Origin: Polytrichum commune
Lineage: Eukaryota > Streptophyta > Polytrichopsida > Polytrichales > Polytrichaceae
Direction of reading: 5' to 3'
DNA: 64,000 nt
Assembly: GCA_950295325.1 (NCBI GenBank)
Contig: OX485803.1
Coordinates: 13,084,001 to 13,148,000, forward strand
Under the pieces are notes generated by a model. The model worked only from the letters and a program-made list of their open reading frames with translations. It was not told the DNA's origin and ran no database searches. Numbering within the stretch: position 1 is the first letter of the stretch; each line of letters starts with the position of its first letter. Shown one piece after another: positions 1-64,000 of this stretch. Made by a program: the position numbers and the translations under genes.

Positions 1-1139
1 ACACTTTATTCACGCCGGCCCCTTGCTAAAAAGGGACCGGAGTTTCTATCTATCTGTCCCTAAGGAGTGGCATCTCCATACCACGTATGAACTAACGTGA
101 GTGTAAGAAGGTATTAGTTGAGGCATTAGAATACATAGTATACATAAGGGAGAAGTATATATTTTTTTTCTCTAGTGTGTGCATTTAAAAAGGCTATTAA
201 GAATGTTGAAGTAAAGGCAGATGTACAAAAGGGGACCCTAGGATTTAGAGAAAAATTTGTAAACATATGTGCTAGTTCCATCCAATTCACATTTTCATCC
301 ATGATTGTGATATGATAATAGTCCTCAATGACTACCGTGTCCAGTCTTGTTGGGGTTTGCATTTGGGTTTTAGGATTTTACAAACTTAATGCTCATGGAG
401 AGCTCATGGGCTCCCTTGAGTTTTGCTCTGTGGATCGTGGCTAGCTCTCGTCTTTATTTGCTTCATGCAATCTTTGAGTTACACGTTACGGATGAAAAAA
501 TGTTCAATGACTTTCTTATTGAAAAGCAAAGGTGGATTTTATATGTAATAAATGATTAATGAATAGAATATTTATATTTTTATATGTAGTGGAGGCATTT
601 ATTACATTACATTGAAAATCTTATTATAATACATGAGCCCATTTTCCAGCTTGCCATTAGTACGTATACACTTGTTTTTCTCTATAAATTTCTCATGTAT
701 AGGGAGTTTAATTTCATAGTGACCCACACACGTCATTTAGGTTTTTAGTGAAGTGTCCACCCCCCTAGGGCACTGTCTCCACTCCTCCCTCCCTTTCTAT
801 ATTTAAACACCCTTAATTATAACAAATAGCACATGATTAAAAAAAATCATGCCCACCTTTTGCACTTGTAATACCCCACCTTTCCACATTCGTTTTGTTT
901 TGTTTTGTTTTTGTCATATGCTTATTTTAGAAGAAACATTCTGCCAAATGACCCTTTTACTTTAGAAATCTAGTTGGACATGTGTTCATCTTTCTTATAC
1001 TCCCACCATGTTATGTTGGGCTCTTCAAATGGACTATTTGGCACTGGCACACATAACAACAACTTCTCTATTTCACAATATACAACATACTTGTAACCAT
1101 GATGTTTTTGTAGTGACTGCTTCAACGATCCTTAGCTAA
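1..1139. other. Intergenic, no gene recognised
   Basis: AT-rich sequence with no open frame that resembles a known protein and no convincing exon structure. A short GC hairpin (GCCGGCCCC/GGGACCGG, around 15-42) and a TTTTG-type simple repeat near 890-910 are the only structures I noticed. Confidence 0.6.
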
Positions 1140-1565
1140 CTTTGAACCATGAACTAAGAAGCGGCATTGATTTTAATTACACTAATTATTTGAATTAGTG
1201 AGGGTATTACTAATTCCCAAAGCACACACTATTTAACCAAACCTCAAAGTTGACGAGGGTTGGAATTTTTATGGGGTGACACTAAATTCATTAATACAAG
1301 CTCATTTATCATAATGTTCACAAAAGTTAGTGCATGCTCTAAGGTGTTTGTAGAGTGATAAGGATAAAATCATATGGACACACATGCCTGTCAATGAAGT
1401 GTGCCAAGTGCCGATATTTTCAGTGAATAGTGCCAAATGCTAGTACTTTTAGTGGATGATGCCAAGTGTTGGTACTTTCAGTGAATAGTGCCAAGTGCTA
1501 GTACTTTTAGTGGATGATGCCAAGTGTTGGTACTTTCAGTGAATAGTGATGCTATGAAGAATAAT
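1140..1565 (+). repeat. Dispersed repeat with internal tandem units
   Basis: The stretch ends in about three alternating copies of a 30-40 bp unit (AGTGCCAAGTGCTAGTACTT and AGTGCCAAGTGTTGGTACTT types, 1390-1550). A related copy lies in reverse orientation at the other end of the window (about 62620-62960), sharing both the tandem units and the adjoining part around ATTAGTG and TAGTGTCACT. This points to a dispersed, probably non-autonomous element. No coding capacity is visible. Confidence 0.65.
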
Positions 1566-1578
1566 TACAACGAATAAC

Positions 1579-1870
1579 ACTCCTTCCGTCCCAAAAAATG
1601 AATTTCCTACCTCCTGGATTATTTTGTCCCAAAGTGATTGTTCGCTTTATATGCATGGCTAGAAATTTGAGTCTCAAAGTCAAACACTTTTTGCACCAAA
1701 CTTTCGTCACCAAGAAGTTATTCGACACCGCAACTTCGGGGGGTGTTTCAAAGTAGTTGTTGTTTTGTTATTTATTTTAAGAGTCATACTTACAACTTGG
1801 TCAATGATCCGCAGGCCTTAATCTTGCCAAAGTTAGGAACTCAGACAATCATTTTGGGACGGAGGGAGTA
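1579..1870. mobile_element. Stowaway-like MITE
   Basis: A roughly 290-bp AT-rich element. Its left end reads CTCCTTCCGTCCCAAAA and its right end, on the opposite strand, reads CTCCCTCCGTCCCAAAATG. The CTCCCTCCGTCCC terminus is the well-known end of plant Stowaway/mariner-type miniature elements. It has no open frame. TA target duplication is plausible at the right edge (GAGTA) but not clean at the left. Confidence 0.75.
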
Positions 1871-4800
1871 CTAGGAAGAACCCTGCATCCTAGATCTTTT
1901 GGCGAGATATCAAAGTTCACTAGTAGTACGTTTTAGGGTCATACTTACTCCCCCCATATGTGTTGAGTTTTGAGTCTATAATGGTTGACAAATTTGGAGC
2001 ACACAGTCCAATTTCATGTAATGTGTTTTTGTTGTATGTTCTTCAATCCACACCAAACCGCTCACCACTCAAGCACAAGTGTTTGATTAGGACAAGTAAC
2101 CAAATTAAGCCAACTTACCTTGGGCTCATTTGACCTTTTATCAAAGTTATCGGGGCCAAGCATAAACTAGGCATTATTCCCATGTTATTCCTTGGCAGCC
2201 TCTTTTGCACCAAATTTATGTTAACTTATGTTTGAGGAGATGGACAATAATGCACATGTGTAAGTTCGTTGCCCATAACATTATTAAACTTCTTTACCAT
2301 GTTCCAAAGTGCAAAATAGAATGGGCTTGGGAGTTCTTGAGTGGGACATGAAGTTTTGCTAGGGTTTTGTAAAAAATGGCCTCTAAATACAAGTTTTGCA
2401 ACATGTTGGGCATTGATTGGCTACATCTCGACATTGGCAAGACCAACACCGAGCTATCCAACAATACAATGTATTCAAATAGAATCATGTTGACATTAAT
2501 TGAGCATAACCTTGTAATATTCATGGGCCCACCCAACTTAGCAGAGCCCTACATTGGGCGCCCATACCCATGCCCATGGGTTTTGGGTGGGCATGGGTGC
2601 AATATTATTGTTCATGGGTGGGCATGGGTGGGCATGGCTGCGATATTATTGTTCATGGGTGGGCATAAGTCGTTGCTGATGGGCATGGTCTGGGTATGGG
2701 TGCAATTTGAAAGGAAAATGTTGGGCTCTGCAACTTGGCTACATTGTTGAATTAAATTATGTCATTGTAATAACTTGTGTAAGTCGATTGATAATGATTA
2801 CAATCATGTGTATTTGGCAAAAGATTCCATGTTGGGGATTGGCAACCAATTTCATATTCAGCAATACTCTATGTTGCATCCTACATGGCATTCCTTCGTA
2901 ATCTAGTAGCTAGGGTGTGCTTAATATAAGTTTATCCACTGTAGCCTAGTGGATTGCAGCCTAGTTGTATATGTTGGTGGCCTACCCTTGGATTGTATTT
3001 GGATGAGACAAACATGACTTTTTGTTCACTTTTTACTGTACACACCCTAGATTCTCGTTGGGACAAGTAATTGTTTTAGATTAGAAAGGCTCTTGTCATA
3101 AAGATTGAATAATGTAATGTAGAATGCCAAAAGAGTATTTCAATGTGAGATGAGGATTCAATAGGGTATTGATCAATGTGACTGCAAGACGAGGTATATA
3201 TTTTATGTTTTAAATTTATTTTATTTAAATTATAAAATTGTTGGTATGATAATAATATATCTTATAGTAGATATAGGTGAGAACATGAAGATGGAAAGAA
3301 AGTTGTCAACATCTTCTATGTGGACAAGTTATCCAAAGTTACAAGATGGATGTGGATATGCTCAAATAGAATTTGAATCTTGGCCATGGAAGAGGAATGA
3401 AAATATTCACAAACCATAAGTCATCGAAATGAAAGAATCGTAACAACTTGAAATGACATTGAAGTTTGAGTATAGTCAAGTTTGGGAACCTAGATGGCTT
3501 GTGAAAATGCATTAACTTATACAATTTAGGTTAATATGGAAATATGGGCTATTGAAGCTATACCAGATTCCAATGTAGAAGGATGAGTTGGGCCTTTGTC
3601 TACGTAGGGCAAAGAAAGGCACACTTTCCCAGGAGCAAAAATGAGTGTAGAAGGCACTTACATCGACTTTAGACTTGAGCAACAAAGTCATAAAATAGTT
3701 TTTCGGATTGATCCAAGAGATACAATGAACTAGGCTGATTCGGGAAGAAGCTTCTAGAATTTCACCATTGTCTCCCGGAGTTCGACTTCCATAAGTATTA
3801 TATAAATTATCTACAACAATTATTCGAGAAGTTAGTTGAGTATAGATTTCAAGCATGCAGTCTCTCATGAGCGGGAGAAACTTAACCTTAGGCTATACAC
3901 CACAAAATTGAAACATTTGTAGTTGTTTCTCAAAAACATATTTCTCAAGCCCATATTAACTTTTTTTTTTCTTTCTCTCATGCATATCAAATTAGTAAAA
4001 TTCTACATCACCTTGAATAAACTGATGGAAATAATCAATCAACAAATTCTTATTATGACGGACCATGAAGTGGTTGGAGCCCTTAATTTTTTTTTCATAA
4101 CTCTATTACTTGAAGTAATAAGATAATTGATGTCATAATGTTTTCCCTTTTCCCACCAAGCTATGAAACTCATATTTGAGCTGAATAAAACAAAATTCAA
4201 GTGATTTGATTCATTCTTAAAATCATAATCATTCTCTTTAAGAAAACCTTCTGATTTTTCAATAATCCATGTATTTCCGAACATGAATATGCTCCATCTC
4301 GTCACCCAAAATTGATTAGAAACCCTCTTTTTCAGCAACCGTCCTTTACACTACACGACATTTGGATCTTCTCGAACTTGATTAGACAACGAAATTATTC
4401 TTCTCATAGACGTGTATCGAACACAACCACATACATCACATGAGTGACATGTCAAAAAGAAATACAGTAGAAAGTGGTTTTACTCCATAACTTTACTCAA
4501 CGACGTGGGCCCTCAAAACACGCCCTCATAACACACCCTCAGAATACTACAATGGAATGCTGGGAATTCTGTATGACTCTGCCTCTTCTCGCGCAACTTC
4601 TTAAACATCTCATTGTTATATTCTAAGAGTTGAATGCTTAGTAATGTTATGTAAAAGACCCTCAACATCGACTATGGTTTAAAATCTCCTTCCTCAATGA
4701 AACAATGCACGTGTAGGACCCAAAAAAAGGTTAAGTTAGTAATGACGTCAGCCGATCGTTGATCTTCTACAGGGGAAGGCTAGGCTTGGGCTTTGAGCAG

Positions 4801-6407
4801 CCCATGGGGACTGGAGGGGTCACCATTTCATCATCCAAAACTGTAGGCTCACCACATCACACTTTGATAAATGTGTTCATATCCTTTCGAATCTAGGGTA
4901 GGCTGAATTGCTACATACCTCCACAGAGGTCAACGATGGTCGAATTCTGGTCAAAGGCGCCTTTCTTGAATTCATGTCTCCAGATGAGTCAAGCAGATCC
5001 TGATGAAGTTTCGTATCTTTGTACTCTTGCACTCCATTAATCAATGTTCTGAAGTTCCAAGGAATACGACAACCGTGAGCTTGAGGAAAAGCTACGTTCA
5101 AGCGGTTGTGATTGTGTCTACATGATCGAGCTCTAACTTAATACGCACACTGTTTATTCCAAGTAGTGTTCGCTTTTGGCTAATGTGAAAGATGCATCGA
5201 AGTGAGACCACACTCATTTGGGTACCCTTGTTATTGCTGTGGTGCAGATGATGGTGCCATATTACTGAATGAACAAGTGGCTTACTGCAATGCACACCAA
5301 ATTACTGCGTTGGTAAGATGAATTCACAGAAGTGTAAATTCAATTTCATGATTTTACGAACCAATGATTTAGTAGTAGGTTCTACCGATTTCGTTGGAAT
5401 CATGAACCAAATTCACTATGTAGACAATCAATTTAACTTGAACTTTCAACCAATTTCACTACGTGTTGTGAACGATTTCATGATGTGGTACTTGTATTCA
5501 TAACTTCACAAAATCAATTTCATGAACTGTCTAACTTTATTTTACAAAGAACGGCACATCACTCACACGGCCAACACTCTTCTCATAATCAAAAAATCCA
5601 TAACCACACTACATTCTCAAATGCACGAGACTGTGCACTCCAATTGAAATTGAGTTTGAGTTTGTGTTGCTTGCTTTGATATACAATAAGTGAAGATCAT
5701 AGAAGACCCGACACTATTTGCTTTTGACTTTGAGGTACTATAATGAAAGACCAAAGAAAATGAACATCAAGGCTAGAGGCTTCTAGGTAAACTTAGAACA
5801 GAACCATTGAACAAGAAGAAGGCAAAGAGTGCAAAACGAGGAGTTGAGAAGTTGAAAAAAAGAAAACCGTAGAGTGCAAACATATTTATGAAATTGGTTT
5901 GGAAGATTCATGAAGTTGCTAAAGGTAAAGTTCCATTATCATGAAATTGAGGTATGCCACATGTCAAGTCTAATTAGGAGAATCATGAACAAATTTAGAA
6001 GGTACATGAAATTGGTAGAACACTTTGATAACATTGGTTGCAAGGTTCATGAACTAGCTTACAACCTTCAAAAAAAATTGAGTTTGCACTTTTACAAAGT
6101 CATCTTACCAAAGGAGTATGAACCAGGCTACCTTCATTCTGCGATTTTCATGGAAGTGTAATTCAAAACATTATTATGTTATGCAAAAATCAGCTATGTA
6201 CATGTATCCCTGATTTCATGACCACATGATCTTCCAACATAGAGAGGACACTATTTTCCTTCAAAGATATACACAGGGGACAATGCACTGTTCAGAAATA
6301 AACCCTCATAGAACCTGCTAAACCCTAGACAAAGTTCTGTTGAAGTGTGTATCTATAAAGGAAGGCTCAGAACAGGGCATTGTTGGAATTGGGGACCCCA
6401 ATTTACA
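1871..6407. other. Intergenic, no gene recognised
   Basis: Several open frames of 60-120 codons occur on both strands (for example minus 3512-3868 and minus 4877-5101), but none matches a protein family I know and none is supported by splice sites in a consistent frame. An imperfect tandem repeat based on GGGTGGGCATGGGTG lies at about 2575-2705. The stretch from 5100 to 6170 repeats words such as TTCATGAAATTG without a clear period. Confidence 0.5.
2575..2705 (+). repeat. Imperfect tandem repeat (GGGTGGGCATG)
   Basis: Two to three degenerate copies of a unit combining GGGTGGGCATGGGTG with CAATATTATTGTTCATGG follow each other. They create an open frame rich in Met, Gly, His and Trp that is most likely an artefact. 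Confidence 0.6.
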
Positions 6408-6960
6408 GTAAGTAGCATAAGGGCACATAATTTTAGCAATACTCAACAGAGTGTCCATCATCCATAAACTTGACAACTAACATCATACATTTCATGAGAT
6501 GAGACTACCTATTCCTTGGATTGAATGTACACAATCTTAGTGTGGGGATGTGATCCATGGTAGCAGAATGCACTACCATAATGCTTTGTGAGAGTCCAGA
6601 AAGAATCAAGCAACCACAAAGTTTGAAGTAACCTTTTCTTGGGTTATTTATGGATAGGTGACACTTGACATCGTTAAATCTGAGTATTCAACCAATCCAT
6701 AGGCAGTAGCTCAAGGGGCACAAATTTTAAGCAGGACCATCGTCATAGCATTTCATCATTTCATCATAAAAATGAAATGCTACCCATTCCTTGGGCTTAA
6801 ATTTAACAACCTTGTATAAGGTGATAGCAGAATGCACTACCACAATGCTTTGCGGGAGTCCAGAAATAATTGATCAACCAGAGAGTTTGAAGAACTTAAC
6901 CTTTTCTTGGCTTCTTCATGAATAGGTAGGCACATGACGTCAAAAGATCCGAGTTAGTAT
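6408..6960. repeat. Tandem duplication behind the PPR gene
   Basis: Two diverged direct copies, about 6408-6700 and 6702-6960, share blocks such as AGTAGC..AAGGGGCACA, CATTCCTTGG, GCAGAATGCACTACCA and CCTTTTCTTGG in the same order. The second copy ends immediately before the stop codon of the minus-strand PPR gene, so the duplication lies in its 3' untranslated or downstream region. Confidence 0.7.
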
Positions 6961-6971
6961 TTCTAACAAAA

Positions 6972-9900
6972 TTATTTATCTACATCCAATGCTGCGACGA
7001 TTGGTTTCCTCGCCCTCTCAAGGTTCGAGAAGGAGGCCATGTCCTGTAAAACAAGCCGTGCGGCCGATTCCGGTCTCAATAGCCATCGGAGAAGCGCCTC
7101 TCCATTTGCTGTCCACCTTCCTGCATCCTTCGATTCTCGGAACGGAACTCCAAGCTTTGCAATTTCCCTAGTTACACCTACTCGTACAGGTGACCTACCT
7201 TCTTCCTTGCTCAACTTCCCCCACCCTGTGACCACAGAAATAATCCTCGGAAACGACCTTCGATTTTCTAAAAGCTCATTTGCAACAAACTTGATTCTAT
7301 CCAACTCCAAGTCACTCCCTTCTGAAGTTGGAGGGAAGAATGGTGCTAATACTTCAACATCCAAACTGTACCTTACACATGATGAATGTTTCTTCATGTT
7401 GAGATGAAGATCATCATCATCATCATCTGTCATCATAGCGTCCAGATGCCATGCGGCTTGGAGAAGGTGTGCTAGCCACTGGTAAAATGCCACCACTGCA
7501 CCTCCCACAGAGAGACGCCGTATGTCTAACTTCCATTCATCGACTGCGAGAGTACAGAGATCATTATAAATTCCCTGGCCAGACACCCAGCCTAGAGCTA
7601 AGGCAGTTCGCCGATACCAACCAAGAGCCCAAAGTGCGTCCAATAACGAAGAGCTTAATGTAGTCCAAGTCTTCACATCATCTTTATTGACAGAACTGAA
7701 TAGCTTCTCCAATAGCTGTGTCACCTGAAAAAAAAGAAAAAAAAGAAAATGAAATACCTAATTGACATTCTGCAAGCATCAAACAGCAATCACAGAGGGA
7801 ATTTTTATATACATTACACTTGGATGACCCAAAATCTACACAGAAACGATGTGTCTACAAGATTCATTGCTATTGAGGCTTGGCATGTACAACTTATGAC
7901 AGAGAGGAACTGAGTTCCAACTGTATTTAACTTAACAGACTTTGATAAATCTTCCTGTTTCTCAATATTAGCGTTATCCTTCAACTCAACAGGACTTTTG
8001 GTTGGGAGTTGATCATCTTGCATGAACTACCTTCTATATTTGATAATTTTTTAAGGTATGCTCAGAGGAGATAGTGTGGGTTTCAAACGTGAAACAATCT
8101 ATATCGGTTCGTTGAAAATCAAACTCATTTTGGCATGCCGGAGATGCTAAAATGAGTTTGGCCCTCAATGGAACAAAATAGGCTTCTTCATTCAAATTTG
8201 AACACTACCTCCAAGAATGCACCAAATGTGGAAATAGATTATTGCTTTTATATGCAAAAAGACCAATGGGAAATCATAGGGGACCAACTTCTGACAAAAA
8301 GTCCCTTTGAGTTAAAGGATAACTCTATTAACCTTGACTGAATGCAAAAAAGTGTACTAAAGCAGTAATCAGCATATCCCTATCTTGATGGATAATCTTT
8401 GGGGAAAGTGTGGGATATATACCTCTTCATCCCTTCTTGTCGGATCAGTTAATAGGCTACAGCAACATTGCATAAGCTCGGACTCGAAGCTTTCTAAACA
8501 CTGAAGAAGTTGAGACACCTCATTGCTGCTAGAACATTTAGAACCTAGAGTAACAAGGACCACACTACATGTCACAGCATTTGGTGAACATCCTGCCACC
8601 TTCATATCTTCCATGATCATTGTCATCCGCATTATATTATTTGATTTGGCACAAGTATCAAGTGCCTCGGTGTAAGTTTGAACACCACAAACAGTGGATA
8701 ACCGTTTGGCTTGATCATAAATAGCCAACGCCTGCAATGACAGGAAAACAAATCAGAACAATGAAAAATGTATGCCTCATGTTCTATATTATAAGATCTT
8801 CAGTCCATTATCCTGATTACATGTTAGCTGTCTTCACTTATGGACTGAAAGAATCACAACCACTATTTATCATAAATCATTTCAGTGACGAATACACATG
8901 ACATCCCTGTTCATGATTTCGAAAAATAACATACGAGCCGCAAATAGGATCAAAAAGAAGATATCTATAGAAAAGAACTCAATTGTGCAGTCATACCCAC
9001 CTCCTTATAAGATCCGGCTGTCTTGAAATTGGACATAAGAATAGTAAAAGAGGCACTAGTAGGTTGAAGTCCTCGCTGCACCATTTCAACAAATGCGTCT
9101 TGAGCTAAATTCTGTTTCCCCCACTTAAAATACATATCTATCAATGCATTATAAGTCATGGCATTTGGTTCTATACCAGACTCCTTCATTATCTCCAATA
9201 CTGTTCTCACTTCCTCAATATGTCCACCTCTCCCACAAGCACTTATAAGAGAAGTGAATGTCTTCACATTTGGGCTGCACTTCTCTGCCCTCATTTCTCG
9301 AAAGACTTCCATAGCTGCTTCGAAATTGCCTGCGCGCATCACCAGAGACAAATGAGTTTGATGGTCCATGAACAAAACTCTGGCAAAGATGACTTGTTAA
9401 AAGTCACTGCTTGCCTGGATTGAGAAACTTCAGTGCAAAATTACACATACAATAGAATTATCTTTTAGTTCAAAGGAACTTTTCGTCAGGAGTTGGTTGT
9501 TTTGCATACAGCACCTTCCATGTGCATGCTTTGAGGTAGCGTGGAGGTTTGACCAAAGAATATTCTACATTGGTTCATTGAGGGTCAAACTCATTTTGGC
9601 ATAAAAAGAGGCACTAAAATGAGTTTGACCCTCAATGAACCGAAATAGGTTGCTCTTTATTCAAATTCAAAAGTCTACCTCCAAGCATGCACCACAAGAG
9701 AAAAGAAATTAATGATAATGTATGCAAAACAACCAACAGAAACTCATGGGGGACCAACTCCTGACGAAAAGTCCCATTGATACAAAGGATAACTCTGATG
9801 CCTGTTATTTCAGACGAATCCATGAAAGGATAGTTATGTAGCAACTGAAGTAACACGAAGACCTCCTATACCACATCAGTGCAAACATTTGTGCCAACAG

Positions 9901-11192
9901 TAATAGGTACATCAATTCTATCCAAGAGAAAGTACTATATATGCTTTAATACCACCATTCTTTGCAAAACCCTATGAGTACTCTATAAGGTACAACTTTA
10001 TAGGGTTGGTTAACTCACAATGCTATAGGACATTCAACTGAAACTATAATGAAGGGGTTAATAAACTATAACATGCACTAAGAGAGGCCTACCTGGAGTA
10101 AGACACATGTAATCATGGAGATGATATAAGGAGATCCATACCACTGTTTGCGTACACAGTAATTAGCGACGTGTAGGAGACTACTGTTGGTTTTACGCCT
10201 CTCTTCTTCATAGCATCAAATATTTGTTGCGCCTGCTTCACATATTCTGCTGAAGCACAAGCAGCTAGGAGAATATCATAAGAGACCACATCAGGCACTA
10301 TGCCTTCCACGCACATCTCCTTAAATAATGACACTACTTTGGCGAGGCTAGCACCCGCCTTTACATACATGTTCATGACAGTATTGTACGTGTAAAGATC
10401 GGGCTTAAGTCCTTTCTCCTTCATCGAACTAAACATCTCCAAAGCAGTCTCCACCTGGCCTGCATTGCTCCGCGCATGTAGTAGGGTATTGTAAAGCACT
10501 ACGTCTTTCTTGACTGAGTCATCCATGTCAGCAAAAATCATTTCTGCAAAATCTAAGAACCCTGAGCTGCCTAGAATGTCAATCATAGTTGCATATAGAT
10601 GAGGGTCTAACCTACACCATCCTTGCGATTGCATCCACTGAAAAGCTTGTGTTGCCGCATTCGGATATCCTCTTTCACCTACATCCTTCATAATAGCATG
10701 AATAATTCTTGCCACTTGTTCATGAGGTAGGTAACTACTACTACTACTAACACTACTAATGTCTGAATTGGTGTCAAAAGTCTCCTGCAATACAGACCTC
10801 AAGTGCCTCGACCCCACCTTCGTCACCCAGTCACTAAGAACATTGTCCACAGACACTTCATTTCTTGGACTTGTTGTCGTCACCTTCATCACATCTTCAC
10901 CAATACTATTATCCTGTTCCTCCTCTTCTCTAAATTGCGAATTCTCCTTTGACACCCAGCATTGTTCATGCAAAAACCGCCATTTCTCTGCCGAATTCGC
11001 GGTCGCAGCAGCTATAAGTCTTGTATCTTTGAATGTGCAATCGTGCGCCAAATACATAGAGACTGTTTGTGCAACACGATAGGCTGATCGTTGTAGATAT
11101 GGTCCAATGGCCATGCCCCTGGGCTGTGAAACAAAGAAGGATGCGAACGGTCGCCCAACTAAGCAATGTGGGCACATCTGTAACGGCCCCAT
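6972..11192 (-). CDS. P-class PPR protein with C-terminal SMR-like domain
   Basis: Four exons on the minus strand: 11192-10142, 9329-9001, 8731-8423 and 7724-6972. All junctions are GT-AG and the frame is kept, giving 813 residues. The ATG at 11192 directly follows an in-frame stop. The N-terminus is basic and Ser/Ala-rich, fitting plastid or mitochondrial import. Pentatricopeptide repeats run from about residue 170 to 540; blocks such as VVLYNTLLHARSNAGQVETA and YNALIDMYFKWGK are typical, and the exon 1-2 join recreates NSGNFEAAMEVF. Exon 4 holds an SMR-like domain from about residue 627 (LDIRRLSVGGAV.., then FPRIISVVTGWGKLSK.. and a GRW motif), as in the GUN1/pTAC2 class of plastid PPR-SMR proteins. 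An acidic run (TDDDDDD) lies inside the SMR region. PPR tracts of this type bind organellar RNA; the target cannot be read from sequence. Which PPR-SMR orthologue it is remains open. Confidence 0.9.
7966..8330. mobile_element. Foldback MITE in PPR intron 3, copy 1
   Basis: Ends are long inverted repeats: GTTATCCTTCAACTCAA..GGACTTTTGG at the left, and AAAAGTCCCTTTGAGTTAAA GGATAACT at the right. A second inner palindrome surrounds AAAATGAGTTTG. The same family occurs at 9453-9797. It has no coding capacity and sits wholly inside the intron between exons 3 and 4. Confidence 0.75.
9453..9797. mobile_element. Foldback MITE in PPR gene, copy 2 (intron 1)
   Basis: Terminal inverted repeats read GGAACTTTTCGTCAGGAGTT at the left and AACTCCTGACGAAAAGTCCC at the right, followed by GGATAACTC. 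The inner part contains an inverted pair around GGGTCAAACTCATTTTGGCA. It is the better-preserved sibling of the copy at 7966-8330 and lies in the intron between exons 1 and 2. Confidence 0.8.
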
Positions 11193-11435
11193 TCACTCTC
11201 ATCAAATTCGCATCCTTTTCAACTCTACCTCTAGATCCCATATGAACACCTGTAGTCCATCCCTACATTCTGGAAGAACATTAGCATCATCACCCGCTGA
11301 CATTATTAGGTCGAATCAACTTATCCTCTACATTTCACAATTGCAAAGCTTCTATAATAATCACTCCTTTTCTTCGTGCCACACCATCCCAGCTGCAACA
11401 ACAAAAAACACCTCATTCTTGAATGCAAAATTCAG

Positions 11436-11454
11436 CCCTAAACCCTAAACCCCG
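11436..11454 (-). promoter_or_regulatory. Telo-box upstream of the PPR start
   Basis: CCCTAAACCCTAAACCCC on the plus strand contains the plant telo-box (AAACCCTAA), an element often found near transcription starts of genes for organelle biogenesis and translation. It lies about 250 bp upstream of the PPR start codon. The function is inferred from position only. Confidence 0.4.
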
Positions 11455-13085
11455 GCAGGGGAATTAAGACAAGCGAACCAAGAGAAGATGAAAAAAAAAA
11501 TTGGAAAATCTCCAGAACTAAGATCAAGAGGGGCAACTTAGCAAGTTCATTCATTTGTAGACCTTAGGAGCACTTGACCTAAAATAAACCCACCACCAAC
11601 AGAACCCCAAATGTAAGAGAAACTGCACGAAATCAACCTCGAAATTTGCTTGGAGAAAAAATAAGAGTGATATCGCAAAAGCCTCCGGAAGTGAGCGACT
11701 TAACCAAATTCACCACTTGCAGTGCAAAGATCTGCTCTGCGAATAAGAGACGGAAAAAGAAAAAGAAAAAATCTGTACAACTGGTTTTTAACAAACAACA
11801 ATAAGTCGTCAACAATGGCCACAAAACCCGAAGCTTCAATCTTCTCTTCTTCCTATCACAAACTCTCCCAATCCAGCCACCCCTGCAGTTCCACGTCGCA
11901 ACTCTTTCCTTGAAACGCTTCATACTCTACCACCAATCAATGCTGCCATAAAGTGCGCCAACATCTCATGTAAGGTGTACACACCGCTTTCGTTTTCAGA
12001 CAAACAAAGCGCGGGGTTTAGTTACAAATAGTGTGGGTTTTCAGATTAGTGAGCCACACTATTTGCAAACCCTATTTCAAAAAGTATGCACGTTGTTGTG
12101 TTCTCGCCTAGGACCACATACTAATTATACGATTATGTCGACTATACTTTTTGAATAAGCAAGTTCAGTGACATACTTGAAGCCCTTTGAAGCTTCAAAT
12201 ATGTTAACGCTCAAGTAAGTTAGCTTTCTTGCCCTAAGTTTATAAGAAAGCAGAGTGTGATAGAATAGAACCACTCACTACTCCCTCCCAGGTTTTAAGG
12301 GCTTTGTGGACGTATTGTACTCTTGTCATGTAAAAGGATAAATCAAAGGTGACCATTTTTAGGTTATATTACATGGCAGAATCTTTAGTGCAAATTTATA
12401 TTCTACATTCCGAGGCCATTATGTGACGGAAGCACCTCACTTGCCTATTTTATGGCATGTTTGACTAGCCCAGTAACCTGTGCTTACTTCTTATCATAAC
12501 CATGAGAGGCCAGGCCATTCCGTAATACATCATGTCCCAGATCTCCTCTGATTGGTTTTGACAGTCTATGTGTGCACTGTGGAGCGGTTGGGGGTGTAAG
12601 CTTATCTGTCTGGTGAAAGGAGAATCAAGGGAAAGTGAAGGTATGAGGCAACACCAAAGGCAAAGCAACGCATGAGTATCACTAGAATTTGACACACACA
12701 AAAAACAGAGATAGATAGATACATACGTACTAGTCAGTTACACAACCCATGTCAAGGTCTTAGGCTAATAACATCATCGGAGGCAGGGAGAGGCAGCTCT
12801 GTCTAACAATTCTCCTAGGAATTGTGTTAGAGAGGGACTGGCATCTTTGGGTTGAGAGAGGGACTACCCATTCACACATTCACTACCCATTTCGAAAGTT
12901 AGGCTAATAAGGACATTTGCAGCAGGGAGATTGAGCTGCTTTGAAAGCATTATTAGCAGGTAGAGATAGAATCGCGGCAGGAAGATTTTAGCTGGCAATA
13001 AGATCACAGGGAAATTGCTGAAGGCTGAAGTTGTCAGTTCGGGTTCAAAGGGGGATTGCATTTTGTGATGATGCAGGGCAGCATC
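11455..13085. other. Intergenic between divergent genes
   Basis: No coding sequence recognised. A small inverted repeat lies at 12013-12036 and 12054-12075 (ACAAATAGTGTGG and CCACACTATTTG). The region must contain the promoters of the divergently arranged PPR gene and lumen-protein gene. Confidence 0.55.
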
Positions 13086-15617
13086 ATGGCCACCCCCTGT
13101 GTTCAGCTCAGATTGGCATCCTCTTCTTTTGTGGGGCAAGTTGCAGCAATTCCCACAGGGAGGGTTAGGTGGTCGACTTCTGCCATAGCTCCTTGTGAGA
13201 GCAGCAACAGCAACATGAGGAAGACAATCTGCTCATTGCCGGCTGACAATCTGAGAGTTGTACAGACAGTGAGGATGGCTGTCCTCATGCCGCTCGCTGC
13301 TGCCGCTATCCTGGCCACATCACCGCTGCGAGGTGCTTCAACCTCTCCCAAATTTTCCACATGTTTCTCTTAGATTGTGGTGAATTGAGCTTGTGCTTTG
13401 TTTTCGCAAGATTGTGTTGTGGATTAGGCTTGGTGAGTGGTAGAAGATGCATAGTGGTATACACATACTTTGGCCTTTAATATATGAATTTGACATTTCA
13501 TAGCATTCTTAAGCATGTTTAAGGACGTTCTCACTCTATTCTAACTTCAACAATAAATTCAAGAATCAAGGTCCTTGATTACATGCATGAATGCGTAGCA
13601 TAGTCGAGTGGCAAGCTCTTATTAGTCGACCCATTCATTGTTTCCCGTCTTCGGAGAACGCCTTCTCCTATGCATCAAGATTCAAGTTAAAAGACCTTTC
13701 CAAAAGAATCACTGACCGTATACTGCGAGATGCTTATCTAGGGAGAACACCCACTACACCACTTAAGAATCTTATGTTTGACCCTCAGTCAATCTCTCCT
13801 GACATTAGGGCTTGGGTGGCGTATTACAATCCCCTTCTCTTTTCTAGCATCTCATTTCATAAGCAGGCCGGAGTTATGAGCGAAAAACAAAGCTGGAAAA
13901 TGGTACAAATGTAAACTGGTGTACAGATACATGTGCTTCACAGTGAGACATAGTAGAGTGGCAAGGGAAATGGTCATTCCAATTTGTCTGCACCCAAATT
14001 TCCAGAATGTACCAAATCTTATGGTTTCAACATCTTGTGCACTGCAGCGGACGCAGGGATTTTGTCTGGATCATCAGGCTTAGAGTCTTTCCAGCTCCCA
14101 TCGGTGCCAGAGCCCGGTTTCCTGAAGCAATTGACAGGTACATACCCGTGTAGGACTGGTATTGCCTTTTTTTTAATACCATTCGGATATCTATAACGAG
14201 GATTTCACTTTTTCTAATACCAGTAGGTTATGGGTACTTGATGGTATTTTCATTTGTAATATCATTCGGTTCAATATTCCATGCATGAACATGCATGAAC
14301 CTTCATACCCAGGCAAAATCGCCCCAGTATCAATATGGTTTTGAATGGTATTCCCATGGTATTGGGCCAAATAATAACTTGGTTATATAAAGATTCTCTC
14401 ACCTTGACATACCCACCAAATATCGATATTTGATTGGTGTTACAATTTTGATACCAACATGTAGGTTCTTTGATACCATTATTGATGTTAATTATTGATA
14501 CTGTGCATTCATCTATATACCAGAACAACACTGGTACATACCTATGTCACAACACTCTGTTCACACATTGCCATCTCCATTGTTTCCTTGTGATACACCA
14601 AGGGATGGTGATGATAATGTAACATGGTTAATGTGTGATTTTTGTCTGGATACAGAGGACAAGAAAAAGATGTATGAAGGCTTCGATGCGAATTTCAAAG
14701 CATCACCATATCTGGAGCAACTTCTGAAGAAATCTAAGGACAATGCAGCCATGTAAGTCCTACTTCTTGAATGTATTACATCACTAGGCTTCTGGACGAT
14801 CAGCTTCTAAAAAATAAATGGAAGTGGTTTACAACACATCATCAAACAACTCAGATGTTGTCAGAACTGTGGGAGATGATACACAGTTGTATTGTGTTTA
14901 AGGCCCGGGCCTCAAATCCTGGGCTTGTATTACACATGTCCAGGTGTCACATGCTAGAGTTCTAATATATAAATTATTCAGGTTGGATCTTACATGGAGT
15001 TAAAATTATTCTCCTTGTGTAATATGTACCATCAGCATTTCATTTTAGGAAACGATCTTTCATGATCTGAAACCTGGACTGGTTAACCTGATTGTAGGTT
15101 GCACCTTTGCCTTTACTGAAGCAATTCTGACTTTAAAGGTTCGACTATATAGAGATGGAGCCAGTCGCTTTGTCCTGGTTGCTTGTCTGTGGTGGGCATG
15201 TGAACTTGATGTAGCTTATTGAATTAATCCATTGCTACTGTTGTTGAGATTGTTTTCATTTGTCAAGAAAACACATATACAGCGGTGTTAGGTGGCGTTT
15301 CTCAGAGGCCTAAGGATATTATGTGAGAATTTGCTTGCTTGTGAGCAGACATTGCAACCAGTGGTTTGGAAAATGAAGGGGTTATGGTTGATTGTCTACC
15401 TTTTACTCCACTTTTATAGAGAAAGCTTCCCATTGGGTCGGTGATGTAATATATATTGATAAGTGAACTGGTGGGTGTCATTATGTGTAGGCACAAGAAA
15501 GAGATTGCTGACAAGTATTGTGAGCGAGGCGCAGAATGGGGCGTTGGTGACTGCTCCCTTGTGGGCATGAGTGAAGCAGAGAAAGAGGCCTTCATGAAGG
15601 TCTTGAAGCAAAAGTAG
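13086..15617 (+). CDS. Small putative thylakoid-lumen protein
   Basis: Three exons, 13086-13332, 14656-14752 and 15491-15617. Donor CGAG|GTGC joins acceptor ATACAG|AGGAC, and CAT|GTAAGT joins TGTAG|GCAC. Phases match, giving 156 residues. Residues 1-60 are Ser/Thr/basic (transit-peptide-like), and 62-78 form a hydrophobic Ala-rich segment (MAVLMPLAAAAILAT). Together these look like a bipartite import signal for the thylakoid lumen. The mature part of about 75 residues is charged. It contains ASPYLEQLLKKSKDNAA, then YCERGAEWGVGDCS with two cysteines, and ends in a Lys-rich helix. The LLKKSK..N spacing and the small size recall PsaN-type lumenal proteins of photosystem I, but I cannot confirm that family. 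The open-frame pieces are short and scattered, so simple ORF calling would miss the gene. Confidence 0.8.
13490..13690 (+). repeat. Repeat shared with a DEG14 intron
   Basis: Shares ordered blocks with 58928-59120: TAGCATT.TTAAGCATGT, AAGGACG.TCTC, CAAGAATCAAGG, GCATAGTC.AGTGGCAAG, TCTTCGGA and CCTTCT. Both copies lie inside introns of unrelated genes and in the same orientation, so this is a dispersed transposon fragment rather than gene homology. Confidence 0.65.
14127..14545. repeat. Dispersed repeat, copy in lumen-gene intron 1
   Basis: Starts with CAGGTACATACCCGTGTAGG and ends with CTGGTACATACCTATG, and is rich in GATACCA and TGGTATC words. A diverged copy lies in the opposite orientation at about 50695-51015, sharing CAAATAATAACTT, TACCCACCAA and TGATACCATTATTGAT. 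It is a probable non-autonomous element ending just before exon 2 of the lumen-protein gene. Confidence 0.55.
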
Positions 15618-17609
15618 ACCTGCCTCCTTTTGTGTGCAACCCGATTCTTTGTGCATACTTTCCCCATGCAACTCCAGTGCCCATTAAAATAGAAATCCAA
15701 CAAACAAGATTAGGAAAGGAGATTCTGTCTTGCAATTGTGTTCTCCCTTGAAAGGGCATCATTTAGTCTAGTTTTATGTAATCTTCACTTCAGTAAAGTT
15801 GCAAGGACATGATGAAAGTAGCCACGGATTGTCTTGTATTAAGATCACAGTTTGAGATTGCGTTGTGTGATTCTCCTGTCTAGTTTGCCATGTATGTAGC
15901 AGTCGGACAAATATCTCACAAAATGTTGGTGTTTGAAAATGAAATACGTCACTTGTGTCTTGCCTGACTGGGGGGTAACTTGTGATTTAAACAGCTTCAC
16001 TGTGACTCGGGGCCTGCCTTCACTCCTAGCTAGTGTCTCCTTGTACTTGTTTTGTCTACTTACGTTGGATTTGGCAGATTGTTAGACCCTGAACTGTGTA
16101 GAGTTGATCAAGCATTTACAAGATGCATCAGTGTTGGCGAATATCAATGTAGAGTATGAGTAACTTCTGATTTCTGAATTTCTTCTCTGTGAAATTTAGA
16201 ATGTCCAGGTTTATTCTTTGATGACATTTGACAAGCAATGTCAACCATTCTTATCCTGATGTTTCTTACCATTTTCCAGAGCAGTTTTTTTTATATTGTA
16301 GATGTGCAGCACAAAAACTCCGGGCGACAGTATCTGCTGGCTGACAGGAACCCCTCAACTGGGACTTTGACTCGGAGGAGATAGCTGCACATGAAATGCG
16401 TCTTTTCTTAGGTGTAAGTTTCCTTTTATGGGCCTGGTTCTACTAAGTGCTTATGTGGCTGCTTGTTGACTTTCATTCTAGATATTTTAGGTTCCATGAA
16501 GGATGACTACATAGTTATCTGTGGCAGCATCTTATATGACACGAATCAACCCCTGAAATGTGTTTCCAAATTGTGAATGGTAGCAGGGATGCATCTCACA
16601 TTTGTGTACAGACCTGATGTTGTTGCTTACACATGGGATTCTTTAGATATATTGAAAGTGCACTATTTGAGCCATTTAGGTTTTCTTTTCACTTTTTCTG
16701 AGACTATGATTAATACTCCAGGTTCTTTCAAGACTGGTTTACAGCTTTTACTTTTTACAAGGCCATTAATCTGATTTTGGTCATCAGACTACCATTTTGC
16801 AAGTCAAGCGTTGCAGTGTATTTGTTTGGAACGAGAGCCTTTCTGCTCAGTACTTTTGTGTGATGGAGGAATTTCAATTGCTGGTAGTTTGTTGCTGCCG
16901 TATTTAAGTATAACATTACTCTTGCTCATTACTTTTTTGCTGGGGTAAAGCACTCCTGCACTCACCCTGCCGGTGAGATTAAGGAAATATTGAAGAATAT
17001 CAAAGTTTATAGAAAGAATATTGCATCAGGGCCCAATGTGAACCAGAAAAACAGGTTAGAGGGAATTTTTGTATATGAGCTTACCTCTCATTCATCCAGC
17101 ATGAAAGCCCTGGAATAGTATGCAGTCCGGGTGCTACTTATTTTAGTTACTTTGACACCAGAATCATCTCTAAAGACACCAAACAAGTCTAGTCCAAGTA
17201 ATTTGAGATGAAACAGCATGGATAGGAATTAGGGTAGGATATTTCCATTTCAACACGCCTTTTATTGAATAAAGTGCTCAGGGTTTGTTGGATTTCTAGA
17301 TGTCACACAGGCCTTTCCTCACCTAATTGTCGAGGACTAAGGAGACCTGAATACTGGTCAACGAATGTATAGATCCACCTCATTTGGTCATGCATATAAC
17401 ACTGACAGAAGCTCATGAGTAGACCGTTCCTAACTTAAAGACTTTTGATGCACTGCAACCCCTCACAGTCCAGAGGGCCAGGGTTCTTAAACACATTGCA
17501 AAAACAGTTCATTTGCATGCCACCTGAATAAAATACTGTCAGTAACACTGTGTGTCAAAATTTGAGAAGTGGGTGCTGCTTGTTGTGTCAAAGTTGCAGA
17601 TTCATCAAG
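15618..17609. other. Intergenic, no gene recognised
   Basis: Unique-looking AT-rich sequence without recognisable coding regions. Part of it (about 17080-17230) is a diverged copy of sequence at 53340-53500, with CTCATTCATCCA, AGCATGAAAGC..TGGAATAGTATGCA and ATTTGAGATGAA in common. Confidence 0.5.
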
Positions 17610-17800
17610 ATGTCAAACGAAATGGAGATGGAGATAGCCAAAGCGAAGGAGGACACTCTCAGTCTCATTCTTGGGCATGATCGTTCCGGCTGCTATGACG
17701 GCCATGGTGGAGCTCAATATCCCAAACATCCTCGCCAATGCAGGACTCAATGCATCCCTACCCGCCGAGGAAATCTTGCACCAAGTGGTCTGCTGCGCAT
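17610..17800 (+). pseudogene. O-methyltransferase gene fragment (N-terminus)
   Basis: Opens with an N-terminal helix (MSNEMEMEIAKAKEDTLSLI). After a one-base frame change near 17668 it continues as MIVPAAMTAMVELNIPNILA then NASLPAEEILHQV. This is the dimerisation part of plant SAM-dependent O-methyltransferases of the caffeic acid OMT family. Nothing of the SAM-binding domain follows. The homology stops before a T14 run at about 17838, where unrelated sequence begins. The frame break and missing catalytic half mark it as a dead fragment. Confidence 0.65.
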
Positions 17801-17839
17801 CACATTGCCCATCCTATGTAAGCCCCATTGCAACAGATT

Positions 17840-18873
17840 TTTTTTTTTTTTTGGGTGAACACAAAATTAATCAAGTGAATGTGGGATTGAGGTGGAGGTC
17901 GCGCATTTGTCCACCCTCCTGGTCGCAGCTGTAGCCACAATGAATTCTGACAAGCGCGGGAGGCAAATCGACACCAGCGCGACCCCATCAGATGCCATAC
18001 TTGTGCACATTAATCCTACCACAGCTCCACAAGCCAGCCAGCGAGCGACCTTCTACGAGGTCGGCGACTCGACAGAGAGAGACGAAGAATCCCCTGCCCT
18101 TGGGGACATCGGATCAACTGTTGTCGGCAGTCTAGTGGGCGGATGCACATCGAAACATCCCCGAACTGGCACAGATAATGACTTAGCCGAGCTGTGACCT
18201 TGCCATGAGAGGCGCTACTAGCGAACCTCTGAGCAGAGGCACACTCACACACCTCAAGCGCAAGGCCATGATCCCAAGTGCCGCGTGCAACATCCTATGC
18301 TCACACCTTCGGTTTTGCAAGACACAGCCCACACCACGGCCGCTACCTACCTCACTTTGGACAGGATCCACACATCTACTGCACTTCCTAAGCTTGTAAG
18401 AGTGCTAGTGGTCGTATACAACAGCCTAGGTGCAGTAAAGGTAGTTGAGAGTGCTCACATTGTAGGCATAGCCACAAGTGTCTCTCTCCATGAGCACACA
18501 CTCACATGTAAATATAATGTTCAGTTTCAAAATGGTGTGTGTGTGGCCGTGTATGCAAACAATGTACAATGTATACTGAGAGACGAAGCACAGATAGAGG
18601 ATGGAAGTGATAAAGGCTTTCATGATGGAAATGAAATCAATATGATGCAAGGCACTAAGATGACAACCTCCTCAGAGGAGGAAGACTTCGGCAACCAGTC
18701 TCTTGAATCCGATTCCAACCCCAGTGGTGCAATGCTTATTGAGGGTGATGATGAATTGGTTGTGGATGTGCAAGAGAGCAAAGTCTACATGTAAGAGCTC
18801 GGAGGTAGCTACAATTTGCTACCTAGGATGCAATTCTTATGCTAGATCTCAATGGCAACAATTTTCCCCCAAA
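17840..18873. other. Uncertain region left of the copia element
   Basis: Rather GC-rich up to 18400 and open over long stretches. A plus-strand frame at 18285-18794 would give 169 residues with an acidic C-terminal half. I recognise no family. Since a piggyBac-type relic resumes on the far side of the retrotransposon, this could be the acidic N-terminal part of that same transposase gene, but I see no direct proof. Confidence 0.3.
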
Positions 18874-18878
18874 ATTAA
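18874..18878. repeat. Target-site duplication ATTAA, left copy
   Basis: ATTAA directly precedes the left LTR (TGTTAAGAG..). The same five bases directly follow the right LTR at 48171-48175. A perfect 5-bp duplication is expected for Ty1/copia integration and shows that both LTRs belong to one insertion. Confidence 0.85.
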
Positions 18879-19288
18879 TGTTAAGAGTGAGGAAACCAGG
18901 TGCATAATGAAACAGAGTAACGGTGCTAACTCAAACTCTTGAACTATTTTGATCAAGGGGGGAACTGCCATTTATATACAATCTAGCTCGACACTTGGAC
19001 TAGGCTCGATATTTAGACAAGTGTCGGCACCTGGTTACACCGTGGACTAGCTACCTTGGTGAGAATATTCTAGCTCGACCTCGGTTTCCTACACCAAGAC
19101 TAAGGCCATTAACTAATTGTTTGCTCATAAGTTGAGATACCTTGGACTTGTGCGCACGGCCTCTTACCGGCGGCCACCACTTTACTTAAGGTGGCTAATG
19201 CCCATGTAGGATTAATCAATACTGATTAGCTTTCATGCTAGATGACGGTTAACCTAGGTTACCTAGGTGCTTATCCATTATCTTAACA
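18879..19288 (-). repeat. Copia 3' LTR (left copy)
   Basis: A 410-bp LTR with perfect short inverted termini TGTTAAGA and TCTTAACA. It aligns over its whole length with 47772-48170 at roughly 90 percent by eye, with one small gap after GGACTAG. Just outside it, on the minus strand, GTTGAGGAAGAG precedes the LTR and is a suitable polypurine tract. Confidence 0.9.
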
Positions 19289-19389
19289 CTCTTCCTCAAC
19301 CTAAGATTAACTTCATTAAAAACTTTCTCAAGTAAAACCCAGTTCGGGACAAAACCTTGAGGAAAAAAAGAGTGTTAATCTTTAGGAGA

Positions 19390-20340
19390 GTCTAAGTTTT
19401 GGAGTAACCTCATCCCGGCGGCATGTAACAACTTCTTATGCTTATATACCGGTAGAGCTTTGATAAGCACGTCGGCTACATTATGTTTGGATTCTACCTT
19501 TTAGATCTCTAGTTGACCTTTGTTTATCAAGTCTTGAGATAAACTAAAGATATGGGGACTAATGTGTTTAGTCCGGTCGGCTGTGATGAAGCCTGAAGAC
19601 ATTTGTTGTATACAAGCGGCATTGTCTTTGAAGATGACCATTGGTTTCTTCTCCTCCTAGATCTTGTATTGTTACCTTATGATCTTTTCGATGGTGCGTA
19701 ACCAAATGCATTCGCGGACGGCTTCGTGGAAAGCTAACAATTCGGCATGGTTCGTCGATGTTGCGGTCACGGTCTGCTTTGTGGATTTCCACGAGATGCG
19801 TGCTCCGCACTTTAGGAAAATGTATCCGGTTTGAGATTTTCCCGCATTTGGGTCGGTTCTAAATCATGAATCTGCAAAACTTATCACCTCAGGTTTGTTA
19901 GTCTTTTGGTAGTATAGTCCGAGGTCAGATGTACCTCGTAAATACCGTAGGAGGTGTTTGACTCCATTCCAATGTTGTATCGTGGGATTTTGGCTATGCC
20001 TAACCAAGATGCTTGTGGCGAATGCGATATCAGATTGAGTATGGGTCATTAGGTAGATGAAGGAACCAACCGCGGTGAGAAACTTTTACTTATCTATCAC
20101 CTTTTTCTCCTCGTCACGAGGTTGGTACGGGTCTTCGTTCGTCTTGCTCCTCCCGATCATTGGCGCGGCCAATGGGTTGGCGTCCTCCGTCTGAAATATT
20201 TTGAACACTTTCTGGATGTATGCCTGTTGGTGCAGGAATATGCCATCCGGCATATGGTGGACTTGGAGTTCCAAGCAAAAGGTAGTGAGGCCAAGATATT
20301 TTATGTCAAATTTGCTTGTTAGAATGTCTTGAGCGATAAT
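19390..20340 (-). pseudogene. Copia reverse transcriptase C-terminus and RNase H
   Basis: Read from 20340 downward: LQVHHMPDGIFLHQQAYIQK (RT thumb region), then THTQSDIAFATSILVRHSQN and HLLRYLRGTSDLGLYY (connection), then SWKSTKQTVTATSTNHAELL and HISPHIFSLSQDLI, which are copia RNase H motifs, close to the 3' LTR. In-frame stops interrupt it (for example after the DS of the first RNase H block). The upstream RT catalytic part (YVDD) is absent; the sequence changes abruptly into the DNA transposon at about 20353. Confidence 0.9.
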
Positions 20341-20352
20341 ATAATTGTGTTC

Positions 20353-22285
20353 AAGGATAATATAATTGGCATATTGTAGTTTGCGCTTGGATCAAGATAG
20401 TGGTATTATTCGATGTAAAGTGTAGACAACCAATTTCTGGTTCTATTTGGTTGTTAGATGCCTATATTTGAATAGCATGTGGTTTGGTGTAGTGTTTACA
20501 AAATAAGAATCAATATTGTCGGCCCCATGCAATGGCTAAAATTATATGTGGAATTGGAAGTGCATGCAATAGGCCTAGATGTTAAGTTAACATTATTTGT
20601 CATTCCTTGTAATATTTTTGGGAGATTAAAGATTTATAGTGTTACAATTATTGTCAGTAACCAAGTGATTTTTCATCCAAATTTCAGTCATCCATGACAA
20701 TATTTCATCATATCACTAACAAGAGAATGTAGGACTTTGAACAATGGATGAAATCATCCATCATCAATGACAATATTTATTGACTTATTCACAAGAAGTG
20801 CCATCCAAAAAGTTACCATAGTGACATTAAGTACCATATGACACTAAATATCATGTTTAGTGTAGTTGGCACATGCGAACCCTACCCCACTAGATTCCCT
20901 CTACATTTGGGCGGGTTTGTCCTTATTAATACTAGAATATGGTAGGCAAGGGCCTACATGAAAACTCATCCTTTTATGAACTTGCAACACACGAGCTTTT
21001 GCATAGAAAAATGGAGCTAAGATTCTATTTGGTCAAAGATTACAAAATATTGATGGTTGATTCCTTTGTATAGGGGTGAAGATCTCATACACCCCATATG
21101 TTGCATATTTGAAGGGGAGAAGCCAACTTCTATTTTGCGAGGATGGATCATGGGAACATGTGAATGACTGCTCTTTGGTTCAAATTCAACCTTCAACATA
21201 CAATTGGAGATGTTGGTATTGACAACATGTCCCAACAATGTCTAGTGCTCTAACCATGTTTTAGGATTGCCAAGGTGTTTTTACAAAGTAGGTATGCACA
21301 CATTATCGTTATTTGCAAATGAGAGATGTTATTTCCATTTTAAACTCTCCCAACCCCTTCAAAATGCAACATAGAGGGGGGACAATATCAACTCTTATAT
21401 AATAAGAGAATCATTCCCCACTTGTGTCATGATTTTGAGTAATATGAAGTCATGGTTTCAAAGCTCATACAACACTTGTCCATACACCAAGATACAACCA
21501 TGTGTAGTCATTAAACCCTTAAACTCTTTGAACCGTTATTTTGTGATTTTATGGGAGGGTTTGCAATTTTGAGGCAATGATGCCACAATTGCCCACCTTC
21601 CACATGGATTTACACCCACCAACACATAGTCATAGTCCTTCATAGCAAAATTAAGATGTCATACTTAAGAGAATTACCAAAATAAAGTATCAGAGTTAAC
21701 AAAAGTCTAGTGACAAGTAACTCGACCCAATATCCGACTCTAAGACCAAACTATGCAAACGAGTCGAATCCCCAGGCCATAGTCTAAATCGCAGAGTCCA
21801 TAGTCGAGCATGTATCGGCCATAGTCTAAGTATCGGTCACAAATTCCCCTGGCCATAGTCTAAATTGGAGAGACCATAGTCTAGCATGTATGGGCCATAG
21901 TCTAAATTGGAGAGACCATAGTCTAGCATTTATGGGCCATAGTCCAAATCGGAGAGACCATAGTCTAGCATGTATGGGCCATAGTCCAAATCGGAGAGAC
22001 CATAGTATAGAATGTATGGGCCATAGTCTAAATCGGAGAGACCATAGTCTAGCATGTATGGGCCATGGTCCAAATCGGAGAGACCATAGTCTAGCATGTA
22101 TGGGCCATGGTCCAAATCGGAGAGACCATAGTCTAGCATGTATGGGCCATAGTCCAAATCGGAGAGACCATAGTCTAGCATGTATAGGCCATAGTCCAAA
22201 TCGGAGAGACCATAGTCTAGCATGTATGGGCCATAGTCACAAATTATCCCGAGCGTGACTTGTATGCGAGCGATGGGCAGAGAGC
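20353..22285 (+). repeat. Left terminal inverted repeat (about 1.93 kb)
   Basis: Matches the complement of the right end from 40636 inward nearly base for base. For example, a 73-codon frame at 21017-21238 is identical in translation to its partner at 39751-39972, and a 72-codon frame differs by one residue (Val/Met). The inner third consists of 42-bp subterminal tandem units. Similarity continues to TATGCGAGCG near 22275 and then fades. Confidence 0.9.
21846..22240. repeat. Subterminal 42-bp tandem array, left
   Basis: About nine copies of a 42-bp unit containing GAGAGACCATAGTCTAGCAT followed by GTATGGGCCATAGTCCAAAT. Two CCATAGTC words recur per unit. As 42 is divisible by three and few stops occur, the array is open on both strands and produces spurious 14-residue repeat proteins. 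Subterminal arrays of this sort are candidate transposase binding sites. Confidence 0.85.
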
Positions 22286-23126
22286 GGAGAGCGGAGAATT
22301 GGAGAGCGGAGAGCGGAAAATGAAAAACACAATCCAAATATAGGATATTTATGCTAGGCATTTCAGAATATTCTGTGAATATTTCTTTTTTTGGCCAAGG
22401 GTTGAGACCTATAACCGTGGACCCATGGGGTTTAAAAATTGATACATTCCTATTTTTTTCCTATTTTTTCCTATTACCGTGCTATCACTTTCCAGTAATA
22501 TTGGTTGATTTAAACAATTTTTTTTACGTGTATGATTTACGATATGTGTTACCAGTAGCTTAGGCACTCTTTTGCCTAATAATTAATTAAAGTGAAAAAA
22601 ATGGTTAGGCAATTTGAAAAATAATATCTCAAAGTTGGGCAGTTTTCAATTATAATTAAATATAAGTTAGGCATTCATCCAGTTTTCTAACTGGTTAGGG
22701 TTACTTTCAAAATGGATGGTTACCTTAATCACTTGCATTAGTCACCTTAAGCAGACTTATTGTTGTGTGATGTAGTTTTATCGTGTATGAAATGGTTGTG
22801 GTATGTAGGGAAGAGATTTATGAGTTATACTTGAATTTATGTAAGTTTAGGCAGTTTCATAATTTAATTTAATTTAGTTGTTTTTGGGCAAATATAATCA
22901 AGAATTTCCAGAAAATTTATGCAGTCTTGTAAATAATTATTTTCTGCCTAAGCTGCTAGTAACATGCGGTAGTCATGCATAGTCTACATAGTCTGAATGA
23001 CAAAACCCTTTTTATTGAAAAAGACAATATGAATATTGTATTGCTGACTCAATACATGTAATGACAATGGAATTTTGAGTGGCCACCGTCCATTGAAAAG
23101 AATCTAGGTTGTTTGTAGGTTGCATC
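22286..23126. other. Transposon interior, non-coding
   Basis: AT-rich spacer between the left inverted repeat and the transposase stop. It begins with several GAGAGCGGA repeats (22285-22315). No coding sequence is visible. It would contain the transposase 3' untranslated region. Confidence 0.6.
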
Positions 23127-26100
23127 CTAGTTTTTAGCCAAATGGTGAGTCAAGAGTCCGCTTTCTAGGACTAGCTTGACCTCGTTGAAGCTAAAGGTAG
23201 GCGCGTGAATGAAAAGGTCGGCCTCGGGATCACGGTGGCAAACCTTCAAAAGGATGAAGTACACATGCTTGCAATAAGAGAATTGGGTCCGAGCTCGGAA
23301 CTTAGTCATCGTCTTCTTGAATGCAGGGCAAGTGCAACCCACGAAAGAGCTGATGGTGACCTGGTACTGTGTGATGGCAGGAGAAACACCCGAATCCAGC
23401 CCGATGATGCAACCATGTCCTGGATGAGGTATCATAGTGATGGAACGGATGCAAGCTTTCAGAGAGTCGGAGGAGGCCATGGAGAGTCGCTGAGCGGGAT
23501 TTGGGCGAATGGCAGTGCGTTTGACCATCTTGCCGTCTCTCTTGCCAGGGTAGCGGTCTGCTTTTGCAGGAATGGGCACCGCGCTCAGATTTGCAGGTGG
23601 CGGGGCAGAAGAGAACAAGCGTCTTGGAGAGACCGGCTTCCTAAGCGGGAGTTGGAATCCGGCCGCTTCAAGGGCAAGAATTTTGGTAGGCTTGAGGTTT
23701 GTGCCTAGCTTCACCGGCCAAACGTCTGGAATCGGCGGCATTTCCTGGTCTGCTGAGTGCTTAGCAACCCATTTGCGCCTTGTGCCCTTCATGCACCGGT
23801 CAATGTCATCGGAGCAGAAGAAGAATTATGTCCTCTCTGATAAAATCCTGCGTATATTAGTCCAAACTCCGGTGTATGTAGGTGCGGCGGTCAAATTGGC
23901 GCCCCTCACAATTCTCTCCGTACACTTCTTCTTCGTGACAGCTCTCTGGGCCCAACAGCACTTCGCCGAGGTCTTGGGAAGTCTTGATATGTGCCACTCC
24001 TTGACGTTAACCTTTGTCTCTTCGACAACATTGACATGACGGATCCCCCCGTCGTTCGGCGGGGACGCAGGGATGCTCTCAAGCTCAGGCTCATGATGAA
24101 TTTCTTGGACGTCCATATCATCTTCAATATCTTCAAGAATGATGGGCATCTGCATAGGACGAGCCCTCACAGCACGTCCTGAACCTCTTGGATGTGAGAA
24201 GTTTACCTTGTCAGGCCGATGAGACTCCTTTTCAGCTCGAAGAGGTAGATCTGCCTTCCGCTTCGTGGACCCGAATACCTCTTCTCCAGCCATGCGAGGA
24301 ACACGGGTACAAAATTCTTCTGCTCCAGGCATGTCCAGCATGGGGTCTTCAAGCACTAAATGATTACCTGTTTGCTTCGCCCTGCGCTCTGCCATCCTTA
24401 GTTTGAGCTCTTTCTTTGTAAGGCCTGTTTCGCCGACGTCACCTTTCAGGAACTGGTAGTAATTGACAACCTGTAAGAAACCTCTAACGAAGTCGTCAAC
24501 TGTAGCAACGTAGAGTTCACCGCCACTGTTTCCAGACGCTTGAAGCCACTTGTTGTGTATTGTTTCAGCTAGATTACATGAAGGCATTTCTGCTAGTTCT
24601 TCTTCTGAAAATTTATGCGAGTGCATAGTGGAAGTAGTTACAGATTAATGAAGAGTTGTTTCAGATTAGAATACTGTGAAAAGAAGGAAAAAAATATGAA
24701 ATGTATTGGAAAAACATACCCGGTCATGAAGCCTCCCCATTGGCGATAACGGTAGTGCCAGAATGCAAGCCAAAGCTCTAGTTTGTTTAAGGCCTTCTCT
24801 GTCACTGCCCTGGCGGATACCCACCATGCACGTAGCCCGTGGTACATACTCTCCGCTTCGTCCATGGTCCTCGCCGTCCTATACTGGTGGCACATCTTCT
24901 TGTGCTGCTCCCAGAGTTCTTCGGGAATGTACTTCTCGGTATACTTAACCATAGACTGGGTCTAGTGAAACTGACAGGTTCTCTCGCGGTCGTCCATGCG
25001 GTCCTCCTTCTTCCCGTTGCCATATATGACCCGAACTGCATTCCAGTTGGTATGGGCGCTATCAGCCATGAAACCCTTGAAGTTGGGCTTAACAACGCCA
25101 TTTCTCTCCATGACAGCATTGAGATTTTTCCAGAAAACGATCTGGGCATCAGAGTCCTCAGATTGCATGTCACAACTTGCAATGGTCATGACACGACAAT
25201 ATGTGGAGTCATACACGTGGCATGCCATTGTGGTCCATTGTCTTACACGTTTGACATGGTCGAACATCATCCAGACATTCTCCAGGTCTTCCCCGGGCTG
25301 CATACGCTTCACCAAATCTATCCCACTACCAGGCCCGACTTCCGACATCTTGAAGACAAAAACCTTGTCAAGATCAGCCCCTTGACCTGGAAATTTGTTC
25401 TCCTGAACAAAGGCCCATAAACTGATTCCACGGAGTTTGGTGATAGAGTCCATGACACCATACCTTTTGAGGAAACGGAAGCTCATGACCTTGTTGCGGA
25501 TGTTTGGAGAAGCCATGTTCTTGCATCGGTCAAAGATAGGAACAAGTTCCTCTAGAGTGAGCTTCTTTGGCGGCGCGTCATCGGATTGAAGAAGATAGTT
25601 GCCAATTATAACTTTGCTAGCCTCCAGCACCACTGCACTCTTGGTAGCCTGGGGAGTTTTCTCGATTTGTTCTTCAATTAGGCCAGTGATCTCAGCCTTA
25701 GTGTCTTTGTAGTCGCCCACCTTGACTGGGTGATCGTGAGTTCCTAGGTGGATACACACTTTTGTATGGTTGATTTTGCCAGCAACATAATAAATCTTAG
25801 CTCCACATGTAGCAATACATGCCGGGGGTTCTTTACATACCTTGCAAACAAGAGTGGACTCAGTTGGTGGTGTTTGATCCACTACAAAGGCTTGCAGGGT
25901 ACAACCTTCAAACTCTGTCTCGTTGACTTGGAAAATACGAGAACGGCGGATCAGATATTCGCACTCCTTGTTGTTGCAACACAGGTATCCAACGCAGGCG
26001 GAAGAACGGAAGGACAAACCAAAGTCGTCTGTGATGTTGGTGGTGATGGTGGTGATGGTCTTCGTCCACACATGGCCGTCGTAACGCTTGTCCATTCCCT

Positions 26101-26943
26101 GCATTGACTTGGCCTGTGACCATGCGGCCGTGTGACCAGCGGGTGGCAACTCAAATATGACGGCACCATCGAACACAACAGGAAGGTACTCTACCCTTTT
26201 GTGTCTAATCACCGAGTAGTCTATTTTTTTTAGAATATTTTTTTTCCAGGCATTCCGGCGAGTTGTTTAAGTAATGGTAATATGCTAACAGTGTCTTGCG
26301 AAAAAGGATATACTTTAGGAGCGTTCCCACTAACTATGACCTTAGGCGGGGCCTTTGTGGGACTGCACTCTTCATAAAAAGAAAGTGTTATTATAGACTG
26401 AAATGTAACGTTTTCTACAATTGGCGTATCGAGACCGGGCTCGAGCTTGACCTTCACATCACATGGCAGAGGAGTTTGAATGGTGCAGGTAGAGGAAGAA
26501 CGAGGAGTGAGGATCTCAGTAGACGCAGCCATCTGAGAATCAGTGAGGCCATACACACGGTAACGACCTGGATGAAGACTCCAAAACAAGTTATTGTTCT
26601 CATCTCGCTGCGATACCCGACCAAGGGTGTGTGTAAGCTTTGACGTGACAACGTCAAAAACATCCTCGTCAACAATAATAGTGTCCTCTCTGAAGCCGAA
26701 CCGAAGACTCAGACGTTGTGCCGTAACGATTGCTAGACCGTCCTCTTCCATCCGAAAGGTAAGTGGGACTCTCACTCCATCTACATAGAGGACAGCCAAC
26801 CCCAACTCTCCGATAGCAGGAATATAAACCATGATGATGGAAATGAGCCCTTGGGGGAAGATGGAAATATGGAAGAGGTTTCTCAACATTGTGGGATACC
26901 TATTTATTAGAAATGCTTTGCCAACGACAACAATGGTGGACAT
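23127..26943 (-). pseudogene. MULE-type transposase (WRKY/GCM1 finger, DDE, SWIM)
   Basis: Read from the ATG at 26943. An N-terminal segment (to about 26230) is followed, after a frame change or small intron near 26230-26310 beside A8 runs, by a Cys/His cluster (CVGYLCCNNKECEYL..CIHLGTHDHPV). This fits the WRKY-GCM1 zinc fingers known from MULE transposases. Then comes the catalytic region: WTTMACHVYDSTY, FKGFMADSAHTNWNAVR (Asp), RTCQFH, and FWHYRYRQWGGFM. The C-terminal region has PSCNLAETIHNKWLQ and a SWIM finger (CTCPAFKK..YCKHVYFIL). Two stops fall in otherwise continuous frame: TAG at 24962-24964, where Trp is expected after CQFH, and TAA at 23826-23828 before FFFCSDDIDRC. A donor at 24719 (ACCGG|GTATGT) has no acceptor in matching phase near 24605. 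The product would be the nuclear transposase of this element, now dead. Confidence 0.85.
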
Positions 26944-27346
26944 GACCCAAATGACGGATGAACTCTGAACAAAAGAAACACGAATATCTTAAAATTTGTA
27001 ACGCTGTCACGATATACAAAATAAGAGCGTCCAAGTCATGGTAGACATTCTAAATGACAAGCAACTAAATATGGTTAGTTGGCGCCGACTTAAAGCTTGA
27101 TTCATTATTAGGTCTAGGGATAGCCCTGACGTTTGAGGATAGGAATAGATCGAATGACGAAATCCCAATTGGCCATTAAATATATGAATGTCCCTCGTGG
27201 AAACAATTGTACCCGATCGAGTGATACTCATCTCCTTTCACTTAGTATCATAAGTTATGAATTTTCGAGTGGCGTAAGATGCGTTCGGTTGACGGGAGGG
27301 TTTGAGAGTGTTGGAGTAGACATGCTCAGGAAGGGTGACACATGAC
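26944..27346. promoter_or_regulatory. Divergent intergenic region of the transposon
   Basis: About 400 bp separate the start of the leftward transposase from the start of the rightward ParB-methyltransferase gene. Both promoters must lie here or in non-coding leader exons. I see no clear TATA box or operator; the assignment rests on layout only. Confidence 0.4.
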
Positions 27347-27715
27347 ATGCAGGCCCCTATCAAGAGGAGAAAGAAGAGAGGGAAGTTATATTTCAGTAGC
27401 ACTAAGGCGTTGAAGTCGAGTAGGATGGGGAGGAAGAAGGTGGCGCCTGAAAGATATGAGACAAGTGGGATTAACAAAGTTTTAGATTTTGAGGACACCG
27501 AGGAGAACGCAACATTATCGATGGTAGATGAATGTGAGGGTCCCTCAACTTCCCGGGGCCGAGGATCTCAGTATCGAGAAGCATCAAAGGATGCGGGGAC
27601 ACAGTCCAATCCCGCATCCAATCCCGCATCGCAGGAGCAGAGTGGGGAGGAAGAGCTTGAAAAGACGAGCTTGATGGAACCGGAAGGTGGGTTTCGGAAA
27701 CCCTAAACTTGACAC

Positions 27716-30312
27716 TTGTGGTAGAAGTTAGCCCCCAACTAGTCAAGGTAGGTTTAGATATGGTTGCCTCGGGAGCTTTGTTTTTGGTTAAGGGTCTGAA
27801 ATTTTGTGAGAGGAAAAGCAAGGTAGGTTCAGATATGGCTGCCTCTGGGGCTTTGTGTTTGGTTGATGGGCTGAAATTTTCATAGTGGAAAGTCAAGGTA
27901 GGTACAGATATGGCCAACATTGGTGCAGGTAAGAGGTACTAGAATGAGCCTCCGAGGAGGTGCCTGTAACGGCACCCCCCTTGGGGGCCTTTTTTTTACT
28001 TGAAATTCTAAAAATTTAGAGAGAGCAAAGTGACCTAGGTGTAGATATGGGTTGCCTCGGGGCTTTGTTTTTGGTTGGGGGCCTGAAATTTTGAGAGAGG
28101 GAAGTGAAGGTAGGTTTAGATATGGCTGCCTGGGGGGCTTTGTTTTTGGTTGAGGGGCTGAAATTCTGAGAGAGGAGAGGCAAGTTAGGTTCAGATATGG
28201 CCAACATTGGTGCAGGTAAGATGTATTAGAATGAGCCTCTGAGGAGGTGCCTGTAATGGCACCCCCCTCGGGGGCTTTTTTTTTGCTTGAAATTCTAAAA
28301 TTTTGAAAGAGCAAAGTGAGCTAGTTTTAGATATGGACAGCCTTGGGGGCTTTGTTTTTGGTTGAGGGCCTGAAATTTAGCTATTGGATAGTCAAGGTAG
28401 GTACACATATGACCAACATTGGTGCAGGTTAGAGGTATTAGAATGAGCCTCCGAGGAGGTGCCTGTAACGGCACCCCCCTCGGGGGCTTTTTTTTTGCTT
28501 GAAATTTTGAAATTTTGATAGAGCAAAGTGAGCTAGTTTTAGATATGAGCAACCTTGGCGGCTTTGTTTTTGGTTGAGGGCATGAAATTTAGCTATTGGA
28601 TAGTCAAGGTAGGTACACATATGGCCAACATTGGTGCAGGTAAGAGGTACTAGAATGAGCCTCCGAAGAGGTGCCTGTAACGGCACCTCCCTTGGGGGCC
28701 TTTTTTTTACTTGAAATTCTAAAAATTTAGAGAGAGCAAAGTGACCTAGGTGTAGATATGGGTTGCCTCGGGGCTTTGTTTTTGGTTGGGGGCCTGAAAT
28801 TTTGAGAGAGGGAAGTGAAGGTAGGTTTAGATATGGCTGCCTGGGGGGCTTTGTTTTTGGTTGAGGGGCTAAAATTCTGAGAGAGGAGAGGCAAGTTAGG
28901 TTCAGATATGGCCAACATTGGTGCAGGTAAGATGTATTAGAATGAGCCTCAGAGGAGGTGCCTGTAACGGCACCCCCCTCGAGGGCTTTTTTTTGCTTGA
29001 AATTCTAAAATTTTGAAAGAGCAAAGTGAGCTAGTTTTAGATATGGGCAGCCTTGGGGGCTTTGTTTTTGGTTGAGGGCCTGAAATTTAGCTATTGGATA
29101 GTCAAGGTAGGTACACATATGACCAACATTGGTGCAGGTTAGAGGTACTAGAATGAGCCTCCGAGGAGGTGCCTGTAACGGCACCCCCCTCGGGGGCTTT
29201 TTTTTTGCTTGAAATTTTGAAATTTTGATAGAGCAAAGTGAGCTAGTTTTAGATATGAGCAACCTTGGCGGCTTTGTTTTTGGTTGAGGGCATGAAATTT
29301 AGCTATTGGATAGTCAAGGTAGGTACACATATGGCCAACATTGGTGCAGGTTAGAGGTACTAGAATGAGCCTCCGAGGAGGTGCCTGTAACGGCACCCCC
29401 CTCGGGGGCTTTTTTTTGCTTGAAATTCTAAAATTTTGAGAGAGCAAAGTGAGGTAGTTTTAGATATGGGCAGCCTTGGGGGCTTTGTTTTTGGTTGAGG
29501 GCATGAAATTTAGCTATTGGATAGTCAAGGTAGGTACACATATGGCCAACATTGGTGAAGGTTAGAGTACTAGAATGAGCCTCCGAGGAGGTGCCTGTAA
29601 CGGCACCCCCCTCGGGGGCTTTTTTTTTGCTTGAAATTCTAAAATTTTGAGAGAACAAAGTGAGGTAGTTTTAGATATGGGCGGCCTTGGGGGCTTTGTT
29701 TTTGGTTGAGGGCCTGAAATTTAGCTATTGGATAGTCAAGGTAGGTACACATATGGCCAACATTGGTGAAGGTTAGAGTACTAGAATGAGCCTCCGAGGA
29801 GGTGCCTGTAACGGCACCCCCCTCGGGGGCTTTTTTTTTGCTTGAAATTCTAAAATTTTGAGAGAGCAAAGTGAGGTAGTTTTAGATATGATCAGCCTTG
29901 GGGGCTTTGTTTTTGGTTGAGGGCATGAAATTTAGCTATTGGATAGTCAAGGTAGGTACACATATGGCCAACATTGGTGCAGGTTAGAGTACTAGAATGA
30001 GCCTCCGAGGAGGTGCCTGTAACGGCACCCCCCTCGGGGGCTTTTTTTTTGCTTGAAATTCTAAAATTTTGAGAGAGCAAAGTGAGGTAGTTTTAGATAT
30101 GAGCAGCCTTGGGGGCTTTGTTTTTGGTTGAGGGCCTGAAATTTTGAGAAAAGAAAGTCAAGGTAGGTTTAGATATGGCCAACATTGGTGAAGGTAAAAG
30201 GTTTTAGATTCGGCCTGTGAGGAGGTGCCGGTGACGGCACCCCCCTCGGGGGCTTTTTTTTTGCTTGAAATTTTGAAATTTTGATAGTGGAAGGTCAAGG
30301 TAGGTTATATCT
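27716..30312 (+). repeat. Minisatellite array filling intron 1 of cargo gene
   Basis: About eleven copies of a unit of roughly 210 bp (some about 287 bp through an extra 75-bp subunit). Each copy combines GGCTTTGTTTTTGGTTGAGG, TAGGTACACATATGGCCAAC or a related word, ATTGGTGCAGGT, and a hairpin block GGAGGTGCCTGTAACGGCAC followed by CCCCCTCGGGGGC and eight or nine T. The complementary strand is open in places and gives repetitive spurious peptides. The array stops just before the acceptor of exon 2. Confidence 0.9.
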
Positions 30313-31254
30313 TTTGTAGTGTACTACGATGCTGAGGACTTTGCTTTTATGCAGTGCGCCTTACGGATGACGAGTTGAAGCTGAAGCTCCACGACTTAGC
30401 GATTGAGGAGAGCGTTCCAATTGTTTCTCGTCTAGAGAAGCTAAAATGGCAACCAAAACAGAAGGGTCGTCTCCTTATCCCGCTATGCCGCATGATGTTT
30501 CTTTCTGTGGTGAGACCGTACCTCAAGAACAACGTATTTCAACTCGCAACTCATTTTATGTCTGATGGCTACATGGAAGGGAATGGTTTCTTTTATGTGG
30601 CATTTGAGGACAACCATGGGCACACCAATGATGTGACCCCCACTGTGGTGGCCAAGTGGTCATTTGAGTGGAAGGAGGTGAATGAAGAATTCGAGAAGAA
30701 ACTTCTTGTAGATGACGATTTGAAGATTTTTTCCAATAAGATGTTCATGGTTTGGGATGGGAACCATCGGCTGCAGGCATGGATGCCTATCATTGAGCAG
30801 TTTCATACTCATGATATCAATTGGCATTTCTGTGTTGAGGGTGTAATTCTTGACCCAAGGGGAAACATACCATCTGTGATAGCCGCTCTGCACGAAGTGA
30901 ATTGCTAAGATCCTCAAACTTGCCATGAATGTTTGAAGTATTCATTCATCATTCTAATATATATTTTGGCTTTGCAGGAAGAATAAAAAATCTCATGTCA
31001 CCACGAACCTAGTACACAAGTTATATCGCATCTAGAATCTTACCCCACAGCCACTGTCGTACTTTGAGGGTTTGGTATCTCCAACTGTTTTGGAGGCTGC
31101 AAGGAAGAAACAGTCTGGAAAAAATCGCACATGGTTCACCCTCACCGTTGAAGGTCTCAATGCGGTCCTTTACCACGTAAAGTCAAGCTCAAATGTTATC
31201 GTGACATTTAAATTATGAATAAGACATTCATGTAACTGATTGAATTAATTGTTT

Positions 31255-34186
31255 GACCTATAGCTAGGTTTAGATTGGGTTGCTTCGGGGGCTTTGTTTT
31301 TTAGTTGAGGGCCTGAAATTTTGAGAGTGCAAAGTCAAGGTAGATTTAGATATTGCCAATATTGGTGCAGGTTATATGTATTAGATTGAGCCTGTAACGG
31401 CACCCCCCTCGGGGGGTTTTTTTTCTTCAAATTCTGAAATTTTTAGAAAGCAAATTCAGCTAGTTTTAGGTATGGGCTGCCTGGGGGCTTTGTTTTTTGT
31501 TGGGGGCCTGAAATTTTGAGAGAGGGAAGTGAAGGTAGGTTTAGATATGGCTGCCTGGGGGGCTTTGTTTTTGGTTGAAGGGCTGAAATTCTGAGAGAGG
31601 AGAGGCAAGTTAGGTTCAGATATGGCCAACATTGGTGCAGGTAAGATGTATGAGAATGAGCCTCTGAGGAGGTGCCTGTAACGGCACCCCCCTCGGGGGC
31701 CTTTTTTTTGCTTGAAATTCTGAAAATTTAGAGCAAAGTGACCTAGGTGTAGATATGGGTTGCCTCGGGGCTTTGTTTTTGGTTGGGGGCCTGAAATTTT
31801 GAGAGAGGGAAGTGAAGGTAGGTTTAGATATGGCTGCCTGGGGGGCTTTGTTTTTGGTTGAGGGGCTGAAAATCTGAGAGAGGACAGCCAAGTTAGGTTC
31901 AGATATGGCCAACATTGGTACAGGTAAGAGGTACTAGAATGAGCCTCCGAGGAGGTGCCTGTAACGGCACCCCCCTCGGGGGTTTTTTTTTGCTTGAAAT
32001 TCTGAGAATTTTGAGAGAGCAAAATGAGCTAGGTTTAGATTGGGTTGCCTCGGGAGCTTTTTTTTTGGTTGAGGGACAGAAATTTTAATAGTGGAATGCC
32101 AGCTAGGTTTAGATATGGCTGCCTCGGGGCTTTGTTTTTGTTGAGGGGCTGAGATTTTGAGAGTGGAAAGTCAAGGTAAGTTTAGATATGACCAACATTG
32201 GTGCAGGTAGGATGTACTAGAATGAGCCTCCGAGGAGGTGCCTGTAACGGCACCCCCCTCGGGGGTTTTTTTTTTGCTTGAAATTCTGAAAATTTTGAGA
32301 GAGCAAAGTGAGCTACTTTTAGATTGGGTTGCCTCGGGAGCTTTGTTTTTCGTTGAGGGCCTGAAATTTTGAGAAAAGAATGTCAGCTAGGTTTAGATAT
32401 GGCTGCCTCAGGGGCTTTGTTTTTGTTGAGGGGCTGAAATTTTGATAGTGCAATGTCAGCTAGTTTTAGATATGGGCAGTCTCGGGAGCTTTGTTTTGGT
32501 TGAGGGGCAGAAATTTTGATAGTGGAATGTCACCTAGGTTTAGATATGGCTGCCTCGGGGGCTTTGTTTTTGTTGAGGGGCTGAAATGTTGAGCGTGGAA
32601 AGTCAATGTAAGTTTAGATATGGCCAACATTGATGCAGGTAAGATGTATTAGATTGAGCCTCCGAGGAGGTGCCTGTAACGGCACCCCCCTCGGTGGCTT
32701 TTTCTTTCTTTCTTGAAATTATGAAATTTTCATAAAGCAAAGTTAGCTAGTTTTATATATGGGCTGCCTGGGGGGCTTTGTTTTTGGTAGAGGGCCTGAA
32801 ATCTTGATAGTTGAATGTCAGCTAGTTTTAGATATGGGCAGCCTTGGGGGCTTTGTTTAAGGTTGAGGGCCTGAAATTTAGCTATTGGAAATTCAAGGTA
32901 GGTACACATATGGCCTACATTGGTGAAGGTTAGAGGTACTAGAATGAGCCTCCGAGGAGGTGCCTGTAACGGCACCCCCCTCGGGGGCTTTTTTTTTGCT
33001 TGAAATTTTGAATTTTAGAGAGAGCAATATGAGCTAGGTTTAAATTGGGTTGCCTCGGGAGCTTTGTTTTTTGTTGAGGGCCTGAAATTTTGAGAAAAGA
33101 ATGTCAGCTAGGTTTAGATATGGCTGCCTCGGGGGCTTTGTTTTTGTTGAGGGGCTGAAATTTTGATAGTGGAATGTCACCTAGGTTTAGATATGGGCAG
33201 CCTTGGGAGCTTTGTTTTTGGTTGAGGGGCTGAAAATTTGATAGTGGAATGTCAAGGTAAGTGTAGATATGGCCAACATTGGTGCAGGTAAGATGTATTA
33301 GATTGAGCCTCCAAGGAGGTGCCTGTAACGGCACCCCCCTCGGTGGCTTTTTTTTTGCTTGAAATTATGAAATTTTTATAAAGCAAAGTCAGCTAGTTTT
33401 AGATATGGGCTGCCTGGGGGGCTTTGTTTTTGGTAGAGGGCCTGAAATTTTGATAGTTGAATGTCAGCTAGTTTTAGATATGGGCAGCCTTGGGGGCTTT
33501 GTTTAAGGTTGAGGGCCTGAAATTTAGCTCTTGGAAAGTCAAGGTAGGTACACATATTGCCAACATTGGTGAAGGTTAGAGGTACTAGAATGAGCCTCCG
33601 AGGAGGTGCCTATAACGGCACCCCCCTCGGGGGCTTTTTTTTTGCTTGAAATTCTGAAATTTTAGAGAGAGCAATGTGAGCTAGGTTTAGATTGGGTTGC
33701 CTCGGGAGCTTTGTTTTTCGTTGAGGGCCTGAAATTTTGAGAAAAGAATGTCAGCTAGGTTTAGATATGGCTGCCTCGGGGGCTTTGTTTTTGTTGAGGG
33801 GCTGAAATTTTGATAGTGGAATGTCACCTAGGTTTAGATATGGGCAGCCTCGGGAGCTTTGTTTTTGGTTGAGGGGCTGAAATTTTAATAGTGGAATGTC
33901 AAGGTAAGTGTAGATATGGCGAACATTGGTGCAGGTAGGATGTATTAGATTGAGCCTCCAAGGAGGTGCCTGTAACGGCACCCCCCTCGGGGGCTTTTTT
34001 TTTGCTTGAAATTCTGAAATTTTTATAAATCAAAGTCAGTTAGTTTTAGATATGGGCTGCCTGGGGGGCTTTGTTTTTTGTTGAGGGCCTGAAATTTAGC
34101 TATTGGAAAGTAAAGGTAGGTTTAGATATGGCCAACATTGGTGCAGGTAATAGGTCTTAGATTGAGCCTCCGAGGAGGTGGTTGTA
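31255..34186 (+). repeat. Minisatellite array filling intron 3 of cargo gene
   Basis: About nine to ten further copies of the same unit family as in intron 1, with more extra 70-75-bp subunits (TAGATATGGCTGCCTCGGGG type), so spacing between hairpin blocks ranges from about 275 to 430 bp. The last copy (34165-34190) has lost the right arm of the hairpin. Exon 4 begins 30 bp later. Confidence 0.9.
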
Positions 34187-37085
34187 ACTGTTTGACGTAA
34201 TTGTTTGAACTATAGCAAGAGATTGCAAAAGCTGCACATGCTGCTGAAGACAAATACAAGATGAACAACCCAGATTCTAGCAATTGGACGGATCGTAATG
34301 CAGAGGAATGGGTTAGGAAAGCTGTGAAGAAGGTCGAGGATAAGCTTGTCGCGGAGCTCAGGAAGCATTTGCCTGTTGCGGATCCCAAGCTAACTCCTGG
34401 TTTTCTAGAGGAAGTAAAGGCTCACTATGAGAAGTTCGATGTACCTGAGATGCTCCAGGAAAAGCTATACATGTTTGCCACTTCAGCGATGCCAGCAAGG
34501 ATGATGGTTAAGTGGCTCCAGAGGTGGAACTCCTCTGCGGCAATTCGGGATGCGCATCGTTTTCCCAAGGCTAGCTTCGCCGACTCCAAGTTTCCGGAAT
34601 GGCTGAATCGGGTAACATGGTGGGCGCAGATTAGTATTCATCTTGAATTTCATGTTGTCATTTGACTGACCCCTAATGAGCTATGACAAGGATGTCAACA
34701 TGTAAGACAACATCTAATTTCTTGAAAATGTTTCGTGTGCATGGTCTCAGATTGCAGTGGAGGCTGACGAGCTCTTTTCGGGTGTTCTCACAGATCTTGG
34801 GGAAATTATTGACTACAATCCCTATGGCGAAGATCCTATCTTGACTATCTTCGATTACGTGGAGGCCATGAGGTGTTAGCTCTAGGAGATTGTCTTCTTC
34901 ATTGAGTTGGGTGGAGATAACGGCGCTCACAAGAACAACCCCCCGGATAAACAACCTTTCTTCGTTCAAGCTGTCCGCAGGGTCCTTTACATGTACTTTC
35001 GATATGTTCTCCTGCCCATGAAGGTCATCTCTAAGGTACCCGCTTTCTTCCCTAACTACCTGGACTTCGAAAGACCTGATTCCATGTTCACTCCTGCAAT
35101 TATAAAAAACATGGGATCCAATTCACTTTCAACAGTGCGGGTGGTACTTGGACTGTCCGGTCAAGAAGCCTCTTCCCTTTGACATCGCACTCAGGAACTC
35201 CATCCAACCTCTCCTACCTTTTCCCGCTGCATCAGTTCCAGGCTCAGAGTCTCCCACACCCCCCAAGGGTGGCTCCTCAAGAAGCAAGACTGCTACTAAA
35301 GGGAGTAGGCCTCGGGGATCCAAACGGAAGGCTGCTGAGTTGGTTGAGGAGCCAATGGAAGAAGATATTCGTGTAACAGGTAGTGATTTCGGTGTTCCAC
35401 CTGTTGAATTTGCAGACCCTATCAGCTCCCATCCTCCACGGACACCTGATCCTAAGCGTATTCACCTGGGAGCTGTTGGTCAAGTCAAACCCATCACATT
35501 CGTCCCACCTGCGGTTAAGGCAATGTCGTCATTCCAAGCATGCACCTCCTCCTCTGCTTCTCCTCAGGTTCTCATACTCAATGACTCATTCTACATGATG
35601 TTGGATTATAAGGCGAAGCACAACAAATTCCCTTCAACGTACGATGACATGGTTGCTTTTCTAAGTGAGGTACATATCCAGCGTCATTCCAATTCATTTC
35701 TGCTAGCATGCCCCTATTTACGAATTCATTCTATACTTAACGCCCTGGTTTTTTTGAAACAAAGGTTGGAGTATCCAGAGAATTCTTCTTCTCAGGCAAG
35801 GTGTTCCAGAAGGCTGCAGTGGACCTCATTATTGCAGAGTATCCCGATGGTTTGCATGTCCCATGAGTTTCCGAATTTCCAGGGCAAATTCCACATTGGA
35901 ATAAGCAGGTTCAGAACTTTATCAAGTTCACCATTGGCTTTTGTCAAGGCTATCTTCACGACGACGGGGCACTCCTCCTATTCTATCCTGACAGCGTGCA
36001 AATCTAGAAGGAGGTTTTGAGCTTTCTCTACAACAACAATCTGGAGGTCAAGGAGGAATGGACCATCGTGAATTCTCTCCACCTCACTCACCCTGTGCAT
36101 AACTCCAAACGGGTCAGTAATTTTGGCCATTTTCTGCTCTTCAAGTTCTCCTTCCTTCATGACTTGAATCACATTGCTAACAATTCGGGGCCTATGGTTG
36201 ATGTCCAGACTCTTAAATTCAAAGCGATCGTGCTGGTTCGGTCTTTCTCCACACTTTTGGTTAGGCAACCCAAGGAGTTTGTCATTTCTTCTAGTGACGA
36301 ATTTGAAGATGTTGACCTTGCACGTGATGACGTGCTTTTCAACATTGTCACCACTGATACTGCACTCAAGCGCAACGACAGTGACACATTCTAGAGGGGC
36401 CCTAAGGAGAAGGCAGTGTCCCTGCTCCAGCTTTTAATCAGTGGCCTTAGCCCTCCAGGGGGGATTATATGTGACCTCACTGTTAGAACTGGTATGAATA
36501 ATTTGTTCAACATTCCCATGTCCGTAGACTTAGGCAATTCAATCACATTTGACTAATTCATTTGTTTCAGTCTTTGTAGGTGCCTCGGTTCTTGCAGCAC
36601 AATCTCCTAATAGGGCAATAGTGGCACTTGAGGGAGATAAAGAATTGTACGAAGAACTCCTGCAGCCACTTCAGGTCGCAACGTCGGAGTCTCAGGGGGT
36701 CGATCCAACCCACTTTGTAGACCTTGACGACGACGACGATGCCCTCCCTCAACAGGGTGCAGTTAATCTATGTGAGTAAGTCTTTTGTCATCCTAAACTT
36801 ATTTTTCGAATATATTGCATTTAATTGGAAGGATTCTAACAATCGTAATTTGTCCTTTGTTGGTGCAGTCTGATGGTTCAAGGCCGACGCTCGGTAGACT
36901 ACGGCTCACCTCCTAGTTCTAGCATGCGACTTCCTTGTTATGCAGAGGATATGGCAGTAGCTTATGCCAAAGACTCCTCCCATAGTAGTAGTGCCTCTTC
37001 TAGTCCACGTCAAAGATACGATCCAAGAGTACTCAAATTCATAGATCAGAGTTCTTCGGAGAGTGAGGATGAGTTTATTCCCTGA

Positions 37086-38229
37086 ACTCCATTTTGTATT
37101 GGATTTTATTATTCTATGATCCGCACTCCTTTGCATTTGAATCTAGTAGTTTAAAGATGATGACAAAAGATCATTAAATACGAGGCAAAACAATTCCTAA
37201 ATAAACGAATTTGAATAGAATCATAGTATAAAAACTTAAATTATAGTTGTGGAATGGATAAACAATGCTCAACAATTAAATCATGTAAAAATCAAATGTT
37301 AACCCTCCATAAATGTTTACCCTCGGGAGTGGATCAAAGTTAACATTATAAAGGTGTTAACAGTTAACAATTATAAAATTACTTTTTTGAGCAATATACA
37401 AATCTTAACATGTTCTAAATATAAGCAATTGTGAACAGTACTTGTGAGAGAATACAATTCAGTAAATTACAAACCCAATCAAAATTTTATTCAATATCAA
37501 GTTTACAAATCATGGGTGAAGTATGAATCAATGGTTCTATGGTGAGATTCATGTGCATGCACAACTTGCAAATATTTCTCAATGTGCACCAACAAACCAC
37601 ATACTTGGACACCTACATGAACGTGTTTCCATGTACCTTCTAATGGAACTTCTCATGTGCCTCCATTCTTGAACTTCCATCACTAGAACTATTAGTAGCC
37701 AATCTTAGTCTTTCTAAAAGACTAGTTATGGTTGTATTTCATTCGTTAACATTTATAGAGTCAAATTTACAAAGAAGGGAGTAGCATTTTGTTAACAATT
37801 AACACGTTTAACATTTATAGTGTGCAATATGTGGGGAGTAGAAGAAAGTTAACATTTAGAAATGGTTAACACTTATAGGTGTAACATTTATAGAGGGTGG
37901 ATTGTATGTGGAGAATTTTTTTTCACAAACCTCCTTCGTGTTTCCTTCAAATAGTAAATTTTATTTAATTTACAGTAATGTGTACTATAGTACATAAGTT
38001 TGGATATTGTCTTGGTGACGTCATACTGATGTAAGCCCTAATTTTGTATTTTATTAAAATATTTCTATGTTTCCTAAATCTATAAACATTATGAATGGGG
38101 AAATGTTGGCCTATTTCCACGGTAATAGAGTCCCTAACTCTTAAAAGTTTCTAAAAATAGTTCGATGTTTTTCCCTCATTTATGCGGTTATAGGTGCATT
38201 TTTTCTTTCAATTCATGTCTCAAATTGAG
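37086..38229. other. Transposon interior, non-coding, AT-rich
   Basis: Very AT-rich with many GTTAAC and AACATTTATAG words. No coding region seen after the stop at 37085. It contains the MITE-like element at 37303-37897. Confidence 0.6.
37303..37897. mobile_element. MITE-like element nested in the transposon
   Basis: The left end reads CCCTCCATAAATGTTTA. The right end, on the opposite strand, reads CCCTCTATAAATGTTAC, giving a 17-bp terminal inverted repeat around about 595 bp of AT-rich non-coding DNA. The end sequence resembles that of the smaller pogo/mariner-like element at 63564-63649. A target duplication is not evident. Confidence 0.5.
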
Positions 38230-38256
38230 TTCTCCGCTCGCATACTAACTTTCCCC

Positions 38257-38832
38257 AAATTCTCCCGGCCCTAGTCCGAGTGTCAAGTCTGGTAGAGCAA
38301 GGCCATAGTCTTAGTATCCAAATGTGCTCATAAAGATAGGGGTGAGTCTTACCTTATAAACTTGCCCCTTGGCCTTCACCCGAACAGTATGGGATAAAGA
38401 TGTAAATGACCATGAACAAAAAAAAACAATTTGGCTCTGATAACAGGCACCAGAAAAACTTAGGTGCTACATCATAAATTTACTTTCCAATGCAACCGAA
38501 TCTATAACAAATTATCACTTATGTGATTACTGAAAGTCATAAAGTCACTTATGTATCAGTAATCACATAAGTGATAATTTGTTATAGATTCGGTTGCATT
38601 GGAAAGTAAATTTATGATGTAGCACCTAAGTTTTTCTGGTGCATGTTATCAGAGCCAAATTGTTTTGTTTTGTTCATGGTCATTTACATCTTTATCCCAT
38701 ATTGTTCGGGTGAACGCCAAGGGGCAAGTTTATAAGGTAAGACTCACCCCTATCTTTATGAGCACACTTGGATACTAAGACTATCGCCTTGCCCTACCAG
38801 ACTTGACACTCGGACTAGGGCTGGGAGAATTT
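38257..38832. mobile_element. 576-bp foldback element in the right TIR
   Basis: A nearly perfect inverted repeat. The left arm runs from AAATTCTCCC (38257) to CACTTATGTGATTACTGA (38534); the right arm runs from TCAGTAATCACATAAGTG (38556) to GGGAGAATTT (38832), with about 21 bp between them. Each arm contains GGTGCTACATCATAAATTTA and a TTATCAGAGCCAAATTG block that resembles the methionine-tRNA primer binding site of plant retrotransposons. It therefore may be two inverted copies of an LTR-plus-leader. Confidence 0.85.
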
Positions 38833-38835
38833 GTG

Positions 38836-39140
38836 ACTATGGCCCATACATGCTAGACTATGGTCCCTCCGATTTGGACCATGGCCCATACATGCTAGAC
38901 TATGGTCTCTCCGATTTGGACCATGGCCCATACATGCTAGACTATGGTCTCTCCGATTTGGACCATGGCCCATACATGCTAGACTATGGTCTCTCCGATT
39001 TGGACCATGGCCCATACATGCTAGACTATGGTCTCTCCAATTTAGACGATGGCCCATACATGCTAGACTATGGTCTCTCCGATTTGGACTATGGCCCATA
39101 AATGCTAGACTATGGTCTCTCCAATTTAGACTATGGCCAG
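38836..39140. repeat. Subterminal 42-bp tandem array, right
   Basis: Seven copies of the same 42-bp unit as at 21846-22240, in the opposite orientation (ATGGTCTCTCCGATTTGGAC). Individual units vary at the same positions as on the left (CGATTTGG versus CAATTTAG). The copy number differs between the two arms, so the arrays have expanded or shrunk since the arms were last identical. Confidence 0.85.
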
Positions 39141-40636
39141 GGGAATTTGTGACCGATACTTAGACTATGGCCGATACATGCTCGACTATGGACTCTGCGA
39201 TTTAGACTATGGCCTGGGGATTCGACTCGTTTGCATAGTTTGGTCTTAGAGTCGGATATTGGGTCGAGTTACTTGTCACTAGACTTTTGTTAACTCTGAT
39301 ACTTTATTTTGGTAATTCTCTTAAGTATGACATCTTAATTTTGCTATGAAGGACTATGACTATGTGTTGGTGGGTGTAAATCCATGTGGAAGGTGGGCAA
39401 TTGTGGCATCATTGCCTCAAAATTGCAAACCCTCCCATAAAATCACAAAATAACGGTTCAAAGAGTTTAAGGGTTTAATGACTACACATGGTTGTATCTT
39501 GGTGTATGGACAAGTGTTGTATGAGCTTTGAAACCATGACTTCATATTACTCAAAATCATGACACAAGTGGGGAATGATTCTCTTATTATATAAGAGTTG
39601 ATATTGTCCCCCCTCTATGTTGCATTTTGAAGGGGTTGGGAGAGTTTAAAATGGAAATAACATCTCTCATTTGCAAATAACGATAATGTGTGCATACCTA
39701 CTTTGTAAAAACACCTTGGCAATCCTAAAACATGGTTAGAGCACTAGACATTGTTGGGACATGTTGTCAATACCAACATCTCCAATTGTATGTTGAAGGT
39801 TGAATTTGAACCAAAGAGCAGTCATTCACATGTTCCCATGATCCATCCTCGCAAAATAGAAGTTGGCTTCTCCCCTTCAAATATGCAACATATGGGGTGT
39901 ATGAGATCTTCACCCCTATACAAAGGAATCAACCATCAATATTTTGTAATCTTTGACCAAATAGAATCTTAGCTCCATTTTTCTATGCAAAAGCTCGTGT
40001 GTTGCAAGTTCATAAAAGGATGAGTTTTCATGTAGGCCCTTGCCTACCATATTCTAGTATTAATAAGGACAAACCCGCCCAAATGTAGAGGGAATCTAGT
40101 GGGGTAGGGTTCGCATGTGCCAACTACACTAAACATGATATTTAGTGTCATATGGTACTTAATGTCACTATGGTAACTTTTTGGATGGCACTTCTTGTGA
40201 ATAAGTCAATAAATATTGTCATTGATGATGGATGATTTCATCCATTGTTCAAAGTCCTACATTCTCTTGTTAGTGATATGATGAAATATTGTCATGGATG
40301 ACTGAAATTTGGATGAAAAATCATTTGGTTACTGACAATAATTGTAACACTATAAATCTTTAATCTCCCAAAAATATTACAAGGAATGACAAATAATGTT
40401 AACTTAACATCTAGGCCTATTGCATGCACTTCCAATTCCACATATAATTTTAGCCATTGCATGGGGCCGACAATATTGATTCTTATTTTGTAAACACTAC
40501 ACCAAACCACATGCTATTCAAATATAGGCATCTAACAACCAAATAGAACCAGAAATTGGTTGTCTACACTTTACATCGAATAATACCACTATCTTGACCC
40601 AAGCGCAAACTACAATATGCCAATTATATTATCCTT

Positions 40637-42025
40637 AAACCAAGTAAGAATGCTCACTCAATGTTTTTGCATTCATGCTAAACGCCTTGAACCCTAAACC
40701 CTAAACCCTAAACCCATAGTATTATGTTGTTCTTCTCAAAATCTAGTGAAATTTCTTCCAAGCCTTGCACTTCGAGGTTATCTTATTGATACCGGCTTAG
40801 GATGACCTTAAGTGACAGACGAGAGTTGTCCTCCAAGAATTAAAGAGATTAACATGCAAATTCATCCAAACATAACATGAATGTCATTATTGTTCACTAT
40901 CTTCAGTATGACACGTGTGAGAAACACAAAAAGGTAGTGTTATCTAGGTGTCGTCTTCTCATTCATATGACAAGTGGCGTAAAGTTGTCATATTATTGAG
41001 GGAATACGAAAATATGAGCTTAAACATATATATACAACAAGTTTAGGCAGTATAGATGGTATGAAATAAGAGCTAATAACTCCAAACAAGTACAAATATT
41101 TTCAAGAACTCTTGACAAAGGAGTCCAAATAGTGTAGTTGGATTGACATCCCCCCGCTGCCTCACTTTATCATTAAAACTCTCAAATGAGAGGCAAGCAA
41201 TTGGACCTCGTGGTTGGACACATACACCTTCATTTTCATTGGGTTATAGCCATGCATATATTGATTGGAGACAAGGAACGGTTTTTGGATTAAATTTGGA
41301 CATAGTTCCAAGATTTGAACTTTTTGGTTAACTCATAATTGAATTCTATGGGCGGACCCCCAATATGCTAGCAATATACTTACTTTTTATGATGATACAT
41401 GAGTTGACAATAGATATTTGAATAATATAATATTGGAATATGATTATATTATGCCAAAAGGATATACGTTGAATAGAGATTGGACTATATCCTTAAAAAT
41501 AGAGATCCATTATATTTTAAGGATGAATTCCCCCCCCCATAATATGCTCCCAAACCTAGTGTTGAGTAATACCTTGGCCTTGGAGCTGAGGCATGAACAC
41601 GGGGCTGCAGGACAAGGCGGTCCGCTCCTTTTTTTTTAAGTGGGCAGGTCCCCGAAGCCCGTCCGGCACGATGTCCTATGTTGACCTGCAGTGGCCGGTC
41701 TTGCAAATGCACTTCACTTGCAATGGCCGGTTACCGCTGTCAAAGTGTACCTGGTCCTTTCTCCAGGCTGCAGCAACGAGCGCCAAGTTGCGGCAGCAAG
41801 CGCTAGGCCGCAAAAGCCAGGCAGCCGTGCATATTGTATTCCATACTCGAGTCTAAGGACTCGGTAGTGAAATGGACTTTTGGTTGTTTTGGTGTTCGGG
41901 TTCGGGTTGCGGGTGGGTTAGTGGGTTGGTGGGTTGTCGCTTTTGAGGGAGGATATTGCCAGTGCCAGGGATGGCACTGCGAATTATCCTTTCCTTGGTT
42001 GAAAAACCGTCTGGGACGTTTTCAG
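40637..42025. other. Unassigned sequence between transposon and copia integrase
   Basis: The missing copia RT region would be expected here, yet no RT motif is visible on the minus strand. The part nearest the integrase (41560-42025) is GC-rich and may be the diverged or broken continuation of the copia frame. The middle is AT-rich and unrelated. Confidence 0.45.
40690..40715 (+). repeat. Interstitial telomere-type repeat (CCCTAAA)3
   Basis: Three full CCCTAAA units plus a partial fourth, only 54 bp outside the right end of the 20-kb transposon. CCCTAAA is the standard plant telomere unit. Confidence 0.85.
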
Positions 42026-44651
42026 CTAGGGCCTTAAGGTTGAGTAAATGGAGGTTTCGGTGTTGGTTAGGGCCGTAGGTGGGTCGGCATTATGGGTAAA
42101 CGTCTCCGGTGCACCGAAGTTCAGAGGTGGGTTAGGCTTAGATGAGGGTATGATCGGAAATACACGTTCTATGAACTTGCAATTGGCGAATCTGGCTTTA
42201 AGGAGATTACATGTTGCGGGTTCGAGATATCGTATGATTGATGGTGAATCGTATCCAACGTAGATTCCCTCGTGTCTTTGGGGTCCTAGTTTGTGTCTTT
42301 TTGGGTCGGATAGTAGTACCCAGACTTGGCACCCGAAGGTCCGAATGTGGGCCACATTCAGGGGTTTCCCGGATAGGAGTTCGTAGGGTGTTTGGGTGTT
42401 TAGTAAGGTGGGTCTAAGCTTGAGGAGGGCCACGGCGTGCAAGACCGCGTGGCCCCACATGTTAGATGGAAGTCGGGAATGAAGTAGCAAGGGTCTTGCT
42501 ACGAGTTGGATTTTCTTCACAAATGCCTCTGCGAGGCCATTTTGTGAGTGCTCGTAAGGTACTGAGTATGATAGGCTTATCTCGGATGCGGTGCAGAAAT
42601 CTTCAAACGCGTGAGATCGGAATTCTTGCGCGTTGTCCATCCTTAGGTGTTTTATCGGGTTATCCGGGAAATGGTTTTTGTATCTAAGGAGGATGGATAG
42701 TAGTTTCGGGAAGGCTAGGTTCCGAGTCAGGAGTAGTGCGACTTCAGGATGGCTTCCCAATGCGTCGACCAATACGAAGTAGTAACGGAAGATTCCTGAG
42801 GGTGGGTTTATCGGGCCACAAATATCCCCATGTATTATGAACAGTGGTGGAGGTAGTTCCGTGCGTAAAGTCCAATGTGAGGGTCTCCTGATTAGTTTTC
42901 CCTGGATGCTGGCCACGCATTCTTGCATTTTCCCGGCGTTGGCCGTTGTGAGAGTATGACCTTGGGTCAAAGGGATCATCCTCCGGAATACTGTTGGAAT
43001 TGAATGCCCTAGTCTAGAGTGCCAAATGTCTGGCTTGGCGGCTTTAGTATCTACAGACACCCCCTGCGCCAAGTTGCACTCCGCTGTGGGACCTCTCTCC
43101 CACGCAGCCATGCAAACCTCTTCCTCACCTAGGGTGGGGCTAGATGCCAAGGGTTTTATGGCAACCTTGTAAAGTCCATTGAGGCCCGCGTTAGCGATGG
43201 CAATTACCTGGGATCCTTGCCTAAGCTCGATTACTTCTTCATCGCCCTGCATCGTTGTGCAGAGGTGGATATTCCTCGCCCTCAGATCCCGATAGTTGAT
43301 CAAGCTCCTCGGCGCATCTGGGGCGTACATTGCCTTCGGGCAATCGAGGGGGAATCCCCCGGGCAACACAACGATTGCCCGGCCCTCCCGGAACCTTAAG
43401 GTCCAGCTTCTGGCCATTGTCAATATTTTGCAATTGGACCAGGACTTTGCAATTTGGAAGTGGAAGAATTCACCCTTAGTTAGGATTGTGTGTGTTGAGG
43501 CGCTATCTAGGAGGGCAACGTCTTGGGTTGACGTGGTCCCCTCGTAGATAGCCATGAAGTTTTCCACATCATAATCAAATTCAGGCATATCCGAAGGTTC
43601 GAAGTTATAATTTTGTCTAGGCTTATTGCGTAGTTCTTGCAACTCTCTGAACATGTCTACAATATACTGCAATACCCGGTAGTCCTTTGCAAAATGGCCT
43701 TTCCTCCCACATTTGTGACAATTTCCCGATGTTGGCCTAACATGTTCATGCTTAGGTGGGAAATGTCTAGGCCGATAGGGGTTCCCTGTTGCAGGTTTGT
43801 TATGCCATTTGGGTGGGGTTTTTCGGAAAGAACCTCTTGGTGGCCTTCTCGAGGCCTTTGCGACGTGGACTTCTGCGTGGTGTTGCGCCGGTGGGTCGTC
43901 CCGCCGCGGTCCCGCTCCCACCACTCCGTTGAGCTCCTCCGGCTCGACGTCCTCGATCTTGGCGATGGTCGTATGCACCTCCCTCGCTGGTCGGGACTCC
44001 GCGTTTCGTAGCAGGATTTGGTGATGCTTCTCGGCGAGCAATAGGTGAGACATGAGCTTCGAGTGTTTCTTAAACTTCATATTCATGTATTGCTGTGAGA
44101 GGATGGCCGTTGCAATGTCGAGAGGGTCTTCTCGATTAACTCCTCGTCCGTGATGACTTGGCCGCACAACCGAAGTTGAGTTGTAATCCGATGCAGCTCT
44201 GAGTTGAATGCGGCGAAGTCCAGGAAATCGAGTACTCGGATGTTGGTCCAGTCCGCTCGAGCTTGTGGCAGGAACAACGTCTGTTCGTGGTCAACCGGGC
44301 ATGAAGTTCCGCCCATAGGTCGGCGGGGTCCTTGATCTGCAAGTATTGAAGTCGTTATGCGTGGTCGAGGTGGTGTCGAAGTATCATCAATGTATGCCAT
44401 TTGGCTACTGGCGGGATCGGTGGTGTGTCGTCCGTTGGGGTGGTGCTTGTGCTGGGAGGTGGTGATGTTAGAGTCTTGGCGAGGTCCTCAGCACTCAGTA
44501 ACACTTTAGCATCGTTAACCCATTCTAAGAAGTTTGACCCGTCGGAACTCAGAGGTGTAAACATTAAGGCATGCATTTTGGATTCCGTAAATCTAGGTTT
44601 TGTAGACATTGATATTCTGATGTGTATGTCATCAGTTGATGAAGTAAACAT
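42026..44651 (-). pseudogene. Copia gag, protease and integrase
   Basis: Minus strand. Gag starts at 44651 or at MSTKPRFTESKMHALMF (44609), typical of plant copia gag with SSDGSNFLEWVNDAK. A TAA stop lies at 44355 after HHLDHA. Two frameshifts follow (near 44290 and 44130), after which one long frame (44167-42026, 713 codons) reads through a zinc knuckle CHKCGRKGHFAKDY whose last Cys has become Tyr. Next come the protease motif LLDSASTHTILT, integrase WHSRLGH, and the catalytic Asp, Asp and Glu in HGDICGP, RMDNAQEF and NGLAEAF. The second Cys pair of the integrase finger is altered (CVASIQGK). RT does not follow. The element can no longer make a working polyprotein. Confidence 0.9.
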
Positions 44652-47600
44652 TTATTTTGATGAGACAAGGGTACATACGAACAAGGGTGCTTAAATATGC
44701 TTAGTCGCTATCAACCAAAATTCTATATTAGTATCACCATAAACTTAAGTGGGTAAAAAAATGTTAAGTCTATATAACATGATACTGGGTTTTGTATCTG
44801 GGGTAAGTAAGAACTTCTAGAGGTGAAGTTGTCGAGGTCACCTTCAAACCCTCAGCAAACTTAGACGGTGTAACCCGCTGCTGACCGGTTTACATGGAAG
44901 TTACTCCCACCAAAATTAGATTCTCTTAGTTTCCAAAACTTGTGAAGGTGTCCGTTAACTCTTTGTTGACTAATTCTTGTGATCTTTAATTTATCGCTTT
45001 TGAAATCCTCTTGGAATCGTTGACCTGAGGTTACAAGTTTATGTTCCCTGAAATCTAATATTAAAGTGCTCTCTAAGAAACTACTTTCCCTAGTTCTTAA
45101 TCATCTATTCGCTCTTGCATCTTTCATGGTTTGAAAGATCTCGCAAGATAATCTTATTTCTTCAATTCCGGAATGTTGTATTTGAAGATCCCTTTTTATA
45201 AATCTCCAAGGAGAAAGTGCCTTAGGTTTTCAAGATTATGTTCCCCGAAATCCTAATGTCGAGGTTAAGTGTTTCAAGGGAAACTCTAAATGTTGCAAAC
45301 AATATCTTTCATGGTTCGAATGCATCTAATCTTCATTACTTCCTAAGAATATTCCGAGAATGTCTTCATAAAGAGTTTCTAGTTCAAAACATATTCTTTA
45401 ACATTATGAAAATCTTGAGAATCATCTTGCCTCTTTAACCTTGATTATATTGTTCTGATGGTATCCTTGGTCCTTCAACATTCCAAATTCACTTGAGAAT
45501 ATTTGAGGGATTAGAATCCTTGTTGATTCTAATGTATATGGTAAACCGATTTCCACTTAAAGATGTTTGATTACTATCACCCTCATTTATGAGGTATTAA
45601 ACTCATGGCCTAAATTTCCCCAAGTGTTCCCCTTAGATGCTTTGAAATCCCCTTAGGCTAATTCCCTTTGAATTGGATTTGGCACCGCGTAATAATTTAG
45701 TATCTAGTCATACCCGGTATGACGTGATGGTAAGCCGGTAAGCCCACAACTTACCTTCCTCAAATATGAGTGACTTGTGCTTTTACTGTAATAATTTATC
45801 TTACTTGGCCGGCTTGAGGTCGGGGATTAACTCGAGTGTACCGCCGAATGAGATTTCCTCCTCTCTGTAATTATTTCCCTTCGGGTCCTTCGGCTCGAAA
45901 TTCTCCTTCGTCAAAGGTCTTAGTTACCGGAGCAAACTTAATCCGAAGCTTTGACTAATTTGCCTTAGTGTAGTAACATGTGCTAATATCCTCCGAGTTA
46001 GGATTTGAGAACCTCGGCTAAATATTTTAACACTTTAGAATGCCCTCCGAGTTAGGGTATGTATTTGCCTCAGCTAGCTATCTTCGTGCATGATTGTGTC
46101 CAATGCCCTCCGAGTTAGGGCTTAAGTATGCCTCGGCTACTCGCATTAATATTCCAATGCCCTCCGAGTTAGGGCTCGAATGCCTCGGCTAATCGCATTA
46201 GTATTCCAATGCCCTCCGAGTTAGGGCTCGAATGCCTCGGCTAATTGTGATGCTAGCTCGATTGCCCTCCGAGTTAGGGCACGAAAACCTCGGCTAAATA
46301 TACTAGCTTGAGAGAGTGCTAGAGGCTCCGACACTCATGTAGAGTTTGCGTGTTCAAATGAAGTGTATTAGGTGCCTTAAGTTTGGCCTCTTATATAGTG
46401 TTCAACATCTATCTTTAATTGGATGTGGCGGTTAGGTCTAACTTCCCCTAATGCCACATGTTCATTTTCGGCTATTTTTATCCCTGTATCCGATTATAGT
46501 CTAATTTTAGGCTGCCCGGATCTATTTACAGCAGTTATAATGTCCGAATGTAAAATGTACTTATGAAGTTCATTCGTTGGATTTCTTGGCTTAACCTAGA
46601 TGTGCCTCGTGGTTCTGTTATCATCCATGGGCCTCCTTCATCCGGAATGCAACTATTCATTTAAAAGGGATAGTTTATGTTCATCTAAAAAGGACTTTCA
46701 TCCCTTTTAGGCATGTCTTTCATCTATTTTTGCTTAGGTGTTCACTAGCAACTAACTATCTATCCTACTTAGTTGCTCGTTCGTTCTCAAGTATGGTGAC
46801 GGCATTCCCGGCTTGATGTGAGTTCCCGGCGCGTTCCCGGCGCGTTCCCGAGCCGTCTCGTGCGTTCCCGTGCGCTCCCTGAGTTCTCGAGCCGCCTTGA
46901 CGCGTTCCCGATGTCGTTCCCGGGCCGCTACATAACCGGGAGGCCGGTCCTCGTCCGGTCTTCAAGGCCTTCGCTTCCTGGCTTGCCACCTGTCCTCTCT
47001 TCTCTGCTTCCCCGGGTATCCGGCTGTCTTCCTCGGTCCTCGACTGCTGCTCCCCTCGGTGCTTGCACGTCGCGGCCCTCGGCCACTGCTCTATTCCGGC
47101 TTGTCTCTCGCTGCTCCCCTGTTGATCCTTCACTCTGTCTGTCTGGCTTTGTGGCTCTACAGAAGTAAAAACAAAGCTTCAGCTAACTGGTAGGGATTAG
47201 TAAAGATAAATTTGATTATGAAATCAAACTGAGTTATAATCTGTCTCTGCAGCAAATTTCAGCAATGAGGAAAAATCTATGAAATCAAACACTAAGTAAG
47301 ATGTAGAAGTGCGTATATGTGACCTCAGAGTGTTAGTATCAGCAAAGATTTTAGCAGCACAACGTTTCTATGTAGAGGGAGAATATCAGAAAGTGTAAGT
47401 ATGATTTCTAATGAGTTGTGCAGCATTTCGGTACTATAAGACTTATGACCATTCTATATATGCATTTTTGCAGCATTTCCGTACTATCAGAATTATCCAG
47501 AGTATAGAGAGTGGAGGTGAGAGTTGAGTTCAGATGTAGCAACCGTGACGAAAATGACTCTAGATATATCTGATCTAGGTAAATCTACTCTCCGATAGTA

Positions 47601-47771
47601 GCTCAGTAGTAAAAACTATCTATCTGGAGGTGAAAAGACTTTCTGATGCTCGTACAAGTTAAACATGCATGTCTATCTAGTGATCTCTCAAAAATGACCA
47701 CGTAAGTGCTCTCAGAAGTGATTGACTAACAATCTAAAGTGAATAATGAGGTGGTAGGAGTCGTGATAACG
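44652..47771. other. Long region between copia gag and 5' LTR
   Basis: 3.1 kb with no coding sequence recognised, much longer than a normal copia leader. It holds a six-unit minisatellite at 45990-46310 with a TATATAG box downstream at about 46395, a GC-rich GCGTTCCCG-rich tract at 46800-47100, and a short duplication of TGCAGCATTTC.GTACTAT at 47420-47490. It probably includes another LTR or solo LTR nested in the copia leader, but I could not define its ends. Confidence 0.45.
45990..46310 (+). repeat. Minisatellite with CCTCCGAGTTAGGG units
   Basis: Six units of about 46-65 bp, each with CCCTCCGAGTTAGGG followed by CCTCGGCTAA and a variable spacer. The CCGAG and CTCGG words within each unit can pair. 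Arrays of this kind upstream of a TATA box are often enhancer repeats within LTRs. Confidence 0.8.
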
Positions 47772-48170
47772 TGTTAAGAGTGAGGAAACCATGTGCATAA
47801 TAAAACAGAGTAACGGTGCTAACTCAAACTCTTGAACTTTTTTGATCAAGGGGGGAACTGCCCTTTATATACAATCTGGCTCGACATTTGGACTAGATCC
47901 AAGTGTTGGCACCTGGTTACACCTTGGATTAGCTACCTCGGTGGAAATATTCTAGCTCAACCTTGGTCTCCTACACCAAGACCGAGGCTCTTAACTAATT
48001 GTTTGCTCATAAGTTGAGATACCTTGGACTTGTGCGTACGGCCTCCTACCGGCGGCCGTCACTTTACTTAAGGTGGCTAATGCCCATGTGGGACTAATTA
48101 ATATTGTTTAGCTTCCATGCTAGATGACAGTTAACCTAGGTTGCCTAGGTGCTTATCCATTATCTTAACA
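47772..48170 (-). repeat. Copia 5' LTR (right copy)
   Basis: A 399-bp LTR with TGTTAAGA..TCTTAACA ends, aligned over its length with 18879-19288. On the minus strand it is followed by CGTTATCACGACTCC, a weak match to the usual plant copia primer site (TGGTATCAGAGC). The direct repeat ATTAA follows at 48171-48175 on the plus strand. Confidence 0.9.
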
Positions 48171-48175
48171 ATTAA
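48171..48175. repeat. Target-site duplication ATTAA, right copy
   Basis: Identical to 18874-18878 and directly adjoining the outer end of the right LTR. Confidence 0.85.
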
Positions 48176-48989
48176 CTCCCATACATCCAGTTGGAGTGTG
48201 TTACTAGGCTAGCTATGAACAGTTGGGTCCATGGTAAATTGAGGAGTGCTAGATTCACCCAGCTTAGTAACAGTCCAGGAGCTTAGAGCCAAGAGCCGCG
48301 ACCGTGAAATTGTGAGAGCCCAAAAGAAACGTGTCCAAAGGCCGTCCCCAACACACCTCCAAACTCATGTGGTGTGGTCACGGACCCTCAAGGTGTAGTG
48401 TGAGGTCATATGTGAGCGGGCCCTCAACCAAATGCTCTTTCAATGAATCTCTATTCATACGGGTCCTCACACGTGATAAAATAGAATAAACCAACGGTTG
48501 TGAACGTTCGAAGTGCCGTGGTCTCCTGGTTTTGTGTTAGGCCTACCTCCAAGACGTGGTTTTTGAAAATAGTCCAAGTGACCATGAAACATGATCCGTT
48601 CGATGCCATGTAGGAATTCATGTAGACTTTACATCCATCTTGCACTCACTTACTCCGTTGGTCCCTCAAGTGCAATGTGAAGCGAACTTGGACTGGCTCC
48701 GCCTTTTCCACCAATGAGTACCATAGGAATTTTTAGTTACTTTGGGAATATCAACACTTTATAAAAGAAACCAATAGGTATGCCTTCGAGATGGACCTCC
48801 ATTGATGTTTTCAAATTGAAGACTTACACGAGTATATGTTTTTAATGGGGAGAAAAAGGAAACCCTAACATCAAATCGTATTGGTTGCATCAATCCCTTC
48901 TTTTATTGTCCTACAATTAGCAGTAAAATGTCATAATCCTACTTTGAGCTTATAGCTAGGTGCCTACATGTGCCAAACTTGAAAAATAT

Positions 48990-49970
48990 GGAGGCAAACC
49001 GTGGAAGCCCAGTATCTGAAAGAACCAGGAAAGTGAAATGGTTGGTTGACGAGCTTAGGAGGAAGTTCCAAGCGTAATTCAACCTAGGGTAGATGGTCAT
49101 TGTTGATGAGATAATGTTACAATACAAGGGTAACAAGTGCCCAATACGGCAACATATATCCGCAAAACTAGTGAAGTGGGATGTAAAAATATGGTATCTT
49201 ACTAAGAGTGAAAATAATCATGCGTAAGACTTCATAATCTACTAGGGAGCACCTAGGACAAGCCCAAATGCACCCAAAAGCAAGAAATTTCAGTGTAATA
49301 AAGTGCGGATGTTGTAAAAAACTACTTGAACTTATACATGCGTGGGCTCATGTGGCTGTCATGGACAATTTTTCTAGCACCATAGATTTTTTCGTTGACC
49401 TAGTGGGGAAGGAACATATGTTATGGGCATAATAAAGGCAAATCGCATTGGTATTCCAAAAAACCCCAAAAGATAAAAAAATATAATTTTTTTTTTTACC
49501 CCAAGGCATTTGTTTTCAATGGAAAATGCGTGATTCGCGGAAGGTAAGTGTTGATAGACAAGAAGCCCAACATGTTGATTTCCAACCATGCAAGACCCAT
49601 AATGTGGGAAGGGGTGAAAGTTACCTTACCAAGGTGTATTGATGGAGTTCATGTCCATATTCTCACATTCCCGTTCACTTAGAGTACACCATGTTCATGG
49701 GTGGAGTTGATATGGCGGACCAACTACGGGGGGAATACATGTGCCAAGTTTAGTCCCACAAATGGCGACGACTTATTACTATATATATATATATAGATAT
49801 TGTGAACATTTTGGATTGCCACACCTTTTATAGTTAATTGCAACCACTTATGACACACTTTGGATTTTGTACTATGGCCTTCTCACCAGCTGAGGCCACT
49901 ATCCTAGGAAATAGAAGATATCGTGAGATGCACCCAATTTCAACATGGTGCACTTATTGGAGGCCACATT
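48990..49970 (+). pseudogene. PiggyBac-type transposase relic
   Basis: Fragments in order on the plus strand but in shifting frames: KVKWLVDELRRKFQA, then MVIVDEIMLQYKGNKCPIRQ (first catalytic Asp region), LVKWDVKIWYLTKSENN, GTYVMG.IKANRIGIPK, MWEGVKVTLPRCIDGVHV, and MGGVDMADQLRGEYM followed by SHKWRR. The last motif (GGVDxxDQ) is the hallmark of piggyBac/PGBD transposases. Stops and frameshifts occur every 20-60 codons, so it is long dead. It lies directly right of the copia insertion, which may have landed in this older element. Confidence 0.8.
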
Positions 49971-50117
49971 CACTAGGCACCTATGCACAATATGTTTAAA
50001 ATAAAATAAAAAATATCAAAGTTATCTTGCCCTCAATGTGGTTTTCTACCCACGTGTATGGGTGCATGCTACATGAGAGCCCATAGCCCACTGCACAAAT
50101 GCTTGAAAAAACTTACT

Positions 50118-50170
<53 letters not shown>
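50118..50170. repeat. (TA)n microsatellite
   Basis: About 25 TA units without interruption. Shorter TA runs follow at 50370-50390 and precede at 49778-49796. Confidence 0.9.
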
Positions 50171-50173
<3 letters not shown>

Positions 50174-50694
50174 GATGTGTGAGTGACACCCATATTTTAC
50201 ATGCATTGGATACAAGGCAAGGGGAGCCTAGGGATTTGTATCAAAACTATGTTTGATTTTTTGAGACATATGTGATAACCCAACATGGAACTAGGGCAGA
50301 AGAGAGATCACTCCAAAACAATCACTTTATCCACCAAAAGTGAAATTCCACCCAAAAAAACACTTTGGATATATATATATATATATATAGTTCCCGGCAT
50401 ACTAATGTTTGTTGGGGCACTATTCGTGCGACCTAATTTCAATAAGAAGGAAATTGCCAAAGTTAGCAACACCCTCAACACTCGAGGAGTCAATCCATAA
50501 ACAAATTTCTTGGTAACTTCTAAACTATGGTCCATTTTCTTATTGATGTGTGAAAACGTGCAAAATGTTTAAGAAAAAATATCTTGCTCTATTTATGGTC
50601 TTTTAGGGGTTAAGATATCACAACAAATTTGAACATCATGTACTGTAAAGTGCTATCTAGTTTGACATAAAATAATTGTTTTTCTGAAAGACTA

Positions 50695-51015
50695 AGACAC
50701 ATGTCATATTCACATTGGTCAAGATCAATGTTGGTGTGGTATACAAGTGAATGCGTGGTATCAATAATGGTATCAAAGCACCTACCCAATGGTATCAATA
50801 TTATAACACCATTCAAATATTCATACTTGGTGGGTATATTCAATGTGGGAGGATGTTTGCATAACAAAGTTATTATTTGGGTCAATAACATTCTAAACCA
50901 TGTTGATACAAGAGCATTTTTTCCTAGGTATGAAGGTCCTTGCATAATATATCATAGACTAGAATGGTACCAAAAAAAAACACAGTGAAATACCCATACC
51001 CTACTAGTATCAAAA
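50695..51015. repeat. Dispersed repeat related to 14127-14545
   Basis: The complement shares TACCCACCAA, CAAATAATAACTT and ACCATTATTGATACCA words in order with the element in the lumen-gene intron. It is diverged and non-coding. Confidence 0.5.
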
Positions 51016-52252
51016 AAATGTGAGTTCTAATTTGGTTTGCTTCCTTAAATAGACACCTATCTTTGGCTCCTAATCAACAGTACAGTCACTCTAATTTGGC
51101 GGGTGAGTAATAGTTGGTAATTGAAACACTGCCTCGATGATATTTGTGTTAATCACCTTTGCAAAAATCAAACTACACCCACTGCCCTCCATAATTCGGA
51201 GTGCTATTCACCAAGCTATGACACACTTGATTTTTGTGGGCAAGGTGGGCAAATCAAGATGCAACAACTTGGGCAAATTAAGAGGCGGCATGTGGCTGTA
51301 AGGTGCCAACCAACTTGTATTGTGGGTATTCTATAATGAAAAGCTCGTTTGTTTGGCAACATGTTATCTTACATGCAACCACCTTAAAGACATGACACAA
51401 TCGATATTGGCTTTAAACTTGGTTTTTGTTGACAAATGATCCATTTAAAATTTGCTAGTGATGTCCTCCACTTAGACAACATTGAACGATGAAAGAGTTC
51501 CCCCACAATACACCAAATTGGGACACAAAAAGTCTTTGATTCCAGAACCTAGAACAACACCTTCCTCAACTCCAATTTCAACGATTTCGATTCCTTTGAT
51601 CTTGATTCACAATTGCTAACATGCTCAAGCTTCCAATGCTCAAATCCATCAGTCGAGTGATTCCACATGCATGGAGGTGTCCACATTAGCCTCATCTATC
51701 GTATAGATCCTTGAATGGTATAAAAAAACACAAAAAAAACAAAACCATGCCAACACTGCTTAAGACCCGGTTGAATCTTATGTGGAAATACCTTCCAGCA
51801 CTTGGAAGTGTTGAACCAGACATCACGTTCCCGTAATATCATGTGATGCATTCCCGAGTGTTAACACTTATAGAGGGCCAAGTGGCTCTAGTGACATGTT
51901 TTTGTGCAATAGGTTTGCATAAAAACAATGTTTCTCACATTCACAACCTGGATTTATACACACACATACCATGTCATATGTTCAAGAGCTTTCGAAGTGG
52001 TTGTGATGCTAGCTTCATGAAGGCAAGTTATCTTACGAGTTCTCTTGAAAGTTGAAATGATTTTAACAACGTCCTATAGAGTAGAGGTGTCCATGATTGA
52101 TCACTTAAGAGATTCTATGCCAAACCTGGAGAAAGCATAAGGTGGTGAAAGTTTCTCCCATGTAGGATGATAGAAATCATGGGACTGCAATTTTTTTTTG
52201 GTAATTTTATATCTTAAATTAGAATTATTATGAAATTTTGAAGTCAAAAGTT

Positions 52253-52356
52253 TATAATATTATTCATATGCATAACAGTGTTCTGTGGGACTGACAATAT
52301 TTTTGTAGAATATTGCCAGTCCTAGAACATTGTTACGGATTTGAATAATGTTATGT
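52253..52356. repeat. Hairpin, about 45-bp arms
   Basis: The left arm TAATATTATTCATATGCATA continues to CAGTGTTCTGTGGGACTG, and the right arm from CCAGTCCTAGAACATTG to TTTGAATAATGTTA pairs with it at roughly 85 percent around a short loop. It is a likely MITE remnant, and a hairpin RNA source is possible. Confidence 0.6.
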
Positions 52357-52508
52357 TGGTCCGAACATATTACCAATGTCTAAAGTTTGTCATAATTGTT
52401 CATTTGAAACAAAAAAAATCTCACTTTAGCACTCAAAATTGGGGACATGTGTCATGGCACTATCAATCCCGTGATTATATCATAACCAAAATTGGAGACT
52501 TAGGCATA

Positions 52509-52567
52509 GTTTCCATGTAGGCCGCTTCGCCCACTAGAATTTGGTGGGCAAGTGACCTACATGGAAA
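52509..52567. repeat. Short perfect-ended hairpin
   Basis: GTTTCCATGTAGGCC at the left pairs with TGACCTACATGGAAAC at the right, and CGCCCACTA pairs with TGGTGGGC close to the loop. Total length is about 60 bp. Confidence 0.65.
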
Positions 52568-55500
52568 CCAACCCTTAGAAACCGTGAAACGCGAAACTTT
52601 ATTTTAACCACCTACAAAAAGGAATTACCGAAACTAGTCCCCAACCTGATCAAATTATGGCACCCTACAGACTCTTGGTGGGGGTCCCGATTCGGAATAG
52701 GTGGTTCGACTCTAACTGTGTTAGAATCTAATGAAAGTAGAAAAGGTGTTGGCATTAGGCTATAAGGTCGAGGCGTTCATGGTCGACCAAGTCCACTTAA
52801 CTGCTCACTAGGGTTAGGTCATGCGAACATAGATGAGATCTATATTTTTTAGGCAAACAAAGTTAAAGCTTATGTGGTGGTAGCTTGTGATTGATTACCC
52901 CAATAATAGTTTTGATAATTGTTGTTACCAAGTAGTAGCATTGAGATGAGTGGACATGGGTTAACTTGTGGATTGACTATAACATGTGTTAACGTAAAAT
53001 TTGTGCTTTGAAATTTGTAGCAATTTCCATATTCATGATTTAAAATAAAATAAAATTGCATATTCCTTAGAATGTGTTTCTCTTCACAAGGAAAATGATT
53101 CCCCGCCATAACTCTTCCTAAACACATGCAAACTCTCTTATCCTCAACCATATATAGTTCCCATCCATGTGGAGTTTCTCAAGGTACATTATATATCATA
53201 ATTAATGTGCCACATAGTTATCGCGTGCCCATCCGCAGGCTCCATGAAATTTTAAACTCCTTAAAATTGATGTCTTTGTCTTTGTTAGATATTATTGGAG
53301 TTACTTGAATTCAAAGCCCCAAATGATGGCAAGAGGGAGTTATTGTGTACAATTGCACTTCTCATTCATCCAACATAAAAGCTTTGAAATAGTATGCAAC
53401 TCAAGTTTTACTTTTTTTCTAGTTGATTTGGCACCTAATTTAATTTTAAAGACCCATAATTAGTTTACTTGAGGCCATTTGAGATGAATAAGCAACAAAC
53501 CTATATGGGTTCAAGTGTAGACCATCGTGTAACATAGGCATGCACCTCATAACATTGTTGAACATGCTTATGCCAAGATATTAGTAAGCGCACTTGAATG
53601 CCAAGTGTCATGAGGCGACAATTATGGTGAAGTTGTTGGTCATCAATGTAACCTAGCATATGCCCCAAAATAGGGCTAAGTGACACTATTACACATGTGA
53701 CACTAATAACCATAAACAATGTACTTGGCCTTGTATTGAATAATATGTCTTTGTGGGTGGAATTTTCCTTTGAAAAACATGTGCCAATTTTGTGTTAGGC
53801 TAGACAATTTGAGGCATGTGTGTAAGGTAGATGGGTCTTAGATGGTTACTCTTTATGAGTAGCCCACTTCTCCTAGAATTCGGAAAACACGATTAGTACG
53901 AGATCATTAGCATATCCAAATCAAGGTTGCAACCACTTTCCTCATGATTTTTGGAGCTCATATGAATATCTTATTCATTATCAATGTGAAGACTTTCGTG
54001 CTCATTGAATGATAGTATCAGTCCCCCCCAATTATGTTATGTAATGATCCTAGAATGATGATCATGATTTGAGCACGTAGTCCAGTCTCTTTCAGACAAA
54101 TGTCTTCTTTGAATTTTATTCTTGAAACCACACCTAACCACATACCACTCAAACATAGGTGTTTGATTGAGATTAGTAACTGAATTAGGCAAGTCTAACA
54201 TACCTCAAGTAGTGCAATGTATCACAATTACATGACAACCAATGCACAACAACTTGTTAGAACATTGCATAACATCACATTTTCATTTGCATGGTAACAA
54301 GAATGCAATTAATTCAGACCTAAACATTATTGCATGAAAATGACTCAATCAGATTATTGATCAAGTGTAACAGTACATAATGTATTATATTAGGATTGTA
54401 TTACACTCGTACAATAGAGTTATCCGTAAAGGTCCTCAAAGAGGGACGAAACCGTGAGTTTCATTCTTTTTGAGAAAACTTTCTATGAAGAGCTTGTTAG
54501 TTCATCGTGTATTGGAGTCTATTTTGAAAGTTGGGTGTAAATTTTGGGACCTTTTCTTTGCATCTCTCAAATTTTAAGAGAATTTTAAGATCTAAAACAT
54601 GGTATGCGTATAAGATTTGCTATCCTAAACCCTGGAACGGGCTATGCAACGACAACTTGGCCCACCCATCCCAGTAAGACAAGCTAAAAAGCTGGTTTTA
54701 TGTAGCCCGACATGACTCTTTGTGTATGATAATTTGAGCATTAAGGAAACATGGGTGACTTTGTGTTAATTCTCATAAACTTAGGGTTTGGGACTAAACA
54801 CATGGTTTCATTTGCTTTACTTTATGAATAACTCTCATGACTAGAGAACAATGGACCGAGTATGAAATTGTAGTTGTAACAACTATCATGTAAGTGAGGT
54901 ATGTGGGTCTCATATGTTCATTCTTCTTGATCGGACACCTATATTTGTGAGGTATATGGCAAAGCTTGAAGATCAGAACGGACACCAAAAAGACACGTGT
55001 AATGGTGAGATTGGACTAGGTGTGTGTTCTTAATTCAAAAAAGGAAAAAATAACGCCCGTATATGATACCGGCATGAACATCTTAATTCAAACACCAAGT
55101 CTAGGTTCAATAGGGGCATAATTTGGAGGGCCTATGTGGTTGTTTAAGTAGAAAGATAATTTGCACAGTGAACCTCTTATACCTTTTCCATCTATACTCC
55201 AATCCTGAAACTTCAAATGACAATGTTTTTCTTCACAATTATTGCAAGACGATTCCCGAGTTGTTGCCCTGGTTATGATAGATTGTGGATGTAAAGGTGT
55301 CCGCAATAGGGTCACATGCCTTATTCAATGTCACTATAGGAAATCTTTTGCATCACAAAGATTGTCATGTCATGAAGTTTTCAAATCGAAGTGGAGAGGT
55401 AAACTTTTTCTTTTTCTTTCAGTGGTCATATAGACTTTCCCAATTCAACTCATGTGGTCTATATTTTGAGCTCATAGTGCAAAGAAAAAGAAAAAGAAAA

Positions 55501-56143
55501 CATTGCTTTAATCTAAACTCCTGTCCTTTAGGTGTCCGTTGTTAACCAAAAGCATTGCTAAGTGCCCATATATCACTCAAATAGAGGTGTCCAATTAGGG
55601 TCCAATTTAGAAGAGTGACCACATAAATACCAACTAGAGACCACACCATAAGGTAGACAAGTCAATTACAATTACTGATCTTCTGGGGAGGAGTTTTGGC
55701 CTCTTGTAATGTGCAATAAATCTAAGAAGAAAAAGAAGCAGTCAATGAGCAAATCTTGTGTGAATCCAACACCACAATAACGAGATTAAGGTGCCCAAAG
55801 CTGAAATTTATGACGAATTTTCGAAGAGCATATATGCAACCTTCTTAAGTGGTTATATAGATATGCCTAAAAGTGGGTGTTGAGCATTGATTTTTGACTT
55901 TTTGGCTATCCCAACCAATGAAGTGTCGTTCTTAGTAATCTTTGGAATAACACTTAAAGTGTTTGTTTTGCACCCAAAAGTAGGTGTTCTGATTAAGCTT
56001 GGTGTTTGAATAAGACTTGCATTACACCCCACCATCATCTACAGCATCTTTGAGCACTCTTCCCCTGTTTCCAAAAACCAACCCAACGTATACTTATCAT
56101 AGAGGCAATTAGTAAGGATTTGTGTGGCATTTTCATGTTAAGT

Positions 56144-56349
56144 ACCTTGTGATTAGGCATCCAGATCTTGTGTTTTCTCTCAAGTTCTTCCACAAGGATC
56201 ATCGTTTGAGCTCCAAGCATAATCAAGCCGAGAGCTTCTTCGTTTCCCTTACAGATTCGTCTTAGACGGTGTACTAAGCGCTTGTGTGAATTGCAATGCG
56301 AATTAGGGTTTTCTGTCGGAGGGCGGAGGTTTGAGTGCAGATTTTCCAT
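56144..56349 (-). CDS. Possible first exon, unknown protein
   Basis: From the ATG at 56349 the frame gives MENLHSNLRPPTENPNSHCN, then HKRLVHRLRRICKGNEEALG and LIMLGAQTMILVEELE, up to a good donor (CACAAG|GTACTT). The composition looks protein-like and the start lies 200 bp from, and divergent to, the DEG14-like start, with an AACCCTAA motif inside. I found no convincing second exon downstream, so it may be a truncated or false gene. I do not recognise a family. Confidence 0.3.
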
Positions 56350-56548
56350 CTAGTTGAGGAAAATTGCGCTGTATGAGTGGCAGAAGTTCAAGGCAGATGT
56401 TCTTTGTCCTGTATTGATCTGTAATTGCTACTGGAATCACAATGCAGGAACCCGTAGCTTTGATTTGATATCGAGGAATTTTGGGCTACCTATGCACTCT
56501 TGAATTGGGGTGAAAGCGAGTGCAAAAAGAGAGTTGGCCCTCTCAGCC

Positions 56549-59500
56549 ATGGCGACACGGTGGTCAGCCGGGATGAAGCAGGGGCTAAGGTTTATCAAAA
56601 CTTGGGCAAATGTAAGTAAGTTTCGCTCCTTTTTTGACATACTCATTCGCCTGTGAAACACACATGGGAGTTTACGACGAACCAAGTTTTCTCTGCAAAT
56701 GCTTGCTCATCAATTTAAACCCTCATTGTTATCATAGTGTCTCTCGGAGTTCCAATATTCAGTCAGGGAAATGACAGAAAGATTGTTGTATGGATTGTTG
56801 TTCGTATATTGCCACCGGGGTAAGATTGGATGAGGAATTGATGAAGATTTTGGAACCTTGGGAGTTTGAAACCTTTTTTTCTCTGCAAGTGCTTGCTCAT
56901 CAATTTAAACCCTCATTTACTATCATATAGTCTCTTATTTAAAGTTCCAATATATCATCAGGTAAACGACAGAAGAATTGCTGTATGAATTGTTGTTCAT
57001 ATATTGTTCTCCACAGGGCTAAGTCTGGACAAGGAATTGATGAAGGTCTGTGTTGAATTGACTCCCAAAGCTCATAGTTCAGTAACAGAAATACGAAAAA
57101 AATGTTCGGGGTGATGAGGAAGAACTTCTAAGGAGAGGAAGTAGAGTTTGGATGGGTCCTTGGAAGGAGTGAATTCTTCAGGATCCCACCTCTGCACAGG
57201 CATATAAGAGATGAAGTAGTAGCATTCTTGACTTGGACTTACGAATATTATATGTTTAGATTCATCATCATGCTGTCAGAGAAATTATAGCTCCAGTTTC
57301 ACAGAGTTACTGTGCTCATCGATAACAACTTTGAGAAATTCTGTGCAATTTGAGGAAGAATTGTTGAGCACATATCCTCGAAGAATTTGCATAGAGGATG
57401 ATAAATAGACTCAGAGTAATTTTTAGGGTTCAGATGATGCCGCCACTGAAATCACATAACCTTGAAAATGTACACCGAAGTGAAACAGCCTGTAAGTCCT
57501 TGGATAGGAAACCAGCGAGCTCTTAGTCATTTAGTACCTCTACGTTCAATATTGGATGATGAATGAATATGGATCTTGAAACTTTTCCGCGGCTGTGTTA
57601 ATGTGAGGTAAGAATGAAGCTCCCACAGCTTACACCCAGGGAACTAAAGTGTGGTAATAAATCTTTTAATATTTAGCTGTTTGATTGTGATCTGTTTTGT
57701 GGGCATTGTGTGATATTTTATTTTCTTTATTCTGCAGGGTCCCCCAGCAAAGCAGCCTCAGCAGCTGGGTGAAGTAGGACCTGGTTCCAGATACAAATCT
57801 TTTGCATATGATGAGTTGCGGTTAAGGTCTGTTGTTGTGGCAGGGTTGGTCCTCTGCACTACTTCAGGTGCCCTCTGCACAGAGCAACTGAATGGTATGT
57901 CACTATATCCCTAGTTTAAGCATTACCCCAGTTTTTTCCATTTCTACAAACAACTGGTGATAGTGTGATTGTAAGGAGACAATGTTGTGACATAAACCTG
58001 TGTGAATTCATTAACAGGAAGTTCTGAAAGAGAGGATGCTGATGCAGTTGGTTCAGATGGGAACACGAATACTGTCAAACCATCCAGCTATGGTCATCAC
58101 GGTAGAAAAACTGTACTCTATCTCACTAATACGCACCTCTGGTCCTCAGCTTTACAGAAGGAAACACTTTTTTTCCTTCTGAAATTTCACTTAGGAGTCT
58201 GTCTTGATTTCACCTCTGAATTGAGTCTCTCGTTGTTGAATTTTTCTTTTGTTGTTTCTTTTTTCGTGAAGCTTATAGGCTCAGTCTTTGGCCATGCATT
58301 TTGCACTACAGTATTACAATTATGTGTTCTTTTTAGTTTAGGGTTTTGGTCCATCTCATAATCATAATTTTTATATAATTTTATTTTATCCTTGTGTTGT
58401 AGACAATGTGGCGCCAGTTGTGAAGGTCAATGCCCTCCCCATTGCAAGAACATATATTTCTCGGCCAGACTCAACAGTGAAGGCACCTCCATCTGAAAGT
58501 CCACCTACTCCCAATCAAGGCAGTTGCTTGAGTCGCTTTGCTATTGCTGATGCTGCAGCAAGGGCTGCACCAGCTGTTGTGAATGTCAAAGTCTCTTTTG
58601 GCAAGTTCTTCCTTTCATCCTAGAAACGACCCTTCAACAATGTTTTGACCCACAATTTCTCCATTCTACACTTTCCTCGTCTTTTAATGTCAGATGTTTT
58701 CATCCTGCTTGCACAAACATGGTTTTCCCTAATGTTTTCATGATCATTTCCCTGATTGAACTTGACCAAGAAGGTGATAATGTGCAGGCAGACGACATGC
58801 ATATTTTGGGGAGACTGCCGGTTCTGGATTCATTATCCAGTCAGACGGGACCATCTTAACAAATGCTCATGTGGTTGCCAATGAACGTCGAGGTCTTTAC
58901 AAAGATTCAGTGAGCACTTCTCACTTGGTTATCTTCATAGCATTTTTAAGCATGTGGAAGGACGCTCTCTTTCTATTTTATCTTCAAGAATAAAACCTCA
59001 AGAATCAAGGTGAATGTTGAGCATAGTCAAGTGGCAAGTTCTCATTACTTGGCATCTCATTGTTGCTTATCTTCGGACACAAAGCCTTCTTCCATCTACC
59101 AAGTTTCAATTGAAGAGGCGTGTCCCCAATGGAACCATTCTTGTGTTATACAGATCTTCCTACTATCATTCTGATTTTTTTGCAGCTGATTGTGACCTTG
59201 CAAGATGGACGGAACTTTGAAGGTAAAGTGGTGAGCTTCGACTCTTTGTCAGACCTAGCTGTGATTAAAGTGAATTCACCAAGGCCACTACCGGTAGTGA
59301 GGCTTGGAACAAGCAGAGATCTCAGGCCTGGAGAATGGGTGGTTGCTTTGGGTAGTCCTCTTCACCTACAGAATACGGTCACAGCTGGCATTATCAGGTG
59401 AAATTTACCTCTCTTTGCTCTTATCTGAAGGGTCAAAATCATACAACTACTCATAAGCTTTTCAGGGTTGACAGTGCAGGAGATTTTTTTGTTTCCAAGT

Positions 59501-62293
59501 ACCAGTTTCAGTATATTTTGAGGCTCAATTTCATTTTTACTTTTTTCAAGTGACATGAAGATGCAAACTTTTGAACACCAGGCCAGGATTATGGAAGGTG
59601 TCTGATGTATGTGACTGCAAGTGCATTGCAAGGACACTTGTAGAGCCAAGGTTGCTTCTTATGTACATCTAGGTATCGTGACTGATTGTTAAATTTTATA
59701 TATTTGATCAGCTGTGTGGATCGAAAAAGCTCAGAAATAGGACTTGAAGGAGTTGGAACAGGCTACATTCAGACTGATGCAGCTATTAACCAGGTATCAG
59801 AGAAATTGCATATCCTCAGTGTGCAAAGGGATCGTGGAACTTCTTCTAAGTGAAGACGTTATTTCATTCTCTTTGGAATTCATACTTGAAATTTGATGAG
59901 ATTAGCCACAACTCCAAGTACTTTTTTCTTAGTCAATTGGGCAAGATATTTCTGGAGGGTTGTATAAGTCATCATACATTTTAATATAGCATTCTTGGGT
60001 GTGCTTATAATTAGGGGAATTCAGGGGGACCTTTGGTGAACCTAGATGGTGAGGTCATTGGCATCAATACCATGAAAGCCTTGGCAGCTGATGGTGTCAG
60101 TTTTGCAATTCCAATTGATTCAGCAATGAAGATCGTGGAACAGCTGAAGAAGCGCAGGTAAGGTGAATCACATTTTAGAAGAATGATGGTCATAAAATCT
60201 ATGAATCTCCTGCATATTTACATCAATTTCGAAAGATTATACTCGGAGAAGGTTGCCAATGTAGGTGGAAGATGCTGTCTTTGATGTTGTCTGTAATTTT
60301 CTTTACAGCTTATGTTGAAGCATCTTATGGTGAGAAGTACACTAAACAACTAATTTAGCATGACATTGAAATTGGTGTGCCATGCTAATTAAAGTGGTAA
60401 TATCGACTTGTCAAGTAGCACCAACTGTCATGTGACACCCTCTCTAGTTGTCACCAGTGATTTCAGGACAAATAATGTGGGTCAATGATGAATAGTGTGG
60501 ACCACACTAAATTAGATGTTTAGTGTAGCCTTTGCCAGACTATGTGATTTTTATAATTCCTTCCTTGATAGTATTGATATTAGGCATTGAGTGCAATGCA
60601 CTCGTGGAGCCAGTGGAGATGTGCGAAATCAGTGGAATTTTTTATTAGTCTACAAGTAATCTATTTTTGGTGCTCAAACTCGGAGTTGAAAATTTTGTTG
60701 CCCACTTACTGTAAACACTCTTTTGTGCAGGCACGTGGTGCGGCCTTGGCTTGGAATGAAAATGTGGGAGCTCACAGAGCCCAGAATCTTGCAACTGAAA
60801 GAAAGAAGGCCAGGGTTTCCGGATGTTACTTCAGGAGTTCTTGTCTCTCAGGTGGGTCATGTTGATCGCATCTGCTATTTTTTTTTTATCTTGGGATCAC
60901 CAAGCTCTATTAGTTATACACAGAACTTGCTTTTTAGTGTGGATCTTTAAATGGGCTAAGCAGGCCTAATTCAGTTACTTATCTTAATCGGCCACCTGTA
61001 TTTGAGTGGTGGGTGGTTAGGTGCATCTCTAAGAACAGACACCAAAAGACATGTGCTCAAAAGAGATTGGACCTTGTGCTCAAAATTTGTTAACCATCCT
61101 GGGCTCAACAATCAACATTATTTGGGGGGGGGGGGGGGTGACCTATGTGGCCTTCTTATGGCTCACTGTCAGTTGATAATTCGAATTCTAGAATAGCTCC
61201 AAAACTTTCTGGGATTGATCCTGACTTCTTCAGATACGAATGTGGATGCACAGAATTTCAACCTCACAAAATTGAGTAGTATAAGGTAGCAAACAGAAAA
61301 AAGTAACCAAATAAGGCTCATCTACCTTAGTTGATAGTTAAGCACACAAGGTGCCATTCATGGAGTGGTTCTCAGTCCTTCCATTGATTTTGTCTTATAC
61401 GATTATTTTGCCCCATACAAATGTGTATGTTTTGTCTATATCAGTGAAACTTGTTGTCACCCCTGTAAATCTCCAGCTTTTGCAATTAGTGTAAGAGCAT
61501 CGTTAATGTTCATAAAATACCACGTAGAAGTTGCAAATAATTATTGATGAAGGCAATGTGGAGTATGCAGGTGATTCCTGGATCTCCTGCATCACGGGCA
61601 GGGGTACACAATGATGATGTAATTGTTGAGTTTGATGGGGTCACCGTCACCACCATCAATCAGGTATTTGATATCCCTCTAGAATTTTTTTTGGTCATTT
61701 CATATTACTCTGCCTAGGATTGCAGAAAGCAAGTATCAAGTTCTCAAATGAAATATTTAATTTTACCATAACTTCAGAGGGATAAATGTAGCTATTCTAG
61801 GTCATTCTTTCTTGTCAAGGAATTCTGTCTTCTATCGCTCTAGGAGGTTACTCATCCAACTTCGTTGACACAAGATTGGTCAGGAGATTGAGAAGGTAGA
61901 CCGGTGTTACTCAAAACACCGAAATAATCTGGACACCTATATTTGAGTGGTATGTGGTTAGGTGTTGATCAAAAAATGGACATGTGTGGATTTGCTAAGC
62001 ATCTCGCACTAATTGCCTGTTTCATATCCTACAAGAAGTGGGCACAGAGAGAAAGATGTTCAATCAACACAGGTCTACCTAAAAGGTTTCTTCATCAGAT
62101 TCTGCCGTGGTTATGAGTCCCAGTCATGTGGTTAAGAAATATAAATAGCATTAATACTGACACTGTACTGGGACAGATTATTGAAGCTCTTGGAGATAAG
62201 GTAGGGACTTCATTCAAGATGGTTGTGAAGCGGTCACATGGGGAGCAGGTTACCCTCCATGTTGTTGCAGAGGAAGCCAGCCCAGACATTTAG
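56549..62293 (+). CDS. DEG14: Deg/HtrA serine protease with PDZ domain, DEG14-like
   Basis: Eleven exons: 56549-56611, 57738-57894, 58018-58101, 58403-58600, 58788-58909, 59186-59397, 59712-59793, 60015-60157, 60731-60851, 61571-61663 and 62177-62293. All phases join, giving 463 residues (Arabidopsis DEG14 is of similar length). The basic N-terminus ([17 protein letters not shown]) fits mitochondrial import; a hydrophobic segment ([10 protein letters not shown]) lies near residues 55-70. The trypsin-like core has [19 protein letters not shown] (His195), SDLAVIKV (Asp231) and [16 protein letters not shown] (Ser309). LQNTVTAGI and [11 protein letters not shown] are characteristic of the DEG14/HtrA2-like group. 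The C-terminal PDZ domain spans about 365-460 ([24 protein letters not shown]). The expected role is ATP-independent protein quality control, probably in mitochondria. The intron after exon 4 is of the GC-AG type (TTTTG|GCAAGT). Confidence 0.93.
58601..58787 (+). other. GC-AG intron of the DEG14-like gene
   Basis: The donor is GCAAGT and the acceptor is GTGCAG. Using any nearby GT instead would break the frame into the conserved FGETAGSGF segment, whereas the GC donor joins phase 1 to phase 1. The donor base context otherwise matches the strong consensus typical of GC donors. Confidence 0.75.
58928..59120 (+). repeat. Repeat shared with lumen-gene intron
   Basis: Partner of 13490-13690 (see there), here in the DEG14-like intron between exons 5 and 6. 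Confidence 0.65.
61124..61138 (+). repeat. G15 homopolymer
   Basis: Fifteen consecutive G within the long intron between exons 9 and 10 of the DEG14-like gene. Next to it is a member of the dispersed GTGGTTAGGTG family (about 60990-61080). The run length may be inexact owing to sequencing. Confidence 0.8.
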
Positions 62294-62619
62294 CAATTGT
62301 GTGTCCCATTATTCATTTTTCCCATGAACACGGGAGTACAAGACCTAGCTTTGTAGCTGTCTATTACTAGCTGAGCAATAGAAGATGTCAAAGAGCAGGC
62401 CCACATTTGATTTGTTATACTCAAAACACAACACACTGGTGACTTTTGGGTTTAGCGACAGAACTTTTTGTATAGGTCAGGTGCAAGTGGAAGAATCCTC
62501 TCCCCAAGCACACGGAGATTGGATGGATGAGTTAGCAAATACTTGTAAGAAATTTTTGATCCTGTCATTACACTAAATATACCAATTTCTTTACGCCATG
62601 AATTAGTGCCACCAAAAGG
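62294..62619 (+). other. 3' flank of the DEG14-like gene
   Basis: AT-rich sequence after the TAG at 62291-62293 and presumably the 3' untranslated region. There is no sharp poly(A) signal I would rely on. Confidence 0.5.
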
Positions 62620-62960
62620 TCTAAGAAGCATTGTTCATCTTGGCGCTTGGCACTATTCACTTGAAGTACCAACACTTGGCACTATTCATTGAGGTACCAA
62701 CACTTGGCACTAATCACTAAAAGTATTAGCACTTGGCACTATTCATGAAGTGGCACACACAAATCACAAGCATGCACTATTTTTTTTGAAATCTATGGTA
62801 AATGAGCATAAATTTTGTTGTCTCCATGAAATTAGTGTCACTCAATAGCACCTTCAGTACTTAGTAACTTTGAGATTTGGTTGGATTGTGCATGTGACTT
62901 GAATTAGTGCCACCCTCACTAATTGGCACATTTAGTGTAGTGTGCTTGGAGCACTACATT
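62620..62960 (-). repeat. Dispersed repeat, second copy
   Basis: Reverse-orientation relative of 1140-1565. It contains three TTGGCACTATTCA units followed by the part with TAGTGTCACT and ATTGGCACATTTAGTG. Confidence 0.65.
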
Positions 62961-63563
62961 GTTTATGGTATTTAGTGTTTCATGTGTAAATACTTGATAA
63001 ACCAACATCTTAAAATTTTGTAGAAGTGATACATATTGATTCTAATTTCTATGAATGCTCACAATCTTCATGGTGAGCTCCTATATTGGTTTTGGCATTG
63101 CCTACCACTTTAAATAGCAATCATAACATTTCCAAATATAGAAAGTTAATTAAAAATTATTTCATTTCCAAATACTTCAAATAAAACATAATATGGTGCA
63201 TTGGAATCGCTTCTCAATACCTTAATGAGAATCATTAAATTTCCTTTTTGAACCTAATAACAATACTTATGCTCCCAGTTGAAAGTGATGGTTTAGTCTA
63301 ATTTTGTTCGAGAAGTACACCCCACATCTAGCAATATTAGTCTTGTTATTTTGTTAATATTCTGTCTATGTCAAAGCTGTGTGTCACATTTACGATGTCA
63401 TAAGGTAGGCATGTGGGTGTTATTTGCTTGTTTCTCTCAATTGGACACATGCATTTAATTGGTGTGTGGTTAGGTGAGGATTTAAAAACAAACACCATAA
63501 AAATACATGCTAAAAAAAGATTGGACTATGTTTTCAGATTTTATTAACTACTCCAATAGTATA
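62961..63563. other. Intergenic, no gene recognised
   Basis: AT-rich, with one more member of the GTGTGTGGTTAGGTG dispersed family at about 63440-63540. No coding region seen. Confidence 0.5.
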
Positions 63564-63649
63564 CAGCCAGGACTCTATAAGTGTTACCCCTATAAGCGCT
63601 ATAATTTCATACATGTTAAGAAAATTTAACATTTATAGAATCCTGACTG
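63564..63649. mobile_element. 86-bp pogo/mariner-like MITE
   Basis: Terminal inverted repeats CAGCCAGGACTCTATAAGTG and, on the opposite strand, CAGTCAGGATTCTATAAATG, each followed by TTA. It is flanked on both sides by TA (63562-63563 and 63650-63651), the target duplication of Tc1/mariner elements. Far too short to encode anything. Confidence 0.8.
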
Positions 63650-63651
63650 TA

Positions 63652-64000
63652 CACAATTATGAGGGCCTACGTGTCCCACTTATTAAAGAATCAACAAACA
63701 TGCACTTCTCATAACTATAACTAAATCAAGGAAGGTCCAAGTTCCAATCTGGTTTTTGTTGATGCTTTGACAAGGAGTAAGGTACTGATGTATGTTTATA
63801 CAAGAAATTCAGTACAGAAGCTGAGAAATCATTTTGTCTCCATAGCTTGAGATGTGGCCATCCTCTTGGGTATTTATATTGACGATTCCAACTACCTTCA
63901 AAGAACTATAAAATTCATTCTATGGTTCCAAGAATCAAGCTTGCCCATCCTTAAGATCTGCTTGCATTTTTGATCACCAATTTCCAGATGCTGATAAACA
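63652..64000. other. Intergenic to window end
   Basis: Nothing recognisable in the last 350 bases. Confidence 0.5.

Follow-up and report, generated by a model that had tools for sequence, protein, structure and literature searches.

A decayed giant two-gene DNA transposon of Polytrichum commune with an exchanged ParB-like and methyltransferase-like accessory gene and intronic palindrome arrays

Accessory genes for ParB-methylase proteins have already been published in giant transposons of algae, namely in Sola1-1_Ec32 of Ectocarpus (PMC12477816, in the available part of its text, which cites Iyer 2011 and Petroll 2025). By its description there, the algal element resembles the one analyzed here in several features: (i) it is a giant DNA transposon, (ii) the ParB-like and methyltransferase parts belong to one protein, and (iii) the gene lies on the strand opposite to the transposase. 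It differs in its transposase, whereas the present element, found in a plant-like genome, is characterized by loss of motif IV in the copies read, gene exchange and palindrome arrays. The VANDAL elements of Arabidopsis also encode a transposase and an accessory protein, VANC, whose targets are tandemly repeated and change from one related element to the next (PMC5735166 and PMC10398659, available parts). By analogy, tandem-repeated noncoding motifs that differ between related elements occur in both plant transposons, as targets there and as candidates here; the term palindrome is absent from the available part of PMC5735166, and anti-silencing is only proposed for the present element. Fungal DNA transposons with a TET/JBP dioxygenase similarly carry an epigenetic type of enzyme but differ in the enzyme and the host, as described in the available part of PMC12730594. 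At the protein level, the second gene of the present element (gene B) shares the order of a ParB-like part followed by a methyltransferase with phage ParB-N6/N4 methyltransferase fusions (Vibrio phage 1.213.O, Morganella phage Mecenats66), but all three phage proteins read have an intact DPPY, and the plant ParB-like part has no profile similarity to them. It shares the permuted motif order with CcrM-type N6-adenine DNA methyltransferases (profile match 2.5e-6), but its tetrapeptide is replaced, mostly by [DE]xP[DE], and the NCBIfam CcrM profile gives 30 bits against a cut-off of 830 bits. To our knowledge, few systems of transposon-encoded anti-silencing have been characterized experimentally.

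The window, a stretch of 64,000 nucleotides, contains a dead and decayed copy of a giant DNA transposon with two genes, one of a large family. This copy (W) has inverted arms of 1806 nt at 20349..22154 (left, + strand) and 38835..40640 (right, - strand) that are 99% complementary, with a 42-bp tandem repeat present in 9.4 copies in the left arm (21851-22244) and in 7.4 copies in the right one (38829-39138). The enclosing inverted repeats reported by the first-pass annotation are thus real, but its outer ends, 20353 and 40636, are only putative, because the DNA to the right of 40640 is common to other copies of the right arm and W has no target-site duplication; the latter was looked for in W and in copy H and found in neither. 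MULEs are typically recognized by long terminal inverted repeats and a short target duplication of 8-11 bp. The same search that detected inverted arms in W and in copies B and G, where the G arms extend to the edge of the DNA examined, found none in copies A, D or F.

Both window genes were placed by alignment to copy A (C6:33.0 Mb), which upheld the layout of two divergent split genes, the transposase on the - strand and gene B on the + strand, and the motifs quoted for them are present. The transposase gene comprises pieces 23130-24614, 24761-26050 and 26224-26832 (- strand, aligned to the open frames of copy A) and is disabled by three stops and a frame break. Its earlier description as a MULE-type transposase agrees with the quoted motifs and less well with the profiles: Pfam, run on the window exon and on the protein of copy D, found no DDE, WRKY/GCM1 or any transposase family, and the SWIM finger scored 18.5 and 17.5 bits, both below the cut-off of 19.6. 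The MULE assignment, which rests on motifs and this sub-threshold SWIM finger, is therefore a provisional one. Genome-wide, 101 transposase matches were scored, with 1861 rough first-look candidates.

Gene B was mapped as nine exons on the + strand. Exon 1 (27347..27703) encodes a basic start, MQAPIKRRKKRG, and scores 606 against itself, 477 against A (a clear match), 185 against F (weaker) and 90 against D (weak). Exon 2 (30354..30896), open without a stop, encodes the ParB-like region with WDGNHRLQAW and is followed by exon 3 (30982..31173; one stop) and exon 4 (34216..34632), all three aligned to copy A. Exon 5, a linker, is represented by its later part (35100..35669), with one stop in the aligned part, an additional frame break and a first part unaligned in that frame. 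Exon 6 (35765..36112; two stops) covers the motif IV region, in which EYPD replaces [DNS]PP[YFW], and exon 7 (36209..36493; one stop) covers the motif X region and a decayed motif I. Exon 8 (36582..36776) with motif II (VALEGDKELYEE) and exon 9 (36924..37082) with the C-terminal tail YAEDMAVAYA...DPRVL were again aligned to copy A, and similar tails were read in B and D. The aligned exons hold five stops altogether. Exon 2 has 151 matches in the genome, from 150 scored of 1182 first-look candidates, and rough first-look candidates for gene B exons number 1054-1357.

The C-terminal half of gene B has the permuted fold of N6A/N4C methyltransferases, as judged from profiles and motif order. On the spliced proteins, PF01555 (N6_N4_Mtase) gives 26.8 bits for A and 38.7 bits for D against a cut-off of 26.7, with a match at 1.4e-9, and a sub-threshold 17.4 bits for B; these matches span only the later part, with motifs X, I and II. 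The CcrM match covers profile positions 27-232, and a phage enzyme matches 96% of the D query (E 3e-4). Motif I (DLTAGTG, DLTASTG or DWKAGTG) and an acidic motif II (ALEGD, ALESD or AFEDD) align to phage enzymes in permuted order, after motif IV. In the window, motif I reads DLTVRTG against DLTAGTG in copy A, which is decay. The permuted methyltransferase motifs of the first-pass annotation are supported in this respect. Its suggestion of a plain self-encoded DNA methylase fared worse. The SAM motif is kept in most of the types read, and the catalytic motif IV is rewritten: [DNS]PP[YFW] was found in none of the 39 copies read, 36 of which have an acid at the tyrosine position (position 4) and one an aromatic residue. 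Among the 23 copies compared for [DE][YI]P[DE]G, the exceptions are L026, L028 and L035.

Because all 39 copies have another sequence in place of the catalytic tetrapeptide, ordinary methylation by gene B is doubtful as judged from these motifs. Gene B could still encode a working N4C or N6A DNA methyltransferase whose motif IV is unusual and which marks the DNA of its own element, as proposed for the algal elements. The permuted fold and the SAM motif kept in several types are in line with such activity, a Streptococcus phage enzyme annotated as adenine-specific reads DIPY at motif IV, and the plant copy L150 reads DIPYG; proteins of this kind may bind and modify their own transposon, according to the available part of PMC12477816. 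However, the relatives of L150 (L154, L164 and L165) read DIPDG, one gene B type has a weakened motif I, DVNAGVG, and the aromatic residue at position 4 is confined to that single copy, so that we consider an active methylase unlikely.

In 18 of 20 loci the N-terminal half, which precedes the methyltransferase, carries a [DE]GNHR box, here taken as the GxxR-type box of the ParB signature; the other two loci (L052 and L055) had no match to the search pattern. Profile comparisons found no ParB with Pfam, in single exons and eight family members, or with the PHROGs, NCBIfam and PDB profiles; one of the eight members touched DUF1015 (E 0.19) and another an MSL3_chromo-like profile (0.0067). Alignment by hhalign of the plant ParB-like part to 68 phage ParB N-termini failed with and without the plant insertion, whereas the methyltransferase control gave 2.4e-7 over 69 columns, and AF2, applied to the ParB-like exon of the window by itself, gave a model of too low confidence for use (pLDDT 37.7). 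The ParB identity is thus a motif-level call, suggested by DGNHRLQAW and its position before the methyltransferase. Of the outcomes named beforehand as contrary to a ParB-methyltransferase gene paired with a transposase, namely profile searches lacking a ParB or a methyltransferase match and two genes always apart, the missing ParB match is the only one that occurred, and PF01555 supplied the methyltransferase match. IMG/VR yielded no relative when scanned with the alignments of the ParB-like and methyltransferase parts, and in the phage collection the ParB-like part retrieved nothing beyond one chance match (E 7) and the methyltransferase part only general methyltransferase similarity; a viral or phage origin was rejected on these grounds.

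Two gene B introns contain tandem arrays with palindromic sites. In the window, the arrays in intron 1 (27959..30241, + strand) and intron 3 (31671..33982, + strand) hold 11 and a further 8 sites GGTGCC-N6-GGCACC, respectively. Between the gene B exons as placed, such sites number 19 in W, 17 in A, 10 in D, 21 in F and 8 in G; in copy B no array was seen, but the corresponding place is taken up by 5 kb of Ns. The palindromes differ by gene B type. CTGTCGGATCCGACAG has 374 exact copies in the genome and GTGCCGTTAACGGCAC has 268, with zero copies for each reversed-pattern control. Among the first 50 sites listed of each, all on C1, all five clusters of A-type sites have an A-type gene B exon no more than 6 kb away, and four of the six G-type clusters have a G-type exon within 10 kb; for the other two, the closest G-type exon among those listed is at 18 and 39 kb. 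Of the 57 W-core sites, 11 are more than 10 kb from any listed gene B exon. The sites sit in gene B introns and travel with the gene whether bound or not, which confounds this association of site type with the type of gene B.

The palindromes may alternatively form RNA or DNA hairpins within gene B introns, for attenuation, splicing control or as a source of small RNA, and not protein sites. Read in the gene B sense, the palindromes of W, A and D precede a T-run, which fits an RNA hairpin or a terminator, and the W core, an imperfect dyad, has a spacer of 6 bases between its halves. The F unit lacks such a T-run, however, and in A, F and G the most frequent core is a perfect palindrome that leaves no bases for a loop; we consider the hairpin explanation improbable. 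We likewise give a low probability to the arrays being passive minisatellites with no role and gene B acting otherwise, for example as a transposition cofactor. Their copy number is labile, with 21 sites in F and 8 in G although these elements are 98.9-99.4% identical over the two longest shared blocks, and a general scan found no palindrome excess in W (1 against 2-4 in shuffles). On the other side, a GC-rich dyad is present in each array unit, in W, A, D and F/G alike, and near-palindromes are more numerous than in shuffled sequence, with 41 in A (1-7 in shuffles), 18 in D (1-7), 27 in F (4-5) and 12 in G (2-6). As candidate sites only, the arrays hint at recognition and protection of self DNA by the element.

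The pairing of the two genes extends far beyond the window. Among the exons listed, a divergent gene B exon lies within 40 kb of 84 of the 101 transposase matches (1.5 expected by chance) and within 15 kb of 73 (0.6 by chance). Counted within 40 kb among the matches listed, ParB-like exons alone link 40 of the 101 transposases, 37 of them divergently; adding the methyltransferase exons raises this to 57, with 52 divergent, and adding a third gene B type to 87, with 84 divergent, which leaves three linked but not divergent and 14 without a partner. The final linkage count covered 150 of 151 ParB-like exon matches, all 150 methyltransferase exon matches and 89 of 158 third-type matches, with one further gene B exon list left out. 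The pairing claimed for this locus is confirmed by these counts, which support the view that the transposase and gene B form one unit.

Gene B is an accessory gene maintained by selection: between W and copy A, dN/dS is 0.127 for the ParB-like exon, 0.078 for the motif IV exon and 0.193 for the transposase, low values seen despite the window copy being dead. It has also been exchanged between element lineages, as sequence divergence shows. The transposases of A, D and G are 94-95% identical with dS of 0.26-0.35, whereas their gene B exons share 33-45% identity and have dS values above 2 or at saturation; the transposase of copy B is 64% identical, yet its gene B is nearer to that of A (55-59%) than is gene B of D or G. 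Rapid divergence of the gene B protein was rejected in favor of exchange, because the synonymous divergence of gene B is far above that of the linked transposases. MULEs are known to capture gene fragments (PMC6431247, available part), but a captured passenger of the Pack-MULE style with no function for the element is very improbable, being rejected on account of the pairing of 84 among 101 transposases, the low dN/dS and the several gene B types that are all divergently paired.

We tentatively propose that gene B may be a VANC-like self-recognition and anti-silencing factor of a two-gene element, swapped together with its candidate sites. The ParB-like N-terminal half would bind the intronic palindromes as a dimer; once bound, the protein would bind SAM or interact with chromatin through its methyltransferase-like half, which would not serve as an ordinary methylase, and would keep the promoter region of its own element unsilenced, as VANC does for VANDAL. 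An element that swapped gene B together with the sites would acquire another recognition specificity in a single step. A more specific version, which we hold with less confidence, is a self-recognition cassette of the ParB-parS kind, in which the protein would load on its own intronic palindromes, the methyltransferase fold with the conserved [DE]xP[DE] would serve as a SAM-binding reader or for new chemistry, and the cassette would be swapped whole to change self-specificity and escape host silencing.

The exchange of gene B between elements is new here, and together with the intronic palindrome arrays it is more surprising than the features pointed out by the first-pass annotation. A bacterial-type two-domain module has spread with a large element family and been exchanged within it, along with candidate recognition sites that are open to in vitro test. 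The family raises the questions of what role a methyltransferase fold may have without its catalytic motif and of how the protein and its sites may co-evolve.

In the window (C1:13,084,001-13,148,000 of the 408-Mb assembly G000), the element carries inverted arms of 1806 nt at 20349-22154 and 38835-40640 that are 99% complementary, and between them a transposase gene on the minus strand lies head to head with an accessory gene, gene B, on the plus strand. Thus, the two genes, divergent layout and enclosing inverted repeats described in the first-pass annotation are all present. Aligned to copy A, a related element on C6 (33.0 Mb), the transposase has a frame break and three stops, and the aligned exons of gene B have a frame break and five stops; therefore, the window copy is dead. 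The exons are still open in many of its relatives. The sequence to the right of 40640 recurs beside further arm copies, a search around the element revealed no target-site duplication, and its exact ends are putative. An interstitial telomere-type repeat, (AACCCTA)n, by whose type the assembly is plant-like, lies just beyond the right arm (40690-40715), and a foldback lies at the inner edge of that arm (38256-38533 and 38556-38833; a 278-nt inverted repeat, 97% complementary, with 22 nt between). Two other loci have arms of interest: (i) at C6:37,205,484-37,319,990, a locus with a shorter element with similar arms, the window arm sequence occurs four times on one strand with a spacing of about 35-41 kb, and (ii) in copy G (C1:57,395,301-57,436,300), the flanking inverted arms exceed 10 kb, are 97% alike, both contain open frames that are reverse-transcriptase-like by eye, and seem to have been homogenised by copying.

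The pairing of the two genes is real. A total of 101 scored transposase matches, out of 1861 first-look candidates, were set against the gene B exons that three protein queries had retrieved (matches used: 150 of 151, 150 of 150 and 89 of 158; the matches of one further query were left out), and chance values were computed from random positions and strands. Among the gene B matches listed, an exon lies within 40 kb of 87 transposases (5.7 by chance) and is divergent for 84 (1.5 by chance), three being linked but not divergent and 14 lacking a partner; at a limit of 15 kb, 73 of the 101 are paired (0.6 by chance). D-type pairing was found at four places, with 10.8-12.3 kb separating the two exons. 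Copies F and G, whose two longest shared blocks are 98.9-99.4% identical, each combine the transposase with one and the same type of gene B, which means that the two genes were duplicated together.

The first-pass annotation had called the transposase MULE-type and the gene B product ParB-methyltransferase-like. For the transposase, profile search yields only SWIM, with a score below its cut-off, and MULE identity is a motif-level call. The N-terminal part of gene B is likewise assigned to ParB at the level of motifs: in 18 of 20 loci, [DE]GNHR was seen amid conserved residues, and Pfam, PHROGs, NCBIfam and PDB searches gave no ParB match, the eight members searched touching only DUF1015 (one, E 0.19) and an MSL3_chromo-like profile (one, 0.0067). 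Profile comparison of this part with 68 phage ParB N-termini gave no match, and a single-sequence structure model of the exon was unusable (pLDDT 37.7). The domain order is that of phage fusions, ParB-like followed by methyltransferase, and the available text on the Ectocarpus protein (PMC12477816) describes the same two domains.

The methyltransferase assignment is borne out by profiles, and the product of gene B has a METHYLTRANSFERASE fold that lacks the customary catalytic motif. N6_N4_Mtase is matched by spliced translations in the later portion of this fold (A, 6e-6; D, 1.4e-9; B, 0.0045, below the cut-off), the joint profile of these copies matches CcrM (2.5e-6, positions 27-232), copy D matches a Lactococcus phage methyltransferase (96% coverage, 3e-4), and the plant and phage halves match in profile comparison (2.4e-7 over 69 columns). 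In an alignment with three phage enzymes, plant EYPDG or DIPEN falls on phage DPPYN. Motif IV was read in 39 copies (20 loci from one reading, the window, A, B, D, G, L150, L154 and 12 others; L151 has no frame of 120 aa and is outside the count), and [DNS]PP[YFW] was found in none of them. Position 1 is D or E in 37 of the 39 (exceptions L026, Q, and L028, V) and position 4 in 36 (exceptions L035, Q; L150, Y; L166, A). The replacement looks conserved rather than decayed, because it is also present in copies only 24-31% identical to a further gene B query. The first rival reading of gene B is an active methylase. Small contigs C10 (47 kb), C12 (61 kb) and C23 also carry ParB and N6_N4_Mtase genes; the two loci read, L152 and L153, have canonical DPPY and a bacterial or phage look, and these contigs are probably contamination of the assembly.

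Comparison of six copies, two of which (F and G) are almost identical, shows that gene B was swapped between element lineages. The transposase core exons of A, D and G (408 codons) are 94-95% identical with dS of 0.26-0.35. For the ParB-like exons of these copies, identity is 40-41% over 157-165 codons, and for the motif IV exons it is 33-45% over 91-96 codons; in both, dS is above 2 or saturated. Faster protein evolution of gene B is ruled out, since synonymous divergence tracks time largely regardless of selection on the protein. The transposase of copy B shares only 64% identity with that of A, but the gene B exons of this copy are 55-59% identical to those of A and so nearer to A than the exons of D or G are. 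Within one type, gene B is under constraint: between the window and A, dN/dS is 0.127 for the ParB-like exon and 0.078 for the motif IV exon, and 0.193 for the transposase.

Tandem arrays with repeated dyads sit in gene B introns: GGTGCC-N6-GGCACC in the window (19 sites), the GGTGCCGTTAACGGCACC type in A (17), the GGGTGCCGTAAACGACACCC type in D (10) and TGTCGGATCCGACA in F (21) and G (8). The arrays lie in intron 1, upstream of the ParB-like exon, and the window and A have a second intron array; the placement in intron 1 leans on the exon 1 match, which is good for the window and copy A, scores lower for F (185) and is weak for D (90), and in G the placement is presumed. Near-palindromes are more numerous than in shuffled sequence in A, D, F and G, and no such excess was found in the window, B or H. 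No array was found in copy B, where a 5-kb N run covers the expected place of intron 1. Genome-wide counts are 374 for CTGTCGGATCCGACAG and 268 for GTGCCGTTAACGGCAC (reversed-pattern controls, 0 each). Clusters were drawn from the first 50 sites of each set, all on C1. Each of the five A-type clusters has an A-type gene B exon less than 6 kb away and no G-type exon within 400 kb. Of the six G-type clusters, four have a G-type exon less than 10 kb away and two have theirs at 18 and 39 kb, with no A-type exon within 60 kb of any of the six. Among the matches listed, 46 of the 57 occurrences of the window core lie within 10 kb of an A/W-type exon and 11 do not. This co-occurrence does not by itself show recognition, because the sites lie within gene B introns. 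Copy A also has a perfect palindrome, TTTGGGTCGATCGACCCAAA, distinct from its intronic one, whose six exact copies flank the gene pair (2324-2742 and 20727-20928; L009, L011), and a 338-aa open frame past the 3' end of gene B (L009, 2908-3921).

A literature search on ParB with Mutator-like elements, MULEs or eukaryotic transposons, with most subscription papers and all preprints outside its scope, returned PMC12477816, which already describes ParB-methylase accessory genes in algal giant transposons; no second report of a ParB-methylase transposon was among the best 15 of 58, 10 of 667 and 10 of 118 matches. The topic of ParB and transposons also brings up, as far as their available text goes, two prokaryotic papers, PMC9412624 (bacterial plasmid) and PMC6563490 (archaeal); TET/JBP enzymes in fungal transposons are the subject of PMC12730594, judging from its available text, and a term search of the available text of the giant-transposon review PMC6431247 did not find ParB. 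Neither the swapping of gene B, nor its changed motif IV, nor the palindromes in its introns turned up in print within this scope.

The most likely role of gene B, by analogy with VANC of Arabidopsis, which acts in anti-silencing of its element, would be self-recognition and anti-silencing. In the available text of PMC5735166 and PMC10398659, VANC targets are arranged as tandem repeats, which differ from one related element to the next. The gene B protein may recognise its own candidate palindromes and, bound to them, would keep the element from silencing, its methyltransferase-like half serving perhaps as a SAM-binding or protein-interaction module. A swap of the gene together with its intron sites would then switch specificity in one step.
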